From Candidatus Nitrosacidococcus sp. I8 (lineage in GTDB: Bacteria; Pseudomonadota; Gammaproteobacteria; Nitrosococcales; Nitrosococcaceae), in the NCBI RefSeq assembly GCF_945836005.1, contig NZ_OX241534.1, positions 868,001-932,000 of the forward strand: 64,000 bases of DNA. Direction: 5' to 3'. The notes under the pieces are model-generated. The model had not been told where the DNA came from and made no database searches. It saw nothing but the letters and a program-made list of their open reading frames with translations. Every line of letters starts with the position of its first letter. The stretch's first letter is position 1. Made by a program: the position numbers and the translations under genes. This document shows positions 1 through 64,000 of the stretch, piece by piece.

Positions 1-1794
1 GATGAGGAGAAAGATGAAGATTTAGCCACCGAAAAATTAGTCACAGAGTTTCAAGAAGGATTTACTATTGCCCCAGTTAAAAGCTCTAGATTAGTGGAAG
101 TTTACTATGATAGCCCTGATCCAAAGCTCTCGACTCAAGTAGCCAGTGCTCTTTCTCAAGCTTTTATTAATACTAGCTTGGAACGACGCTATGAAGCCAG
201 TGCTTATGCTCGAGATTTTTTAAAAGATCGGCTACTACAAATTAAAGCTCGATTGGAAGAGGCAGAGGAAAAACTGGTGGAATATGGTAATAGCCATGAA
301 ATTATTGATGTGGGAGAAAACCAATCTCAAGTTGCTAATGAATTACAAAAAATTACCCTATCCCTTGCCCTTGCCAGAGAATCCCGAGCTAAAACGGAAG
401 CCACTTATCAGCAAATGCTAAAGACCAACGATAAAGGGTTATCTCGTATTTTACAGGATCCAATGATCAGAGATTTACAGGAAAGCTTAGCAAAAATTGA
501 AAATGAATATGCAGAAAATCTCAATATCTATAAGCCAGATTATCCTAAAATGGTACAACTTAGAAAACAGGCTGATAAATTAAAGGAACAAATCCAAGAG
601 AGCGTTCAGGACATAAGGTCAGCAATTACTGCTGATCGGGGAGAAGCTATTGTACTAGAGCAAACCTTAGAAGAAAAATCCCAAGAGATCAAAGCAGAAA
701 TTAAAGATTTAGCACGAAGAAACATTCAATATCAAGTACTAAAAAGAGAAGCGGATACCAGCCGTCAGCTGTATGAAGGACTCCTTCAACGATACAAAGA
801 AGTAGGAGTTTCTGGTGGAATAGGATCAAATAATATCTCTGTGGTAGATCCGCCTAAGATTCCTATTGATCCCTATAAACCTAAAATCACTTTAAATACC
901 TTACTTGCCATGTTCCTTGGGCTTTTTGGCGGCATCGGGCTAGCATTTTTATTTGAGCATCTAGATGATACATTGAAACACTCAGAGGAAATTGAAAAGG
1001 CACTTGGGTTACATACTCTAGGTATTATTCCCTTAATTAATACTAAAGAACTTCCTGAAGGACAATCTCTTGCTCTGATTAATATATTGGATAAACGATC
1101 GGCTTTGGCAGAGTCCTACCGATCTTTACGTACTGCATTGCAGTTTGCAACCCCTACAGGGGCACCTAAGAAGTTGCAAATGACCAGTACTAGCCAAGGA
1201 GAGGGAAAAAGTACTTCAGCGGTAAGCCTTGCTATTCATTTTGCTCAAGCAGGACAAAAAACATTGATTATTGATGGGGATTTACGTAATCCTTCGCTAC
1301 ATCGTATTTTTGAAATGGATAATAGTACAGGACTCACCAACTATTTAGCTGGAAACTTTAGCCCAGCAGAGATTAGTCAAGGGACAATTGTACCTAATCT
1401 TTTTGTGATTACCTCAGGTCCTCTTCCTCCTGATCCTGCAGAGTTACTAGGGAGTGCTAAAATGATGTCCTTACTCTCCATTGCTCAAGAAAAATTCGAC
1501 CATATTATTATAGACAGTCCCCCAGTATTAGGATTGGCAGATGCATTAATCATAGGTAATCTAGTGGAGGCTACATTATTTGTCATTGCGGCAGGGCAAA
1601 CACGAAAAGCTTTTGCCCAAGGAGCATTGAAGCGATTAAAGGCTGGAAAAAGTAAAGTAATTGGGAGTATTTTGGATAAATTTGATGGTAAAAACCATGG
1701 TTATGGTTATAGCTATGATTATGGTGGCTATCATTACTCTTATGGTGCAGACAAGACCTATGATTATTTACCTGCTGATCATAAATTCGAATAA
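1..1794 (+). CDS. Polysaccharide chain-length regulator / BY-type tyrosine kinase (5' end outside window)
   Basis: The reading frame is open from base 1, so the true start lies upstream; 597 residues are visible. A long coiled-coil GNVR/Wzz-type periplasmic domain (about residues 45-280) is followed by a membrane segment (about 300-320) and a cytoplasmic BY-kinase domain. Seen in the kinase: Walker A SQGEGKST (about 398-406), Walker A' LIIDGDLRNP and Walker B IIIDSPPVLGLADA. The C-terminal tail is tyrosine-rich (GYGYSYDYGGYHYSYG), as expected for the autophosphorylated cluster of Wzc/EpsB-type proteins. In this family the kinase and its phosphorylation cycle control polymer length and export. 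It heads the visible part of the exopolysaccharide locus and likely works with the OPX lipoproteins at 17.2-18.8 kb. Confidence 0.93.
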   Translation, partial: DEEKDEDLATEKLVTEFQEGFTIAPVKSSRLVEVYYDSPDPKLSTQVASALSQAFINTSLERRYEASAYARDFLKDRLLQIKARLEEAEEKLVEYGNSHEIIDVGENQSQVANELQKITLSLALARESRAKTEATYQQMLKTNDKGLSRILQDPMIRDLQESLAKIENEYAENLNIYKPDYPKMVQLRKQADKLKEQIQESVQDIRSAITADRGEAIVLEQTLEEKSQEIKAEIKDLARRNIQYQVLKREADTSRQLYEGLLQRYKEVGVSGGIGSNNISVVDPPKIPIDPYKPKITLNTLLAMFLGLFGGIGLAFLFEHLDDTLKHSEEIEKALGLHTLGIIPLINTKELPEGQSLALINILDKRSALAESYRSLRTALQFATPTGAPKKLQMTSTSQGEGKSTSAVSLAIHFAQAGQKTLIIDGDLRNPSLHRIFEMDNSTGLTNYLAGNFSPAEISQGTIVPNLFVITSGPLPPDPAELLGSAKMMSLLSIAQEKFDHIIIDSPPVLGLADALIIGNLVEATLFVIAAGQTRKAFAQGALKRLKAGKSKVIGSILDKFDGKNHGYGYSYDYGGYHYSYGADKTYDYLPADHKFE

Positions 1795-1811
1795 ATTACA
1801 TCGTATTTTAA

Positions 1812-2609
1812 ATGCCTAAAAAACGGCATACTATTGCCGATTTACTGCTTGCAGTTTATCAAAACCCACTTCAATATCAGGATCAATTAAAAAAAGGTTC
1901 TTTGCCAGAGCCTTTTATTGATGTGTTGCGCTTGGGAGCAAATAAGGAAATTCAACTAGATTCTCGTAAAACTGTTAGTTTAGAAACCATTCAAAAAGCA
2001 GCACTTTTTTATATTGAACAGGCCTGTTTAAACCAAGATCAGGATCTTTATCGAATTTTAGGATTTAATGGATCTGCCTCTGTCTCTGATCTTCAAAAGC
2101 ATTACCATTTACTCATGCTGGTTTATCATCCAGATAGGGCAAAAGAGCGCACAATTTGGGGGGAGAAATATGCTACTCGGATTAATAATGCTTACCACCA
2201 ACTGAAAAATAAACAAAAGAGCGATCAGAAACTCCACAACAAATCAGCAAAAAAAGAAGCTTACCTCTATAAATCTATAGTAAATAAAGAAAAAGAAAAT
2301 AGAGTATTGCTCTATCTTATTCAAAAATTTCCAATAGGTATCCGCTATTTACCCCATATTATTCTGTGGGGTAGTATTGGATTGACCTTCACTCTTATCA
2401 GTTTTGCTTGGTACGAAAAAAAAGCAAGAGAAAGTAACCCTGTATCCTTTCAGCAGGAAAATAAAGTGCTACTGAAAAAAGATCTATTTAGAGAAAAATT
2501 AATTGAATTTGAAGAAAAAGAAAGAAAAAATTTGATGGAATTAGAATCACCTTTAATTAAATCTCTTAATTCAGAGAATTCATTAGATAAAAATGAAAAA
2601 AATAAATAG
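1812..2609 (+). CDS. Membrane-anchored J-domain (DnaJ-like) protein of the EPS locus
   Basis: This 265-residue protein has a unique N-terminal region (1-75), a J-domain (about 78-135: DLYRILGF, then the HPD signature in VYHPDRAKER near residue 106, then INNAYHQL), one membrane segment (about 180-200, IILWGSIGLTFTLISFAWY) and a Lys/Glu-rich tail. J-domains recruit and stimulate Hsp70 (DnaK). There is no Gly/Phe-rich or zinc-finger region, so it is not a general DnaJ. It starts 17 bases after the kinase stop and is probably co-transcribed. A role in assembling or regulating the EPS machinery at the membrane is inferred only from position. Confidence 0.85.
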   Translation: MPKKRHTIADLLLAVYQNPLQYQDQLKKGSLPEPFIDVLRLGANKEIQLDSRKTVSLETIQKAALFYIEQACLNQDQDLYRILGFNGSASVSDLQKHYHLLMLVYHPDRAKERTIWGEKYATRINNAYHQLKNKQKSDQKLHNKSAKKEAYLYKSIVNKEKENRVLLYLIQKFPIGIRYLPHIILWGSIGLTFTLISFAWYEKKARESNPVSFQQENKVLLKKDLFREKLIEFEEKERKNLMELESPLIKSLNSENSLDKNEKNK

Positions 2610-2665
2610 AAATAGAATGTTAAATAAAAATTTATAGAATACCTTTCTATTATTTCTTACCAGAT

Positions 2666-3931
2666 ATGATTATAGCTAGGTTTGGTTTTCAGCTTCTACA
2701 TTGGACTAAATTATTAATTATAATAATTATAGTATCTATGCTTGCTTGGCACATTCTAGCGGTAAATCTAGGAGAGTATTATGCTGATAAAGATCCCAAA
2801 AAATCACTAGAGTGGAATAGTAAGAATCCCCTTGCCCTTAGAAATCGTGCCAGTCAATTGCTAGAGAGCGATCCAAATCAAGCAGTACGGCTACTAGAAA
2901 AATCGATTTGGCAAAATCCTGTAGATGCTAGATCTTATCTTATGCTTGGGTTGCTTCGAGAAAAAGCTGGAGATTTCTATTCTGCCCGAAAACTCGTTAA
3001 CACTGCTCTAAATTTAAGCCCAAGACAATGGCCCCTACGACTAGAGGCAGCTGGTTTTTGGATAAGACAACAACAGCCAGAACTAGCGGTAAAAAGCTGG
3101 AATGTAGCTTTGCAAATGAAACAAGGGCTTTCTAAAGAAATCTTCCCTTATTTACTCAATATTGCTCAAAACCCCAATACTATAGAAGTGTTTGAACCTA
3201 TTGTACGCTATACCCCAAATTGGTGGTCTAACTTCTTTATTTATGCTACAGAAAATGCAACTCGTGCTGAAGTTTTAAATAATTTATATCATATGAAACG
3301 CGAATTAAGTTTACCCTCTAAGAGGGAGCGTAACGCTTTTGTAACTCGATTACAGGAAGAGGGATATTGGACAGCAGCTTATGAAGTTTGGCTAAATGGT
3401 CTAAATAAAAATGAAAAAAAAGTAATAAATACTCCTTTTAATGGGGGATTTGAAATTCCTTTAGAATATACAGGAGGAGGGTTTGATTGGAGCTTTCTTC
3501 AACCTAAAGGAGTGAAAATTAGTACAGCTGCTACTTACGGTATAGAGGGAGGATCTGCACTACGTATTACGTTTTCAGGAAAAAGAGTTCAATTTCGCCA
3601 CTTTACCCAGCCTATGTTATTACCTGTTGGGCATTACGAAATGCAAGGAAAGGTGAGATTAGATAATTTAGAAACTGCTAAAGGAATGCAGTGGAAAATG
3701 TATTGTATTGCCCCAGAGTGGAATCAAATTGGAGAAAGTCAGCGATTTATAGGTGCTAATTCATGGCAGCTATTTAATTTTTCTTTTTATATACCTGATG
3801 ACAAGAGCTGCGAGGTTCAATTACTTCGCTTGGAATTGTTGGGTCATGCACCTGCTGATTTTGCGATTAAAGGAACAATTTGGTTTGACTCTTTAGCAAT
3901 TAGACAGGTTGAAGAAGAAAATATTAATTAA
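2666..3931 (+). CDS. TPR-repeat membrane-anchored protein with C-terminal beta-sandwich
   Basis: The 421-residue protein has an N-terminal signal anchor (about residues 12-33, LLIIIIIVSMLAWHILAV) and helical tetratricopeptide-like repeats from about 45 to 150 (PVDARSYLMLGLLREKAGD, then a similar unit). From about 260 to the end lies a beta-rich module that looks like a carbohydrate-binding jelly roll (NGGFEIPLEYTGGGFDW, then repeated short strands and IWFDSLAIRQ). No catalytic motif was seen. TPR proteins in EPS loci often scaffold periplasmic export; combination with a sugar-binding-like module fits handling of the growing polymer, which is inference. It lies 57 bases after the J-domain gene. 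Confidence 0.7.
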   Translation: MIIARFGFQLLHWTKLLIIIIIVSMLAWHILAVNLGEYYADKDPKKSLEWNSKNPLALRNRASQLLESDPNQAVRLLEKSIWQNPVDARSYLMLGLLREKAGDFYSARKLVNTALNLSPRQWPLRLEAAGFWIRQQQPELAVKSWNVALQMKQGLSKEIFPYLLNIAQNPNTIEVFEPIVRYTPNWWSNFFIYATENATRAEVLNNLYHMKRELSLPSKRERNAFVTRLQEEGYWTAAYEVWLNGLNKNEKKVINTPFNGGFEIPLEYTGGGFDWSFLQPKGVKISTAATYGIEGGSALRITFSGKRVQFRHFTQPMLLPVGHYEMQGKVRLDNLETAKGMQWKMYCIAPEWNQIGESQRFIGANSWQLFNFSFYIPDDKSCEVQLLRLELLGHAPADFAIKGTIWFDSLAIRQVEEENIN

Positions 3932-4069
3932 TATTAATAGTATACTGTCATTATCAGTGTAAAATATATGCTGATCCTACCACTAAAAAGTGGCATAGTT
4001 GGCTTGTAAAGTATAAAAGCTTATAAGTTATTTTCAAATGATAATCTTACCATTAAGGGTATATGTATT

Positions 4070-4552
4070 ATGAATATAAAAAACCAAACTATTTTAATCC
4101 TAGCATTAGGTATTGGTATCAATTTTTCTGCCCAAGCTCGTTCAAATATGGGGTTTTTCCAATCTGGCGGTCATAGCAGTACGTTTACGCCTGGATCTTT
4201 TTCCTCTCTAACTGCCCAGAGTTTTTCTGGGGTTGCAGGAGTGAGAAATGGTTTAGTTTTACAAAGTTTTTCAGGCGGCACTACAAGTGTGAGTAGCATA
4301 TTTACAGGTAACCCCTCTTTTGTAAATCAAGGCAGTGGACCTAACTTTCAATTTGCGGGTTCAGGTAACTCCTTTAATTCTAGCTTTAATACCACTATCG
4401 TTAATAATTATATAAATATATATTATAATCAAACATTTAACTTCAATAACGTATCTTTTAACAATAGTCCTATTATAAATGGACGGGGTAATAATGTTGT
4501 TTACCATGGACATCATCCATATACACCTTCCAGTCCTGATGGAAGTGCCTAA
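4070..4552 (+). CDS. Small secreted Ser/Gly/Asn/Phe-rich protein, function unknown
   Basis: I do not recognise a family. The 160-residue product has a clear signal peptide (NQTILILALGIGINFSAQA, cleavage likely after AQA) and a mature part of low complexity, rich in Ser, Gly, Asn and Phe (QSFSGVAG, SGNSFNSSFN, NNVSFNNSPIINGRGNN), ending in HGHHPYTPSSPDGSA. There are no Cys residues in the mature part and no PEP-CTERM anchor. It lies after a 138-base gap within the EPS locus, so it may have its own promoter. A matrix or export-associated structural protein is possible, but that rests on context only. Confidence 0.65.
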   Translation: MNIKNQTILILALGIGINFSAQARSNMGFFQSGGHSSTFTPGSFSSLTAQSFSGVAGVRNGLVLQSFSGGTTSVSSIFTGNPSFVNQGSGPNFQFAGSGNSFNSSFNTTIVNNYINIYYNQTFNFNNVSFNNSPIINGRGNNVVYHGHHPYTPSSPDGSA

Positions 4553-4571
4553 TAAGATAGGATGATCAATT

Positions 4572-6079
4572 ATGAATAATGCTAGATCAGCCTACCCTAG
4601 AACAAGGGAAAGTAATACATTATGGCTATGCTTAGGGGCAATTATTTTATTTGCCCCTTTGTTCCGTGCAGGCATTCAGCCATTACCTCTCATGACTCTT
4701 GAATTGATGGCCCTAGCGTTACTTACCCTAACTTGGTTAGGGCAAAAAAAAAACAAAAGATAACCTTTTCTGAAGGAGCTATCCTCACAGGGATAGCTCT
4801 TGTTCCTTTAATTCAACTGATTCCACTGCCCATAGAAATCCTTTCAAAGCTTTTCTCGGGTAGATTTTTTTATTTTGAAGGTATTTCTCACACTTTAAAT
4901 CAAGATAATATTTCTAACCGCTGGCACTCTATAGCCCTTATTCCTAGTGCAACAGAGCTTGCTTGGCTTACATTACTTCCGCCCATTGCAGTTTTTATTT
5001 CTACCCGATATATCACAAGCCAGCAACTTAAAAAGCTAATCTATTTATTTTTAGGTATCGTTTCTTTTGAAGCCATTCTAGGCTTAATTCAATATGGTGA
5101 AGGATCAGAGAATCCCTTCAGACTAGGCAATGAGTATTATAACGATAGTGCAGTAGGTACTTATATAAACCGCAATCACTTGGCAGGCTTGTTGGAAATG
5201 GCATTACCAGTGGTTTTAGCCATATTAATCGCAGTGATTAAAAGAAACCCTAAGATAAGAGCTAAGACAGAGGGAAGATGGTATCAACTTCTTTTACGCT
5301 GGAGTAATAACCAAGGTAATTATTTCTTACTTTGTTTTACCATAGCTATTATTATTCTATTAGGTACAATTTTCACCCGATCCCGCACTGGGATTATGTT
5401 AGTGATGCTTGGATTAATTTTAAGTTTTTTTGTTTTTATCCGAAAAATAGACTTAAAAAAACTCTACGGCACGGCTGGTTTTATTATTTTTTCTAGCCTA
5501 ATTTTCGCCTTTGAGATTGGTCTTACACCTATTTTTAATCGTTTTGCCGTAATAGATGAGAACATGGAAAAAGGTCGTGGGCTAATTTATTCTGGTACTT
5601 TACAGGCTATTAATGAATTTTTCCCTTTTGGCAGTGGGGCTGGCAGTTTTGCTGAAGTCTTTCAGCGATTTCAGCCTATTGATTTTACAGAAGGCTATGT
5701 GCATCGAGCTCATAATGACTATTTAGAATGGATTTTAGTAGGGGGGTTACCTGCTGCCATTTTGATTGTTGCTAGTTTTGTTGTATATGGTCGAAGATGG
5801 ATTAAAATTTGGCAGTGGGGGCAAGAATCAATTTTCTATTTTATTCAAATCGGAGCAGGTATTGGCACACTACTATTATTACTCCATACTTTTGTAGATT
5901 TTAATCTTCATATTCCGGCGAATGCTATTTTCTTTGCGTTTTTACTCGGAGTATTTTTCTATCCGTTAGAGCAGCAGCAAATTCATAGCAAAAAAAATAA
6001 ACCCACTGCCTCTTTACCCTATTATCCGCCTAAGCCTAAAGAGATTCCTAAAGAAAATTTAACTAATCCGTTTGATTAG
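4572..6079 (+). pseudogene. O-antigen ligase / polymerase family membrane protein, interrupted by a -1 frameshift
   Basis: Two adjacent reading frames together encode one polytopic membrane protein of about 500 residues. The first (4572-4763) has a good ribosome site (AGGATGA six bases before ATG) and encodes the first two membrane helices. The second (to 6079) lacks a credible start (TTG at 4733, no Shine-Dalgarno) and holds the remaining helices plus the conserved Wzy_C/WaaL-type loop (FTRSRTGIM; RAHNDYLEWILVGG). The break is at a run of ten A residues (4744-4753). In PEP-CTERM-type EPS loci this family ligates or polymerises repeat units in the periplasm. The gene could be a pseudogene, a sequencing error, or expressed by slippage; the rest looks intact. 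Confidence 0.8.
4744..4753 (+). other. A10 homopolymer containing an in-frame A-AAA-AAC slippery heptamer
   Basis: In the frame of the upstream ORF the codons are caa-aaa-aaa-aac, so the run ends in the classical -1 slippery heptamer A AAA AAC. A -1 slip, or one extra A added during transcription, joins the two halves of the O-antigen ligase gene in the required frame. Whether this is used, or is a length error in the run, cannot be told from the sequence. Confidence 0.55.
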
Positions 6080-6082
6080 ATA

Positions 6083-6517
6083 GTGGACATCTCTATGCTT
6101 GATGTTCAGCATCTGCAAATAAAATTTGTTAAAGGCATCAATTATCTAAAGCAAAATATTTCAGATCTATGGCCAGTATATATATTTGGTTCTCAAGTAA
6201 CAGGAAAGACATGGAAAGAAAGTGATATAGATTTAGCCGTACTCGCACGCCAACCCTTAGAGAAATTATATCGCTATGAACTCCAAGAAGCACTCATTGA
6301 AATATTCAACCAAGAAGTAGATTTAGTGGATCTAAAACCAGCCTCTACCGTATTTCGTATGGAAATTATCAGCAAAGGACAGCGATTATTTGTTGCAGAT
6401 TCTGTATTAATAGATGTGGAATTATTTGAAGATCGAGTTTTTCTAGATTATGTACAACTTAACGAAGATCGAGCAGGGATTTTAGCAGATATTTGTCAAC
6501 GAGGCAGTATTTATTAA
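6083..6517 (+). CDS. mntA: MNT-type nucleotidyltransferase antitoxin (MntA-like), module 1
   Basis: This 144-residue minimal nucleotidyltransferase has the signature GSQVTGKTWKESDIDLAV (from about residue 36) and a third acidic position in EVDLVDL, so the catalytic triad of Asp residues appears intact. In HepT/MntA (type VII) systems the MNT protein inactivates the HEPN RNase by AMPylating a tyrosine. GTG at 6083 gives the longest frame; ATG at 6095 is an alternative. Its stop codon overlaps the ATG of the HEPN partner (TAATG), typical of this pair. It lies four bases after the O-antigen ligase gene, so the module is embedded in the EPS operon. Confidence 0.85.
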   Translation: MDISMLDVQHLQIKFVKGINYLKQNISDLWPVYIFGSQVTGKTWKESDIDLAVLARQPLEKLYRYELQEALIEIFNQEVDLVDLKPASTVFRMEIISKGQRLFVADSVLIDVELFEDRVFLDYVQLNEDRAGILADICQRGSIY

Positions 6518-6907
6518 TGGATGATGTCATCCTAAACAAAGTAGCTATTATTGAACGGTGCTTAAGGAGAATTAAAGAAGAATATGATGGCTATGAAGCT
6601 GATCTAGAAACAAATTTCACTCGCCAAGATTCCATTGTGCTGAACTTACAACGGACTTGTGAAGTAGCCATTAGCCTAGCAATGCACCTTACCTCAAGAG
6701 AGTAGAGATGGATTTGAACTGCTTTATCAGGCAGAAATAATCGATGAAAGGCTATGCCAGCAAATGAAAAAAATGGTAGGGTTTCGCAATATTGCAGCCC
6801 ATCAATACGAAAAGTTAAATCTATTAATAATTCGTCATATTGTTGAAAATCGCTTAAATGATTTTCTAAAATTTACCCAAATTGTTTTACAGCAGACAAA
6901 AAAATAG
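6517..6907 (+). pseudogene. hepT: HEPN RNase toxin (HepT/DUF86), module 1, broken by an internal deletion and frameshift
   Basis: The gene starts at ATG 6517. It reads as a normal HepT N-terminus (MDDVILNKVAIIERCLRRI ... NLQRTCEVAISLAMHL) until about 6690, then stops at TAG 6703. The remainder continues in another frame from about 6692 (PQESRDGFELLYQ ... VGFRNIAAHQY ... ) to TAG 6905-6907. Compared with family members as I remember them, some eight residues between AMHL and PQ are missing, so a deletion of roughly 20-26 bases not divisible by three explains the break. The RNase motif R-x4-H followed by Y (RNIAAHQY) survives in the out-of-frame part. The toxin should be inactive. Confidence 0.82.
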
Positions 6908-6915
6908 TCACTCTG

Positions 6916-7221
6916 ATGCGGCTTCAGCCTAAAGAAATAAGTGCAATAAAGCAAGCAGTCGAAGCTGTTATTGGATCAGATGCGAAAGTATATTTATTTG
7001 GATCCAGAACCGATGATACTCAACTTGGAGGAGATATTGATTTGCTGGTAGAGGTGAATAGAATGGCTGATTCTTCCACTCGCTTAGATCATCGAATTAA
7101 ACTAAAAACCCAACTCTATCAGCTCATCGGTGAGCAGAAAATCGACTTAGTAATAAATTATACCAACACACCTGAAACTGCCTTTCAAAAAAGTATTAAG
7201 AAAAATGCTCTTCTTTTATGA
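6916..7221 (+). CDS. MNT-type nucleotidyltransferase antitoxin, module 2
   Basis: This 101-residue nucleotidyltransferase-domain protein has GSRTDDTQLGGDIDLLV (from about residue 29) and a third acidic position in KIDLVI, so the metal-binding residues are present. It belongs to a different MNT subfamily from the upstream module, judging by its shorter length and the sequence around the motif. It begins nine bases after the broken hepT and overlaps the start of the second HEPN gene by four bases (ATGA at 7218-7221). By family knowledge it would neutralise that HEPN protein; with the partner interrupted it may be an orphan antitoxin. Confidence 0.85.
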   Translation: MRLQPKEISAIKQAVEAVIGSDAKVYLFGSRTDDTQLGGDIDLLVEVNRMADSSTRLDHRIKLKTQLYQLIGEQKIDLVINYTNTPETAFQKSIKKNALLL

Positions 7222-7679
7222 ACAGTATTCTAGAAGAAAAATATCATCTACTTACTGAACCTTATAAAATTGGCGAAAGAAGTGCTGTAGTACTTCGATA
7301 TTCCTATGAAAAAATTAATCCATCTAAACTAGGTAGTAATACTGATTCAGATTTTTTAGAAACCCAAGAAGCATTAGCAGCTCGTTTTGCTAGATTAACT
7401 GACATTTAAACTCGAAGGATATTTAGAGCAATTGCTGCTATTGAATTTGCGGATGTTCAAAGATTTTTGGATCTATTAAATTTTATGGAAAAACTTAAAA
7501 TTATAGATTCAAGCCAGCAATGGGTTGAAATTAAAGAACTACGAAATATTATTGTGCATGAATATGAGGTTGATGATTTATTAAATCTATTTAATAAAAT
7601 ATATAGCTATGTACCTATATTATTTGATACTCTAAACCAAGTAAAAAATTATTTATCAAGTACTAAGATGAATAAATGA
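7218..7679 (+). pseudogene. HEPN-domain toxin, module 2, interrupted by an in-frame TAA
   Basis: One frame runs from ATG 7218 to TGA 7677-7679 with a single internal stop, TAA at 7407-7409. Before the stop it reads ...AARFARLTDI; after it TRRIFRAIAAIEF and so on without any frame change, as in intact relatives where this position is a sense codon (ILTQKIFRAI-like). The HEPN RNase motif RNIIVHEY (R-x4-H-x-Y) lies after the stop, so a truncated 63-residue product would lack it. No slippery run is present, so this is best read as a genuine nonsense mutation, or recoding by a suppressor, which is unlikely. Confidence 0.85.
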
Positions 7680-7796
7680 AAGTAAAAAACTATGAAAATA
7701 CTTTATCTTTCTTCTAAGAATGTAGTGACAAGTGATAGTTAGTTATAGGTTATATGGATAATATTTAATTGTTTCTATGACAGAGGTGATTCTTAT

Positions 7797-9605
7797 ATGA
7801 TACAGATTCAATTGCTTATCTTTACTGTATTTTTAGTATTAATCTCTAGTGCTTCATCTTCATCCGCACCACTTGATAGTGCTAAAAATAAATTAAGACA
7901 GGAACAAAGCCAGAAACTTAGCTTTAATAAGGCTCCTTACTGGGTTCAACTTAGATCTAATCACCATCTTGATGATCAAGTAGTAACATTTTTAACTGAA
8001 AATGCCTCAATCATTATATTAAATAGTAAAATTAATGACCCTATTGATTATTACCAATTATCTACAATAGTAAATCGCTTACACCAAGCTAATTCATCAT
8101 TACCTGTATTACTTTACACTTGGGTAAGCCATTATATTCCTACTAATCATACTACTAGTGATGAAATGATGGGTTGGCTACAAAAACATCCTGAACTGCA
8201 TGTTTTCTCTCCTGAAGGAAAGCCAATGGAATATTATGGAGATGTAACAAAACTAGAATATCGTAGTCATGTGGTGGATGGCGTTACTAACATAATAAAA
8301 CAAATTAATGCAGATGGAATTGCAGTTGATCTTGCATTTCGTACTCTTAAATTTCGCCCTATACCACTTACTCGTTTATGCAAAAAAAATGCTGAGCTTT
8401 GTGATCAGTACCCTGATGGTATGGATAATATTTTTAGTGAGGTCAAAAAATCACTGGGATCAAAATTATTATTATATAATGGTCTATGGAATTTTGGACC
8501 AGGGATGATAGAAGATCAGCTAAAACTACTTAAGTATGCTGATATAGTAGCTATAGAATTTTTTGGATTAAATCTAGTAGAAAAAGAACGAAAACATACC
8601 TTTAGTGAAGATATTCTTCCTTATCTTCAAGTTATAAAAAATCTACCAGCAGACAAGAAAGTATTAGCTTTTGGTCGAGGATTTGAATCCTACACTGATT
8701 ATAGAGAAGATTATCTCTGGCAACGCTATCTTTATTGTGCGTACCTTCTTGGTAAACAAGAGAATACCTTTTTTAAGTATCACACCAGCTTTTCAGCACC
8801 AGCATATATAGGTAGATCTGGTGGACTAGATACTTATGCAGATTGGCAAATCGATCTGGGTAATCCTGAAAAGGAATATCAAATTAAAGATGGATTATAT
8901 TTTCGCAAATTTGATAAAGCCCTTGTAGTTGTTGCCCCAGATGATGGGAAAGAGGGTAAATTAACTTTAGATACGCCGTTATATACTCCAGAAGGTAAAG
9001 AAGTTTCAGGAGAAATAAAGATTCCTCCTGGAACAGGAGAAATATTACTTAAAGAAAAGAGAGCAGCTACTACTGATTTAGTAGTAATAGATTCACATAA
9101 CCTTAGCTTATTCAAGGATTGGCAGAAATCAGAGATTATTAAAGATGATAAAAATCTCTCCTACGTAAAACTATCATCTACTCCAAAAAGTATGGAAGGG
9201 GAACATGATTTATTATTGAATCTAGATCGTTTTTTGAATTCTCCTAGCATTCTAAATCTAAACATTCGTTTTCGAAATTCGGATGCTAAGGCATTGTTGG
9301 TTGCTGAAGTGGATGATCCAAAGCATAATACCGGCTTAGTTGTTATCGAAGTAGCCTCTAAATCAGAAGAATTACCTGCGGATTATATTGCATCTCCAAT
9401 ATTATTTAGAACGCCATTTTCCTCGAAAATAGTTGCCAAAAAGCGATGGCCTTATATCCCTGGACCATTATTGACTACTGTACAATGGCACAAATTAAAA
9501 TTAGATGGTAATAAGCTTTTATTACACTATAAGTTTAAACGTTGGAGTCATGTACGCTTTGTTGGCGATGTAGATTTAATGCAGGTATCTGTTTCTTCAG
9601 ATTAA
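7797..9605 (+). CDS. Secreted glycoside-hydrolase-like TIM-barrel protein (GHL15-like) in the EPS locus
   Basis: The start is fixed by a strong ribosome site (GAGGTGA at 7783-7789, seven bases before ATG). The 602-residue product has a signal peptide (LLIFTVFLVLISSASSSSA) and a region resembling putative glycoside hydrolases: YWVQLRSNHH, LPVLLYTWVSHY, NADGIAVDLAF, LLLYNGLWNFGPG and KVLAFGRGFESY look like successive barrel strands. The acidic residues in GIAVDLAF and DIVAIEFFG are candidates for catalysis. The last 190 residues look like a beta-sandwich. The stop is one base before the flippase gene. Hydrolases in EPS operons often trim or release polymer in the periplasm; the substrate here is unknown. 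Confidence 0.65.
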   Translation: MIQIQLLIFTVFLVLISSASSSSAPLDSAKNKLRQEQSQKLSFNKAPYWVQLRSNHHLDDQVVTFLTENASIIILNSKINDPIDYYQLSTIVNRLHQANSSLPVLLYTWVSHYIPTNHTTSDEMMGWLQKHPELHVFSPEGKPMEYYGDVTKLEYRSHVVDGVTNIIKQINADGIAVDLAFRTLKFRPIPLTRLCKKNAELCDQYPDGMDNIFSEVKKSLGSKLLLYNGLWNFGPGMIEDQLKLLKYADIVAIEFFGLNLVEKERKHTFSEDILPYLQVIKNLPADKKVLAFGRGFESYTDYREDYLWQRYLYCAYLLGKQENTFFKYHTSFSAPAYIGRSGGLDTYADWQIDLGNPEKEYQIKDGLYFRKFDKALVVVAPDDGKEGKLTLDTPLYTPEGKEVSGEIKIPPGTGEILLKEKRAATTDLVVIDSHNLSLFKDWQKSEIIKDDKNLSYVKLSSTPKSMEGEHDLLLNLDRFLNSPSILNLNIRFRNSDAKALLVAEVDDPKHNTGLVVIEVASKSEELPADYIASPILFRTPFSSKIVAKKRWPYIPGPLLTTVQWHKLKLDGNKLLLHYKFKRWSHVRFVGDVDLMQVSVSSD

Positions 9606-9606
9606 G

Positions 9607-10890
9607 ATGATTTTAGAAAATAATCTTCTGAAACTAGTTCGCTCTTTATCTAGGAATTTACTCAGTGTAGGAATAATACTACCTCTTGGTCTTGGTACTA
9701 ATTTCCTAATGAATCTTGTATTAGCTCGTACAATGCCAGTTGCCAGTTTTGGTGTTTTTAGTTATGTACTCACTCTGGCAAATACAATCGCACTAGGAAC
9801 TTCTCTTGGGTTCTCAACAAGTATGATGCGATTTATCCCAGAGTATCAAATAAAGAACGAGTTTAGCTTATTAAATGGATTAATAACTATAAGTTTTAAA
9901 CTAATTGTTATTAGCTCTATATTGATAGGTTCAATACTTTTGCTGCTATCATGGCTATTGCCATCTGAAAATCTATATGCTCAATATTTTATTTATACCT
10001 CCCTATTAATTATTCCATTAACAATTGATGTATGGCGAGAAAGTAGTGTACGTGGATTACATCAAATAGCAAAAGCTATTCTTCCTCGTCAAGTTCTATT
10101 ACCAGCGATTATACTGTGTTTTACTCTTTTGTTTAAATTCAGCTCTGAAAATAGTTTATTAGTTTTCTATTTTTTTATACTTTTTTTTTTAGAAATTATA
10201 GCACTTTGGCAATTTTGGAATCTATTACCAATAAGTGCTAAAACACAGCCTCCTTTATATGAAACTATGTTTTGGCTTAAAACCTCTATTCCTATGGGAG
10301 TATCAGGATTAATTCGATTAGGAATAAATCGCTGGGATATTTTATTAGTAGGAACTTATTTAGGAATGGAAGAGGCTGGAATCTATACAGCTGCTGCTTA
10401 TATCTCTTTACTTGTTAGTTTAGCTATGAGAATTTTAAATTTAGTATGCGGTCCTCTTATCTCTCAGATTTATCATAATAAACAAATTCAAACGTTACGA
10501 TTGATTATGAATTTTTCTATATCTTTTGGTGGGATAATTGGAGGTTTTTTCTTAGGATTTGCTTTCATGTTTTCTGATAATATTCTCTCTTTTTTTGGTG
10601 AGGGGTATCAAAAAGCTGATACTGCACTAAAAATCTTAGCAGTAGGGCAATTTATTAATTTAATTACTGGACCAGCAAGCTTACTATTACTTATGGCTGG
10701 ATATGAAAGATCCGAATCCAGTGCGGTGCTTTTATCTGGAATACTTAGTATTATCCTTGGCGTAATTTTAATACCACAATATGGTATCAATGGTGCTGCT
10801 ATAACTACCGCAATTACAATTAGTATAGGAAGGATTTTTATTTATATAAAATATAAAAGTCTAATTTTCAGACTAGGTCAAAATCTTTAA
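9607..10890 (+). CDS. Oligosaccharide flippase (Wzx-like, MOP superfamily)
   Basis: The 427-residue protein is polytopic, with about 12 predicted membrane helices. It has the typical start of polysaccharide flippases (LPLGLGTNFLMNLVLARTMPVASFGVFSYVL) split across the first two helices, and conserved patches such as LGTSLGFSTSMMRF, LGINRWDILLVGTYLG and GIYTAAAYISLLVS. The length fits the family. Wzx proteins move undecaprenyl-pyrophosphate-linked repeat units across the inner membrane for periplasmic polymerisation. It starts one base after the preceding stop and precedes the sulfotransferase by 15 bases, so it is firmly inside the operon. Confidence 0.88.
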   Translation: MILENNLLKLVRSLSRNLLSVGIILPLGLGTNFLMNLVLARTMPVASFGVFSYVLTLANTIALGTSLGFSTSMMRFIPEYQIKNEFSLLNGLITISFKLIVISSILIGSILLLLSWLLPSENLYAQYFIYTSLLIIPLTIDVWRESSVRGLHQIAKAILPRQVLLPAIILCFTLLFKFSSENSLLVFYFFILFFLEIIALWQFWNLLPISAKTQPPLYETMFWLKTSIPMGVSGLIRLGINRWDILLVGTYLGMEEAGIYTAAAYISLLVSLAMRILNLVCGPLISQIYHNKQIQTLRLIMNFSISFGGIIGGFFLGFAFMFSDNILSFFGEGYQKADTALKILAVGQFINLITGPASLLLLMAGYERSESSAVLLSGILSIILGVILIPQYGINGAAITTAITISIGRIFIYIKYKSLIFRLGQNL

Positions 10891-10905
10891 CTTAATTCTT
10901 TAACT

Positions 10906-11661
10906 ATGAATCATCTTTACACCAAATATCGACAATTACGCTATGAAATGCGTTGTATTATTTCTCTTTTTCCTAGTATATTCCTACCTATAGCCAAGCT
11001 AAGAGGCTATAGCCTTGATAGAGCACAGCCAGTCTCATTAGGTACAGATCTAGTCATAGAAAGTTTTCCTAGAAGTGGAAATACTTTTACCTACTTTGCA
11101 ATACAGTCAAGCCAACCTGTGCCGCTGCAAATAGCTCATCATTTTCATGCTCCTGCTCAAATTATTGCTGCTGTACGATGGAAAAAACCAGCTTTAGTTA
11201 TTATTCGAAATCCTATTGATTCTATCTGCTCACTTATACAGCGAGATGTGCAAGGTGAAAATTTAATCACACCAAACCAAGCTTTTAGGAACTGGATTCG
11301 TTTTTACGAATCTATTTTTGAGTATCGTTATGGATTTGTAGTAGCTACATTTAATCAAATTACGACCGATCTAGGACAAGTAGTACAACGAATCAACAAT
11401 CAATTTAATACGCAATTTTATCAATTCCAACATAATAAAGAAGGTGTTGAATCTTGCTTTCAAAAAATCGAAGAGCATGAGAAGAGGATTTTTGGTGAAG
11501 ATATTGAAAATAGTACTGCAAAACCAACGCCTAAACGGGTAGATAATAAGGGCTATATTCTTCAAAAATTGAATAGTAATAACTACAATGAAATTCATAT
11601 GAGAGCTAATAATGTATATGCTCAATACGCCAGCCTTGCTGGAGATCCATCATATGAATAA
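10906..11661 (+). CDS. Sulfotransferase-family protein (likely carbohydrate sulfotransferase)
   Basis: This 251-residue cytosolic protein shows the two PAPS-binding signatures of the sulfotransferase fold. The 5'-phosphosulfate loop is SFPRSGNTFTYFA (about residues 52-64), and the 3'-phosphate site is VIIRNPIDSICSL (about 97-109), with the expected Arg and Ser. The 3' end overlaps the next glycosyltransferase start by eight bases. Placed between flippase and glycosyltransferases, it most likely sulfates a sugar of the repeat unit or a lipid-linked intermediate. That would make the polymer sulfated, which is uncommon in characterised gammaproteobacterial EPS. PAPS would have to come from genes elsewhere. 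Confidence 0.8.
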   Translation: MNHLYTKYRQLRYEMRCIISLFPSIFLPIAKLRGYSLDRAQPVSLGTDLVIESFPRSGNTFTYFAIQSSQPVPLQIAHHFHAPAQIIAAVRWKKPALVIIRNPIDSICSLIQRDVQGENLITPNQAFRNWIRFYESIFEYRYGFVVATFNQITTDLGQVVQRINNQFNTQFYQFQHNKEGVESCFQKIEEHEKRIFGEDIENSTAKPTPKRVDNKGYILQKLNSNNYNEIHMRANNVYAQYASLAGDPSYE

Positions 11662-12742
11662 AGAGTTACCTAAGATTATTATGATAGGAGCTTTTCCACC
11701 GCCAATTCATGGTATGGCAATGATAAATAGTGCTGTACAAGAGCATCTAGAAAAAATAGGGTCTACTCCTACTGTAATTAATCTAGCGGCATCCAGCCTT
11801 AGTAAGTCATTTTTTACTAAGTTAAAGAGGATGTATAGAGTATTTGTAGGGCTTATACAATTCATGTGTATGAAGGATCTACAAAATAAAATTCTCTACA
11901 TGAGTATTTCTGGCAGGTTTGGACAAATTTATGAAATATTATTCTTATTAGTTGCTCGGTTACAAAAAATAAGAATATTTCTACATCATCATGCTTTTAC
12001 CTACTTAGAAGAGTATAGTTTGCTTACACAAATGCTTTTTAAGGTTTCTGGAAATTGTACGCATATCACTCTATGTTCTGGTATGGCATCGCAACTTAAA
12101 GCATTATATCCTGGTAAATATACAGTTATTTCTGTATCTAATATTGTTCATTTTCTTAATGAAATATCTTCTGTACCCCGTACTCAATTACAAACGATCG
12201 GTTTTCTTAGTAATATTTCAGAAGAAAAAGGAGTTTTTGAATTTTTAGATTTAGTTAAATTATGCGAGGAAAATAATCTCCCTATAAAAGCTAAATTAGC
12301 TGGCCCTTTCCAGGATAAAGAAACGGAGTTGAAAGTTAAAGATCGGCTAAAAGCACTGCACACTATTGAGTGTATAGGTCCTCAGTATGGTAAAAATAAA
12401 GAATTATTTTTTAATTCTATTGATGTATTAATTTTTCCTAGCCATAATGAAGCAGAACCACTTATTATTCATGAAGTTATGCAGCATGGAATTCCAGTCA
12501 TTACTTATAACCATGGATGTATTTCTGAAATTGTTGATGCTAAGTATGGGTATGTTATTGCCTCGCACGAGGAGTTTGTATCACTAGCTTTGAAACAAAT
12601 TAAGGAATGGCTTGCTCATTTAGATAAATTTCAAGCAGCTTCTATAGCTACTAAAATACAATTTAATTACCTATATCAATCAAATATTGATTGTTGGAAT
12701 CGGTTAATAGCAAATTTTTTTGAGAAAGAGATTAGTATATAG
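11654..12742 (+). CDS. Glycosyltransferase family 4/1 (GT-B fold)
   Basis: I chose ATG 11654 because it overlaps the sulfotransferase stop (ATGAATAA) and begins with the family-typical strand KIIMIGAFPPPIHGMAMINS; an upstream ATG at 11612 would add 14 residues that resemble nothing. The C-terminal half carries the GT4/GT1 donor-binding pattern: TIGFLSNISEEKGVFEFLDL, then FPSHNEAEPLIIHEVMQHG with the E-x7-E-like arrangement that binds the nucleotide sugar, then ITYNHGCISEIV. It would add one sugar to the lipid-linked repeat unit; donor and acceptor cannot be predicted. The region 10.9-14.6 kb is more AT-rich than the flanks. Confidence 0.85.
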   Translation: MNKELPKIIMIGAFPPPIHGMAMINSAVQEHLEKIGSTPTVINLAASSLSKSFFTKLKRMYRVFVGLIQFMCMKDLQNKILYMSISGRFGQIYEILFLLVARLQKIRIFLHHHAFTYLEEYSLLTQMLFKVSGNCTHITLCSGMASQLKALYPGKYTVISVSNIVHFLNEISSVPRTQLQTIGFLSNISEEKGVFEFLDLVKLCEENNLPIKAKLAGPFQDKETELKVKDRLKALHTIECIGPQYGKNKELFFNSIDVLIFPSHNEAEPLIIHEVMQHGIPVITYNHGCISEIVDAKYGYVIASHEEFVSLALKQIKEWLAHLDKFQAASIATKIQFNYLYQSNIDCWNRLIANFFEKEISI

Positions 12743-12760
12743 CTCTAAGCTAGAGATTTT

Positions 12761-13318
12761 ATGCCTTCAGAAGTGCAGAACTTAGCTAAATTTCATATTC
12801 CTGATCATTTCCGTGGTAAACCTGCTTGGTTTGTCCAGATATGGTGGCTGGTAGAATCTTCTCTATTTCGCCACTCTCCACAATTTATGTATGGTTGGCG
12901 ATGCTATTTGCTTAAATTATTTGGGGCAAAAATAGGTAAAAATGTAAAGATTCGACCGACTGCAAGTATTACCTACCCTTGGAAGGTTTCAATTGGAGAT
13001 AATTCTTGGATAGGGGATGAAACTGTTTTATATAGTCTTGGAGATATTGAGATAGGAAGTAATACCGTTATTTCTCAAAGATCTTATATTTGTACAGGCA
13101 GTCATGATTACAAGCTACCTACATTTGATATTTTTGCTAGAAAAATCACTATTGAGTCAGAAGTATGGGTAGGAACAGATGTATTTATTGCCCCAGGAGT
13201 AGAAATAGGATTTGGTACCGTTGTAGGTGCAAGGAGTTCAGTATTCAATACTCTACCTCCAATGAAAATTTGTATAGGAAGCCCAGCTAAGCCGATTACA
13301 AATCGTATGTCTACTTAA
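12761..13318 (+). CDS. WcaF-like colanic-acid-type acetyltransferase (left-handed beta-helix)
   Basis: The 185-residue protein matches the WcaF/LacA/NodL hexapeptide acyltransferase family. An N-terminal helical part (KPAWFVQIWWLVESSLFRHS, YGWRCYLLKLFGAKIGKNV) is followed by hexapeptide repeats (ITYPWKVSIGDNSWIGDE, GDIEIGSNTVISQRSYICTG), the loop SHDYKLPTFD containing the likely catalytic His, and the closing coils VWVGTDVFIAPGVEIGFG and GSPAKPI. Family members transfer acetyl groups from acetyl-CoA to sugar hydroxyls. With Gmd, a WcaI-like and a WcaJ-like protein in the same locus, the polymer may be partly colanic-acid-like and O-acetylated. Confidence 0.85.
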   Translation: MPSEVQNLAKFHIPDHFRGKPAWFVQIWWLVESSLFRHSPQFMYGWRCYLLKLFGAKIGKNVKIRPTASITYPWKVSIGDNSWIGDETVLYSLGDIEIGSNTVISQRSYICTGSHDYKLPTFDIFARKITIESEVWVGTDVFIAPGVEIGFGTVVGARSSVFNTLPPMKICIGSPAKPITNRMST

Positions 13319-13324
13319 TTATCT

Positions 13325-14658
13325 ATGGTTTTGGCGATTAGTATTGTATTTATAATAATTATGGTTTTATTGTTTCTTCTTATAGCGAAGAAGAAACGAC
13401 TATACTTTACTTTTTGGTCCCCAGTACATGGAGTTCCCATAATTTATGGACTAATCGGATCTTTAGGATACTTTTATTATCAATATAATGATGAGTATTT
13501 AGGTGGTTTTTATGATGTAGGAGTCTACGATTCAGAACTAATAGAGGGGCTATCTGTTTTTTTTTCTCTATTAGTTTTTTTTTAATAGGTGCATCAATTT
13601 ATCTTTTTTTATCTAAAAAAATAAGAGAGTATAAATCTACAGATAAATTCAGTGCACTAAAAAAGATATCAGACTTTAATAAAAAATATCATAATAAATT
13701 ATATCGTCACAGTTTTAGTACTTTATTTATTCTTTCTCTACCGATATTTTTGATTATTTTAGGTAAAGGTCCACAGAATTTTCTTTTAAATCATGAATAT
13801 TTAATAACAGAAAATCACCGTACTATAATTATAGGCTTGACGTTATCACTCCCGTCAGTTTTTATTCTAGGCACTTTAACATATGAAAGAAATTCAATTG
13901 TTTGGCGTTTATCTTGTATATCGTTATTAATAATTTATCTACTGGCTTTTTTAAGCTTATCAACTCGCCGAATTGTGATTTTATTTGCGTTTTATATAGT
14001 AGGATCTACTTTAGGGAAAGCAAAACCAAAAACAATTTTTCTATTAATTTTATTCTTCATATTATCTTTACCACTATTAATACATATCCCATTGAAACTC
14101 AGAGGAATGCCAAATCAGGGGCTTATGGCTATTCCATCTAATCTAACATCTATATTAATAGATGATAATGGTAGTTTATATTTTGATTATGTTAATAATC
14201 TTATAAGGAATACAGCTTTTGGTGTTCCACTTACAGCTTATATGAAAAATAGTGCACCTCTTCCAAAGACACTTCTTATTATTGGTATAAATCCATTACC
14301 TTCTTTTATTACATTACCTGGGTTACCTGATTGGAAGCAGGTAAGGGAATCTTTATACATTAAAGCATTTGTTCCTTACGGTACACTCGGAGAACTCGTA
14401 AACTATGGCTGGGTATGGCTTTTTTTCTATTATTTTTTTGTTGGCGTAATAGCTACTTGGGTAGATATTAAACTTCGTATATATAAGGAAAATCGTAAAC
14501 GTTTTGGTTTTTTCATAAGTAATGGTCTTCTATTCTTGTTTGCTCTTTCATCAACCGAGTATCCTCTACGCTCTTCAACACGATTACTTTATTATGCAGT
14601 AGCTATTGCTCTCTTATGGCGATTTTTATGTAGAATACGGATAAAGCCTAGGATTTAA
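13325..14658 (+). pseudogene. Wzy-like oligosaccharide repeat-unit polymerase, interrupted by a -1 frameshift at poly-T
   Basis: A first frame (13325-13585) encodes about 86 residues with a membrane helix and a loop. The frame one base back is open across 13561-14658 and encodes the remaining roughly ten helices (LGKGPQNFLLNHEYLITENH, LSTRRIVILFAFYIVGSTLG, FALSSTEYPLRSSTRLLYYA). Joined, they give one polymerase-like protein of about 440 residues. The switch must occur in or between two runs of nine T (13557-13565 and 13575-13583). The downstream half has no plausible start (TTG 13750, no ribosome site). Wzy polymerases are very divergent, so the family call rests on topology, the Arg-rich loop and its position. 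Confidence 0.72.
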
Positions 14659-14665
14659 CTAAAAA

Positions 14666-15787
14666 ATGAAAAAAGCACTACTTACCGGTATTACAGGTCA
14701 AGATGGAATGTACTTGGCTGAGTTGTTACTCAAAAAAAACTATGAAGTTCACGGAATTAAACGGAGGGCTTCCCTTTTTAACACCGATCGAATTGATCAT
14801 CTCTATCAAGATCCCCATGAGGCAAAACGGCGGTTTATGCTTCATTATGGGGATTTAACGGATGCCACCAACCTCATTCGTATTATTCAAGAAGTACAGC
14901 CCGATGAAATTTATAATTTAGCAGCTCAAAGCCATGTAGCTGTTTCCTTTGAAACTCCAGAATATACTGCAAACTCTGATGCTTTAGGCACTTTGCGAAT
15001 TTTAGAGGCGATTCGTATTTTAGGGTTAGAAAGTAAAACTAAATTTTACCAGGCTTCTACTTCTGAGTTATACGGAAAAGTGCAAGCTATTCCTCAAAAT
15101 GAATCCACCCCTTTTTATCCCCGATCTCCTTATGGAGCAGCAAAGCTTTATGCTTATTGGATTACGGTAAACTATCGGGAAGCCTATGGCATGTATGCTT
15201 GCAATGGGATTTTATTTAACCATGAATCACCAGTACGAGGGGAGACTTTTATTACCCGTAAAATTACGAGAGGATTGGCACGAATTGCTTTAGGATTACA
15301 AGATTGTCTTTATGTAGGTAACCTTGAAGCAAAACGAGATTGGGGGCATGCGCAAGATTATGTGATTGCCCAATGGCTGATGTTACAGCAAGAAATTCCA
15401 GAAGATTATGTGATTGCTACTGGATTGCAGCACTCGGTGCGAGATTTTATCACTCAAGCGGCAAGTATTTTAGGGATTACAATGGCTTGGCAAGGTCATG
15501 GAACTGATGAAATAGGGATAGTAGAGGCAGTTTCTGGCAAAACTCAAGAGTTAGATACTATTAAGACTGGACATACACTTATTCAAGTTGATTCACGCTA
15601 CTTCCGCCCTACGGAAGTAGAAACGCTTCTTGGGGATGCGAGTAAAGCAAGAGAAAAATTAGGATGGGAGCCAAAAATCTCTTTTAGTTCCTTAGTAGAA
15701 GAAATGGTGATGGAGGACTTAAAAGCTGCTCAACGGGATGAGCTTTGTCGCCAAGAGGGTTATCGTACTTTTAACTATTTTGAGTAG
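14666..15787 (+). CDS. gmd: GDP-mannose 4,6-dehydratase
   Basis: This 373-residue enzyme of the extended SDR family starts with the NADP-binding glycine motif [15 protein letters not shown] and has the Gmd-typical [37 protein letters not shown], the catalytic YGAAK Tyr/Lys pair, [18 protein letters not shown] and [12 protein letters not shown]. It converts GDP-D-mannose to GDP-4-keto-6-deoxymannose, the precursor of GDP-fucose, GDP-rhamnose or perosamine. No Fcl/WcaG, Rmd or Per gene lies in the window, so the next step must be encoded elsewhere. Its base composition is less AT-rich than the preceding genes. Confidence 0.97.
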
Positions 15788-15853
15788 TTATTTCTCTAGA
15801 CTAGTTAAACTAGCTTTTTCCTTCAATTTTTAACCATCTTATATGAAGAACGT

Positions 15854-17080
15854 ATGCGCATTTTACTCTATGGTATTAATTTTTTTCCAGAACTTATAGG
15901 CACAGGAAAATATACGGGGGAAATGGCTTTATGGCTAGCAGACCATGGTTATGAAGTTAGAGTAATTACCGCTCCGCCTTATTATCCAGAGTGGCAAGTA
16001 CATACTGGGTATTCTGCTTGGCGTTATTATCGAGAGAGTTTTTTATCTCCTCAAGGTAATAAAATCAAAGTATGGCACTGTCCTTTGTGGGTACCCCATA
16101 GCCCTTCTGGAATTAAGCGATTGATTCATCTCGCTAGTTTTATGATCACCAGTATTCCTATCATGTTTCGGCAAATTTTTTGGCGACCTAATATTGTTTT
16201 TTTAGTTGCCCCTACTTTATTTTGTGCTCCTATTGCTTGGGTAACGGCTAAATTTTCTAGGGCTAAAACTTGGCTTCATATTCAGGACTTTGAGCTCGAT
16301 GCTGCAGTGGGGCTTAAGTTACTCAAATATACTTGGTTACGGAAAGCTGCTGAATTTTTTGAGCAGCGTAGTTTGCAAAGTTTTGATCGAGTATCTACCA
16401 TTTCAGAAAAAATGGTTACCCGTCTTTATAATAAGGGCATGACTAAAGATCGTTGTATATTATTTCCTAATTGGGTAGATACCCAAAAAATTTATCCACT
16501 ACCTTATCCTAGTCCTTATCGGCAGGAATTGAATATTAGCTCGGATAAAATCATTGTGCTTTATTCCGGCACCATGGGGGAAAAACAAGGGTTAGATATT
16601 TTAATAGAAGCAGCCCAGAAATTTCAAAATCAATCAGAGATTCTATTTATTCTTGCCGGAACAGGATCTGCTCGTTCTAGGTTAGAAGAGCGGAGTAGGG
16701 GATTATCTAATATGTTATGGCTTTCTTTGCAGCCTGCAGAAAGGCTTAATGACTGGCTAAATCTTGCTGATATTCATGTATTACCTCAGCAGGCAGGTGC
16801 AGCAGATTTAGTGATGCCTTCTAAACTCACTGGGATGCTTGCGAGTAGTCGACCCATTATTGCTACTGCAATGCTAGAAACTCAAGTTGGGCAGGTAGTT
16901 TCTGGTTGTGGAAAATTAGTAGCTCCGGGAGATACTAAAGAGTTAATAATAGCAATTCAGGGGCTAGCTAAGGATTCTCAATTACGATCAAAACTAGGAT
17001 TAGCTGCGAGAGAATATGCAGTCAATCATTTAGGTTATAATCAGGTAATGACTCATTTAGAAAAGAATCTCAATTTTTAA
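15854..17080 (+). CDS. WcaI-like glycosyltransferase (GT4)
   Basis: The 408-residue GT-B glycosyltransferase begins RILLYGINFFPELIGTGKYT and continues with YEVRVITAPPYYPEWQ, the pattern seen in WcaI/WbuB-type fucosyl- and related transferases. The C-terminal donor domain includes VLYSGTMGEKQGLDILIEAA, ILAGTGSARSRLE, HVLPQQAGAADLVMPSKLTG with the conserved acidic/PSK region, and ASSRPIIATA. WcaI acts in colanic-acid repeat-unit assembly, and Gmd just upstream makes a GDP-6-deoxyhexose precursor, so a GDP-sugar donor is plausible but not shown. Confidence 0.87.
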   Translation: MRILLYGINFFPELIGTGKYTGEMALWLADHGYEVRVITAPPYYPEWQVHTGYSAWRYYRESFLSPQGNKIKVWHCPLWVPHSPSGIKRLIHLASFMITSIPIMFRQIFWRPNIVFLVAPTLFCAPIAWVTAKFSRAKTWLHIQDFELDAAVGLKLLKYTWLRKAAEFFEQRSLQSFDRVSTISEKMVTRLYNKGMTKDRCILFPNWVDTQKIYPLPYPSPYRQELNISSDKIIVLYSGTMGEKQGLDILIEAAQKFQNQSEILFILAGTGSARSRLEERSRGLSNMLWLSLQPAERLNDWLNLADIHVLPQQAGAADLVMPSKLTGMLASSRPIIATAMLETQVGQVVSGCGKLVAPGDTKELIIAIQGLAKDSQLRSKLGLAAREYAVNHLGYNQVMTHLEKNLNF

Positions 17081-17088
17081 GAGTTAAG

Positions 17089-17104
17089 AATTATTGCAAT
17101 AATT
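17089..17104 (+). terminator. Possible weak AT-rich hairpin after the glycosyltransferase
   Basis: AATTATTGCAATAATT is a perfect 16-base palindrome nine bases after the stop at 17080 and is followed by a T-rich tract. The stem is almost all A-T, so terminator function is doubtful; it may simply mark the boundary before the OPX genes. Confidence 0.25.
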
Positions 17105-17162
17105 ATTTATTTTATTTTTAATTTATTTCAAACTTAGACAGTTACTGTTTATTTTTTATATA

Positions 17163-17999
17163 GTGATTAGACTTATTTTTCCCTATTTATTGATTCCTAT
17201 GCTTTTGACTGCTTGTGGTGTGCACAATGCTTATCAAGGGAGATCAGTAAGTAGCTATAAAAAATCAGAAAAAGCAGCTACCCAGTCTGAACTTAAATTT
17301 GAACAAATTTCTACTGACCCCATTTCCGTAGCGACAATTAAAGATACAGGTATGTTTGGTATGGAGGGATTGTCTGTTATCGATCCTAATTCAGAAAATT
17401 TACCTATTGATGATAGTGAAGATGTTTTAAATCAGTATGATCAGCAAATTGGTCCTTCTGATTTACTCAGGGTCAATGTATTTCAGGTAGAAGAACTTTC
17501 TAAAAAAGAAGTGAGAGTAGGTAACAACGGTATGCTCTCTTTACCTCTTGTGGGTTCTATAAAAATAGAAGGATTGACTGCCAAAGAGCTTGAATCAGAG
17601 ATTACTGAGATTTTGGGAGAAAAATATTTACAAGACCCTCATGTAAGTGTTTCGATTATAGAACATATAAGTAAGCGATTTACGGTAGCAGGGGAGGTAA
17701 AAAAACCAGGACTCTATCCTATTCAAGGATCTACAACCCTATTAGAAGCAATTTCTATTGCTGAAGGAGAGGAGTACTATGGAGATTTATCCCAGGTAGG
17801 TTTAATTCGTACCGTAGCGGGTAGTAAAAAAATAAATATCTACAATGTAAATGCAATTCGCGATCAAAAAGAAGTAGATCCTGAAATTCATGCCAATGAT
17901 GTGATTGTAGTAAATAAAGATGGCGGTAAAGCAGTTTGGAGGAAAGTTACTAGATTTTTTGGTGTATTCCTTAATCCATCAGGTAATATTTTCCGTTAA
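17163..17999 (+). CDS. Polysaccharide export lipoprotein (OPX, Wza-like), copy 1
   Basis: This 278-residue protein starts at GTG 17163 and has a lipoprotein signal (LIPMLLTACG, lipobox LTAC). A low-complexity linker is followed by the Poly_export domain (QIGPSDLLRVNVFQ, LSLPLVGSIKIEGLTAKELE, LQDPHVSVSI) and an SLBB-type domain (RFTVAGEVKKPGLYPIQGS, NDVIVVNKDGG). OPX proteins form the outer-membrane channel for EPS and dock to the Wzc-type kinase at the left edge of the window. It is closely related to the next gene; 52 bases separate the two. Confidence 0.9.
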   Translation: MIRLIFPYLLIPMLLTACGVHNAYQGRSVSSYKKSEKAATQSELKFEQISTDPISVATIKDTGMFGMEGLSVIDPNSENLPIDDSEDVLNQYDQQIGPSDLLRVNVFQVEELSKKEVRVGNNGMLSLPLVGSIKIEGLTAKELESEITEILGEKYLQDPHVSVSIIEHISKRFTVAGEVKKPGLYPIQGSTTLLEAISIAEGEEYYGDLSQVGLIRTVAGSKKINIYNVNAIRDQKEVDPEIHANDVIVVNKDGGKAVWRKVTRFFGVFLNPSGNIFR

Positions 18000-18051
18000 T
18001 CTTTTAGCAGCATTACTTTTGATAAACTTTAGCTTAAGTAACTTATAATTT

Positions 18052-18831
18052 ATGAAAGTTATTTTTCTTTATTTACTTTTATTTATAATTTTACCATCTT
18101 GTGGTGTGAATAATAGTTACCAGGGAAAACTAACTGATAACTCTAGAAGAGTTGCTGTTCAATCTTCCGATCATAAACTTGAGCAACCTTCTACTAATCC
18201 TACTTCTATTACTGAAGATTCTAAAGTTAAAGCAAAGCTATCTGTTTCAGACTTAGCAAAATCACTTAACCAGTATGATTATCAAATTGGTCCATCTGAT
18301 GTATTAAGCGTAGATGTATTTCAAGTGGATGAGATTTCTGAGGAAGAAATTGTAGTAGATAATGGAGGAACAATATCCTTACCCTTAATTGGCTCTATTC
18401 AGGCATCTGGACTAACCCCTGATGAATTAGAAGCCAATATTACTCAAATTTTAGGAGAAAAATATTTACAAAACCCTCAAGTAAGTGTTTCCATTGTGGA
18501 GCATGTGAGTAAACGATTCACTGTTGCTGGGGAAGTAAAAAAACCCGGACTTTTTCCTATTGAAGGACACACTACACTTGTACAAGCGATTTCTGCGGCT
18601 CAAGGTGAAGGAGAGTTTGCAAATCTATCTAAGGTAGGCTTAATTCGTACTATTGGAAAGGATAGAAAAATGTATTTTTATAATGTACATGCAATTCGTA
18701 ACCAGAAAGCAATAGATCCTCAAATTCATGCTAATGATGTTGTGATTGTAAATCAAGATAAATTCGATGTATTTTGGGATGAAATGACTAGATTCTTTCA
18801 TATATTCATAAGCCCAACCGCATTTTTCTAG
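18052..18831 (+). CDS. Polysaccharide export lipoprotein (OPX, Wza-like), copy 2
   Basis: The 259-residue tandem paralogue of the preceding gene has a signal peptide with lipobox LPSC, then QIGPSDVLSVDVFQVDE, LSLPLIGSIQASGLTPDELE, the nearly identical SVSIVEHVSKRFTVAGEVKK segment (also in copy 1 with two changes) and NDVVIVNQD. It is shorter than copy 1 mainly in the linker after the lipid anchor. The match through the export and SLBB domains with divergent linkers shows an old tandem duplication. It ends six bases before the WcaJ-like gene. Confidence 0.9.
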   Translation: MKVIFLYLLLFIILPSCGVNNSYQGKLTDNSRRVAVQSSDHKLEQPSTNPTSITEDSKVKAKLSVSDLAKSLNQYDYQIGPSDVLSVDVFQVDEISEEEIVVDNGGTISLPLIGSIQASGLTPDELEANITQILGEKYLQNPQVSVSIVEHVSKRFTVAGEVKKPGLFPIEGHTTLVQAISAAQGEGEFANLSKVGLIRTIGKDRKMYFYNVHAIRNQKAIDPQIHANDVVIVNQDKFDVFWDEMTRFFHIFISPTAFF

Positions 18832-18837
18832 TTTAGA

Positions 18838-20232
18838 ATGGCAATCAAATATCCCTATCAGCAGCAAAGTTTACTTTTTGTTTATGATGCACTTATTATT
18901 TTTGCTGCTGCTTGTATTGCCCATAAAGCCTATTTAGGATCTTGGTTACTCCCTTCAGAGTATTATTTTGTAGTGGGCATGAGTACTTTGCTTACTGCTA
19001 TCGTGTTTCCTCAATTTGGTTTGTATGAATTTAAACTATGGCATAAAGATTCTGTTTTAGATGGATTTAAATCCATCATTTTAGGCTGGGGGAGCGTTTT
19101 ACTCACTTTAATTTTAATTGCCTTTATTACAAAGACAGGAGATAAATTTTCTAGAGGCTGGGCATTACTGTGGGCAGTTATAGGCTGGGGAGGACTATTA
19201 GCAGAGCGATTTTTTTGGCATTTATCCTCAAAATGGTTTATTGATCAAGGATTTTATCGAAAGCAAATTGTTCTAATAGGATCTTTAAAATCTAGCTTAG
19301 AAGTGATTGAACGAATTCAATCTTCACCTTGGGTGCGTATTGAAATCGTGGGTTTTTTCTGTGAAAATCCTGCTGATTTTAAAAATGAATTTAATTTACC
19401 TACTATAGGACATATCAAAGAAGCTGCTGCTTTTATCGAAGAAAAGGAAGTTAGCCAGGCATGGATTGCGATTTCTTTTGAAGAGGGTGGGCTAATCAAA
19501 GAGTTTATTCAAGATTTACATCACTCAACCGTAGATTTATGTCTTATTCCAGATATTTACGGCTTTCAATTACTTAATTACTCTACATCCGAAATTGCTG
19601 GGTTACCTGTTTTAAATCTATCAGCTACCCCTATTACAGGAATTAATATCCTTGTTAAGGATGTAGAAGACAAAGTACTAGCATTTTTCATTATTCTTTT
19701 AATTAGCCCTTTATTATTAATGATTGCTATAGGAATTAAATTGAGCTCGCCTGGACCTGTTATTTTTAAGCAGAAAAGGCATGGGTTAGGGGCAACCCCA
19801 ATAACTATGTATAAATTTCGTTCCATGCATACTCATAAGGAAGATGGTAAAGTAACCCAAGCAATTAAAGGTGATTCAAGGATTTTTCCTTTTGGTGCTT
19901 TTTTACGAAAGACAAGTCTCGATGAGCTTCCTCAATTTTTTAATGTACTAGAAGGAACCATGTCTATTGTTGGTCCAAGACCTCATGCAATAGAACATAA
20001 CGATGAGTATAAGCAGCTGATTGGGAGCTATATGCAGCGACATAAAATTAAACCGGGTATTACAGGGTGGGCACAAATCAACGGCTGGAGAGGAGAAACA
20101 GATACCCTTGAGAAGATGAAAAAGCGGGTAGAGTATGATCTTTACTACATTGAAAATTGGTCTTTTTGGCTTGATATTAAAATTATCTTAACTACCCTTT
20201 ACAAGGGATTTATACATAAAAACGCTCGTTAA
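18838..20232 (+). CDS. Undecaprenyl-phosphate glucose-1-phosphate transferase (WcaJ/PssY-like)
   Basis: The 464-residue polyprenyl glycosylphosphotransferase has four or five N-terminal membrane helices, a Rossmann-like CoA-binding-type middle domain (QIVLIGSLKSSLEVIERI), a re-entrant helix and the catalytic bacterial sugar-transferase domain: PGPVIFKQKRHGLG, MYKFRSMHTH, FLRKTSLDELPQFFNVLEG, SIVGPRPHAIEHNDEY and KPGITGWAQINGWRGET. This enzyme starts repeat-unit synthesis by moving hexose-1-phosphate to undecaprenyl phosphate. It is the last gene of the visible EPS block and meets the next gene head to head at its 3' end. Confidence 0.93.
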   Translation: MAIKYPYQQQSLLFVYDALIIFAAACIAHKAYLGSWLLPSEYYFVVGMSTLLTAIVFPQFGLYEFKLWHKDSVLDGFKSIILGWGSVLLTLILIAFITKTGDKFSRGWALLWAVIGWGGLLAERFFWHLSSKWFIDQGFYRKQIVLIGSLKSSLEVIERIQSSPWVRIEIVGFFCENPADFKNEFNLPTIGHIKEAAAFIEEKEVSQAWIAISFEEGGLIKEFIQDLHHSTVDLCLIPDIYGFQLLNYSTSEIAGLPVLNLSATPITGINILVKDVEDKVLAFFIILLISPLLLMIAIGIKLSSPGPVIFKQKRHGLGATPITMYKFRSMHTHKEDGKVTQAIKGDSRIFPFGAFLRKTSLDELPQFFNVLEGTMSIVGPRPHAIEHNDEYKQLIGSYMQRHKIKPGITGWAQINGWRGETDTLEKMKKRVEYDLYYIENWSFWLDIKIILTTLYKGFIHKNAR

Positions 20233-20258
20233 AATTAATTTATATTAATAAATTAATT
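20233..20258. terminator. Possible AT-only hairpin between convergent genes
   Basis: AATTAATTTAT and ATAAATTAATT form a perfect 11-base inverted repeat with a four-base loop, straddling the 3' ends of the WcaJ-like gene and the phosphatase gene. The stem contains no G or C, so termination activity is uncertain. Confidence 0.25.
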
Positions 20259-21040
20259 CCCAGCCAAGCAGTCCATTCATCAAAAAATTCTTTTTTTAAG
20301 GCAGCTACTGCAGATCGTGGTTGAAGCGTGGGTTTAAATACGGATTCTCCTGATAGGGTAGTAGCATAACCACCTGCTTCTTGCAAGATTAAACTACCTG
20401 CTGCATAATCCCATATTTTTTGCCGTCCATGAAGATAAACATGACCTCTACCTGCAGCGAGCCAACACCAATCAAGTGCTACCGATCCTAAGCTTCTCTG
20501 AGAGCTATAAGGAGGATGGGTGGCAAGTCGAGTGGCAAGATCTGGGGGTAATCGTTTTAAATCAATTAAACCGATGCCATTGTTGAGTGGTTCATGAGGA
20601 TAGATCTTTCCTAATACTTTTTCATTTATCCAAGCCCCTTGATTTTTTTGCGCACTAAAACATTCATCTCGCAATGGATCATATACTACTCCAGTTACGA
20701 CTTCTTGATTCATAATTAAGGCTAGAGAAACGCTAAAACAGGGGATTCCTGCAGCAAAATTTCGAGTGCCATCAAGAGGATCTAAGCACCAAACTCCTTG
20801 AGTGGTATCTGAGAGTAATTGGGTTTGTTGGATTTCATCCATTTCCTCACCTAAAAAAGCAAATTGAGGCCAATGAGTAGTAAGCGATTCACTAATTTGC
20901 TTTTGCATAATTAAATCTGCCTCAGTGAGTAGACTACCATCAGCTTTCCATTGACTTTTAATCGTTGCAAATCGGTGAGGGAGATTCTCTTGTGCCGTAT
21001 GAATAACGATTTGGCGTAACTGATCTAGATCTGGGCACAT
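20240..21040 (-). CDS. Inositol-monophosphatase-family phosphatase
   Basis: The 266-residue protein has the metal-binding signatures of the IMPase/CysQ family: FLGEEMDE, WCLDPLDGTRNFAAGIPCFS (D-P-x-D-G-T) and near the end KIWDYAAGSLILQEAGG. The length is typical. Members dephosphorylate inositol-1-phosphate, 3'-phosphoadenosine 5'-phosphate or related substrates; sequence alone does not choose among them. A PAP-hydrolysing role would suit the sulfotransferase nearby, since sulfotransfer from PAPS produces PAP, but that is speculation. It is convergent with the EPS operon. Confidence 0.88.
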   Translation of the reverse strand: MCPDLDQLRQIVIHTAQENLPHRFATIKSQWKADGSLLTEADLIMQKQISESLTTHWPQFAFLGEEMDEIQQTQLLSDTTQGVWCLDPLDGTRNFAAGIPCFSVSLALIMNQEVVTGVVYDPLRDECFSAQKNQGAWINEKVLGKIYPHEPLNNGIGLIDLKRLPPDLATRLATHPPYSSQRSLGSVALDWCWLAAGRGHVYLHGRQKIWDYAAGSLILQEAGGYATTLSGESVFKPTLQPRSAVAALKKEFFDEWTAWLGINLLI

Positions 21041-21118
21041 GGTAATAGCTATATTTTTAATTTATATCGAATAATGAATTATTAACTATGTTACAGCATA
21101 TAGAGATAAACAAAAGCT

Positions 21119-21161
21119 AAAAAAAACCCCGAAGCCCCTAGGAGGATAGAGGTTTTCGGGG
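21119..21161 (-). terminator. Rho-independent terminator for the DUF6607 gene
   Basis: CCCCGAA (21127-21133) pairs with TTCGGGG (21155-21161), with further pairing inside the loop. On the minus strand the stem is followed directly by eight T (A run 21119-21126). It lies 64 bases beyond the stop of the minus-strand gene ending at 21225. Confidence 0.85.
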
Positions 21162-21224
21162 ACTTACGTAAGTGGAGTTCTTTAAAACAGAGTCCAGTGT
21201 AAGTGAAGTGCAATTTAGCGTTAG

Positions 21225-21932
21225 CTATGGTTGTTTAGTTGAAATTTCTCTTGGATAAGGCTTGATTGCTGTTTCGCAAAATCCATCCTCAAGTCGTTCA
21301 TAGGTGATCCATCCTAATTCATAAGAAACCACAGTACCTGAAGCAGAAACTTTTTTGTTATGCTCACTTTGAACCCAGCCTTTAGGTGTAACTAATATCG
21401 AATTACTTCTATTTAAATGATCATAATCAGTGCGATCAAAACCAAAAGTGGCACCACTATCTCTAAAAGGTTTTCCAGCTTCATTTGCTGAATGACACGA
21501 CCATTGATTCATATTCCAAGAGGCAGCGCATTCGTATCTTAGTTTAGTTTTTTCGCTCCCATAGGCATTACTTCGGATTTCTTGAGTCCAGCTTCCTGTA
21601 TTAGAATTGTATCTCCATATTTCATGAAAATGGGATTGAGGTTCTTTTTTCTCTCTGCTGAAAGTAACATGTTGTAGAATGAATGTGTTCTTTTCACCTT
21701 CCTTTTCCTTAAAGCTAATCCATTCCCTATTAGGATTGGCCAGTTCTTGCTTGTGTTGTTTAGAGAACATATCATGTGCTCCATCTTCAATAAAACGATA
21801 AGTAACATCAAAGCATCCTGAAACATTCTCTACATTTTCTATACCTTTAGGGGTAGTTTCTTGTGCTAAAGCAACATTTACTCCTCCTCCAATTAGGGTC
21901 GTTAATGTCAATATATGATGGTAACGTATCAT
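21225..21932 (-). CDS. Secreted DUF6607-family protein, probably iron/heme-regulated
   Basis: The 235-residue protein has a signal peptide (ILTLTTLIGGGVNVALA) and matches what I remember of DUF6607: VSGCFDVTYRF near the mature N-terminus, ILQHVTF, WRYN, SWTQEI, RTDYDHLNRSN, GWVQSEHNKKV and ITYERLEDGFC. The function of DUF6607 is not known. It follows the TonB-dependent receptor on the same strand after 79 bases, and a strong Fur-box-like palindrome lies in that gap, so it is probably part of an iron-responsive unit, perhaps with its own promoter. Family assignment is from pattern memory only. Confidence 0.7.
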   Translation of the reverse strand: MIRYHHILTLTTLIGGGVNVALAQETTPKGIENVENVSGCFDVTYRFIEDGAHDMFSKQHKQELANPNREWISFKEKEGEKNTFILQHVTFSREKKEPQSHFHEIWRYNSNTGSWTQEIRSNAYGSEKTKLRYECAASWNMNQWSCHSANEAGKPFRDSGATFGFDRTDYDHLNRSNSILVTPKGWVQSEHNKKVSASGTVVSYELGWITYERLEDGFCETAIKPYPREISTKQP

Positions 21933-21987
21933 GATAGCTCCTATATTTTATTTATCTTGAATTAAAATATCAAATAACAATTAAAAT

Positions 21988-22006
21988 GTAAATGATAATC
22001 ATTAAT
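21988..22006. promoter_or_regulatory. Fur-box-like operator upstream of the DUF6607 gene
   Basis: GTAAATGATAATCATTAAT matches 15 of 19 positions of the Fur consensus GATAATGATAATCATTATC, including the whole ATGATAATCATTA core. It lies 56-74 bases before the minus-strand start at 21932 and just after the stop of the receptor gene, as expected for an iron-repressed promoter. Confidence 0.75.
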
Positions 22007-22011
22007 ATTTT

Positions 22012-24375
22012 TTAAAAAATAAACTGTAAAGTACCACTAAAATTCCGACCTGGCATGGTAAACCGGTCAACAGGCAATCCACCAGTTCCTGCATCATTAG
22101 CCCCATTACCGTTAAGAAAATTACCAAGTACTCCACTATTTAAATTCCCCCAATCCCAGTATTTGGCATTGGTAAGATTATTGGCTCCAAAAAATAAGGT
22201 TAGATTTTCAACTGGGGAGTAATGAACAAAAAAGTCCATAGTGCCATATCCCGGAGGACGGAAAAAACTAGGATCACTCAATTTATAGTGCCGCTCAACT
22301 AACGTACCTACTAATTGAGCACCCCATTTAGATGTGGTGTAATCAAGGCTAGCAACTAACTTAGCCGGATCAACTGTATTGAGCGGTGAATAAAAATCAT
22401 TTCCAGGCTCAATAAGCTCGCCCACAGCTTTAACCGCATTGCCTCGTAAAGACCAATTTCTTAGCGAATCATGAAAAGTACCTAGCTGTAGTAGTCCACT
22501 TAATTCAATCCCTTTAATCCACGCTTGGGAGGCGTTGACTGCTTGAAAAAATAAATTTGTACCTCCACCAGGCACCGTTTGAGATGCCCATGGAGGTACT
22601 TGGGAAGGGGACAGGGCATAGCCCTGCCATATAAAGTTGTCATAGCGGTTATAGTATGCAGTTGCATTAAACCAACCTACGTGTCCTTCTCCTCGTACAC
22701 CAATTTCCATATTATGGCTGGTTTCCGCTTTGATATTTGGGTTGGGTAAAAACCCGATATTAAATCCAGGTCCTGCTTGTTCACTCCATCCTCCAGCGAT
22801 ATCGCTAAACAGTGGGGCTCTGAATCCATCGGCGTAGTTAGTATAAATACTAAATTCCTTGGTAAAGTGCCAGATAGCACCTAGTTTTGGCGAGAGATGG
22901 TTGACATTATAATCCTGCTTTGCAAATACAGGGTTGAAACGTTGGTATAGCGGATCATCTTCTGGCTGATAACTATAGTATTCTTCTCTTAGTCCCGGGG
23001 TAATGACTAAGCTGCGATCAAATAATTCAATTTTATACTCTCCAAATAGGGCATAGCGGTAAGTATTACTTTCAGGAATTAGATGCATAGGATAGTTACC
23101 TGGTAGAAATGCTCGACCACTACCTACTTCTCCAGTTGTTTTATTGACTCCATAGCCTGTTGCATTGGACTGGGTATTTGTAACCCATATTTGGGTCCCA
23201 TAACTCAATTGATGATGAATTGGGCTCTGCTGCTCGTTATCATCAAGTGTTTTAGTCGCTACAAGTTTACCTCCTATTATTGTTTGCCTAAGTGGCATAG
23301 TATGAAAAAATCGATCAGTCGTTGCTGAATCAGTTTGAAGATCATTAATTGTTTGGCTTTGTTGCCAATAAGCCGTCCAATCTAGTTTATTAGCAAAAAT
23401 AGAATCTAATTGCTGAAATTCTTGCCCTGCACTACCACGAATTCGAGTACTGCTGTCTTGGGAATTATAAAAATTCGGGGTAAATCCTGCCCGATCTGGC
23501 ACTAACTGAGCCAAACCATCAGTGGTGGTATATTGTTGTAATACATCAAAAATTGCAAAATCTTTACGATTATTATCTGAATTATGTACGTATTTGGCAT
23601 TTAAACTCTCAATATGATAGTGCATGGGATCAATTAAGGTACGGCTAGCCCCTGTTCCTCCTACCGTGCCCATATTGCTCATTTGGTGACCTGTACGATA
23701 ATTTCCCGTGAGTAGAAAACCATGCTCTTGGTTACCTGCAGCAAGGGATGCAGTGGTGGAAAAGCTACCATCCACATTCGTATACTGTTGTTTAATAAAT
23801 CCAGAGGCTAGCTGACCGGGTTTTAAATAATCAACTGGATCTTTTGTTCTAAGTAATACAGAGCCCCCTAAAGCAAAGGAAGGGTATAAAGCAGAGGCAG
23901 GACCTCGAATAATATCAACGTCTTTAAGTTGATCTAGGTTAATAAAATCCCGTCCACCACGCATAGTACCGCTAATATCACCCCCAAAAGAATCTGCCAT
24001 AGGTACCCCGTCTATTTCCATATAGGTGCGATTACCGGACAGTCCTCTAATATTAAAGCTATCTAAGCCAAATCGACCTGCTGTACCAATTGCAGATACA
24101 CCCGGCTCAAAACGAACAAGGTCACGAATAGTAAGATCCATTTGTTGATCCATTTGGCTACGACCGATAGTAGAGGTTGTTCCGGGAATATCTAACTTAA
24201 TAGATGAAAGGGGGGCAGCTTCATGGGATTGAGCAGTGACTTTCATTTTAGAAAGCGGTTTTGCAGCTCGGTCACTTGTTATCTCTGAATCGTTGTCTTC
24301 TGATTTATCTGATGAAAATGCAGAGGCTGTTGTAAATGCAGTACAAATTATTATTGTTCGTAGTACAGAGTTCAT
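22012..24375 (-). CDS. TonB-dependent outer-membrane receptor, heme/hemoglobin type
   Basis: The 787-residue protein has a signal peptide, a short linker, a plug domain (TIGRSQMDQQMDLTIRDLVR, FNIRGLSGNRTYMEIDGVP, DVDIIRGPASALYPSFALGG) and a 22-strand-type beta-barrel ending in aromatic LQFIF. The motif GFRAP (FRAP) and NPNIKAETS (close to the NPNL motif) are typical of heme and hemoglobin receptors. It would bring heme-bound or chelated iron across the outer membrane with TonB energy. A Fur-box-like sequence precedes the gene. The MetR gene lies upstream on the same strand. Substrate remains a family-based inference. Confidence 0.85.
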   Translation of the reverse strand: MNSVLRTIIICTAFTTASAFSSDKSEDNDSEITSDRAAKPLSKMKVTAQSHEAAPLSSIKLDIPGTTSTIGRSQMDQQMDLTIRDLVRFEPGVSAIGTAGRFGLDSFNIRGLSGNRTYMEIDGVPMADSFGGDISGTMRGGRDFINLDQLKDVDIIRGPASALYPSFALGGSVLLRTKDPVDYLKPGQLASGFIKQQYTNVDGSFSTTASLAAGNQEHGFLLTGNYRTGHQMSNMGTVGGTGASRTLIDPMHYHIESLNAKYVHNSDNNRKDFAIFDVLQQYTTTDGLAQLVPDRAGFTPNFYNSQDSSTRIRGSAGQEFQQLDSIFANKLDWTAYWQQSQTINDLQTDSATTDRFFHTMPLRQTIIGGKLVATKTLDDNEQQSPIHHQLSYGTQIWVTNTQSNATGYGVNKTTGEVGSGRAFLPGNYPMHLIPESNTYRYALFGEYKIELFDRSLVITPGLREEYYSYQPEDDPLYQRFNPVFAKQDYNVNHLSPKLGAIWHFTKEFSIYTNYADGFRAPLFSDIAGGWSEQAGPGFNIGFLPNPNIKAETSHNMEIGVRGEGHVGWFNATAYYNRYDNFIWQGYALSPSQVPPWASQTVPGGGTNLFFQAVNASQAWIKGIELSGLLQLGTFHDSLRNWSLRGNAVKAVGELIEPGNDFYSPLNTVDPAKLVASLDYTTSKWGAQLVGTLVERHYKLSDPSFFRPPGYGTMDFFVHYSPVENLTLFFGANNLTNAKYWDWGNLNSGVLGNFLNGNGANDAGTGGLPVDRFTMPGRNFSGTLQFIF

Positions 24376-24388
24376 TTTTATTAAAAAT

Positions 24389-24407
24389 TAAAATGAAAAT
24401 AATTATT
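24389..24407. promoter_or_regulatory. Fur-box-like operator upstream of the TonB-dependent receptor
   Basis: TAAAATGAAAATAATTATT matches 14 of 19 positions of the Fur consensus. It lies 14-32 bases before the receptor start codon. It is weaker than the site at 21988 and lies in very AT-rich DNA, so chance matches are possible. Confidence 0.5.
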
Positions 24408-24449
24408 ATTTACATTTAAATATAATAAATATTTTTTAAAAGATCAACT

Positions 24450-25400
24450 CTAAAATATAGTGTGAAGAGAGGAGTGGGCAGGGGATATAGGTAGAATGCC
24501 CGATAGATTTTTAAAACAAGTCTCTTTGGCAAGCTGGGTAAAATTTTTCATAGCATGAAGTTCTTTTTCCTTAGTACGCACGGCAGCATATAGGGTTGCC
24601 CATAATCCCTCTTTACCTAAACTAAGGGAATTAACATCTCCTCGAGCAAGTTCATCGACAATTGCCCAGCTAGGCAACACAGTGACACCTCGATTACTTG
24701 CAACTAGCTGTAGAATCATTAGGGTAAGCTCTGCAGTTCTACGCCCAGCAGGACTAATCCTGGCAGGATCTAAAAAATGGGTATAAATACTTAGTCGGTG
24801 TTTTTCTACAGGATAGGTAATTAATATCTCATTTTTAAGATCAGCGGGATCAACCCAAGATTTCCCACTTAAAGAATGGGTAGGGGAAACCACCAATACC
24901 CCTTGAAATTGAAATAAGGGCTCATATCTAATATCAGGATGATCTACTGGATCAGAGGTAATGACTAAATCAATATTACCTCGCCGTAGGGCAGGCAATG
25001 GTTCAAAGCTAAAACCAAGGGAGAGATCCATCTCTATTTTGGGCCATTGGGTGCGAAACTTATTCATAGCAGGTAGAAGCCACTGAAAGCAGCTATGGCA
25101 CTCCACGGCAATATGAAGCCGTTCAAGTTGTCCTTGTGCCATTCCAATTAAATCTCGTTCCGTAGATTCTACTTGGGGTAAAATGGATGTAGCCAGTTCC
25201 AATAAGCACATACCTGCTGAAGTAAATTGTAGTGGGTGGCTTTTTCTAATAAAAAGAGGGCAATCAAAATAATCTTCTAGAGACTTCAATTGATGAGAAA
25301 TTGCTGACTGGGTCAAATGCAGATGATCAGCGGCTTTACTTACACTACCGTATTCTTGAAGGTTTAATAAGGTTTTTAAATGACGTAACTCAATGAACAT
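24450..25400 (-). CDS. metR: LysR-type regulator MetR
   Basis: The 316-residue LysR-type protein has a winged HTH at the N-terminus (ELRHLKTLLNLQEYGSVSKA, LTQSAISHQLKSLED) and a MetR-like effector domain: RLHIAVECHSCFQWLLPAMN, WPKIEMDLSLG, DLVITSDP, LLITYP-like ILITYPVEKHRL and LWATLYAAVR. The segment ECHSCxQWL is very characteristic of MetR, which senses homocysteine and controls metE, metH and glyA. No methionine gene is next to it. It is divergent from the phosphoesterase gene across 88 bases. Confidence 0.88.
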   Translation of the reverse strand: MFIELRHLKTLLNLQEYGSVSKAADHLHLTQSAISHQLKSLEDYFDCPLFIRKSHPLQFTSAGMCLLELATSILPQVESTERDLIGMAQGQLERLHIAVECHSCFQWLLPAMNKFRTQWPKIEMDLSLGFSFEPLPALRRGNIDLVITSDPVDHPDIRYEPLFQFQGVLVVSPTHSLSGKSWVDPADLKNEILITYPVEKHRLSIYTHFLDPARISPAGRRTAELTLMILQLVASNRGVTVLPSWAIVDELARGDVNSLSLGKEGLWATLYAAVRTKEKELHAMKNFTQLAKETCFKNLSGILPISPAHSSLHTIF

Positions 25401-25488
25401 ATTTATTTTTAAAGTTTAAATTTTTTTATTTCTCTAAATAATAAATTAAAAAACCAGCTTACTTTAAGATACTTAGGATTTTTCAATA

Positions 25489-27174
25489 GTGAAAGGTACT
25501 TTTAAGGACGATCTACACTTTAATGATAGTAATTCTCTTCAGGATCCAGAACGACGTAAAGCACTAAAATTGATAGCGGTCACAGGTGCCTTACTTGCTA
25601 CCGGATATGCTCCCTTTGTTCATACCTCTCTCCGTACTGAACAGGCAATTAGAAAACGTCTAGAAGAGACAATTTATAATGTGGTTGTCATTTATTTTGA
25701 AAATCATTCTTTCAATAGCTTATTTGCTGATTTTCCAGGACTATTAGATCCGTTGGCAAGTATGCCTCCTGAACTTTTAGTTCAACGGGACATTAATGGG
25801 GATATATTAAAACGATTACCTCCTATATGGAAAGGTCTTGTGCCCTATGAGCAAGTTGTGGGAAATCGCAAATACCAGCTTTTACAAGATTTTAATCATG
25901 CGCTTCCTAATGCTCCATGGGTTTTAACAGATGAAAGGGGTGATCCATTACCCCATAGCGTCATTCATCGTGATTTAATTCATGAATTTTACCGTAATCA
26001 ACTGCAAATTAATGGAGGGCGTAATGACATGTTTGTCGCTTATAGTGATAGTGGCGCCCTACCTATGGCTCGATATACAACTACCAATGCAAATTTAAAG
26101 ATGTGGCAGCTTGCTCAAGAAAATACCCTATGTGATCGCTGGTTTATGGGTAGCTTTGGGGGCTCTTTTTTGGCACATCAATACTTAATTGCTGCTCAAC
26201 CTCCACTTTACCCTAGTGCTGATTGGGGCATTGCTAAGAATAAAATTACCCTGATTAAGGGGAAGCATGCACATGGAATTCATCCTATACTAGATAAATA
26301 CTCCCCTATAAACCCTAAAAAAGGACCTCTAAAATTTTCTCGAATAGGATCACTTACCCCTGATTTTTATTGTGTCAATTCAATGGAACCACCTTATATG
26401 CCCTCAGGTATAGGTGCAGATAAAAAAAACCCCCATTTAACTAAACGGAATAGTTCAGCAGTGCTTCCACCACAACACCATGAGACCATTGGGGGGCGTC
26501 TAACTGATGCTGGTATTTCATGGGCTTGGTATGGGGGTGGGTTTCAAATGGCACTAGAGGGTAAGGGCTTTAATGGCATTCATGCTAATTTCCCGGAAGT
26601 GCCAAATTTCCAATATCATCATCAACCTTTTAACTATTTTAAGCGCTACGCTCCAGGTACTGAGGATAGAAAAAATCATCTACGAGATGGGGGTATAGGA
26701 AATAGTTCTCGTACCAATAAATTTCTAGCTGATGCAGAATCGGGTAACTTACCTCAAGTGGCATTTTATAAACCTCAAGGCAGCTTAAGTTTACACCCAG
26801 GTTATGCAGATGTAGATTCTGGGGATTTTCATATTGATAATATTGTTCATACTCTTAAACAAGGTCCCCAATGGGAGCATATGTTAATTTTAGTGTTACC
26901 CGATGAAAATGGCGGATTTTGGGATCATATCTCTCCTCCTAAAGGAGATCGTTGGGGACCGGGTACTAGAATTCCAGCGATCGTGATATCCCCATTTGCT
27001 AAACAAGGATTTGTAGATCACACCATCTATGATACAGGGTCAATACAGCGATTTTTAAATGTACGATTTGGACTTGAACCTTTACCCGGTATTATTACAC
27101 GAGATGAGGCACTGGAAGCGGCAGGTACTCCCGCACCCGGAGATTTAACCAATTCCCTTGATTTTAATGCCTAG
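25489..27174 (+). CDS. Exported phosphoesterase (phospholipase C / acid phosphatase AcpA family)
   Basis: The 561-residue protein starts at GTG 25489. A twin-arginine-like segment (PERRKALKLIAVTGALLATG) near residue 22 suggests Tat-dependent export. The phosphoesterase superfamily motifs are present: VVVIYFENHSFNSLFADFPG at the start of the domain, WFMGSFGGSFLAHQYL, and ILVLPDENGGFWDHISPPKG with GPGTRIPAIVISPFAKQGF near the end. The family contains phospholipases C and acid phosphatases. The substrate cannot be told; the absence of a phospholipase-C-type C-terminal extension favours an AcpA-like phosphatase. Confidence 0.85.
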   Translation: MKGTFKDDLHFNDSNSLQDPERRKALKLIAVTGALLATGYAPFVHTSLRTEQAIRKRLEETIYNVVVIYFENHSFNSLFADFPGLLDPLASMPPELLVQRDINGDILKRLPPIWKGLVPYEQVVGNRKYQLLQDFNHALPNAPWVLTDERGDPLPHSVIHRDLIHEFYRNQLQINGGRNDMFVAYSDSGALPMARYTTTNANLKMWQLAQENTLCDRWFMGSFGGSFLAHQYLIAAQPPLYPSADWGIAKNKITLIKGKHAHGIHPILDKYSPINPKKGPLKFSRIGSLTPDFYCVNSMEPPYMPSGIGADKKNPHLTKRNSSAVLPPQHHETIGGRLTDAGISWAWYGGGFQMALEGKGFNGIHANFPEVPNFQYHHQPFNYFKRYAPGTEDRKNHLRDGGIGNSSRTNKFLADAESGNLPQVAFYKPQGSLSLHPGYADVDSGDFHIDNIVHTLKQGPQWEHMLILVLPDENGGFWDHISPPKGDRWGPGTRIPAIVISPFAKQGFVDHTIYDTGSIQRFLNVRFGLEPLPGIITRDEALEAAGTPAPGDLTNSLDFNA

Positions 27175-27200
27175 TTTCTTTTAATTTTTTATTGCTCTGT

Positions 27201-27806
27201 ATGCAAATAAAGTATTTTTCCCAAGCCTGTGAAAATAATAAACAGCCTATTTTAGAGAGACTTAAGGTTATTTTTAAAGATACAGGTGAAGTCCTAGAAA
27301 TAGGTAGTGGAACCGGGCAACATGCTGCTTATTTTAGTAGGCAATTGCCATATTTAACTTGGCAGCCAAGTGAGAAAGATATTGAATCTGTAGCAATTTT
27401 AAAGGAAAACTTAAGCACATTGGAATCATCTACAAATTTGTATAATCCTATCATTTTAAATGTGGCACAGAATCCTTGGTCAGTTTCTACTATAGAAGGT
27501 ATTTTTAGTGCCAATACTTTGCATATTTGTGCTTGGGAAGAAGTACAATCTTTTTTTCAAAGGGTAGGCGAGATTTTAAAGCCAAATGGAATGATCTGTA
27601 TCTACGGACCATTTCGTTATCATAATACCTATACTAGTGTTAGTAATGAGCAATTTGACACTTGGTTAAAATCCCGGAACCCTAAACAAGGGATCCGAGA
27701 TTTTGAAGCCGTAAATAAGTTGGCACAAATTGCAGGATTATCCTTGCAACAAGATTATGCCATGCCAGCCAATAACCAACTACTGGTTTGGCAGAAATTT
27801 ACTTAG
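27201..27806 (+). CDS. DUF938 SAM-dependent methyltransferase-like protein
   Basis: The start is set at ATG 27201 (MQIKYFSQACENNKQPI), which matches the family start; a TTG nine bases upstream is less likely. The protein of about 201 residues has the SAM-binding motif VLEIGSGTGQHAAYFS, then WQPSEKD, a motif II-like GIFSANTLHICAWEEV, and GMICIYGPFRYHNTYTS. DUF938 proteins are predicted class I methyltransferases of unknown substrate. Its 3' end overlaps the convergent aroG gene by eight bases. Confidence 0.88.
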   Translation: MQIKYFSQACENNKQPILERLKVIFKDTGEVLEIGSGTGQHAAYFSRQLPYLTWQPSEKDIESVAILKENLSTLESSTNLYNPIILNVAQNPWSVSTIEGIFSANTLHICAWEEVQSFFQRVGEILKPNGMICIYGPFRYHNTYTSVSNEQFDTWLKSRNPKQGIRDFEAVNKLAQIAGLSLQQDYAMPANNQLLVWQKFT

Positions 27807-28866
27807 TATTCTTTGCCTCCCTTCGCCTCTCCACACTGCGAGCTAATTCATGGAGCAGATCTGCACTTTCTTCCCAACCCATACAGGAATCGGTAATGCT
27901 TTGTCCATAGGTAAGCGGTTGACCTGGAACAATATCTTGGCGACCAGAGATTAAATGACTTTCTAACATGGCCCCAATAATACGTTGATCTTCTGCTGCA
28001 ATCTGTGATGCTATATTCTTAGCTACTTGAATTTGTTGCTTAGGATCTTTACCGCTATTACCATGACTACAGTCAATCATAACTTGAGGGGCAAGTTCTG
28101 CTTTAGCCAATTTTTTAGCTGTACTATCAATACTCTCTTTATCATAGTTGGGAGTTTTTCCACCTCGTAGAATAAGATGGCAATCAGAATTGCCTGTAGT
28201 CGAAACAATGGCAGAATGACCTTCTCGAGTGACAGAAAGAAAATGATGAGGTTTTGAGGCAGATAAGATTGCTGCGATAGCAGGATCTGGACTACCGTTA
28301 GTAGCATTTTTAAATCCTACAGGACATGAAAGCCCAGAGGCCAACTCACGATGGACTTGGCTTTCAATAGTTCTAGCACCAATTGCACCCCATGAGATTG
28401 AATCGGCCACATATTGGGGACTAATTAAATCCAAAAATTCAGTAGCAGCAGGTATGCCAGCCGAGGCTAGATCGAGTAAAAGCTTACGGGCTAAATGCAA
28501 CCCCTCATTAATCTGAAAACTATCGTTTAAATGGGGATCATTGATAAATCCCTTCCAACCTACGGTAGATCTGGGTTTTTCAAAGTAAACCCGCATAATA
28601 ACTAATAAACTATCTTTTAGTTCACTTTTTAGTTGCTGAAGCCGCTTTGCATATTCCCAAGCAGCTTTAGGATCATGGATAGAACAAGGTCCTATAATTA
28701 CAATTAACCGATCATCTTCACCTTTAAGAATTTTCTGAATTGCTTGTCGGGTTTGATAGACGGTTGCTGCTGCCTCATGAGTAATAGGCAGCTCTGCTTG
28801 AAGCTGGGCAGGTGGAATGAGTTCTTTTATTTCTTTAATACGTAAGTTTTCAGTAGGGAAATTCAT
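27799..28866 (-). CDS. aroG: 3-deoxy-7-phosphoheptulonate (DAHP) synthase, class I
   Basis: The 355-residue enzyme has all marks of class I DAHP synthase: LIVIIGPCSIHDPKAAWEYA, VIMRVYFEKPRSTVGWKGF, LDLISPQYVADSISWGAIGA, CPVGFKNATNG, HLILRGGKTPNY and MIDCSHGNSGKDP, with metal-binding Cys, His and Glu residues in place. It condenses phosphoenolpyruvate with erythrose-4-phosphate, the first step of the shikimate pathway feeding the pheA/tyrA/aroA block at 39-44 kb. Which aromatic amino acid inhibits it cannot be told by eye, so the symbol aroG is generic. Confidence 0.93.
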   Translation of the reverse strand: MNFPTENLRIKEIKELIPPAQLQAELPITHEAAATVYQTRQAIQKILKGEDDRLIVIIGPCSIHDPKAAWEYAKRLQQLKSELKDSLLVIMRVYFEKPRSTVGWKGFINDPHLNDSFQINEGLHLARKLLLDLASAGIPAATEFLDLISPQYVADSISWGAIGARTIESQVHRELASGLSCPVGFKNATNGSPDPAIAAILSASKPHHFLSVTREGHSAIVSTTGNSDCHLILRGGKTPNYDKESIDSTAKKLAKAELAPQVMIDCSHGNSGKDPKQQIQVAKNIASQIAAEDQRIIGAMLESHLISGRQDIVPGQPLTYGQSITDSCMGWEESADLLHELARSVERRREAKNTK

Positions 28867-29023
28867 GAATTATCTTAGATTTATTACTTTACACCTTTAT
28901 TAAAGATGCTAAAAAAATAGATCTTTACTCCTTAGAATAAATTAATTTTGGACCTTAAAGGCTTATAGTATAGAGTGATTAGTATAAATTTTCAGGTTTG
29001 AATTAATTAAGAATTAATGATTT

Positions 29024-30346
29024 ATGATGATAAATACCCCTTATTTTTTGGAATCTTCTTGTAATCGTATTTTACTACCCATTAAAGGGTTTCTCCAACG
29101 CCCTACATCTGGGGGTATTGTCTTAATTATTGCCACTATTTTTGCCTTAACTTTATCTACATGGCTCGGGGAACAAGCAATCTATCGATTCTGGAATCAA
29201 TCATTAGAAATCCTAGCCAGCCAAGGCTTTAGCCTAAAACTCTCGTGGCATTATTGGGTCAATGATGGATTAATGTTTTTTTTCTTTTTGTTCGTAGGAC
29301 TAGAGCTTAAATATGAAGTATTAGTAGGAGAGCTTTCTTCATTTAAAAACGCTTTGCTACCTGTTATTGCTGCGTTGGGGGGAATGATTGTCCCAGCGTG
29401 CATTTATGCAGGATTTAATACAGGCACTTTAGCTATATCAGGTTGGGGTATTCCAGTAGCTACTGATATTGCTTTTGCGGTAGGTATTTTAACTTTACTG
29501 GGAGATCGCATCCCTAAAAATCTCATTTTATTTTTAACTGCCTTAGCGATTGCCGATGACCTTGGTGCCGTAGTCGTCATTGCTCTTTTTTACACAGATA
29601 CTATTAATACTCAAGCTTTATTATCCGCAGGGCTTTTATTTTTATTGCTGTTATTTTTTAATCGAAGCGGAATTAAAAGCCTCATTCCTTACCTATTAGT
29701 AGGGAGTGTGCTTTGGTACGCTATGCTGCTATCCGGAGTACACGCTACTCTCGCCGGTGTTTTACTGGCGATGACTATTCCTATTTATGGCTCTAGGGAT
29801 ATTAAAGATTTTGAGCAGAAAACTGAGGATTTCTCTAAAACAAAAAATAGAAATGGCTTATCTCACTTAGAATTTAACCAATCTATTTCAGAAATAATTG
29901 ATACTGGGATTATTGCCCAAAGCCCCCTAAAGCGAATGGCAAACTCTCTTAATCTCTGGGTTGCTTTTGGAATTGTACCTATTTTTGCTCTTGCAAATGC
30001 CGGAATTGATTTAAGCCAAATCACTTGGTCTGATTTATTCTCAGAAAAAGTCACCTTAGGAGTTATGTTTGGGTTAGCCATAGGTAAATTTATTGGGATT
30101 AGCCTTTCTAGCTGGATTACCGTTCACTTAGGATGGGGAAGATTGCCCTCTGGAGTGGCTTGGCAGCATTTTTTTGGGATGTCATGGCTTGGAGGTATTG
30201 GCTTTACCATGTCTTTATTCATTAGCCAACTCTCTTTTACGGATATAAACCATATAGAGCAGGCGAAACTAGGTATTTTTCTTGCCTCTTTCCTTTCTGC
30301 CATCATAGGATTAGGCTGGCTTTATCAAGTTTCTCGTAAATCTTAG
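29024..30346 (+). CDS. nhaA: Na+/H+ antiporter NhaA
   Basis: The 440-residue polytopic protein matches NhaA: RPTSGGIVLIIATIFAL, WVNDGLMFFFFLFVGLELKY, IPVATDIAFAVGILTLLGDR (first ion-site Asp), ALAIADDLGAVVVIALFY (the pair of adjacent Asp residues), LLSGVHATLAGVLLAMTIP, and the C-terminal FFGMSWLGGIGFTMSLFIS. It exchanges Na+ for H+ and supports pH and sodium homeostasis. An insert of about 40 hydrophilic residues after the SGVHATLAG helix is usual in longer members. The start ATG 29024 is doubled (ATGATG). Confidence 0.95.
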   Translation: MMINTPYFLESSCNRILLPIKGFLQRPTSGGIVLIIATIFALTLSTWLGEQAIYRFWNQSLEILASQGFSLKLSWHYWVNDGLMFFFFLFVGLELKYEVLVGELSSFKNALLPVIAALGGMIVPACIYAGFNTGTLAISGWGIPVATDIAFAVGILTLLGDRIPKNLILFLTALAIADDLGAVVVIALFYTDTINTQALLSAGLLFLLLLFFNRSGIKSLIPYLLVGSVLWYAMLLSGVHATLAGVLLAMTIPIYGSRDIKDFEQKTEDFSKTKNRNGLSHLEFNQSISEIIDTGIIAQSPLKRMANSLNLWVAFGIVPIFALANAGIDLSQITWSDLFSEKVTLGVMFGLAIGKFIGISLSSWITVHLGWGRLPSGVAWQHFFGMSWLGGIGFTMSLFISQLSFTDINHIEQAKLGIFLASFLSAIIGLGWLYQVSRKS

Positions 30347-30361
30347 GATTTAAGATTCATT

Positions 30362-32134
30362 ATGGCAGATATTCATTATCATATTTACCCCAAAAATCCC
30401 CAAGCCCATTTATTTGAAATTACCTTAACTATTTTAAATCCTAATCCTAAAGGGCAAAAGTTATTACTACCTGCCTGGATTCCGGGAAGTTATTTGATCC
30501 GAGATTTTGCAAAGCATGTAATACAGCTTAAAGCAGAATCTCGGGGGCAACTTATAGCCATAGAAAAAATAGATAAATCCACTTGGCAATGCGTTCCAGT
30601 AGCCCAATCTCTTAAAATCATCTACGAGGTCTATGCTTGGGATGACTCAGTGCGTACCGCTTATTTAGATACTTTTCGAGGGTTTTTTAATGGGAGTAGC
30701 GTATTTCTTAAAGTCATCGGGCAAGAAAACCAACCCTGTGAAATTACCATTTCACCCCCTATAGGAAAAGCTTATGAACATTGGAAAGTAGCCACTGCTT
30801 TTCAAGCTGCAGGAGCAAAGCCTTATAGTTTTGGAAATTATCAGGCAGATAATTATGAAGAGTTGATTGATCATCCAGTGGAAATGGGGCAATTTAGTTT
30901 GGCTACCTTTTATGCCTGTAATGTACCCCATGATGTTGTGATTTCAGGATATCATCGGACCGATATGGATCGGTTATGTAAAGATCTAAAAGTTTTATGT
31001 GAACACCATATTCGATTCTTCGGTGAACCGGCTCCTATGAAACGCTATGTCTTTCTAATTAAAGCAACCGGTGATGGTTATGGGGGATTGGAACATCGAG
31101 CTTCATCAGCATTAATTTGCAATCGGGATCATCTTCCCCAGATAGCCAGTCCTTTGAATAAAGAAGGCTATCGTACCTTTCTGGGTCTGTGTAGCCATGA
31201 GTATTTCCATACTTGGCAGGTAAAGCGAATTAAACCTATGGTATTTATTCCCTATGATTTAACCAAGGAAAACTATACCCGCCTACTTTGGGTATTTGAA
31301 GGAATCACTTCTTATTATGATGATCTTGCCTTAGTGCGTACAGGGTTAATTAGTTCAGAGAGCTATTTGTTTTTACTTTCCCATACCATTACTAGAGTAT
31401 TGCAAGGATCAGGGAGATTAAAGCAAAGTTTAGCCGATTCTAGCTTTGATGCATGGACCAAGTTTTATCAGCAAGATGCGAATGCTCCCAATGCGATTGT
31501 CAGTTACTATGCAAAAGGATCTTTAGTTGCTTTAGCCTTAGATTTAACTTTAAGGCAAAAAACTCATGGGAAATGCTCCTTAGATGATGTGATGAAAATA
31601 CTTTGGCAATCTTATGGTAAGCAAGGCCAAGGTTTATTGGAACATGAAATAGAACAACTCGTTCAAGAAATGTCTGGCTTAGATCTAACCGCATTTTTTG
31701 ATCATGCTTTGCGAGGCACCGCAGATCTAGAGTTAGAATCTTTATTTCAATGGGTAGGCATTCACTACCAATTATATTATTCAAACAAAAAAGAGGAGCA
31801 ACCTCAAGCAACGCTAGGAGTAAAACTAACGCCAAAAATATTAGAGGCAAAAGTTAGCCAGGTTTTTGATCATGGTACAGCGCAACTTGGAGGCATTGCA
31901 GCAGGAGATATCATTATTGCAATAGATGGCATTAAAGCCACGGCAGAGAATTTAGAAAATTTAATTGCTGCCTATCCTGTAGACACAACGATCACGCTTC
32001 ATGCTTTTCGGGCAGATATCTTACATTCATTTCAAGTCATTCTAAAACCTGTTCTTAAAAATATCTGTCTTTTAAGTTTTAATGAACAGGCTTCTTCAGA
32101 GGCAATTATTACAAGAAAATCTTGGCTTAATTAA
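30362..32134 (+). CDS. M61-family metallopeptidase with C-terminal PDZ domain
   Basis: The 590-residue protein has an N-terminal beta domain (LTILNPNPKGQKLLLPAWIP, GSYLIRDFAKHV), a thermolysin-like catalytic domain with zinc motif HEYFH (about residues 279-283, in CSHEYFHTWQVKRIKP) and the downstream Glu in LWVFEGITSYYDD. It ends in a PDZ domain (LGVKLTPKILEAKVSQVFDH, GTAQLGGIAAGDIIIAIDG). M61 enzymes are glycyl aminopeptidases or related proteases. No signal peptide is seen. It follows nhaA by 15 bases. Confidence 0.92.
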   Translation: MADIHYHIYPKNPQAHLFEITLTILNPNPKGQKLLLPAWIPGSYLIRDFAKHVIQLKAESRGQLIAIEKIDKSTWQCVPVAQSLKIIYEVYAWDDSVRTAYLDTFRGFFNGSSVFLKVIGQENQPCEITISPPIGKAYEHWKVATAFQAAGAKPYSFGNYQADNYEELIDHPVEMGQFSLATFYACNVPHDVVISGYHRTDMDRLCKDLKVLCEHHIRFFGEPAPMKRYVFLIKATGDGYGGLEHRASSALICNRDHLPQIASPLNKEGYRTFLGLCSHEYFHTWQVKRIKPMVFIPYDLTKENYTRLLWVFEGITSYYDDLALVRTGLISSESYLFLLSHTITRVLQGSGRLKQSLADSSFDAWTKFYQQDANAPNAIVSYYAKGSLVALALDLTLRQKTHGKCSLDDVMKILWQSYGKQGQGLLEHEIEQLVQEMSGLDLTAFFDHALRGTADLELESLFQWVGIHYQLYYSNKKEEQPQATLGVKLTPKILEAKVSQVFDHGTAQLGGIAAGDIIIAIDGIKATAENLENLIAAYPVDTTITLHAFRADILHSFQVILKPVLKNICLLSFNEQASSEAIITRKSWLN

Positions 32135-32269
32135 ATTCTTAAACTATGTTTGTGGAGGGAGGATATTTTCAAAGAATTCCAAGACTATAAAAGATCTTTC
32201 TAAGATCGCATAAGAGGGAAAAACTATCATATTCTAAGTGCTTGTACTTAATGATTTATACAATCAATC

Positions 32270-32867
32270 ATGAGAGGCATTTACTTTATGCATACATACA
32301 TTAATTGTGCTGTGGTGAAACGCCAACTTAAACCAGCCCTAGCTGGCACTGCACTACTCACTCTAATTGCTTTGGCTACCCCAGTCTTGGCAGCTCCTAT
32401 TACCTCCACCTTCAACTACACGGGAAGTGCCCAGACCTTTATAGCTCCCACAGCAGGTACCTACCAAATTATTGCTTATGGGGCGGCAGGTGGCTTTGAT
32501 AACAGCGACAGCAACGGCGGTCTAGGTGGCGAGATAGGGGGAGGATTTTTTTCTTTCAGTGGGTGAGCTGCTCACTATCGATGTAGGGGGAGTAGGTGGT
32601 CCCGATAACAGAAGCAGCAGCAGTGAAAGCAGCGGTGGCAACGGCGGTGGTGGCAGAAGTGGCTTAGGCATACCAAGCGACGGCGGCACTTCTTTTCTAG
32701 CAACCAGTGCAACCAACATGATAGAACAGGCTGGTATTCAATCAGGCGATGGCTTAGTCACCATCACTTTCCTATCGCCTTCAGAAAGTGTCCCGGAACC
32801 TTACACTTTAAGTTTATTTGGGTTGGGATTACTTTTACTCGGGATTCGGATGAGATCATTGAGCTAA
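32270..32867 (+). pseudogene. Glycine-rich PEP-CTERM protein, frameshifted at a T7 run
   Basis: The first frame encodes an N-terminus with a signal segment (LAGTALLTLIALATPVLAAP) and a Gly-rich beta domain (FNYTGSAQTFIAPTAGTYQI, then GAAGG) up to a stop at 32564-32566. The second continues with GELLTIDVGGVGG and ends in a PEP-CTERM sorting signal: VPEP, the hydrophobic stretch YTLSLFGLGLLLLGI and basic residues RMR. Removing one T from TTTTTTT (32546-32552) joins both frames smoothly (GFFLSVGELLTIDVGG). PEP-CTERM proteins are processed by exosortase (XrtA/EpsH) and are usually coupled to EPS; an exosortase gene is not in the window. ATG 32288 is an alternative start. Confidence 0.8.
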
Positions 32868-32877
32868 ATAGGTTCTC

Positions 32878-32915
32878 TTTTGTTAGGGTGCACTTATAAG
32901 TGCACCCTAACAAAA
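32878..32915. terminator. Bidirectional Rho-independent terminator (perfect 38-base palindrome)
   Basis: TTTT, then GTTAGGGTGCACTTA, its exact complement TAAGTGCACCCTAAC, then AAAA: a perfect palindrome with a T-run in each direction. It lies ten bases after the PEP-CTERM gene and twelve before the apt stop, so it would end both convergent transcripts. Confidence 0.92.
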
Positions 32916-32927
32916 ACTCTTTAATAT

Positions 32928-33449
32928 CTAATAATGAAGTAAAGAATGCACTGGGTATTCTTTAAGAATTTCTTTTCCATTTAAGAAATCTAATTCTACG
33001 ATGAAAAAGCAGGCAGCTATGGTAGCTCCTAGCTGCTTAATTAGATCGCATGCCGCTTTAGCCGATCCCCCGGTGGCTAATAAATCATCTACCAATAAAA
33101 CGTTATCTTTTGAGCTAAGGGCATCTTCATGGATTTCTAAAGCTGCAGTGCTGTATTCTGTTGTATAGGAAATTTCTCGTACTTTATAGGGAAGTTTGCC
33201 GGGCTTACGTAGAGGAATAAAGCTAACCCCTAACTCCCAAGCCATTAAAGATCCAAAAATAAATCCTCGAGCTTCGATTCCTGCAACCGCAGTAATATTT
33301 TGCCTTGAGAATAGGTTTAATCCATGACCTATAATGAACTTTAGTGCATCTGGGTCTTTAACAAGTGGGGTAATATCCTTAAATAAAATGCCGGGTTTGG
33401 GAAAATCTGGAATATCACGCACAATCCCTTTAAGTTGATCTATGTCCAT
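32928..33449 (-). CDS. apt: Adenine phosphoribosyltransferase
   Basis: The 173-residue enzyme of normal Apt length starts DIDQLKGIVRDIPDFPKPGI, has the substrate loop AGIEARGFIFGSLMAWELG, IPLRKPGKLPYKV, and the PRPP-binding motif NVLLVDDLLATGGSAKAA. It salvages adenine to AMP using PRPP. It is divergent from the lipoprotein gene at 33531 across 81 bases. Confidence 0.95.
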   Translation of the reverse strand: MDIDQLKGIVRDIPDFPKPGILFKDITPLVKDPDALKFIIGHGLNLFSRQNITAVAGIEARGFIFGSLMAWELGVSFIPLRKPGKLPYKVREISYTTEYSTAALEIHEDALSSKDNVLLVDDLLATGGSAKAACDLIKQLGATIAACFFIVELDFLNGKEILKEYPVHSLLHY

Positions 33450-33530
33450 AAATGTTTCTATGATTAAATATTATTAGTCGCTATCAATTATCCTGTTGAG
33501 TATACAAGACTAATTTCTAATTTTTACACT

Positions 33531-34253
33531 ATGGTAAATACTTTTTTTAGATTTTTTTACGTTTTTTTAATTATATGTATTGTCAGTGGATGTGCGTCTC
33601 ATAAAAAAAATGTTGCAAAACAGGGATTGTATACCCTAGAAGTAGAGCGGGTGATTGAACAGCCCTCTGGTGAGGCAAGGGAGCGGATTTTAGAGATAAA
33701 ACCTTTTCGAATAAGTCCTCGTTATCAAGATATTACCCTAACTTACCAGAAGAATAATTCTTGGTTTCAGACAGAGCGGAACCAAGCATTTATTCAGCCC
33801 CCAGAGATTTTGATTACAGATCAGGTCAGTCGATATTTAAGCCATACAGGGCTTTTTAATACTGCTATTCAAGGCAAAACTAAACTTAAAGTTACCCAAA
33901 CTTTAGAAGGGGCAATTACGGCTTTATATGGGGATTTTGATAGCCCTAAGGGACCTTTAGCCATTATGGAAATCCAGTTTTTTCTCCTTGAACCATCTCC
34001 TGAAGATTATTCGATTGAAGATCTTATGCAAATTCAGAACGAAAAAAAGAAGAAGAAAAAATCAGTACAAGATAATCCTTTAAAAATTGTATTACAAACA
34101 GGTTTTAGAATCGAAACGGAAATTGTAAAACCTACTCCAGAATCTTTAGTGCAAGGATGGAATAATGGATTAGAGAGTATTTTGCAAAATTTTGAGAGTG
34201 ATTTAAAAAAATTTTTTAAAGAGAGAAATTCATCTGAGTATCCAGATGAGTAA
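33531..34253 (+). CDS. Lipoprotein resembling ABC-transport auxiliary components (PqiC/LptE-like MlaB partner family)
   Basis: The 240-residue product has a lipoprotein signal (FLIICIVSGCAS, lipobox VSGC). The body fits the ABC_trans_aux pattern: YTLEVERVIEQP, FRISPRYQDITLTYQKNN, then WFQTERNQAFIQPPEILITD with RYLSHTGLF, as in auxiliary lipoproteins of MCE-type transporters. A highly charged insert (NEKKKKKKS) is present near residue 168. No ABC or MCE genes are adjacent, so the partner is elsewhere. The assignment is by motif memory and should be treated as likely, not certain. gyrA begins 116 bases downstream. Confidence 0.6.
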   Translation: MVNTFFRFFYVFLIICIVSGCASHKKNVAKQGLYTLEVERVIEQPSGEARERILEIKPFRISPRYQDITLTYQKNNSWFQTERNQAFIQPPEILITDQVSRYLSHTGLFNTAIQGKTKLKVTQTLEGAITALYGDFDSPKGPLAIMEIQFFLLEPSPEDYSIEDLMQIQNEKKKKKKSVQDNPLKIVLQTGFRIETEIVKPTPESLVQGWNNGLESILQNFESDLKKFFKERNSSEYPDE

Positions 34254-34369
34254 ATTTCACTATTTATATCACTCATTCCCCTATTTTAGGCAATTGGATA
34301 ATCTCGATATATAATAACTGTCTTAGCCTACCTAAATAAACTCATAGATAGAAGGAATATTAAATCGTT

Positions 34370-36907
34370 ATGGATGATATTGCCCTAGAAGTTCTTCCCG
34401 TTAATATCGAAGATGAGATGAAACAATCTTATCTCGATTACGCTATGAGCGTAATTGTGGGTAGAGCATTACCGGATGTACGAGATGGGCTAAAACCTGT
34501 GCATAGACGGGTGTTATATGCGATGGAGCAACTCCATAATGATTGGAATAAACCCTACAAAAAATCAGCAAGAATTGTGGGAGATGTGATCGGTAAATAT
34601 CATCCTCATGGAGATACTTCAGTTTATGATGCGATTGTAAGAATGGCACAGCCTTTTGCAATGCGCTATCCGTTGATAGATGGTCAAGGAAATTTTGGCT
34701 CTGTCGATGGCGATCCTCCTGCAGCGATGCGTTATACCGAAATTCGCATGGCAAAAATTTCCCATGAGTTACTTGCTGATCTCCATAAAGAAACGGTAGA
34801 TTTTGTCCCAAATTATGATGAAGTAGAACAAGAGCCTGTTGTTTTACCTACGAAAACACCTAACTTACTAGCTAATGGATCCTCTGGGATTGCGGTAGGG
34901 ATGGCCACTAATATTCCACCTCATAATCTTGGAGAAGTGCTTAATGCGTGTATTGCACTAATCGATGATCCTGATCTAGGAGTGGATGAATTAATTAAGT
35001 ATATTCCGGGACCAGATTTTCCCACCTCTGGAATTATTAATGGTATCGATGGGATCTTAAGTGCTTATCGTACAGGTCGAGGGCGAGTTTTCATTCGAGC
35101 ACGTACTTATATAGAAAATAATGAAAAGAGTGCTAAACAAAGTATTATTGTTACTGAGTTACCTTATACCGTAAATAAAGCTCGTCTGCTTGAGAAAATT
35201 GGTAGCCTTGTTAAAGAGAAAAAGATTGAAGGTATTGTAGGTCTTCGAGATGAGTCTGATAAGGAAGGAATGCGGATGGTCATCGAAGTGCGCAGAGGGG
35301 ATATACCTGAGGTGATACTTAATCAGCTTTATATTCATACCCAGCTACAGACTGTATTTGGAATTAACATGGTTGCCCTTGTGAAGGGACAACCGCAGGT
35401 ATTAAATCTAAAGCAAGTACTGACCTATTTTATTGAGCATCGTCAAGAGGTAGTAACACGGCGCACTATTTTTGACTTAAGAAAAGCAAGGGAGCGGGCT
35501 CATATTTTAGAGGGATTAGCTTTAGCATTGACCAATATTGATCCTATTATCGCTTTGATTAAGGCTTCACCTAATTCAGCAGCAGCTAAGGAAGCACTTT
35601 TATCCCAATCTTGGTCATTAGGTTTTGTAGCAGATATGTTACAACGGATGGGTAGTGATATTTCTAGACCAGAAAATTTGGATAAAAATTATGGAGTTAT
35701 AGAAAATAACTACTATTTATCCCCCATTCAAGCACAAGCAATACTAGATATGCGTCTTCATCGATTAACAGGATTAGAGCAAGATAAAATTATTGATGAA
35801 TATGTACAAATCATTGCTTTAATTCAATCGTTATTAGAGATTCTCTCTAACCCTAATCGACTGATGGCAGTGATTAGAGAAGAATTAACAGAAATAAAAA
35901 GCCAATATATTAGTCCTCGTCGTACTGAAATTAGAGATGAGCGCGTTAATGTTGCCATTGAGGATTTAATTCAAGAAGAAAGTGTAGTGGTTACTTTATC
36001 TCATGGTGGTTATATAAAATCTCAGAGCTTAGATACTTATCGTGCTCAAAAACGAGGTGGTAAGGGTAAAGCGGCAACCACCATGAAAGAAGAGGATTTT
36101 ATTGATAAACTCTTTATTGGTAATACCCATGATACGCTATTATGTTTTTCAAGCCGAGGTAAAGTATATTGGAAAAAGGTTCATGAACTTCCTCAAGGAG
36201 GAAGAACTACTCGTGGAAAACCTATCGTTAATCTACTTCCTTTAGATTCTGATGAGAAAATCAATGCAATTCTTGCAACACGGGAATTTGATGAGGGTAG
36301 GTATATTTTTATGGCAACTGCTTCAGGGGTTGTGAAAAAAACATCGCTACTAGAATTTTCTAGACCTCGTGCTAATGGCATTATTGCTCTAGATTTAGAT
36401 GAAGAGGATTATTTGATTAATGCAGTGCTTACCGATGGTCAGCAGGAAATTATGTTATTTAGTTCTGAAGGTAAAGTCATTCGGTTTTCAGAACAAGAAG
36501 TGAGATCTATGGGGAGAACAGCACGAGGTGTAAAAGGAATTGACCTTAATACAAGTGGCCGAGTAATTGCCCTAGTAATTGCAGAAGGTGGTGCTATCTT
36601 AACTACAACAGAGCTAGGTTATGGGAAATGCACACCGATTACTCAATACCGCCTTCAAGGGCGGGGGGGGAAAGGAATTATTTCTATTCGTACTACCCCT
36701 AAGAATGGTCAAGTGATTGGGGCTACTCAAGTGGAAAGAGAAGATGATATTGTATTAATTACAAATAATGGTACCTTAATTCGCAGTCCTGTAGAAGGCG
36801 TTCCCCTGATGGGACGAAATACTCAAGGGGTTAAATTAATTAATCTTTTGAGTGGTGATCGTTTAGTGGGTATTGATCGAATTGTTGAAGAAAGTGAATC
36901 TACATAA
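34370..36907 (+). CDS. gyrA: DNA gyrase subunit A
   Basis: The 845-residue protein contains the winged-helix/tower core with the quinolone-resistance region [19 protein letters not shown], the active-site tyrosine in [10 protein letters not shown], and a C-terminal beta-pinwheel with the GyrA box QKRGGKG. At the position of E. coli Ser83 there is Thr, as in some wild-type gammaproteobacteria; the Asp equivalent to Asp87 is kept. With GyrB it introduces negative supercoils. AAGGA (34352-34356) lies upstream of ATG 34370. It heads the conserved supraoperon with serC 30 bases downstream. Confidence 0.98.
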
Positions 36908-36937
36908 TAAATTAAAATTATTGAGGAATTAGAGGCA

Positions 36938-38020
36938 ATGGCACGTATCTATAATTTTAGTCCTGGTCCAGCAATGCTTCCCAGTGAGGTCATGGAGCAA
37001 GCAAGGGATGAGATACTTAACTGGCATAATACGGGAATGTCAGTCATGGAAATGTCTCATCGAGGCAAGCAATATACAGAGATTGCTGAAGAATCTGAAG
37101 CAGATTTTAGAGAGTTACTGTCAATCCCGAGTAACTACAAAGTATTATTTTTACAAGGAGGTGCTGCAACTCAATTTGCTATGGTACCTATGAATTTATT
37201 ACGTGGTAAGAAAAAAGCAGATTATCTATGCACAGGACACTGGTCCGAAAAAGCGATAGAAGAAGGACAAAAATTCTGTGAAGTAAATGTCGTTGCAAAT
37301 ACTAAGAGTACTAAATTTACTCATATTCCTGCTCAACAAGACTGGAATTTAAATTCAGAGGCAGCCTACTTCCATTACACTCCTAATGAAACTATTGCTG
37401 GAGTAGAGTTTCACTGGATTCCAGAAATAGGTAATGTACCTCTTGCGGTGGATATGTCTTCTACTCTGTTATCTCGACCTATCGATGTTAGCAAATTTGG
37501 TGTGATTTATGCGGGAGCACAAAAGAATATTGGCTGTGCAGGATTAACAATCATTATCGTCCGAGAAGATTTGATAGGTCAAACACTATCTGGAACACCT
37601 ACTATGTTTGACTATCAAATCCACGCTAAAAATAATTCTATGTACAATACCCCATCTACTTATCCATGGTATATCTCTAGTCTAGTATTTAAGTGGTTGA
37701 AGAAAAAAGGCGGGCTTGCGGCTATGGCAGAAATAAATCATAAAAAAGCAGAGACTCTCTATGGATTTGTTGATAATAGTAGTTTTTACACTAACCCAGT
37801 AGATCCAACATGCCGCTCTTGGATGAATGTACCTTTTATCTTAGCTAATTCTAATTTAGATGAGCAATTTCTTAATCAAGCTAAACAAGCAGGATTAGCA
37901 AATTTAAAAGGACATCGATCTGTTGGTGGAATGAGGGCAAGTATTTATAACGCAATGCCTCAAGAAGGTATCAACGCTTTAGTGGATTTTATGAAAGAAT
38001 TTGAGCGTACCAAAGGATAG
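36938..38020 (+). CDS. serC: Phosphoserine aminotransferase
   Basis: The 360-residue PLP enzyme begins IYNFSPGPAMLPSEVMEQAR, with GMSVMEMSHRGKQY, FLQGGAATQFAMVP, VDMSSTLLSRPIDVSKFGVI and the PLP-binding lysine in YAGAQKNIGCAG. It ends in KGHRSVGGMRASIYNAMP. It makes phosphoserine from 3-phosphohydroxypyruvate and also acts in the pyridoxal-phosphate route. The gyrA-serC-pheA-hisC-tyrA-aroA arrangement is a known gammaproteobacterial order; here serA is inserted after serC. Confidence 0.97.
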   Translation: MARIYNFSPGPAMLPSEVMEQARDEILNWHNTGMSVMEMSHRGKQYTEIAEESEADFRELLSIPSNYKVLFLQGGAATQFAMVPMNLLRGKKKADYLCTGHWSEKAIEEGQKFCEVNVVANTKSTKFTHIPAQQDWNLNSEAAYFHYTPNETIAGVEFHWIPEIGNVPLAVDMSSTLLSRPIDVSKFGVIYAGAQKNIGCAGLTIIIVREDLIGQTLSGTPTMFDYQIHAKNNSMYNTPSTYPWYISSLVFKWLKKKGGLAAMAEINHKKAETLYGFVDNSSFYTNPVDPTCRSWMNVPFILANSNLDEQFLNQAKQAGLANLKGHRSVGGMRASIYNAMPQEGINALVDFMKEFERTKG

Positions 38021-38073
38021 TTAATTATCAATCATCTTAGCACTATAACCATATAGTAGAGTGGGAGTATTTT

Positions 38074-39237
38074 ATGTATAAGATTCAAGTATTAAATAAT
38101 ATTTCTGAAAAAGGGTTAGAACGACTCTCTAAAGATCACTATGAAATAGTTTCAGAATCAAAACACCCAGATGCTATTCTTTTACGCTCTTATAATATGC
38201 ATGATATGGCTATTCCCTCTACGCTAAAAGCGGTAGGTCGTGCAGGGGCAGGTACTAATAATATTCCAGTATCTAAATTAAGCAAGCAAGGCATTGCTGT
38301 ATTTAATACGCCTGGAGCAAATGCTAATGCAGTGAAAGAATTAGTGCTTGCAGGATTATTTTTATCTGCAAGAAATATTTGTCAAGCATGGCAAGCAGCT
38401 GCTGCTTTAACTGGAACTGATGATCAAATTCACTTAGAAGTAGAATCGCAAAAAAAGAAATTTGTAGGTATTGAGTTGCCTGGAAAAACCCTAGGTATTG
38501 TAGGACTAGGAGCAATTGGTGTTGAAGTCGCAAATGCTGCTCTAAATTTAGGGATGCGGGTGATTGGTTATGATCCGCAGATTACTGTTAATCGTGCTTG
38601 GGCATTATCAGCCAGTGTAGAACAAGCAGAAAGCTTAGAGTATCTTTTATCTCAAGTAGATTTCTTATCCCTGCATGTTCCCTTAGTAGATTCAACGAAA
38701 GGTTTTATTAATGAAAAAAGTTTAGCCGGAATTAAAAAAGGAGCAAGAATACTTAATTTTGCTCGTGCAGAAATTGTAGTAGAAGAGGCAATTGTCAAAG
38801 CAATTAAAGGAGGTAAAATTGCTGCCTATATCTGTGATTTTCCAGGAAACCACTTAAAGGGACATCCACAAATTATTACGTTACCTCACCTTGGTGCCTC
38901 AACCCATGAAGCAGAGGAAAATTGTGCCATAATGATTTCCGAGCAAATCCGTGATTTCTTGCAGGATGGCGCAGTGCGTAATTCAGTAAATTTTCCAGAT
39001 GCTATGTTACCTAGAACTGAAGGTTGGCGGCTTGCCATCATTAATGCTAACGTGCCTAACATGGTAGCACAAATTTCTACCCATATTGCTCACCAAGGTC
39101 TTAATATTGTAGATATGATTAATAGATCAAAAGGTAATCTTGCTTATACTCTTATTGATATTGATCAACATATTCCAGGAAATTTACTCAATATGCTTCG
39201 CAATACTTCAGGAATATTTTCAGTACGGGTTTTATAA
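38074..39237 (+). CDS. serA: D-3-phosphoglycerate dehydrogenase
   Basis: The 387-residue D-2-hydroxyacid dehydrogenase has GRAGAGTNNIPVSKLSKQGI, NTPGANANAVKELVLAG, the NAD-binding motif GIVGLGAIGVEVANAAL, the catalytic Arg in LNFARAEIVVEE, and the His in LPHLGASTHEAEENCA. A C-terminal ACT domain (NVPNMVAQISTHIAHQGLNI) probably mediates serine feedback. It catalyses the first step of serine synthesis. The start has a good ribosome site (GTGGGAG). It lies 53 bases after serC, so two serine-pathway genes sit together. Confidence 0.95.
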   Translation: MYKIQVLNNISEKGLERLSKDHYEIVSESKHPDAILLRSYNMHDMAIPSTLKAVGRAGAGTNNIPVSKLSKQGIAVFNTPGANANAVKELVLAGLFLSARNICQAWQAAAALTGTDDQIHLEVESQKKKFVGIELPGKTLGIVGLGAIGVEVANAALNLGMRVIGYDPQITVNRAWALSASVEQAESLEYLLSQVDFLSLHVPLVDSTKGFINEKSLAGIKKGARILNFARAEIVVEEAIVKAIKGGKIAAYICDFPGNHLKGHPQIITLPHLGASTHEAEENCAIMISEQIRDFLQDGAVRNSVNFPDAMLPRTEGWRLAIINANVPNMVAQISTHIAHQGLNIVDMINRSKGNLAYTLIDIDQHIPGNLLNMLRNTSGIFSVRVL

Positions 39238-39255
39238 ATTTGCTGCTCATCAATT

Positions 39256-40350
39256 ATGGATGGTAATCAATTACAGCTACAAAAAATTAGAGCAGAAATT
39301 GATATTATAGATGAGCAGATACAAAAATTAATTAGCGATAGGGCAAAATTAGCTTGCAAAACAGCACAGTTGAAGAAATCACTGGATATGGATGCAAGCT
39401 GTTTTCGCCCAGAGCGTGAAGCAGATATATTACGCCGAGTAATTTCACGTAACCAAGGACCACTAGGTGGAAAGGAAATGGCTCGGCTATTTCGTGAAAT
39501 TATGTCTGCCTGTCTTGCATTAGAAACACCTTTAACAGTTTCCTATCTAGGTCCAGAAGGAACATTTACTGAGGCAGCTGTATTAAAACACTTTGGTTTA
39601 TCAGTTAATGCTAGATCTGTTACAGGAATTAGCGATATTTTTCGAAATGTGGAGGAGGGTTTAGCCCATTACGGAGTTGTTCCTGTAGAGAATTCTATAG
39701 AGGGAGCAATTACTCATACTTTAGACGAGTTTTTTAACACATCCTTACAAATTTGTGGCGAAGTTGAACTTGCTATCCATCATCACTTATTAAGCAGCAA
39801 TAGTGCTATCGCTAATATAGATCGGGTGTACGCTCATCCTCAAGCACTAGCTCAGTGTAGGAAATGGTTAGATACTCATTTAGAAGCATCTTGTGAACGG
39901 ATTCCAGTCAATAGTAATGGAGAGGCAGCCCAAAGAGCTGTCAATGAGCTAAATTGTGCTGCGATTGCAGGAGAGCGTGCTCAAAAAATTTATAACCTAC
40001 AATGTTTGGCATCCTATATAGAAGATAATCCTAGAAATACTACTCGCTTTCTTATTATTGGTACTCAAAAAATAACATCTAGTGGAAATGATAAAACTTC
40101 ACTACTTATTTCTGGACCAAATCAACCAGGATTACTATATAGCTTACTTCGGCCGCTAGCAGAAAATCAGATTAGTATGACTCATTTAGAATCAAGACCT
40201 TCTCGATGTGGTCAGTTATGGGAATATACCTTTTTTATCGATTTGGAAGGTCATCAAGATTCACCCAGCATGGTGGATGCGTTATCTGAATTAAAAAAAC
40301 AAGCCTCTTTTTTTAAGCTTTTAGGATCTTATCCAAAAGCTGTTTTGTAG
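39256..40350 (+). CDS. pheA: Bifunctional chorismate mutase / prephenate dehydratase (P-protein)
   Basis: The 364-residue P-protein has an N-terminal AroQ chorismate mutase (LQKIRAEIDIIDEQIQKLIS, FRPEREADILRRV), a prephenate dehydratase (VSYLGPEGTFTEAAVLKHFG, YGVVPVENSIEGAITHTLDE, NTTRFLIIG) and a C-terminal ACT domain with the phenylalanine-binding ESRPSR motif and GLLYSLLRPLAENQ. It makes phenylpyruvate from chorismate and is normally feedback-inhibited by phenylalanine. It follows serA by 18 bases. Confidence 0.96.
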   Translation: MDGNQLQLQKIRAEIDIIDEQIQKLISDRAKLACKTAQLKKSLDMDASCFRPEREADILRRVISRNQGPLGGKEMARLFREIMSACLALETPLTVSYLGPEGTFTEAAVLKHFGLSVNARSVTGISDIFRNVEEGLAHYGVVPVENSIEGAITHTLDEFFNTSLQICGEVELAIHHHLLSSNSAIANIDRVYAHPQALAQCRKWLDTHLEASCERIPVNSNGEAAQRAVNELNCAAIAGERAQKIYNLQCLASYIEDNPRNTTRFLIIGTQKITSSGNDKTSLLISGPNQPGLLYSLLRPLAENQISMTHLESRPSRCGQLWEYTFFIDLEGHQDSPSMVDALSELKKQASFFKLLGSYPKAVL

Positions 40351-40364
40351 ATGATCAAATATTA

Positions 40365-41474
40365 ATGACTGAAAATTTATTTACTCAATTTGCATCAGCA
40401 GGAGTGCAAAGTCTTACTCCTTATCAGCCTGGTAAACCTATTGAGGAACTAGAGCGGGAATATAGAGTAGAAAATGCGATTAAACTGGCTTCAAATGAGA
40501 ATCCTCTAGGACCTAGCCCCCTTGCATTAAAAGCAATGAATAATGTACTTAAAGGGATCTCCCGATATCCAGATGGGAGTGGGTTTCTTCTTAAATCTGC
40601 GCTGTCTTCTCATTTAGATGTTAATTCAGAATATATTACCCTAGGCAATGGTTCCAGTGATTTATTGGACTTTATAGCTCGTATTTTTATCTCTGAGTCT
40701 CATGAAGTACTTTATTCCCAATATTGCTTTGCTCTTTATCCGTTATTAACTAAAATTCAAAGTGCAAAAGGAAGGGAAATTCCTGCTAAAAACTTTGGTC
40801 ATGATTTAATAGCGATGGCTGCAGCAATCAATGATCGTACTCGACTTATTTATATTGCAAATCCAAATAATCCAACAGGTACATGGCTATCTCGCCACGA
40901 ATTAGAATCTTTTTTAGATTCTATCCCTAAACATGTGTTTGTAGTGTTAGACGAAGCTTATTATGAGTATGTGGATGAAAAAGATTATCCTAGATCTATA
41001 GATTGGCTTAATCGCCATCATAATCTATTAATTACTCGAACTTTTTCCAAAGTATATGGGCTTGCTGGATTACGTATTGGCTATGGTTTATCCCATCCTG
41101 ATTTAGCTGACTTGATGAATAGGGTACGCCCCCCATTTAATGTCAATAATCTTGCACTAGCTGCTGCTCTAGCTGGGTTAGAGGATCAAGAGCATATCCA
41201 GCGTAGTTTAAAAATAAACCGTGAAGGGATGAAGCAGTTTGTAGAGGCATTTACTCAACTAGGGCTAGCTTATATTCCCTCTGTAGCAAATTTCATTACA
41301 GTAGATATGGGAAGAACTGCTGATGTGATTTATGAATCTTTACTTGCAAAGGGAGTGATTGTAAGACCTATTGTAAACTATGGACTACCTAACCATTTAC
41401 GAGTTACGGTAGGTACGAAAGAAGAAAATACCTTTTTTATTCAATCTATAAAACAAGTACTTGAGGAAATCTAA
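40365..41474 (+). CDS. hisC: Histidinol-phosphate / aromatic aminotransferase
   Basis: The 369-residue class I/II PLP aminotransferase has IKLASNENPLGPSPLALKAM, ITLGNGSSDLLDFIARIF, IYIANPNNPTGTWLS, VVLDEAYYEYVD and the PLP lysine in TRTFSKVYGLAGLRIGYGL. In this operon position (between pheA and tyrA) the enzyme is thought to serve aromatic amino-acid transamination as well as histidine synthesis; the specificity is inferred from context. Its stop overlaps the tyrA start by one base (TAATG). Confidence 0.93.
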   Translation: MTENLFTQFASAGVQSLTPYQPGKPIEELEREYRVENAIKLASNENPLGPSPLALKAMNNVLKGISRYPDGSGFLLKSALSSHLDVNSEYITLGNGSSDLLDFIARIFISESHEVLYSQYCFALYPLLTKIQSAKGREIPAKNFGHDLIAMAAAINDRTRLIYIANPNNPTGTWLSRHELESFLDSIPKHVFVVLDEAYYEYVDEKDYPRSIDWLNRHHNLLITRTFSKVYGLAGLRIGYGLSHPDLADLMNRVRPPFNVNNLALAAALAGLEDQEHIQRSLKINREGMKQFVEAFTQLGLAYIPSVANFITVDMGRTADVIYESLLAKGVIVRPIVNYGLPNHLRVTVGTKEENTFFIQSIKQVLEEI

Positions 41475-42328
41475 TGATCCAACGCTTATGTATCGTAGGC
41501 CTTGGGTTAATTGGTAGCTCTCTTGCACTCGCACTAAAACGTCGTGGAGCAGTAAATGAAGTTATAGGCTATGATTGTAGTGCCGAACATAGGGAAAAAG
41601 CATTAAATTTAGGCATTGCTGATCGGGTAGAGGCTAATCTTAAAGATGCCCTAAGAGAGGCTGATATAGTTGTGTTATCAGTACCTGTGGGTGCAATGAA
41701 GGGTTTATTTCAGAAAATAGCACCTGATTTAAGTGCTCAAACTATTATGACTGATGTAGGAAGTGCAAAAGGGGTGGTTACTAAATTCGCCTACGCTTAT
41801 CTTAGATCGCATCTTCATAATTTTATACCTGGTCATCCTATTGCGGGAATTGAAAAAAATGGACCAGAGTCAGCTGATTCCCGATTATTTGTTCATCATA
41901 AAGTTATTTTAACGCCTCTACCAGAAAATAACCCTTTAGCAATTGAACAAGTAACTAAAATGTGGGAATACACTGGTGCAACTGTTGTGAAAGTAAGTAT
42001 TTCTCATCACGATGAAGTATTAGCGATGACTAGTCATCTCCCTCATATTCTTGCTTATGCTCTAGTTGATTTATTTAGCCAATGTGAACACCCAGAAGAT
42101 TTTTTACAATTTTCAGCCGGTGGATTTCGAGATTTTTCTCGGGTTGCAAGTAGCAATCCGATTATGTGGCGAGATATTTGTATCGCTAATCATATCCCAC
42201 TGTTAAATTTAATTGATCAATATATAGATAAGCTAGGAGATATTAGGGAGGCAATTCTTCAGCAGGATGCAAATACGCTCACAGAGCTATTTACTCGAGC
42301 AAAATCCATTCGAGATTCTTATCTATAG
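41474..42328 (+). CDS. tyrA: Prephenate dehydrogenase
   Basis: The 284-residue enzyme starts with the NAD-binding motif LCIVGLGLIGSSLALALKRR. It continues with VVLSVPVGAMKGLF, IMTDVGSAKGVV, FIPGHPIAGIEKNGPESAD and the catalytic His region HDEVLAMTSHLPHILAYAL. It oxidatively decarboxylates prephenate to 4-hydroxyphenylpyruvate for tyrosine synthesis. It is monofunctional, without a chorismate mutase domain, and separate from aroA rather than fused as in some relatives. Confidence 0.95.
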   Translation: MIQRLCIVGLGLIGSSLALALKRRGAVNEVIGYDCSAEHREKALNLGIADRVEANLKDALREADIVVLSVPVGAMKGLFQKIAPDLSAQTIMTDVGSAKGVVTKFAYAYLRSHLHNFIPGHPIAGIEKNGPESADSRLFVHHKVILTPLPENNPLAIEQVTKMWEYTGATVVKVSISHHDEVLAMTSHLPHILAYALVDLFSQCEHPEDFLQFSAGGFRDFSRVASSNPIMWRDICIANHIPLLNLIDQYIDKLGDIREAILQQDANTLTELFTRAKSIRDSYL

Positions 42329-42358
42329 ACTAGACTAACTTAGACTAAAAGAAAAAAT

Positions 42359-43687
42359 ATGTCCTTGACCCAATCTTCAGATAACTTGATTATTTTTGTT
42401 GTATTACCTAGTCAATCTCTTTTGGGTCATATAAGAGTACCTGGAGATAAATCTATTTCTCATCGCTCTATCATGATGGGGGCTTTAGCTGAAGGTAAGA
42501 CCACTATTACTGGGTTTTTAGAGGGTGAAGATACTTTAGCCACCTTGAAGGCTTTTCGTGAGTTAGGAGTCCTTATTAAAGGACCGGAAAACGGTAAGGT
42601 GGAAATCTTTGGAGTAGGTATACACGGCTTACAAGCTCCTAGCGACCCTATTTATTTAGGTAATTCTGGTACTTCAATGCGAATATTAGCAGGATTATTT
42701 TCTGGTCAATCTTTTGATACTACTTTAGAAGGCGATATCTCGCTTTCCAAACGTCCTATGAAAAGAGTATGTGATCCTTTAGCCCAAATGGGGGCTGTTA
42801 TTGAAACCACAGATAAAGGAACCCCCCCTTTATATATTCATGGAAATCGAGCTTTAAATGGTATTAATTATAATATGCCTATTGCAAGTGCCCAAGTAAA
42901 ATCTAGCTTGATTTTTGCAGGACTTTATGCAAAAGACAAGACTTGTATCACTGAACCAGCTCCTACTCGAGATCATACTGAAAAAATGCTTGCTGGATTT
43001 GGTTATCCTATAGAGAAGAAGGATAACAGTATTTGTATTATGGGGGGCAGAAAACTACATAGTACAGAGATAGATATTCCAGCAGATATATCTTCTGCTG
43101 CCTTTTTTATGGTTGGTGCAGCTATTAGCCAAGGATCAGAAGTTATCCTAGAACATGTAGGTATTAATCCAACCCGTACTGGAATTATCAATATTCTTAA
43201 ACTTATGGGAGCACAAATAGAAGTAGAAGAACTAGGCACGGTAGGTGGTGAGTCAGTAGGTACCATTTATGTTCGCTCAAGCCAATTACATGGCATTGAT
43301 ATCCCTAAACACTTAGTTCCCCTTGCTATCGATGAATTCCCTGCTTTATTTATTGCTGCGGCTTGTGCTAAAGGAACCACTACTTTATCTGGAGCAGAAG
43401 AGTTACGGGTTAAAGAAAGTGATCGTATTCAGGTAATGGCAGATGGCTTAAATACTTTAGGAATTAAAGCTCAATCCACACCAGATGGGATTATTATTGA
43501 AGGCGGAAAAATTAAAGGGGGATTAGTCTATAGTCACGGTGATCACCGCTGTGCCATGTCGTTTGCGATGGCAGCTCTTGCTTCTCAAGATGCTATTACA
43601 ATTAATGACTGCGCGAATGTAGCTACTTCTTTTCCAGGGTTTTTAGAACTAGCTTCAAATGCTGGATTAGCAATCCGTGCTATTTAG
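42359..43687 (+). CDS. aroA: 3-phosphoshikimate 1-carboxyvinyltransferase (EPSP synthase)
   Basis: The 442-residue enzyme has GDKSISHRSIMMGALAEGKT, YLGNSGTSMRILAGLFSGQ, SLSKRPMKR, SAQVKSSLIFAGLYA, ITEPAPTRDHTEKML, DEFPALFIAAACAKG and ELRVKESDRIQVMADGL, all diagnostic. It joins shikimate-3-phosphate and phosphoenolpyruvate. Residues at the glyphosate site (NSGTSMR with Gly at the E. coli Gly96-like position replaced in context by SGTS) look like the common class. It is 30 bases after tyrA. Confidence 0.96.
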   Translation: MSLTQSSDNLIIFVVLPSQSLLGHIRVPGDKSISHRSIMMGALAEGKTTITGFLEGEDTLATLKAFRELGVLIKGPENGKVEIFGVGIHGLQAPSDPIYLGNSGTSMRILAGLFSGQSFDTTLEGDISLSKRPMKRVCDPLAQMGAVIETTDKGTPPLYIHGNRALNGINYNMPIASAQVKSSLIFAGLYAKDKTCITEPAPTRDHTEKMLAGFGYPIEKKDNSICIMGGRKLHSTEIDIPADISSAAFFMVGAAISQGSEVILEHVGINPTRTGIINILKLMGAQIEVEELGTVGGESVGTIYVRSSQLHGIDIPKHLVPLAIDEFPALFIAAACAKGTTTLSGAEELRVKESDRIQVMADGLNTLGIKAQSTPDGIIIEGGKIKGGLVYSHGDHRCAMSFAMAALASQDAITINDCANVATSFPGFLELASNAGLAIRAI

Positions 43688-43728
43688 CATACAAATTGAA
43701 ATATCTTTTAATTATTTAAATCTAATTT

Positions 43729-44376
43729 ATGCGTTCTTATAAACTCATTGTATTTGATTGGGATGGCACGCTTATGGATTCTGAGCGGCATATTGTGGAT
43801 AGTATGCGTAAAACTATTCAGGAATTAGATCTTCCGCAACGTACAGATAACGAATTACGTAATGTAATTGGATTAGGTTTAAAAGAAGCACTATATACGC
43901 TATATCCTAATTCAGATTCATCTCACTTGAAAACTATAGGGGAACGATATCGATTTCACTATTTTAGTAATCCTTCGAGTAGCCAACTTTTTGATGGCGT
44001 TCCACAGTTATTAGATCAGCTGCATAAACATAATTATTTAATGGCTATTGCCACAGGTAAAGGCAGATCTGGATTGAACCAAGCCTTATCAGATTCTGGG
44101 GTTAAGGATTATTTTTATACTACTCGATGTGCAGAGGAAACTGAATCTAAACCCAACCCTAAGATGCTACAAGAAATTATGGAAGATACCCAAGTAGATA
44201 CACATGAAACTTTAATGGTGGGTGATACAGAATATGATATTTTAATGGCTAAAAATATTGGAGTGGACGCTTTAGCTGTTAGTTACGGCGTGCATGAGAA
44301 AAAGCGTCTGGAGGAATTTTCCCCAATAAGTTGTCTTGATTCAGTGACAGAACTTCATCACTGGTTACTCACTTAG
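43729..44376 (+). CDS. HAD-family hydrolase (phosphoglycolate phosphatase-like)
   Basis: The 215-residue HAD hydrolase has motif I VFDWDGTLMDSERHI, motif II region MAIATGKGRSG, the conserved Lys in ETESKPNPKML and motif IV LMVGDTEYDILMAKNIGVDA, so all catalytic residues are present. It is Gph/YjjG/PpaX-like; the substrate is uncertain. It is located between aroA and cmk, where phosphatases of this type occur in some gammaproteobacteria. Confidence 0.88.
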   Translation: MRSYKLIVFDWDGTLMDSERHIVDSMRKTIQELDLPQRTDNELRNVIGLGLKEALYTLYPNSDSSHLKTIGERYRFHYFSNPSSSQLFDGVPQLLDQLHKHNYLMAIATGKGRSGLNQALSDSGVKDYFYTTRCAEETESKPNPKMLQEIMEDTQVDTHETLMVGDTEYDILMAKNIGVDALAVSYGVHEKKRLEEFSPISCLDSVTELHHWLLT

Positions 44377-44396
44377 GTTATCTATAAACATATTTA

Positions 44397-45077
44397 ATGG
44401 ATATAAATATTCCAGTCATTACTATAGATGGTCCCGGTGGTTCTGGAAAAGGTACGTTAGCACAAAAACTTGCCATTTACTTAAATTGGAATTATTTGGA
44501 TAGTGGTGCTCTATATCGTATCTTAGCTTTAGTAGCAAATAAGCGTGAAATTTCCCTATCCGATGAAGATAAACTATCTTCTCTTATAGAAGAATTAGAT
44601 ATTCAATTTTTCTTATTTACATCAGGACTTAAAATTATTTGGGATAAACTAGATATTAGCCAAGAAATTCGTAGTGAAGATAATGCAGCTACTGCCTCTA
44701 AATTAGCTACACTACCTGCCGTACGCCAATCTTTACTCAAAAAACAACGAAATTTCCGTAAACTGCCAGGGTTAGTTACTGATGGTAGAGATATGGGTAC
44801 CATAGTTTTTCCAGATGCAGTATTTAAATTTTTCTTAACAGCAAGCCCAAAAAAACGTGCTCTAAGACGCTATAACCAGTTGAAAGAAAAAGGTATAAGT
44901 GCTAATCTCACCACTATAGAAAAAGAAGTTGTTGAGAGGGATAAGCGAGATTGTAATCGCAGTATTTCTCCATTGCGTAAGGCTGAGAGTGCTACCATCA
45001 TAGATTCCACGGCAATGAGTATTAATGAGGTATTCCAGCAAGTACTTTTAGAAGTTCATAAAGATTTAAGCATTTAA
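44397..45077 (+). CDS. cmk: Cytidylate kinase
   Basis: The 226-residue kinase has P-loop ITIDGPGGSGKGTLAQKLA, then LDSGALYRILALVA, LVTDGRDMGTIVFPDA, FLTASPKKRALRRYNQLKEK and ERDKRDCNRSISPLRKA. It phosphorylates CMP and dCMP. cmk-rpsA-ihfB is a conserved gammaproteobacterial order, and all three are here in that order. Confidence 0.96.
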   Translation: MDINIPVITIDGPGGSGKGTLAQKLAIYLNWNYLDSGALYRILALVANKREISLSDEDKLSSLIEELDIQFFLFTSGLKIIWDKLDISQEIRSEDNAATASKLATLPAVRQSLLKKQRNFRKLPGLVTDGRDMGTIVFPDAVFKFFLTASPKKRALRRYNQLKEKGISANLTTIEKEVVERDKRDCNRSISPLRKAESATIIDSTAMSINEVFQQVLLEVHKDLSI

Positions 45078-45181
45078 AATGGGAAGTCTATAGCATTATT
45101 TATGCTGGGACTAATTAATAAACACATAAACTGCAGATTATTATCTAGTTAATCTAGTATATTCCGCAAATTAAGGATTTT

Positions 45182-45186
45182 GGTGA
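45182..45186 (+). promoter_or_regulatory. Ribosome binding site that decides the rpsA start
   Basis: GGTGA, complementary to the 16S 3' end, sits five bases before ATG 45192. It overlaps the upstream in-frame TTG/GTG codons (45180, 45183), so those are unlikely to be the starts even though AAGGA precedes them. Confidence 0.55.
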
Positions 45187-45191
45187 AATTA

Positions 45192-46868
45192 ATGAGCGAA
45201 AGCTTTGCACAATTGCTTGAGGAAAGTCAATTAGAAGCCCCAGGAACAATTAAACTAGGAACAGTTATAGAGGTTAGACCTGATATAGTAATTGTTAATG
45301 CTGGATTTAAATCAGAGGGAGAAATTCCAGCAGATCAATTTCGGGATAGCGATGGAAATATAAGCGTTCAGAAAGGAGATCAAGTTGAAGTTGTTCTAGA
45401 GACTATTGAGGATGGTTTTGGTGCTACAAGACTTTCCCGAGAAAAGGCTAAAGCTGTCCGAGTTTGGGATAATTTAGAAAAATCCTTTACTACAGGAGGA
45501 GTCGTTACTGGTACCTTAACAGGCAAGGTAAAGGGTGGTTTTACCGTTGATTTAGACGGAGTACGTGCTTTTTTACCAGGATCGTTGGTTGATGTACGAC
45601 CTATTAGAGAATCTAATTATTTAGAAAGTAAGAACCTAGATTTTAAGTTAATTAAAGTAGATCGACAAAAAAATAACATTGTGGTTTCTAGGCGTGCAGT
45701 AATGGAAGCCGAACATGGTGCAGAGCGAGAAGCTCTGTTAGCTAATTTAGAAGAAGGAAAGATTGTTACTGGTACTGTAAAGAATTTAACCGATTATGGT
45801 GCTTTTGTTGATTTAGGAGGCTTAGATGGATTGCTTCACATTACTGATATGTCGTGGCGCCGGATTAAGCATCCATCTGATATAGTGAGCATTGATGATA
45901 AAATTTCAGTTAAAGTACTAAAATTCGATAAAGAACGTCAACGCGTATCTCTCGGGCTTAAACAAACAGAAGAAGATCCTTGGAAGAATTTAACTGAGCG
46001 AACATCTGGTGATACACCGCTTACAGGCAGGATAACTAATGTTACTGATTATGGCTGTTTTGTTGAAATTGAACCAGGGGTAGAAGGATTAGTTCATATG
46101 TCCGAAATGGACTGGACTAATAAAAATATTCATCCTTCAAAGATAGTTCAGGTAGGTGATGAAGTTCAAGTTGTAATTATCGATATTGATAAGGAGCGCC
46201 GACGCATTTCATTAGGGATGAAACAATGCCAACCTAATCCATGGGATCAATTTTCTCAGAAATATAATAAGGGCGATCAAATTTCAGGCGAAATCAAATC
46301 TATTACTGACTTTGGTATCTTTATCGGTTTAGAAGGAGGCATTGATGGATTAATTCACCTCTCAGATATTTCTTGGCATAGCACTGAGGAAAATGTAATT
46401 CATAATTACAAGAAAGGTGAACAAATTAATACTGTTATTTTAGCAGTGGATCCTGAGAGAGAGAGAATTTCTTTAGGAATTAAGCAATTGGAAAGTGATC
46501 CGTTCTCTAGCTATATTACTCATAATACAAAAGGTAGTATTGTAAAAGGTATAGTGAAGAGCATTGAAAGCAAAGGAGCAATTGTTGACTTAGGTAGTGG
46601 GGTAGAAGGGCAGTTACGTGCTGCTGATATTTCTCGAGAGAAGGTAGACGATGCCTCACATCTATTGAAGGTTGGTGATGAAATAGAAGCTAAACTTACC
46701 AATATTGATCGTAAAAATAGAATAATTACTATTTCTATCAAAGCAAAAGATATTGAGGAAGAGGCAGAAGCAATTAAGGAGTATTCTGATATTAACTTAA
46801 GCACCTCAACGACTACTTTAGGAGATATTCTTAAAGAACAAATAGAAAGAAAAGAAAATAATGAGTAG
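45192..46868 (+). CDS. rpsA: Small ribosomal subunit protein bS1
   Basis: I chose ATG 45192 because the product then starts [17 protein letters not shown], like other bS1 proteins, with GGTGA five bases upstream; TTG 45180 and GTG 45183 are alternatives in the same frame. The protein of about 558 residues has six S1/OB repeats, e.g. [20 protein letters not shown] with [29 protein letters not shown] and [20 protein letters not shown]. It binds mRNA and aids translation initiation. A 114-base leader separates it from cmk, so it probably has its own promoter and the usual autoregulation. Confidence 0.96.
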
Positions 46869-46910
46869 TGCTATACCTTATTAATTCCTTCAAAGAATTA
46901 GGGATTATTT

Positions 46911-47192
46911 ATGACTAAATCGAACTTGATTGATCAGCTCACTCAGCAGCAAAAGATATTGTCACATAAAGATGTAGACGATGCCGTTCGAGTTCTACTG
47001 GAATTAATGAGTAAATCATTATCAGATAATCAACGAATTGAGATTCGTGGATTTGGGAGTTTTTCTCTACACTATCGTCCTCCTCGAACTGGTCGTAATC
47101 CGAAGACAGGAGAGTTAGTATCTCTTCCGCCTAAATATATTCCTCATTTTAAAGCAGGCAAGGAATTAAGAAAAAGAGTAGATAATTTGTAG
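46911..47192 (+). CDS. ihfB: Integration host factor subunit beta
   Basis: The 93-residue HU/IHF-family protein has [13 protein letters not shown] at the start, [20 protein letters not shown] and [20 protein letters not shown], with the DNA-bending proline region and C-terminal GKELRKRV. It is 42 bases after rpsA, the usual position of the beta subunit gene, and pairs with IhfA encoded elsewhere. Confidence 0.95.
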
Positions 47193-47217
47193 TGAAGTAA
47201 ACTCGTTATTGTCTACA

Positions 47218-47646
47218 ATGAAGTTCGGGGTAGATGAAAGAATAAATGACTCTTATATAGTGAAATCCTATGGTATAGGGTATATAGAAATTTTTTCTCC
47301 AACTCCATTAATATTAGGTGGTGGAGAGAGTAAAAATTTTCAAGAAAAGAGAAAACAAATAATACGCCATAGTGTAATTCTTACGAGAGATAAAGTTAGG
47401 GAATGGACTCCTAGAACTTTTGATGAATTAAAGGAGGGGTATTTTGAGGTATTCTTGGATATAAATCCTGAAGTTATTCTACTAGGTACAGGAAATAACC
47501 TCTTTTTTCCGCCTCCTTCTTTATTTAAAAAATTATTCGATCATGGGATAGGTGTAGAGTTTATGAGTACTGCTGCAGCATGTAGAACTTATAATATTCT
47601 TGTTAATGAAAGCCGTAGAGTAGCTGCAGCACTATTAATTAAGTGA
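47218..47646 (+). CDS. Mth938-like domain protein (DUF498)
   Basis: ATG 47218 gives a 142-residue protein; a TTG nine bases upstream is possible. It matches the Mth938-like/NDUFAF3 family: YGIGYIEIF, then REWTPRTFDELKEGYFEVFL, NPEVILLGTGNNLFFPPPSL, FDHGIGVEFMSTAAACRTYN and ILVNESRRVAAALLI. The family is widespread; its bacterial function is unclear and the mitochondrial relative helps complex I assembly. It lies 25 bases after ihfB and is convergent with rpoS. Confidence 0.88.
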   Translation: MKFGVDERINDSYIVKSYGIGYIEIFSPTPLILGGGESKNFQEKRKQIIRHSVILTRDKVREWTPRTFDELKEGYFEVFLDINPEVILLGTGNNLFFPPPSLFKKLFDHGIGVEFMSTAAACRTYNILVNESRRVAAALLIK

Positions 47647-47650
47647 CAAT

Positions 47651-48568
47651 TTAATGAAAGATTAAATCGCTTGAGATCTCTTCTTTATCTAAAATTTGCC
47701 TTAATTTTTTTAAGGCCTCTATTTGGATCTGGCGGACACGTTCTCTAGTAATACCAATGGTATTACCAATTTGCTCTAGCGTTTGTGGTTCATGACTAAA
47801 AAGTCCAAACCTCCTTGCTACTACTTCTTTTTGTTTTTTATTTAACTGATCTACCCAAGAGTTAAATTTTAATTGTATATCTTGTTTTTGCAGTAACATA
47901 TCAGGACTAAGCGAACTATCATCTGGAATATTATTCAGAAAATTTACCTCCTTATCATCTCTATTTTCATCCATAGAAATAGTATTGTTTTGCTTAAAAT
48001 TCCATATCCTTCTCACTTCTTCAGTCGGTTTATCGATTTGTAGTGCTATATCTTGAAAACTTGGATCGTGTTTTAATTCTTGAGTTAGATTCTTAGCAAC
48101 TTTCTGATAACTCTTTATTTCTTTTATAATATAAACTGGTAAACGTATTGTTCTTGTCTGATTCATTAGTGCTCGCTCAATAGATTGTCTGATCCACCAA
48201 GCAGAATAAGTGGAAAATCGGAATCCCATCTCTGGATCAAATTTTTCTACAGCATGAATAAGCCCTAAATTACCTTCCTCGATTAAATCAAGTAATGATA
48301 ATCCCTGATTTATATAACGTTTTGCAATCTTCACAACAAGCCGAAGGTTGCTTTCAATCATTTTTTTACGCCCAATACCATCTCCTTTTTTAGCTAGACG
48401 TGCATAGTACACCTCCTCTTTTGCTGTGAGTAGAGGTGTTGCACGAATTTCATTTAGGTATTGTCTAGTGCTATCGATCTCCAGCACGTTATTATATTTT
48501 GAAGCTGAAGAATTTTTTGGATGAATTTCCTTCTGCGTTTTGTAATGTTCTGGCACTGATGTAAACAA
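47651..48568 (-). CDS. rpoS: RNA polymerase sigma factor RpoS
   Basis: The 305-residue sigma-70 family protein has region 1.2-2 (STRQYLNEIRATPLLTAKEE, LRLVVKIAKRYINQGLSLLD, LIEEGNLGLIHAVEKFDPEM, GFRFSTYSAWWIRQSIERAL), region 3 and region 4 with VVARRFGLFSHEPQTLEQIG and TRERVRQIQIEALKKLRQIL. The short N-terminus and the MNQTRTIRLPV sequence fit RpoS rather than RpoD or RpoH. It directs the general stress response. The usual nlpD and pcm neighbours are absent. A 211-base leader separates it from fumC upstream on the same strand. Confidence 0.9.
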   Translation of the reverse strand: MFTSVPEHYKTQKEIHPKNSSASKYNNVLEIDSTRQYLNEIRATPLLTAKEEVYYARLAKKGDGIGRKKMIESNLRLVVKIAKRYINQGLSLLDLIEEGNLGLIHAVEKFDPEMGFRFSTYSAWWIRQSIERALMNQTRTIRLPVYIIKEIKSYQKVAKNLTQELKHDPSFQDIALQIDKPTEEVRRIWNFKQNNTISMDENRDDKEVNFLNNIPDDSSLSPDMLLQKQDIQLKFNSWVDQLNKKQKEVVARRFGLFSHEPQTLEQIGNTIGITRERVRQIQIEALKKLRQILDKEEISSDLIFH

Positions 48569-48779
48569 GATATTCTCCTTTTTGCTAAGTATTACTAGCG
48601 ATATGTTTATTCTAAATATCTAATATGCTACTTTCGTGCCATAAATTAAAATTATGGGTAATTATTTATTTGTAATTGATTTTACTAATTTTTTAACAAA
48701 ATAAACTCTGCTTAATATAATATATACTGTTCCGATCATCTGGATATATAGTTTAAATGAACCGATAAGCTTTATGTAT

Positions 48780-50189
48780 TCAACCAGAAGGCTGAGTAAA
48801 CAAAATTGGATCTATAAGATCATCAAATTGGCTAGATGAAAGTATATTTAGCTCTAAACAGGCTTGTCTTAAGGACAGATTTTTGTGATGGGCATAATAG
48901 GCGATTTCCGCCGCCTTATCATAACCAATTTTTGGAGTAAGCGCTGTCACTAACATAAGTGATTGCTCTACATAGCTGGCTATTTTATTCTCATCTGCCT
49001 TTAAATCCTTTATTAGAAATTGGCTAAAATTACGACATCCATCAGATAAAATTCTTATAGACTGAATTAAATTAAATATAATCATTGGCTTAAATACATT
49101 TAATTCAAAATTCCCTTGAGATCCTGCAATTCCAATACCAGCATCATTTCCTATCACTTGGGCTGCAATCATAGTGATTGCCTCACATTGAGTAGGGTTA
49201 ATTTTACCTGGCATAATTGAAGAGCCTGGCTCATTTTCCGGTAAGAGTAACTCTCCTAAGCCACAACGCGGACCTGATCCTAACCATCTAATATCATTTG
49301 CGATCTTCATAAGAGAGCATGCAAGTGTTTTAAGCACACCACTTGTCATTACCATCGCATCATGTGCTGCAAGTGCAGCAAACTTATTAGCAGCAGGTAA
49401 GAAGGGAAGTTCTGTAAATTCTCTAAGATAAGTACATACTTTTTCTGAAAAGCCAATAGGTGCATTTAATCCCGTTCCTACTGCAGTTCCTCCGATTGCT
49501 AATTCGTAAAGCTCTGGTAGAGTAGATTTTATTCTTTTTATATTGTCATTAAGTTGTGCAACATAGCCAGAAAATTCTTGGCCTAAAGTAAGAGGAACAG
49601 CATCTTGTAAATGAGTACGGCCAATTTTAACAATATGGCTAAATTGGGTTTCTTTTTCGTAAAGTGCATTTCTTAATCCTTCTACATAAGGAAGTAGCTG
49701 ATGTTGAATAGTTACAGCAGCGGCGATATGCATAGCAGTTGGAAAAGTATCATTTGAAGATTGAGATAGATTGACATGATCATTAGGGTGAATGGGAGAT
49801 TTGCTACCGATAATCCCTCCCAAAATCTCGATTCCTCGATTAGCAATTACCTCGTTAATATTCATATTTGCTTGAGTACCACTTCCTGTCATCCAAACAT
49901 GGAGTGGAAAATGCTTGTTGAGCTTTCCATTAATAATTTCATCTGCTACTTGAGCAATAATTTGAGCTTTACCTATAGGAAGTTTATTTAGATCTGCATT
50001 TGCAAGAGCAGCTGCTTTTTTAAGTAGCCCAAAAGATCTAATCACTTCTTTAGGAATAAGCTCTTCTCCAATAGAGAAGTAGATAACAGATCTTTGAGTT
50101 TGCGCCCCCCAGTAACGATTTATAGGGACCTCTATCTCTCCAAAGCTATCTTTCTCAATACGAGTTCTTTTTTTTTCTGTATTTGTCAT
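48780..50189 (-). CDS. fumC: Class II fumarate hydratase
   Basis: The 469-residue enzyme has [79 protein letters not shown] and the signature loop [16 protein letters not shown] with the catalytic Ser. It interconverts fumarate and malate without an Fe-S cluster. Aspartase shares this fold; the sequence [18 protein letters not shown] and the absence of aspartase features favour FumC. Confidence 0.94.
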
Positions 50190-50386
50190 ATATTTCAGCC
50201 TATCTATGTTAACTTTCCTGTAGGAGCGTGTTTATTAGCACCTAATAGAACAACTAATTTGATTTAGGTTTCCTAAAAAACCTATTTGAATGAAAATGAA
50301 TAGGTGCAAAATTAACTAATCAATAATTTTATAAATATATATATGCTAATAAATTTTTTATTAACAATTTAAGAGATAAGTAAAAA

Positions 50387-50947
50387 ATGAATATTTCAGA
50401 ATTATTACAAGGAGAGACTGGTTCTCAGATTATTAGTGAAATCAGTAAAAAAATAGGATCTACGGATAAAGAAGTCAGTGCAATGCTTAATGAAGCAGCA
50501 CCAATGCTATTAGAGATGCTTCATAAAAATTCCTCCTCTAGCAAAGAGGGAGAGGAAAGCTTGTCAAAAGCTCTAGAGCAACATGATGGAAGTATTTTAG
50601 ATAAAATATCTGGATCTTTAGACCATGAAAATGCAGCTGTAGATGGGCACAAAATTTTAGGAAATATATTAGGGGAAAATAGAAATTCTGTTGAAGAAGC
50701 TCTTGCTTCCAAAACCGGAGTTGATTCTTCTAAAATTTCCGGTGCTCTTGTTTATTTAGCTCCTGTAATTATGGGGTATCTTGGAAAACAACATAGTGCA
50801 TCTGGAAATAAAGATCTACCTGGGTTATTAAACTCTTTATTACAAGGTAGTTCCTCTGCTTTAGGCACTAGTATTATTTCTTCTCTTTTAAGCGGAAAAT
50901 CTGGGTTTGGCGGGATTCTTGAAAGATTCTTAAGCAAAAAGAAATAA
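50387..50947 (+). CDS. DUF937 (YidB-like) protein
   Basis: The 186-residue soluble protein is Ser/Gly/Leu-rich with helical repeats (ISKKIGSTDKEVSAMLNEAA, NSVEEALASKTGVDSSKISG, LAPVIMGYLGKQ) and a C-terminal GKSGFGGILERFLSKKK. This matches DUF937/YidB, a family of unknown function. It is divergent from fumC across 197 bases and followed by a strong terminator, so it is a single-gene transcript. Confidence 0.85.
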   Translation: MNISELLQGETGSQIISEISKKIGSTDKEVSAMLNEAAPMLLEMLHKNSSSSKEGEESLSKALEQHDGSILDKISGSLDHENAAVDGHKILGNILGENRNSVEEALASKTGVDSSKISGALVYLAPVIMGYLGKQHSASGNKDLPGLLNSLLQGSSSALGTSIISSLLSGKSGFGGILERFLSKKK

Positions 50948-50954
50948 TATCTCC

Positions 50955-50992
50955 AACAAAAAAGAGGATGTATATACATCCTCTTTTTTGTT
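50955..50992. terminator. Bidirectional terminator (perfect 38-base palindrome)
   Basis: AACAAAAAAGAGGATGTAT and its exact complement ATACATCCTCTTTTTTGTT form a perfect palindrome, giving a GC-containing stem flanked by A6 and T6. It lies eight bases after the DUF937 gene and 19 before the stop of the convergent secreted-protein gene, serving both. Confidence 0.9.
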
Positions 50993-51010
50993 CAAAGCCA
51001 TACTACTTTC

Positions 51011-51751
51011 TTATGGAATAGTATATTTAATATCGCATGATGAGTTAAGGGTAGTATAGATTCTCGTACTATCAGATGGGGCATTTTGCATCTCATAAGC
51101 TAAGAAATTTATACCTGTTGCAGGTGAAGTAACTGCACTAGGATCAGCAGTGAATGTGCAACTAGCACTTCCTATTGGAATAGTACAGCCAAAATTTTGC
51201 CCGTTAGACATAGTGTTTTGGCTTGCATTATCACTAGGGGTATTGTCATTGTCAGGGGCAACATTTGGACCAGAAGTTACTGTACCTGTGGTTGGCATTA
51301 CGCTCATTTTATCAGGAGTAGCACCACCAAACAGGGTAATTGATACAGGGTCACTTGTATTTTCAGCTAGATTTTCACTAGTTACAGTAAGGCTAATTGG
51401 CGTGCAGTGATCTCCATCATAACCGGTTGCAGCTTTAAAATTATTATCTTGACTATTATCTTCAACAACACCAAGAGTAGGAGCAAATCTAGCATTATCA
51501 TCGCTAAACCAACCGCTTCCATTAGTTTTGATAGTTGCATACATAGGCACGCTACTAAAACTTCCAACATGAGATCCTGGAGCTAGAGGATCTGTGTCTG
51601 TTGTTGGGGCTGGAGCGGCAATAGGGGTTGTTGGCACTGGAGTAGTGGTGGTATTATCTTCTGCATTTGCTATAGGTGAAAATCCAATTACTAATCCTAC
51701 CAATCCGATAATGCTCAAGGATCTTTGAGTAAATTTATTTATCTTTTTCAT
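51011..51751 (-). CDS. Secreted cysteine-containing protein, tandem paralogue A, function unknown
   Basis: I do not recognise the family. The 246-residue product has a signal peptide (SLSIIGLVGLVIGFSPIANA), a Thr/Pro-rich linker (TTTTPVPTTPIAAPAPTTDT) and a beta-rich mature domain: PGSHVGSFSSVPMYATIKTN, YDGDHCTPISLTVTSENLAE, VSITLFGGATPDKM, FGCTIPIGSASCTFTAD and the C-terminal DSTRIYTTLNSSCDIKYTIP. Four Cys residues could form two disulfides. A strong GGAG site precedes the ATG. The neighbour at 51812 is its paralogue. An extracellular or outer-membrane-associated role is the limit of what can be said. Confidence 0.75.
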   Translation of the reverse strand: MKKINKFTQRSLSIIGLVGLVIGFSPIANAEDNTTTTPVPTTPIAAPAPTTDTDPLAPGSHVGSFSSVPMYATIKTNGSGWFSDDNARFAPTLGVVEDNSQDNNFKAATGYDGDHCTPISLTVTSENLAENTSDPVSITLFGGATPDKMSVMPTTGTVTSGPNVAPDNDNTPSDNASQNTMSNGQNFGCTIPIGSASCTFTADPSAVTSPATGINFLAYEMQNAPSDSTRIYTTLNSSCDIKYTIP

Positions 51752-51811
51752 TTACAATTCTCCATAAAATACTTTATAAAAGGTAATACGTATCTAGATA
51801 CTCATCTATCT

Positions 51812-52501
51812 TTATGGTAAAGAATACTTAATATCACATTGAGATTTAAGGGTGGTATAAATTCTTGTGCTATCATTCGGTGGATTTAGTATTTGGAAAG
51901 CTAAGAAGTTTACCCCTGTTAGGTGTGTTGCCTCAGGACTGTTTGTGCTAAAGGTACAACTATTACCCCCCAATGGGATAGTGCAACTAAAAGGTGTGGA
52001 GTTAGAATTAACTGTACCAGTATCTGGTAATCCTACTGTAATAGTATTTAGTGCATTAGGGGTTGCCCCGCCAAATAGGGTAATGGCTACATCGTTATCT
52101 GCATTTTGAGCTAAATTTTGGCTAGTAATAGAGAGGCTTAGTGGTGTACAGTGATCTCCATCATAACCAAGAGCACTTTTGTATTGTTCATCCTGATCGG
52201 AGTCATCAACAGTTCCCATTATAGGGGCATATCTAAGACTATTATCTGTAATTCTTATAGTAGCGTATACAGGAAGACTTTTAAAATGTGCAACATGACT
52301 TCCCGGGGTTAAAGGTGAAGCAGAGATAGGCGTTATTGTGGTTGTTGGTGCTGGAAGTGTTGGAACAGTAGTATCTGGTGTTGGAACGGTAGTATCTTCT
52401 GCATTTACTGTAGGCAAAAACCCAGTAAAAAACCCAGTAACTAGCCCTACTAATCCAATAATACTCAAAGATCTTTGAGTAAATTTATTTATTTTTTTCA
52501 C
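51812..52501 (-). CDS. Secreted cysteine-containing protein, tandem paralogue B, function unknown
   Basis: The 229-residue paralogue of the adjacent gene starts at GTG 52501 with a GGAGGG ribosome site. The first 21 residues, KKINKFTQRSLSIIGLVGLV with Met, are identical to paralogue A; the linker is Thr/Pro-rich and differs. The mature domain repeats the same pattern: PGSHVAHFKSLPVYATIRIT, YDGDHCTPLSLSITSQNLAQ, VAITLFGGATPNAL, FSCTIPLGGNSCTFSTN and DSTRIYTTLKSQCDIKYSLP, with the same four Cys. It lacks the Asn/Asp-rich insert before the FxCTIP segment. The gap to paralogue A is 60 bases, so they may be one transcript. Confidence 0.75.
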   Translation of the reverse strand: MKKINKFTQRSLSIIGLVGLVTGFFTGFLPTVNAEDTTVPTPDTTVPTLPAPTTTITPISASPLTPGSHVAHFKSLPVYATIRITDNSLRYAPIMGTVDDSDQDEQYKSALGYDGDHCTPLSLSITSQNLAQNADNDVAITLFGGATPNALNTITVGLPDTGTVNSNSTPFSCTIPLGGNSCTFSTNSPEATHLTGVNFLAFQILNPPNDSTRIYTTLKSQCDIKYSLP

Positions 52502-52744
52502 TTAATAACCCTCCATAGGATATTATTCTTTAAAATCAAGAAAGCTATAGGGTACTAATATATCTTAAATAATTTATTATAAAAATATAACTAAAATTTG
52601 TTATTGAATCTATATTTAAGAGGCATGATTAAAAATATTTTCAGCTATAGATAGCCATAATAAATTTTATTTAACATAATATATATTATGCGAACTATTT
52701 TATTTAGAATTAAGCTGGTAATTTAAACAACGTATTAATTATAA

Positions 52745-53629
52745 TTAAATTGTCCTTCTTAGATAAGGGATTTTCTGCATGATCAAAGAAACAATAAGTG
52801 ACATAATAAAAACTGTTAAAGCTTCTAATGGTATCAACATCAGCTGATTATCAGAATAAATTAACTTCTTATGTGTTACATGTACAATTACATCAAGAAA
52901 AATGACATGGAGATGATAGAGTTTTAGTAAAATTATAACTAATAATAGGATTAGCCCATAATTTGAGTATGTACATCATGCTGACTGACATAGGAATCAC
53001 TGTAACACTGAGATATATGAATATAATTATAATATTTTTATAGCTACGCTTCGTATTATCTATACTAATTAGGTAACCTAAAAGAAAATATGGGATATAC
53101 AATAAAAATAATTCAAAAAAGAATATAGGCTTCCTATCAAAAATAAATACACCCATGTTATCCATGATGGATAGCATAAACATAAGTGCAACAAAAAATA
53201 TAGCTTCTTCTTTTGAAATATTATGTACTACTACTCTTAATATGGGTGTAAACATATAAAGAAAAACAATCATATAAAGAAGCCATAGATGATAATAAGG
53301 CTTTCCCTCCAATAAATTTAGCAAAAACTCATGTAAATCTATTGTCCTTCCATTTACTAATTCTTTACCATTTACTAATTCTTTAACGGCAGACCAAAAA
53401 AATAGAAAAAATGTTGACCAAAAAGCGATAGGAATAGCCACTCTAGAGATCCTTTTCATATAAAATACCCTTATATCTTCATTGGCTTTTTTAGGATCTA
53501 ATAAAAGTGCACCACTTCCACCAATTTTCAGTACCAAACTGGCTATAATTCTCCACATTACCCGAGACATGTATCAGTAATCACTGCAAATATGCTAATT
53601 ATTTTTGCATTATCTAGCCAAGCAATCAT
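52745..53629 (-). pseudogene. Acyltransferase-3 family membrane protein, multiply broken
   Basis: Pieces of a single acyltransferase-3 gene can be followed in three frames. The N-terminus at ATG 53629 (MIAWLDNAKIISIFAVI) is followed by a deletion and frame change. The main body (53570-52893) reads SGALLLDPKKANEDIRVFYM, RISRVAIPIAFWSTFF, KPYYHLWLLYMIVFLYMFTP and PYFLLGYLISI. The C-terminus appears in yet another frame, ending MSLIVSLIMQKIPYLRRTI at stop 52747-52745. Intact relatives are about 340 residues and acetylate surface sugars. The body also holds an 18-base tandem duplication, in frame. The catalytic His near the N-terminus falls in the deleted part. Confidence 0.8.
53350..53385. repeat. 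18-base perfect tandem duplication inside the acyltransferase pseudogene
   Basis: CCATTTACTAATTCTTTA occurs twice in direct succession (53350-53367 and 53368-53385). It duplicates six codons (ELVNGK-type, giving ELVNGKELVNG in the product) and keeps the frame. Confidence 0.95.
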
Positions 53630-53633
53630 TTAT

Positions 53634-54377
53634 TTATTCACGCCTCCATTCGCAATGATCTAGTATAGGTTTTAATGCCTCTTTAGCACCCTGTAAATCA
53701 AGAGTAATAAACAAAGGGTTACTATTCGTAAAATGCGGATTTCTATCATGCTCGCCGCTTTCCTCATAATTTGGCGTTGCCCGCATAACGACACGATGCT
53801 TACCTTCCGAAAATTGTGCCATTAGATCTGAAGGGCTATACCAATTAGAACCGCCATAAATATAGGTAATTTCTCCATTATCTTGGTTTGCTCTTAATTT
53901 AGTTTCTCTTCTTCCGCCCTGATCTATTTTGTAATCAACTCTATAGATAGATAAATGATGGGTACTGAATCCCATATATCTGTGCCATTCGATAAAACTA
54001 TTCAATTTTCCTTGGATACACTGGAATACTATTTTTTCTCCAGTAGTAGCCATCCCTGTTACATAATAATTTGTACGCTCATCAATGGGGTCATATTCTT
54101 TTGCTCCAACCCATGTATTGGATCTACTATATATTTGATTAAATTGATTTGGACTCGAATTTAGATTCTGATTCTGATACTGATACTGATTTACGTGGGG
54201 TGGTACTGCTGGTCTACCAGAATTGTACTGATGATTAGGCACATATGGCGTATTACTCGGGGGTGTATTGTTATATGGAATATTTGGATCATATGGGTAA
54301 GTATCCGCAGCAGCAATACTAAAAGAAGGAAGTAGTATTAAAACCAGCTTAATATATCTATTTTTATATCTTTGCAT
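53634..54377 (-). CDS. Secreted VasI-like protein with Pro/Asn/Gln-rich N-terminus (orphan)
   Basis: The 247-residue product has a signal peptide (LVLILLPSFSIAAA), then a low-complexity Tyr/Pro/Asn/Gln region (NQYQYQNQNLNSSPNQFNQI) and a C-terminal domain of about 140 residues resembling VasI/TagO, the T6SS-associated protein: GEKIVFQCIQGKLNSFIEWH, YRVDYKIDQGG, LMAQFSEGKHRVVMRATPN and TLDLQGAKEALKPILDHCEW. No other type VI secretion gene is in the window, so it may be an orphan domain with another job. It ends four bases before the acyltransferase pseudogene. Confidence 0.6.
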   Translation of the reverse strand: MQRYKNRYIKLVLILLPSFSIAAADTYPYDPNIPYNNTPPSNTPYVPNHQYNSGRPAVPPHVNQYQYQNQNLNSSPNQFNQIYSRSNTWVGAKEYDPIDERTNYYVTGMATTGEKIVFQCIQGKLNSFIEWHRYMGFSTHHLSIYRVDYKIDQGGRRETKLRANQDNGEITYIYGGSNWYSPSDLMAQFSEGKHRVVMRATPNYEESGEHDRNPHFTNSNPLFITLDLQGAKEALKPILDHCEWRRE

Positions 54378-54478
54378 CAGTTAATTTTTTAATCTTTAAT
54401 TTGATTGTGTTTAATAAACATCTGTATTTTAAGATTTTATCATGCATTTATTGCGATAAATAAGGGGGTAAGATAGTT

Positions 54479-55219
54479 ATGATGAGTGATCATAAAATTA
54501 GTGCTCAATTTCTAAAAAAATATTAAGAAGATACATCATTACACTTATTGTATTTTCAATAGCAACTACTTTTTTATTAATTGGAGCAATTTTATCGAGT
54601 ATCTTATATCTTAAGCAAAATTGGGCAGCTCCAGAGGGTTTATGGTTTTACACAACCTCTCAAGGATCTGATTTAATACCTATGATTTCTTTATAGTATT
54701 AGAAAAAACAAAGGAAAATAGAGAGATTGAGCTTTCGTTATTTACCCCAAGAAGACATTTTTACTAACCCAGATAAATTACCTGTTGGCTGAGTCAAGAA
54801 TAAATATAGAGGGAAAAATTATATCGGTATGATAGCACCGCTGCTGTTTTACTCACGCAAGTCACTCAAAATGTAATCGTCACGCCAAATCTAGATAAGC
54901 TATTCTTTCAACGCTGGTTTGATCGAGCAAGCGATATACTAAAAATGGTAATTTATAATTGGGATATGAAGCCATCAAACCGACATGGTAATTACGATCC
55001 TAATACGTCTGCAGATCCACTAGCAGAGCTCAATTCTTATAAAGTACGACTGGTATCTGGTCAACCGCTCCTTACTTACATAATGGCTCAGTACCTACTC
55101 TATATGATCTCTTACTACCTAAAAAAAGAGAAAGCGATCCGGAGATAGGAAAATATCGCCCAGATGGTATTTTAATTCTTAAGAGAGAGTGTAAAGGGGG
55201 TATCAGCTGTAATTTATAA
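54479..55219 (+). pseudogene. RoxA-like diheme cytochrome c family gene, heavily decayed
   Basis: Remnants of one gene are scattered over three frames. An N-terminal anchor (RRYIITLIVFSIATTFLLIG) is followed by WFYTTSQGSDLIP, then FFIVLEKTKENREIELSLF, then LPQEDIFTNPDKLPVG with TGA, VKNKYRGKNYIGM, and near the end APYLHNGSVPTLYDLLLPKK with GKYRPDG. Conserved blocks such as YHTSQG, LPVGFVKD, YRGK-YIG and LHNGSVPTLYDLL are typical of this cytochrome family as I remember it. Both CxxCH heme motifs are missing, so it cannot work. It is divergent from the VasI-like gene. Confidence 0.72.
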
Positions 55220-55664
55220 ATTTATGAATAATCGCAACTTTTCTTTTTTATTATGTCTTACATAAAAAAACAAAATTATTATGTAACGCAACTGTTTTTT
55301 TATATCCAATACTCAGTATTTTTTCTAAAAACCAAGTACTTTGAACTAAAATATTATTATTCACTTCAAGAATAATAATAGGTAAACAACGATGAATCGT
55401 TTGGAGTGCACCGGATAAGGCTTCTTTTTCATATCCTTCTACATCTAACTGAATAATACCAATCTCTCTATCTCTAGGAATAATTTCATCTATTGTCCTA
55501 ACGTTAGTCGATTGGTATTGAGCAGTATCTTTTTGTGATGGGCTAATACTAATATACGATCCACTACCTAGTGCTTGGCCCTCATTATCAATTATTTTAA
55601 TGAATGCCTGTCCTGCTTTAACTCCTAAACCTACGTTAGCTAATCTAACATTTTGAATCCCATT

Positions 55665-55704
55665 TAGTTCTAATGTAATTCTTGTAGTTCTAATGTAATT
55701 CTTG
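55665..55704. repeat. 20-base perfect tandem duplication disrupting the FkbM gene
   Basis: TAGTTCTAATGTAATTCTTG is repeated exactly twice in succession (55665-55684, 55685-55704). Twenty bases is not a multiple of three, so it causes a frameshift. Confidence 0.96.
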
Positions 55705-55823
55705 AGCAGCGAAAATTTTCTGTATTAGGTTCAAAAGCCCAAATAAGTGCGTTCTCGCTAATTCCTCTTGATAAGGCTGGTAAAAAATCACCAAAAAAAG
55801 TACCTGCATGAATAATATCTTTA

Positions 55824-55839
55824 TCTCCACATCTCCACA
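55824..55839. repeat. 8-base perfect tandem duplication disrupting the FkbM gene
   Basis: TCTCCACA occurs twice in direct succession (55824-55831, 55832-55839). Deleting one copy restores the GDKDIIHAG reading of the family, so it looks like a recent slippage event. Confidence 0.85.
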
Positions 55840-56129
55840 ATGAGTTAACAAATACTCAATAGTTTTAGGCTCATATACCTTGCCTAATAAAATACTCTGT
55901 GCCTCTGCACGATAGGATGATGACTGAGGAATACAATACCCACCGTACTGATTATAAGCAATCGTACACTTTAGTGTGGATATAGGTAAACAAGCCATAT
56001 CATGGTATGTATTTTTTACTCTAATGGTAAGTGTAATAATTTGAATAAAATACCAATAAATTTTAAATTGAAAAATTTTATATAATCTATACATAAAGTA
56101 ATAAGCTAGATTTGGAGGGTTTTATCTTT

Positions 56130-56564
56130 ATGATAATTGACTGGAACGCTTTTACTCCATGGACTGCACTAGGTGGAGGAATATTAATAGGTATTGCAGC
56201 AGGAATGTTTTTATTTTTTAATGGAAGAATTGCTGGGATTAGTGGCATTGTTGGAGGATTGCTTACCCCAACTCGATATGATTTTGCATGGCGGATAGCA
56301 TTTATTAGCGGGCTAATAGTATCCCCTCTATTGCTCTCATATACAGGATTTATCTTGATTAATATAAATATTGATGCTGGCTATATTGCATTAATTACTG
56401 CGGGTCTACTAGTTGGTATAGGTACTCGCTTAGGATCAGGGTGTACCTCTGGGCATGGAGTATGCGGCTTATCTAGATTATCCCCTAGATCTTTGGTAGC
56501 TACCCTAACTTTTATGATCGCAGGATTTGCGACAGTATATTTTATCAGGCATATACTAACTTAA
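56130..56564 (+). CDS. YeeE/YedE-family transporter subunit, first half
   Basis: ATG 56130 is preferred because a strong site (GGAGGG, 56114-56119) lies ten bases upstream; the in-frame TTG 56112 overlaps that site. The protein of about 144 residues has four membrane helices with NGRIAGISGIVGGLLTP and the conserved Cys-containing GSGCTSGHGVCGLSRLSPRS. YeeE/YedE (TsuA-related) proteins carry sulfur compounds such as thiosulfate, or related anions, using the conserved cysteines. Two-gene split forms are common, and the next gene is the other half. Confidence 0.85.
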   Translation: MIIDWNAFTPWTALGGGILIGIAAGMFLFFNGRIAGISGIVGGLLTPTRYDFAWRIAFISGLIVSPLLLSYTGFILININIDAGYIALITAGLLVGIGTRLGSGCTSGHGVCGLSRLSPRSLVATLTFMIAGFATVYFIRHILT

Positions 56565-56583
56565 ATGGGTAGAGAAAATTAAC

Positions 56584-56993
56584 ATGGGAATAATTACTTC
56601 GTTTTTTACTGGGCTGATATTTGGCTTAGGATTATTAATTTCTGGTATGGTATTTCCAGAGAAGGTATTAGGATTTTTAGATATTAAAGGTCAGTGGGAT
56701 CCTTCCTTAGCATTTGTGATGTTAGGAGCAGTTTTCGTAGGGTTTGTTTCTTTTAAGTATGCACGCCAGCGGGTGAAATCCTTCTTAGGCTTTGAAATGA
56801 AAATCCCTACCACCAACAAATTAACTCAAAACTCATTTTAGGAAGCCTTATTTTTGGTATCGGCTGGGGCATAGCCGGGCTATGCCCTGGACCTGCTTTA
56901 GTGAATTTAGGATTTGGAGAAATGAAAGCTATTGCATTTGTGATAGCAATGGTAGTAGGTATGGGTATTTTTGAATTTAAGCTTAAAACTTAA
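56584..56993 (+). pseudogene. YeeE/YedE-family transporter subunit, second half, frameshifted
   Basis: The first frame (to 56841) encodes two helices (TGLIFGLGLLISGMVFPEKV, FVMLGAVFVGFVSF) and stops early. The frame one base back then supplies LILGSLIFGIGWGIAGLCPG and PALVNLGF, the conserved second half with the family cysteine, ending at TAA 56991. The switch lies between about 56805 and 56835, a stretch with several short A runs. It is either a degraded gene or an indel in the assembly. Its stop is two bases from the convergent terD stop. Confidence 0.82.
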
Positions 56994-56995
56994 GT

Positions 56996-57571
56996 TTAAA
57001 TATTGATACCATAATTATTAGCTAAGGCACGTAGCCCACCTACGTAGCCTTGACCTATTGCTCTAAATTTCCACTCATCATTATGGCGGTATATTTCAGC
57101 AAAAATCATAGCGGTTTCAGTAGAAGCATCTTCTGATAAGTCATAGCGAACAACTTCAGTCCCTGTGGTTTCATTCACAAGACGAATAAATGAATTACCC
57201 ACCTGACCAAAATTTTGCTTGCGAGCATCTGCCTCGTGGATAGTGGCTGCAAATGCTACCTTTTCCACATCAGAGGGAATTAAAGTTAAATCCACTTTTA
57301 TCACCTCATCATCTCCATCGCCTGCTCCAGTTCGATTATCCCCAGTATGCTCTACAGCACCATCTGGGCTTTTTAACTGGTTATAAAAAATAAAATCGCC
57401 ATCACTACGAACTTTATCATTTGATCCTAATAAAAATACACTTGCATCTAAATCAAATTCAGCTCCATCGGTAGCTCTTGGATCCCAACCTAAACCAATA
57501 ATAATTTTAGTCAGACTTGGATCGGTTTTTGATAAGGATAAGTTACCACCTTTTTGTAAAGTTAATGCCAT
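56996..57571 (-). CDS. terD: TerD-family tellurite/stress protein
   Basis: ATG 57571 gives the canonical start [20 protein letters not shown] with a GGAGA site upstream, and 191 residues, the usual TerD length. It has [59 protein letters not shown] and the C-terminal [20 protein letters not shown], with acidic calcium-binding residues. TerD-domain proteins associate with stress, phage and metal responses. The TerA gene lies directly upstream; TerB, TerC and TerZ are not in the window. Confidence 0.92.
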
Positions 57572-57600
57572 AAAAAATTCTCCATTGATTATTTTATCTA

Positions 57601-58806
57601 TTATTTTGTTCCTGCACGCCAGTGTAAACCCCAATGATAAACATGATCCATTTCATCGTGCCTTCGATGAAAATCTACTCGGCGTGTTACTTTAATCGTA
57701 TCATTAATATTCTCAAGAAGCGCAATTGCACACATTCTATAATCGCCTCCTTCGTCATTAAGACGAACTTCAATTTCTGGATGATTAGGTACAAAAACTG
57801 TAACTACGCCATCGGTTTCCTTCCAACTAGGCACACCATCATAAATAAAAGTAAAGACTAGAATACGCCTTATTTCACTCCATTTTTTACCATTAATATA
57901 AAGCCATTCCCCACCAGAAACCGATCCGGTACGATCATCTCCCATAAGTTTAATAAACGGGGGATAGTCTAAAGCACCAAATGCGTTTCCCAATGCTTGC
58001 ACCACGCCTTTACTACCATCTTTAAGCTCAAAAAGACAACCTACATCGAGATCAATTCCTTTATTTTGGTTACCAAAAATACCTCCAAGAAATCCTCCGC
58101 TTTTATTACTTTCTTGAAGTATCTTACTGCTCCAATTTAGATTAACTCTTATTTCACCATAATCTGCTGAATTAGGTTTATCTAAACTAATACTAGATCT
58201 GGTCTTATCTAAGGTAATTTTATTGAGGTTAAGATTAGATTTGTTGGACTGTTGCGTATTTATTGTTTTAGTAGTTACAGGTGGTGTGGCATCAGCAATT
58301 TCAACACCAAAGTGCTTAGCCAGCGGCTCTAAACCACCTTCAAATCCTTGTCCTACACAACGAAATTTCCATACATCTTTATGTAAATAAAATTCTCCAA
58401 GAATCAAGGCAGTCTCTTTCATTCCTTGGGTAAGAATCTGAGATTCAATATTATCATTGATTCCTAATGATAAAGATAAAACTTGATTAAATACTGCTCT
58501 ATTTTCATGTATTGTCGCAGTTAATGCAACTTTATAAATACTAGAATCTAAGCAGTGTAGATCTAATGAAAACTCAGCTTTTCCTACTAAGCTAGTTTTC
58601 ATTCGAAGAGTACCACCCAAAATATTATTTTGATTATAAAAACACATATCATCATCACTACGCACTTTCCCTTCAGCAGTTAGAGCAAACGCTGATATAT
58701 CAATATCCACCCCAGAGATAGGAGTGTAGTGAATTATTATAGAAAGCGGTAGCGTAGATTCTATAGGAGTATTACCGCCAGGTGTTAAAATTACCCTATT
58801 ATTCAT
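57601..58806 (-). CDS. terA: TerA-like protein (two TerD-type domains)
   Basis: The 401-residue protein has an N-terminal TerD-like domain ([60 protein letters not shown]), a Ser/Asn/Lys linker, and a C-terminal TerA domain ([67 protein letters not shown]). The order and length fit TerA. It lies 29 bases upstream of terD on the same strand and is probably co-transcribed with it. Confidence 0.88.
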
Positions 58807-58820
58807 AAGCTAAAAATATT

Positions 58821-59588
58821 CTAATGTTTTGCTGCATGAGTAAACAAAGAGAAAAAATTCTCTGTGGTTATATCTTCAATACAAGACAATGAAGTTTTTC
58901 TTAACTCTGCAATGTGTTTTGCCACATATTGCACATAAGCTGGTGTGTTTGTTTTTCCCCGATAAGGAACTGGAGCTAAGTAAGGGGAATCGGTTTCAAT
59001 TAATAATCTATTTGCTGGAATTTTGGCAGCTACCTGCTGTAGATCCCTTGCACTAGGGAAAGTAATAATTCCAGAGAAAGAAATATAAAACCCTAAATCT
59101 ATTCCTTTTTTTGCAGTATCCCAATCCTCAGTAAAACAATGAAGTACGCCGCCCACTTCATCTGCACCTTCTTCTTTTAGAATACGTAAAGTATCTTCTT
59201 TTGCCTGTCTTGTGTGGATAATTAAGGGTTTCTTACAAATCTTTGCAGCGGTTATATGGGATATAAATCGATCTTTTTGCCAAGACAAATCACCCTCACT
59301 ACGAAAATAATCTAACCCGGTTTCGCCAATACCCACTACTTCCGGAAGAGAACCAGAATCAATTAGTTGATCTATAGTAGGTTCTTTAGTTTCACTACTG
59401 TTAGGGTGAATTCCTACCGAAATAGAAATATCTTCATTTTTTTGAGCAATTTTATAAATTTCTGGAAAACTCTCCATATCTACAGATACACATAGCATAT
59501 GCCCTACCCCAGATTGGTGCGCTTCTTCTATAGTTTGGGAAGCAGGTTGGTCAATTAAATTGATATGACAATGGGAATCAACAAGCAT
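58821..59588 (-). CDS. TatD-family metal-dependent hydrolase
   Basis: The 255-residue TIM-barrel hydrolase starts LVDSHCHINL and has SVGIHPNS, VVGIGETGLDYFRSEGDLSW, PLIIHTRQAKEDTLRIL, GVLHCFTEDWDTA and LLIETDSPYLAPVPYRGKTN, so the metal-ligand His, Glu and Asp residues are all present. Family members are Mg-dependent DNases (TatD/YcfH/YjjV). The order holB-pilZ-tatD is found in Pseudomonas-type genomes. Confidence 0.94.
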   Translation of the reverse strand: MLVDSHCHINLIDQPASQTIEEAHQSGVGHMLCVSVDMESFPEIYKIAQKNEDISISVGIHPNSSETKEPTIDQLIDSGSLPEVVGIGETGLDYFRSEGDLSWQKDRFISHITAAKICKKPLIIHTRQAKEDTLRILKEEGADEVGGVLHCFTEDWDTAKKGIDLGFYISFSGIITFPSARDLQQVAAKIPANRLLIETDSPYLAPVPYRGKTNTPAYVQYVAKHIAELRKTSLSCIEDITTENFFSLFTHAAKH

Positions 59589-59598
59589 AATTTATTTA

Positions 59599-59949
59599 TT
59601 ACATAGTATAGGTAGGCTTTTCAGAGTTAAGTCTATCGGCAAGATAGGTTTCTATCTTAGTACACACATCATCATCAATTGAATCAAATTGTACCCCAAC
59701 TCCAGGAGTTCTACTATGAGCACTCTCTGGAGTAATCCAAATAACTTTCCCTAAAAGGGTTATTTCTTCTATTTCATTAAGTAAAGTGAATTGTATTGAT
59801 ATTTTGTCATCAATTTTATAGTGCTTAGAAGTAGGGATAAATAATCCTCCATTTTTTATAAATGGAATGTAAGCTTGATAAAGTGCATCAATATCCCTAA
59901 TAGTTAGAGAGAGATGATAAATAGAAGGCAATCCAGTAATATCACTCAT
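59599..59949 (-). CDS. pilZ: PilZ, type IV pilus assembly protein
   Basis: The 116-residue protein matches the founding PilZ of type IV pili. It has LSLTIRDIDALYQAYIPFIK, NGGLFIPTSKHYKIDDKISI, LLGKVIWITPESAHSRTPGV with GVQFDS, and ends RLNSEKPTYTM, very close to the Pseudomonas protein as I recall it. Like that protein it lacks the RxxxR motif, so it probably does not bind cyclic di-GMP and acts with PilF/FimX-type partners. It sits between tatD and holB. Confidence 0.92.
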   Translation of the reverse strand: MSDITGLPSIYHLSLTIRDIDALYQAYIPFIKNGGLFIPTSKHYKIDDKISIQFTLLNEIEEITLLGKVIWITPESAHSRTPGVGVQFDSIDDDVCTKIETYLADRLNSEKPTYTM

Positions 59950-59955
59950 AAGAGT

Positions 59956-60951
59956 TTAAGTGAAAAGAAAAAACCAATCGATTAGTAATTTTTCTAATAG
60001 AAGTTGTGCATTAATTTGTGTGCGATTCGTAAGTAACCATAAACTATATTCTATCTTTTCTAAAAGAGAAAATAGTGATTTTAATTCTACTTTTCTAGAG
60101 AATTTCCTAAGAGAATCTTCTATATCTATGTTAATTAAAAGCTCAGTAGATACATTTCTTTTAATTCTAATCATATCCATCATAAATAGTATCATCCAAT
60201 ATAGAGCTTCCTCCCATATTTGCAATATATAATCTTCTACTATCTTGAGAGGGTTAATATTTACTTTTAAGGAAAAAAGATTATGGGCTAGCTTAATTCT
60301 TTGCGATAAAAGATCCTGTTCTAGATAGGATAATGCTCTTAGTGGTGCCCCTCCCACCAAATTCAATAGATGCATTAAGTTAATATCTTGCTTAGAATTT
60401 ATAGAAGGTAATTGCTGGACGAGCCATTTTTCCGTTTCTATCTTAGAGGTAAAAAACCGAAATTTTTGGCACCGACTACGAATAGTAATGGGTAACGAAA
60501 ATAGTGAAGTACTTATTAAAGTAATAACTGTATTCTTAGGAGGTTCTTCTAATATTTTCAGTAAGCTATTAGCAGCACTAATAGTCATTTTATCAGCAGC
60601 TAAAATAGTCACAGTTTTAAATACTGATTTTTTAGCTTTTAACATTAAATGCTGATAAATTTCCCTAGTTTGCTCTATCGAAATTATTTTTTTCTCTTCT
60701 GGAAGTGATATCCTAAGATGATCAGGATGAGTATTTGCTTTAAATAAAACACAGCCAAAGCAAACACCGCAAGCTAATCTATCTTCTCCAGGTAAATCGC
60801 ATAATAAATTATTTACTAAATGATCAGCAAAAATATGCTTACCCATACCCCTAGGACCAGAGAGCAATATAGCATGGGGCACTCTTTTAGCATATTTTGC
60901 AGCCATTAGGTTCTGCCAGTGAGATTGATGCCATGGATAAAGCTCATGCAT
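59956..60951 (-). CDS. holB: DNA polymerase III subunit delta'
   Basis: The 331-residue AAA+ clamp-loader subunit has a modified P-loop ILLSGPRGMGKHIFADHLV, a four-Cys zinc module (CDLPGEDRLACGVCFGC), ISIEQTREIYQHLM, the Walker B-like TVTILAADKM region, NSLLKILEEPPKNTVITLIS and sensor 1-like PITIRSRCQKFRF. It belongs to the gamma/tau-delta-delta' complex that loads the sliding clamp. Its start overlaps the tmk stop by eight bases, indicating translational coupling. Confidence 0.94.
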   Translation of the reverse strand: MHELYPWHQSHWQNLMAAKYAKRVPHAILLSGPRGMGKHIFADHLVNNLLCDLPGEDRLACGVCFGCVLFKANTHPDHLRISLPEEKKIISIEQTREIYQHLMLKAKKSVFKTVTILAADKMTISAANSLLKILEEPPKNTVITLISTSLFSLPITIRSRCQKFRFFTSKIETEKWLVQQLPSINSKQDINLMHLLNLVGGAPLRALSYLEQDLLSQRIKLAHNLFSLKVNINPLKIVEDYILQIWEEALYWMILFMMDMIRIKRNVSTELLINIDIEDSLRKFSRKVELKSLFSLLEKIEYSLWLLTNRTQINAQLLLEKLLIDWFFLFT

Positions 60952-61582
60952 ATTCTATTTTTTTTAAAAAATTGAAAATCTCTTTTTCTATAACTTTTTG
61001 TATCTCTAATCTATCTAAGGATGCATCAATAATATAGTATCTATTAGTATACTGTTTAGCTAGCTGGAGATAAGACATACGCACCCGCTCAAAAAAATCA
61101 TTCTGTTCTTGCTCAAAGCGATCTCTTCCCTGTTTTCGCTGCATACTAATATTGATAGGAAGATCAAACAGAAAGGTAAGGTTTGGCTGTATGCTAGAGA
61201 TTGTCCATTTTTCAATAAGTTGAATCAATTCTAAAGGTAATTCTCTACCTCCCCCTTGATAGGCATAGCTTGAATCAGTAAATCGCTCACAAATGACCCA
61301 TTTATCTTCTGTTAATGCAGGTATAATTACCTTCTCAAGGTGATCAACTCTAGCTGCAAATATAAGTAAAAGCTCGCTATAAGGAAGCATACTATCTTCA
61401 TCTCTAGATAGTAGTATTTCCCTAATTTTTTCCCCTAAGGAAGTACCTCCCGGTTCCCGAGTTAAGATAACTTCCTTTCCCAAATTTTCTAGTAACTGTT
61501 GAATAAATATTATTTGGGTACTTTTTCCAGCACCATCAATACCTTCAAGAGATATAAAATATCCTTTTTTGTTTTTTCCCAT
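60944..61582 (-). CDS. tmk: Thymidylate kinase
   Basis: The 212-residue kinase has P-loop FISLEGIDGAGKSTQIIFIQ, the DRX motif region LTREPGGTSLGEKIREILLS, the TMP-binding CERFTDSSYAYQGGGRELPL and LID-like KQGRDRFEQEQNDFFERVR. It phosphorylates dTMP to dTDP. mltG lies eight bases upstream and holB overlaps downstream. Confidence 0.96.
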   Translation of the reverse strand: MGKNKKGYFISLEGIDGAGKSTQIIFIQQLLENLGKEVILTREPGGTSLGEKIREILLSRDEDSMLPYSELLLIFAARVDHLEKVIIPALTEDKWVICERFTDSSYAYQGGGRELPLELIQLIEKWTISSIQPNLTFLFDLPINISMQRKQGRDRFEQEQNDFFERVRMSYLQLAKQYTNRYYIIDASLDRLEIQKVIEKEIFNFLKKIEYA

Positions 61583-61590
61583 AGGGTAAT

Positions 61591-62607
61591 TTAGTGCTGC
61601 TTATTTTTACCTAGAATATAGGTTTGCACGGCATCTCTATGCTCTTCATAGCTAGTAGAGAATTGATGACTACCATCGCCACGAGCAACAAAATATAATG
61701 TATCTCCATCATCAGGGTGTAAGGCTGCATGCAATGATTTTAGGCTAGGCATACAGATAGGAGTAATAGGTAGCCCAAAACGAGTATAAGTGTTATAGGG
61801 TGTATCTTTCTTTAAATCTGAGCGATGTAATGTGCCTGTAAATAATTCTCCTAGCCCATAAATAACGGTAGGATCAGTTTGTAATCGCATTTTCTTTTTT
61901 AATCTTCTTATAAATACACCAGAGATGATAGACCGCTCTATCTCAAGAGCACTCTCTCGCTCAACAATTGAGGCCATAGTGAGTGCTTCATAGGGGTTTT
62001 GATAAGGTAGATTCGGAGCACGATTATCCCACTCACTCATTAAGTGATTTTCCATAAGTTGAAAAGCGCGTTTTAAAATAGAAATATCGGTAAATTCAGC
62101 AGGGAAAGAATAAGTATCTGGAAAAAATCTACCTTCAGGATGGATATTTGAATATCCTAAGTACTCCATAATTTCAGTAGGTCCACTCTGAATTAGAGTA
62201 TGCTGTAGATAAGGAGTGTTATTAATTGCATTTATTAGCTGAATAAAAGTCCAACCCTCAATAATAGTAAAACTATGCTGTACAACTTTTCCATTTACAA
62301 TTTGCGCTAAGAAAGAAGGAGGTGTAGTTTCGGAAGGAATATAGTATTCGCCTGCTTTTATTGCTTGAGTTTTTCCCTTCCAGCGAGTAAATAAAGAAAA
62401 ATATAGAGGATGTGTGAGTAGTAATCCTTGGTCATATAACTCTTTAGCTATAGAGCGAGCGGTTGCTCCTTTAGGTATCTCAAAATAAGAGCCGCCTTCC
62501 TCTACTTTAAGAAATGTATTAATAAATTTATGATATTCGAATTTAATCCATACCCCTAAAGATAATATAATAGATAGAAAAAAAAAGAAGAGTCTTTTTT
62601 TACTCAT
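61591..62607 (-). CDS. mltG: Endolytic peptidoglycan transglycosylase MltG
   Basis: The 338-residue protein has a single N-terminal membrane anchor (LFFFFLSIILSLGVWI), a LysM-like part (EIPKGATARSIAKELYDQGL) and the YceG catalytic domain: LEGWTF-like IIEGWTFIQLINAI, PEGRFFPDTYSFPAE, the catalytic Glu in MASIVERESALEIE, RLKKKMRLQTDPTVIYGLG and YNTYTRFGLPITPICMPSLK. It cleaves nascent glycan strands. Its start overlaps the pabC stop by eight bases. Confidence 0.94.
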   Translation of the reverse strand: MSKKRLFFFFLSIILSLGVWIKFEYHKFINTFLKVEEGGSYFEIPKGATARSIAKELYDQGLLLTHPLYFSLFTRWKGKTQAIKAGEYYIPSETTPPSFLAQIVNGKVVQHSFTIIEGWTFIQLINAINNTPYLQHTLIQSGPTEIMEYLGYSNIHPEGRFFPDTYSFPAEFTDISILKRAFQLMENHLMSEWDNRAPNLPYQNPYEALTMASIVERESALEIERSIISGVFIRRLKKKMRLQTDPTVIYGLGELFTGTLHRSDLKKDTPYNTYTRFGLPITPICMPSLKSLHAALHPDDGDTLYFVARGDGSHQFSTSYEEHRDAVQTYILGKNKQH

Positions 62608-63430
62608 AACCCTCTATCCACATCTGAATAAGATTTTGAATATCTCTAGTTTTAGTACTGATTGGATAAGATATTTCCTCTAAATGACGTACTGGCCATA
62701 GACCAATTAAACTATTACAAACAAATACTTCTTCTGCCTGTTTTAAGTCATTTAAACTTATTGGTTTAACGATAGTTTTTATTCCTAAAGTAGGCACTCT
62801 CTGTAATATAAACTCTCGCATTACTCCGGCAACCCCGCAATTATTAAGATCTGGAGTTTGTAAATAATTTGATGTGAAGATAAAAATATTACTCATAGTT
62901 CCAGAAATTACTTGTCCTTTATTATCCAGCATTATCCCCTCTGGAATTTTTGGATCACTCCATTCGCTTCGAGCAAGTATTTGTTCTAGCCGGTTTAAGT
63001 GTTTAATCCCAGAGAGTATTGGGTTATGTCCTAAAGTAGTAGTACAAATCCGAAGTGTAATACCATTTTTGGAGAAATCTATAGGATAATCTGGCCAAGG
63101 ATGGATAGAGAGCACTCGAGTAGGCTTATTATTATGTGGAATACGATAGCCTCTCTGTTCTGATATTCCTCTAGTAAGGATAATCTTCAGAACCCCTTGA
63201 GAAATTTCACTACAGAGTTCTGTTACTTCTTTATCTAAAACCTTTGAATCTAGAACAGGAAATTTTAATCGGTGGCAACTTAATTTTAAGCGATTAAGAT
63301 GAAAATTATAGAAAGGAATCCTTCCCTTATGAATTGCGATGGTCTCGAATAAACCATCCCCATATTGAAATCCTCGATCAGAAAACGAAACTTTAGAAGA
63401 TGGGCTACCGTTAATTAGTGTTTTTTTCAG
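62600..63430 (-). CDS. pabC: Aminodeoxychorismate lyase, complete but without a standard start codon
   Basis: The class IV PLP-enzyme sequence is full length (about 276 residues): TLINGSPSSKVSFSDRGFQY, GDGLFETIAIHKGRIPFYNF, KIILTRGISEQRGYRI, the PLP lysine in GIKHLNRLEQILARSEW, and GTMSNIFIF. Yet between the stop at 63472-63470 and residue GTG 63115 there is no ATG, GTG or TTG in frame; GTG 63115 would remove 105 residues. I place the start at CTG 63430 (LKKTLINGS), next to a T7 run (63421-63427) where one base fewer would join a TTG at 63440. The enzyme makes 4-aminobenzoate for folate. fabF-pabC-mltG is a conserved order. Confidence 0.82.
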   Translation of the reverse strand: MKKTLINGSPSSKVSFSDRGFQYGDGLFETIAIHKGRIPFYNFHLNRLKLSCHRLKFPVLDSKVLDKEVTELCSEISQGVLKIILTRGISEQRGYRIPHNNKPTRVLSIHPWPDYPIDFSKNGITLRICTTTLGHNPILSGIKHLNRLEQILARSEWSDPKIPEGIMLDNKGQVISGTMSNIFIFTSNYLQTPDLNNCGVAGVMREFILQRVPTLGIKTIVKPISLNDLKQAEEVFVCNSLIGLWPVRHLEEISYPISTKTRDIQNLIQMWIEGYE

Positions 63431-63449
63431 AGAAAAACAATAGGTAGGA

Positions 63450-64000
63450 TTAACTAAATTGCTTAAATACTAAAGATCCATTTGTACCACCAAACCCAAA
63501 AGAATTAGATAGTGCAACTTTAACTTCTTTTTCTTGGGATGTACCAATGACATAATTTAATCCTTCACATTTAGGATCAAGGTTAAAAACATTTATGGTG
63601 GGAGGGATAACTTGATCTCTGATGGAAAGTATAGAAAATATCGCTTCTATTCCTCCTGCAGCTCCTAGTAAATGACCTGTCATAGATTTCGTCGAACTTA
63701 CAGCAATTTTTTTTACGAAATTTCCTACAAAAGTCTTAATTGCTAGGGCTTCAATTTGATCACCTACTGGTGTAGAAGTACCATGAGCATTAATATAATC
63801 TAGAGATTCAACATTAATTTGAGCACTTTTAAGTGCACTATTCATACAACGAATTGCACCTTCTCCACTTTCAGGGGGTTGAGTCATATGATATGCATCA
63901 GCACTCATTCCAAACCCTGCAAGTTCTGCATAAATTTTTGCACCCCTGTTTTGAGCATGGTTTAGTTCTTCTAATACTAAAACGCCGGCACCATCGCCTA
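63450..64000 (-). CDS. fabF: 3-oxoacyl-[ACP] synthase II (5' end outside window)
   Basis: The frame is open to the right edge, so only the C-terminal 183 residues are visible (from [20 protein letters not shown]). The thiolase-fold C-terminal half is clear: [20 protein letters not shown], the catalytic His in [19 protein letters not shown], the Lys and second catalytic His in [19 protein letters not shown], and [17 protein letters not shown] at the end. The active-site Cys lies outside the window. FabF elongates fatty acids; acpP and fabG probably lie further right. Confidence 0.95.

Follow-up and report, generated by a model that had tools for sequence, protein, structure and literature searches.

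A Wzy_C-family gene split at a run of ten adenines in an acid-tolerant ammonia oxidizer: most likely a run-length error in the assembly

Within the 64,000 nucleotides analyzed here (the window), two overlapping reading frames at positions 4572–6079 are, judged from their sequence, the two parts of one Wzy_C protein, separated at a run of ten A. The split is most likely an undercall of the length of this run in the deposited assembly, a reading to which we give a probability of about one half. The wrong run length is what we infer; what is observed here is the orthology, the integrity of the gene outside the run and the fact that other long runs carry breaks too. The gene would then be an ordinary EPS polymerase or ligase of the Wzy_C family, intact and in a single ORF as in its relatives, and the A-run would arise from the lysine-rich cytoplasmic loop that follows the second membrane segment, together with the AT-richness of the genome. 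The record affected is the published genome of an acid-tolerant ammonia-oxidizing bacterium, and anyone using it uncorrected would take the EPS polymerase, and even acpS, for broken genes.

The split gene and its orthologues

The features of the split gene, and the second polymerase-like gene discussed below, are as follows.

4559..4562, + strand: AGGA, a ribosome-site-like motif, read directly, 9 nt 5′ of the ATG at 4572
4572..4763, + strand: ORF1, read as the N-terminal part (63 codons) of the Wzy_C protein; the N-termini of the orthologues (L005–L007) are colinear by eye
4733..6079, + strand: ORF2, read as the rest of the Wzy_C protein; the orthologue alignment spans 4754–6079
4744..4753, + strand: A10 run, read directly, where the frames part by −1
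4748..4754, + strand: heptamer A_AAA_AAC, in phase with ORF1, read directly, not present in the orthologues
4774..4801, + strand: 12-bp RNA hairpin, −18.1 kcal/mol, 19 nt 3′ of the heptamer, probably coincidental
13325..14658, + strand: second EPS polymerase-like gene, whose frames part at the T9 runs 13557–13565 / 13575–13583

ORF1 extends from the ATG at 4572 to a TAA at 4763. Its 63 residues, which end in LGQKKNKR, carry two N-terminal hydrophobic segments and the start of a K-rich loop. There are exactly ten A at 4744–4753, followed by C4754, and direct reading of this A10C (4744–4754) confirms the −1 difference between the frames that had been proposed in an earlier, sequence-only reading of the region. 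That reading also held that the upstream ORF has a ribosome site and the downstream ORF no start signal. Both points stand: the AGGA 9 nt before ORF1 is a plausible site, and ORF2 has only a mechanical start at TTG 4733, with no Shine–Dalgarno motif before it and the first ATG only at about codon 165. The ORF2 frame has 458 open codons (4703–6076) and its stop at 6079, and the A10 run lies inside the overlap of the two ORFs.

ORF2 matches Wzy_C (PF04932) over the full profile (2–149) with 55.7 bits, against a gathering cut-off of 31.7. The match of the split gene to TIGR04370 (repeat unit polymerase, NCBIfam) is below threshold, at 19.4 versus 40 bits, and a search of solved structures by sequence gave no relative. 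The gene had been called an O-antigen ligase. Its membership of the PF04932 family holds, but the name is a Pfam family label only and the protein may be a polymerase or a ligase. The locus also contains genes for a Wzc-type kinase, a DnaJ-domain protein, a TPR protein, a flippase, glycosyltransferases and GDP-mannose 4,6-dehydratase. Given these EPS-type neighbors, the split gene is assigned to EPS synthesis. The exosortase-associated ligase (TIGR03097) is a separate gene, located elsewhere in the genome.

The orthologue is one intact ORF of 501–509 aa in three genomes of the same family (G002–G004, probably Nitrosococcus), with 56–58% identity to the ORF2 part over 441 aa; the relatives searched include no second genome of the same genus. 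The codons at the loop were inspected, and the comparison with related genomes that had been suggested thus gives three single ORFs out of three, with no A-run longer than seven. When both frames of the split gene are read, the spacing across the K-rich loop equals that in the orthologues. Since the orthologues are intact, ORF1 is colinear with them and the loop spacing is equal, the fused protein is the ancestral form, and the single intact ORFs of the relatives bear out the earlier view that a fused product is the functional one. Further disabling mutations in the downstream half had been named as a possible sign of decay. In the 441 codons 3′ of the A10 run there is no second lesion, and conserved residues are kept in the orthologue alignment. 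The orthologues resemble the split gene also in having a small secreted-type protein upstream and, in L005, a relative of the TPR protein (by eye); they differ from it in being single ORFs that have neither a long A-run nor a split. In a search of genome contigs, the window protein alone matched nothing and the alignment used as query gave 80 more distant homologues, which were set aside. There were no homologues among viral contigs.

Breaks at long runs across the genome

The genome is a contig of 1,848,551 bp, which encodes an AMO-family protein. Counted on both strands, it has 348 A8, 46 A9 and 7 A10 tracts and none of A11 or longer, and the run-length ratios resemble those of relatives. 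Because A/T runs of at least 9 are ordinary in an AT-rich genome, the A10 is by itself unremarkable; the break is noteworthy because a conserved protein is split. Reading frames were considered genome-wide, around every A/T run of at least 9. Genes with these runs are mostly intact. A clear break at such a run occurs in four genes, and the frame offset is identical in all four: the Wzy_C gene, the second EPS polymerase-like gene, a secreted protein and acpS. Among 30 A8 runs taken as a sample there is no clear break, and none was seen at A7/A8, G8 or C7 runs within the window. The presence of breaks at other long runs and their absence at shorter ones indicate a length effect, not one specific to the Wzy_C gene.

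The second EPS polymerase-like gene likewise matches TIGR04370 below threshold. It has no orthologue in the related genomes searched, and its split is judged from profile coverage only. In the secreted-type protein (G000:C1:1735512, L145) the signal peptide switches frame at a T9 run. The acpS gene (G000:C1:380915; L116, L148) is frameshifted at the A9 run of a T8A9 tract and contains stops, and it is the sole match to PF01648 (ACPS-family) in the genome. From what is established about fatty-acid synthesis, bacteria generally require acpS, and as the only copy it cannot simply be dead. In another genome of the family (G001), where about two dozen runs were inspected, one signal peptide looks broken at a T10 (G001:C1:262219, L155).

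A further T10 (G000:C1:443715, L009) lies just 5′ of where a lysozyme-like protein has its open frame, and may mark an N-terminal break. As a fifth case it is ambiguous and of different sign, and it was left out of the count.

The genome of ‘Ca. Nitrosacidococcus urinae’ I8 was obtained with MiSeq and Nanopore (PRJEB52462) and assembled with NECAT, and the methods section describes no polishing. Residual nanopore consensus errors are typically homopolymer indels, and runs of at least 10 are problematic even with R10.4 (PMC9262707). The breaks found here are similar, in that they occur in a nanopore assembly, a product of an indel-prone platform, only at the longest runs and with the same sign, in unrelated genes whatever their function. 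They are dissimilar in that runs up to A8 are clean, which is better than expected of an unpolished older-chemistry assembly. A survey of prokaryotic frame transitions considered unclustered (singleton) frameshifts likely to be indel mutations or sequencing errors (PMC3711429). The Wzy_C frameshift is an unclustered (singleton) case and so falls in that class. Homopolymer error was one of the options offered by the sequence-only reading. It is favored here because breaks recur at other long runs, including that in acpS, because this type of data is prone to such errors, and because it calls for no special biology. A wholesale compression of homopolymers in the assembly was also considered, and is rejected by the run-length ratios.

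Against an assembly error, the shorter runs are clean, the ratios are like those of relatives, and most runs of at least 9 are in frame. The clean shorter runs imply that the consensus is good, and MiSeq polishing may have been applied. The similar T10 break in G001 makes a biological cause common to the family possible. That unrelated genes are hit, one of them essential, fits either an assembly undercall or tracts that are real and are rescued by slippage of RNA polymerase. The preference for an assembly error over real tracts is thus modest, because the shorter runs are clean and slippage-tolerated frameshifts are documented elsewhere. Long A/T runs are also truly mutable in bacteria, with about 12% of such loci mutated in Salmonella (PMC8538453).

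Explanations in which the run is real

A tentative alternative is that the A10 is real and that RNA polymerase slips on it, such that some of the transcripts are in frame and the gene is functional. The run at the frame switch has at least 9 A/T and is followed by 441 codons that are otherwise open, and many bacteria are prone to slippage at runs of 9 A/T (PMC1088944). Slippage would also explain both the break in the essential acpS and the absence of decay in ORF2. There are two precedents. In tssM1 of Citrobacter rodentium (PMC4256274), an A11 run similarly lies shortly 5′ of a stop, with the full-length product in the other frame. However, that run lies towards the 3′ part of tssM1 and two functional products were demonstrated, whereas the A10 is near the start of the Wzy_C gene, the 63-aa product would be without the Wzy_C domain, and the case is known from sequence only. 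Frameshifted genes of Blochmannia and Buchnera give 12–50% corrected transcripts (PMC3017870). There too a number of genes are affected, essential genes among them, and the breaks are confined to runs of at least 9 in an AT-rich genome, but these genes belong to obligate endosymbionts and are backed by RNA evidence, while the present organism is a free-living nitrifier known from DNA. The E. coli polymerase slips more on poly-T than on poly-A (PMC6260861), and a low level of AcpS would be costly to a free-living cell, for which reversion is easy. If the tracts are real, it is conceivable, if rather doubtful, that a free-living acid-tolerant nitrifier expresses a frameshifted acpS and two EPS polymerases by RNA-polymerase slippage. 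Slippage-tolerated frameshifts, one of them in an essential gene, would then extend beyond insect endosymbionts, from which such expression is mainly known, to an organism that lives freely and has a reduced, AT-rich genome.

It is unlikely that the A10 is real and hypermutable and forms a reversible on/off switch of a phase-variable polymerase, which would be off in the population sequenced. In its favor, one locus has two EPS polymerase-like genes, each with a break at its longest run, and genes for surface polysaccharides are typical targets of phase variation (PMC3711429). However, breaks occur also in acpS and in the secreted protein, the numbers of runs are not raised relative to the ratios in relatives, and the flippase of the EPS locus has a T10 run with its reading frame intact. 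A switch dedicated to polymer ligation does not fit a cause shared by unrelated genes, among them the essential acpS.

A recent real frameshift, which would make the gene a young pseudogene, is improbable. Decay does occur in this stretch, because the adjoining HepT-like genes have genuine lesions away from homopolymers, but the Wzy_C gene itself keeps its conserved residues over 441 codons with no second lesion. General decay of the locus was rejected as the sole cause for this reason, and because the HepT-like lesions are not changes of run length.

A full-length protein could also come from programmed −1 ribosomal frameshifting at A_AAA_AAC with the hairpin as stimulator. This is the least credible of the explanations, and it was rejected as the main one after the phase of the heptamer, the downstream fold and the orthologue codons had been examined. 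The “classical slippery heptamer” of the sequence-only reading is indeed in phase at 4748–4754 (ORF1 codons CAA AAA AAA AAC) and the shift has the correct sign, but every phase of an A10 contains some slippery heptamer, so that its presence adds little, and A_AAA_AAC is far less shift-prone in E. coli than A_AAA_AAG (PMC5009743). It therefore gives no support for recoding, the motif being weak, the hairpin distant and the site not conserved: neither the run nor the split occurs in the three orthologues. When a 60-nt stretch was shuffled 200 times, no shuffle matched the 12-bp hairpin; however, this stretch was picked after the fact, and over 100 nt z = −0.86. The spacer is 19 nt, compared to the 5–9 nt most studied (PMC5009743), and a comparable downstream fold is found at 2 of the 72 other runs of A7 or longer in the window, on either strand (3 of 73 with this one).

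Other observations in the window

On the 3′ side of the split gene, positions 6083–7679 hold two tandem nucleotidyltransferase/HepT-like pairs of the MNT-HEPN type. Both HepT-like genes are broken. One has a frameshift and has lost sequence, the other has an in-frame stop, and neither lesion is at a homopolymer.

Just 5′ of the polymerase gene, positions 4070–4552 encode a small secreted-looking protein. The same slot in the relatives is also occupied by a small secreted-looking protein (L005 871–1239, L006 663–1202 and L007 3193–3741). These upstream proteins look unrelated between some of the genomes, that in L005 having RPD repeats, and the slot appears to be fast-changing.

An inverted repeat with perfect 17-bp arms and a 4-base loop lies between genes at each of 32878–32915 and 50955–50992; both are probably terminators.
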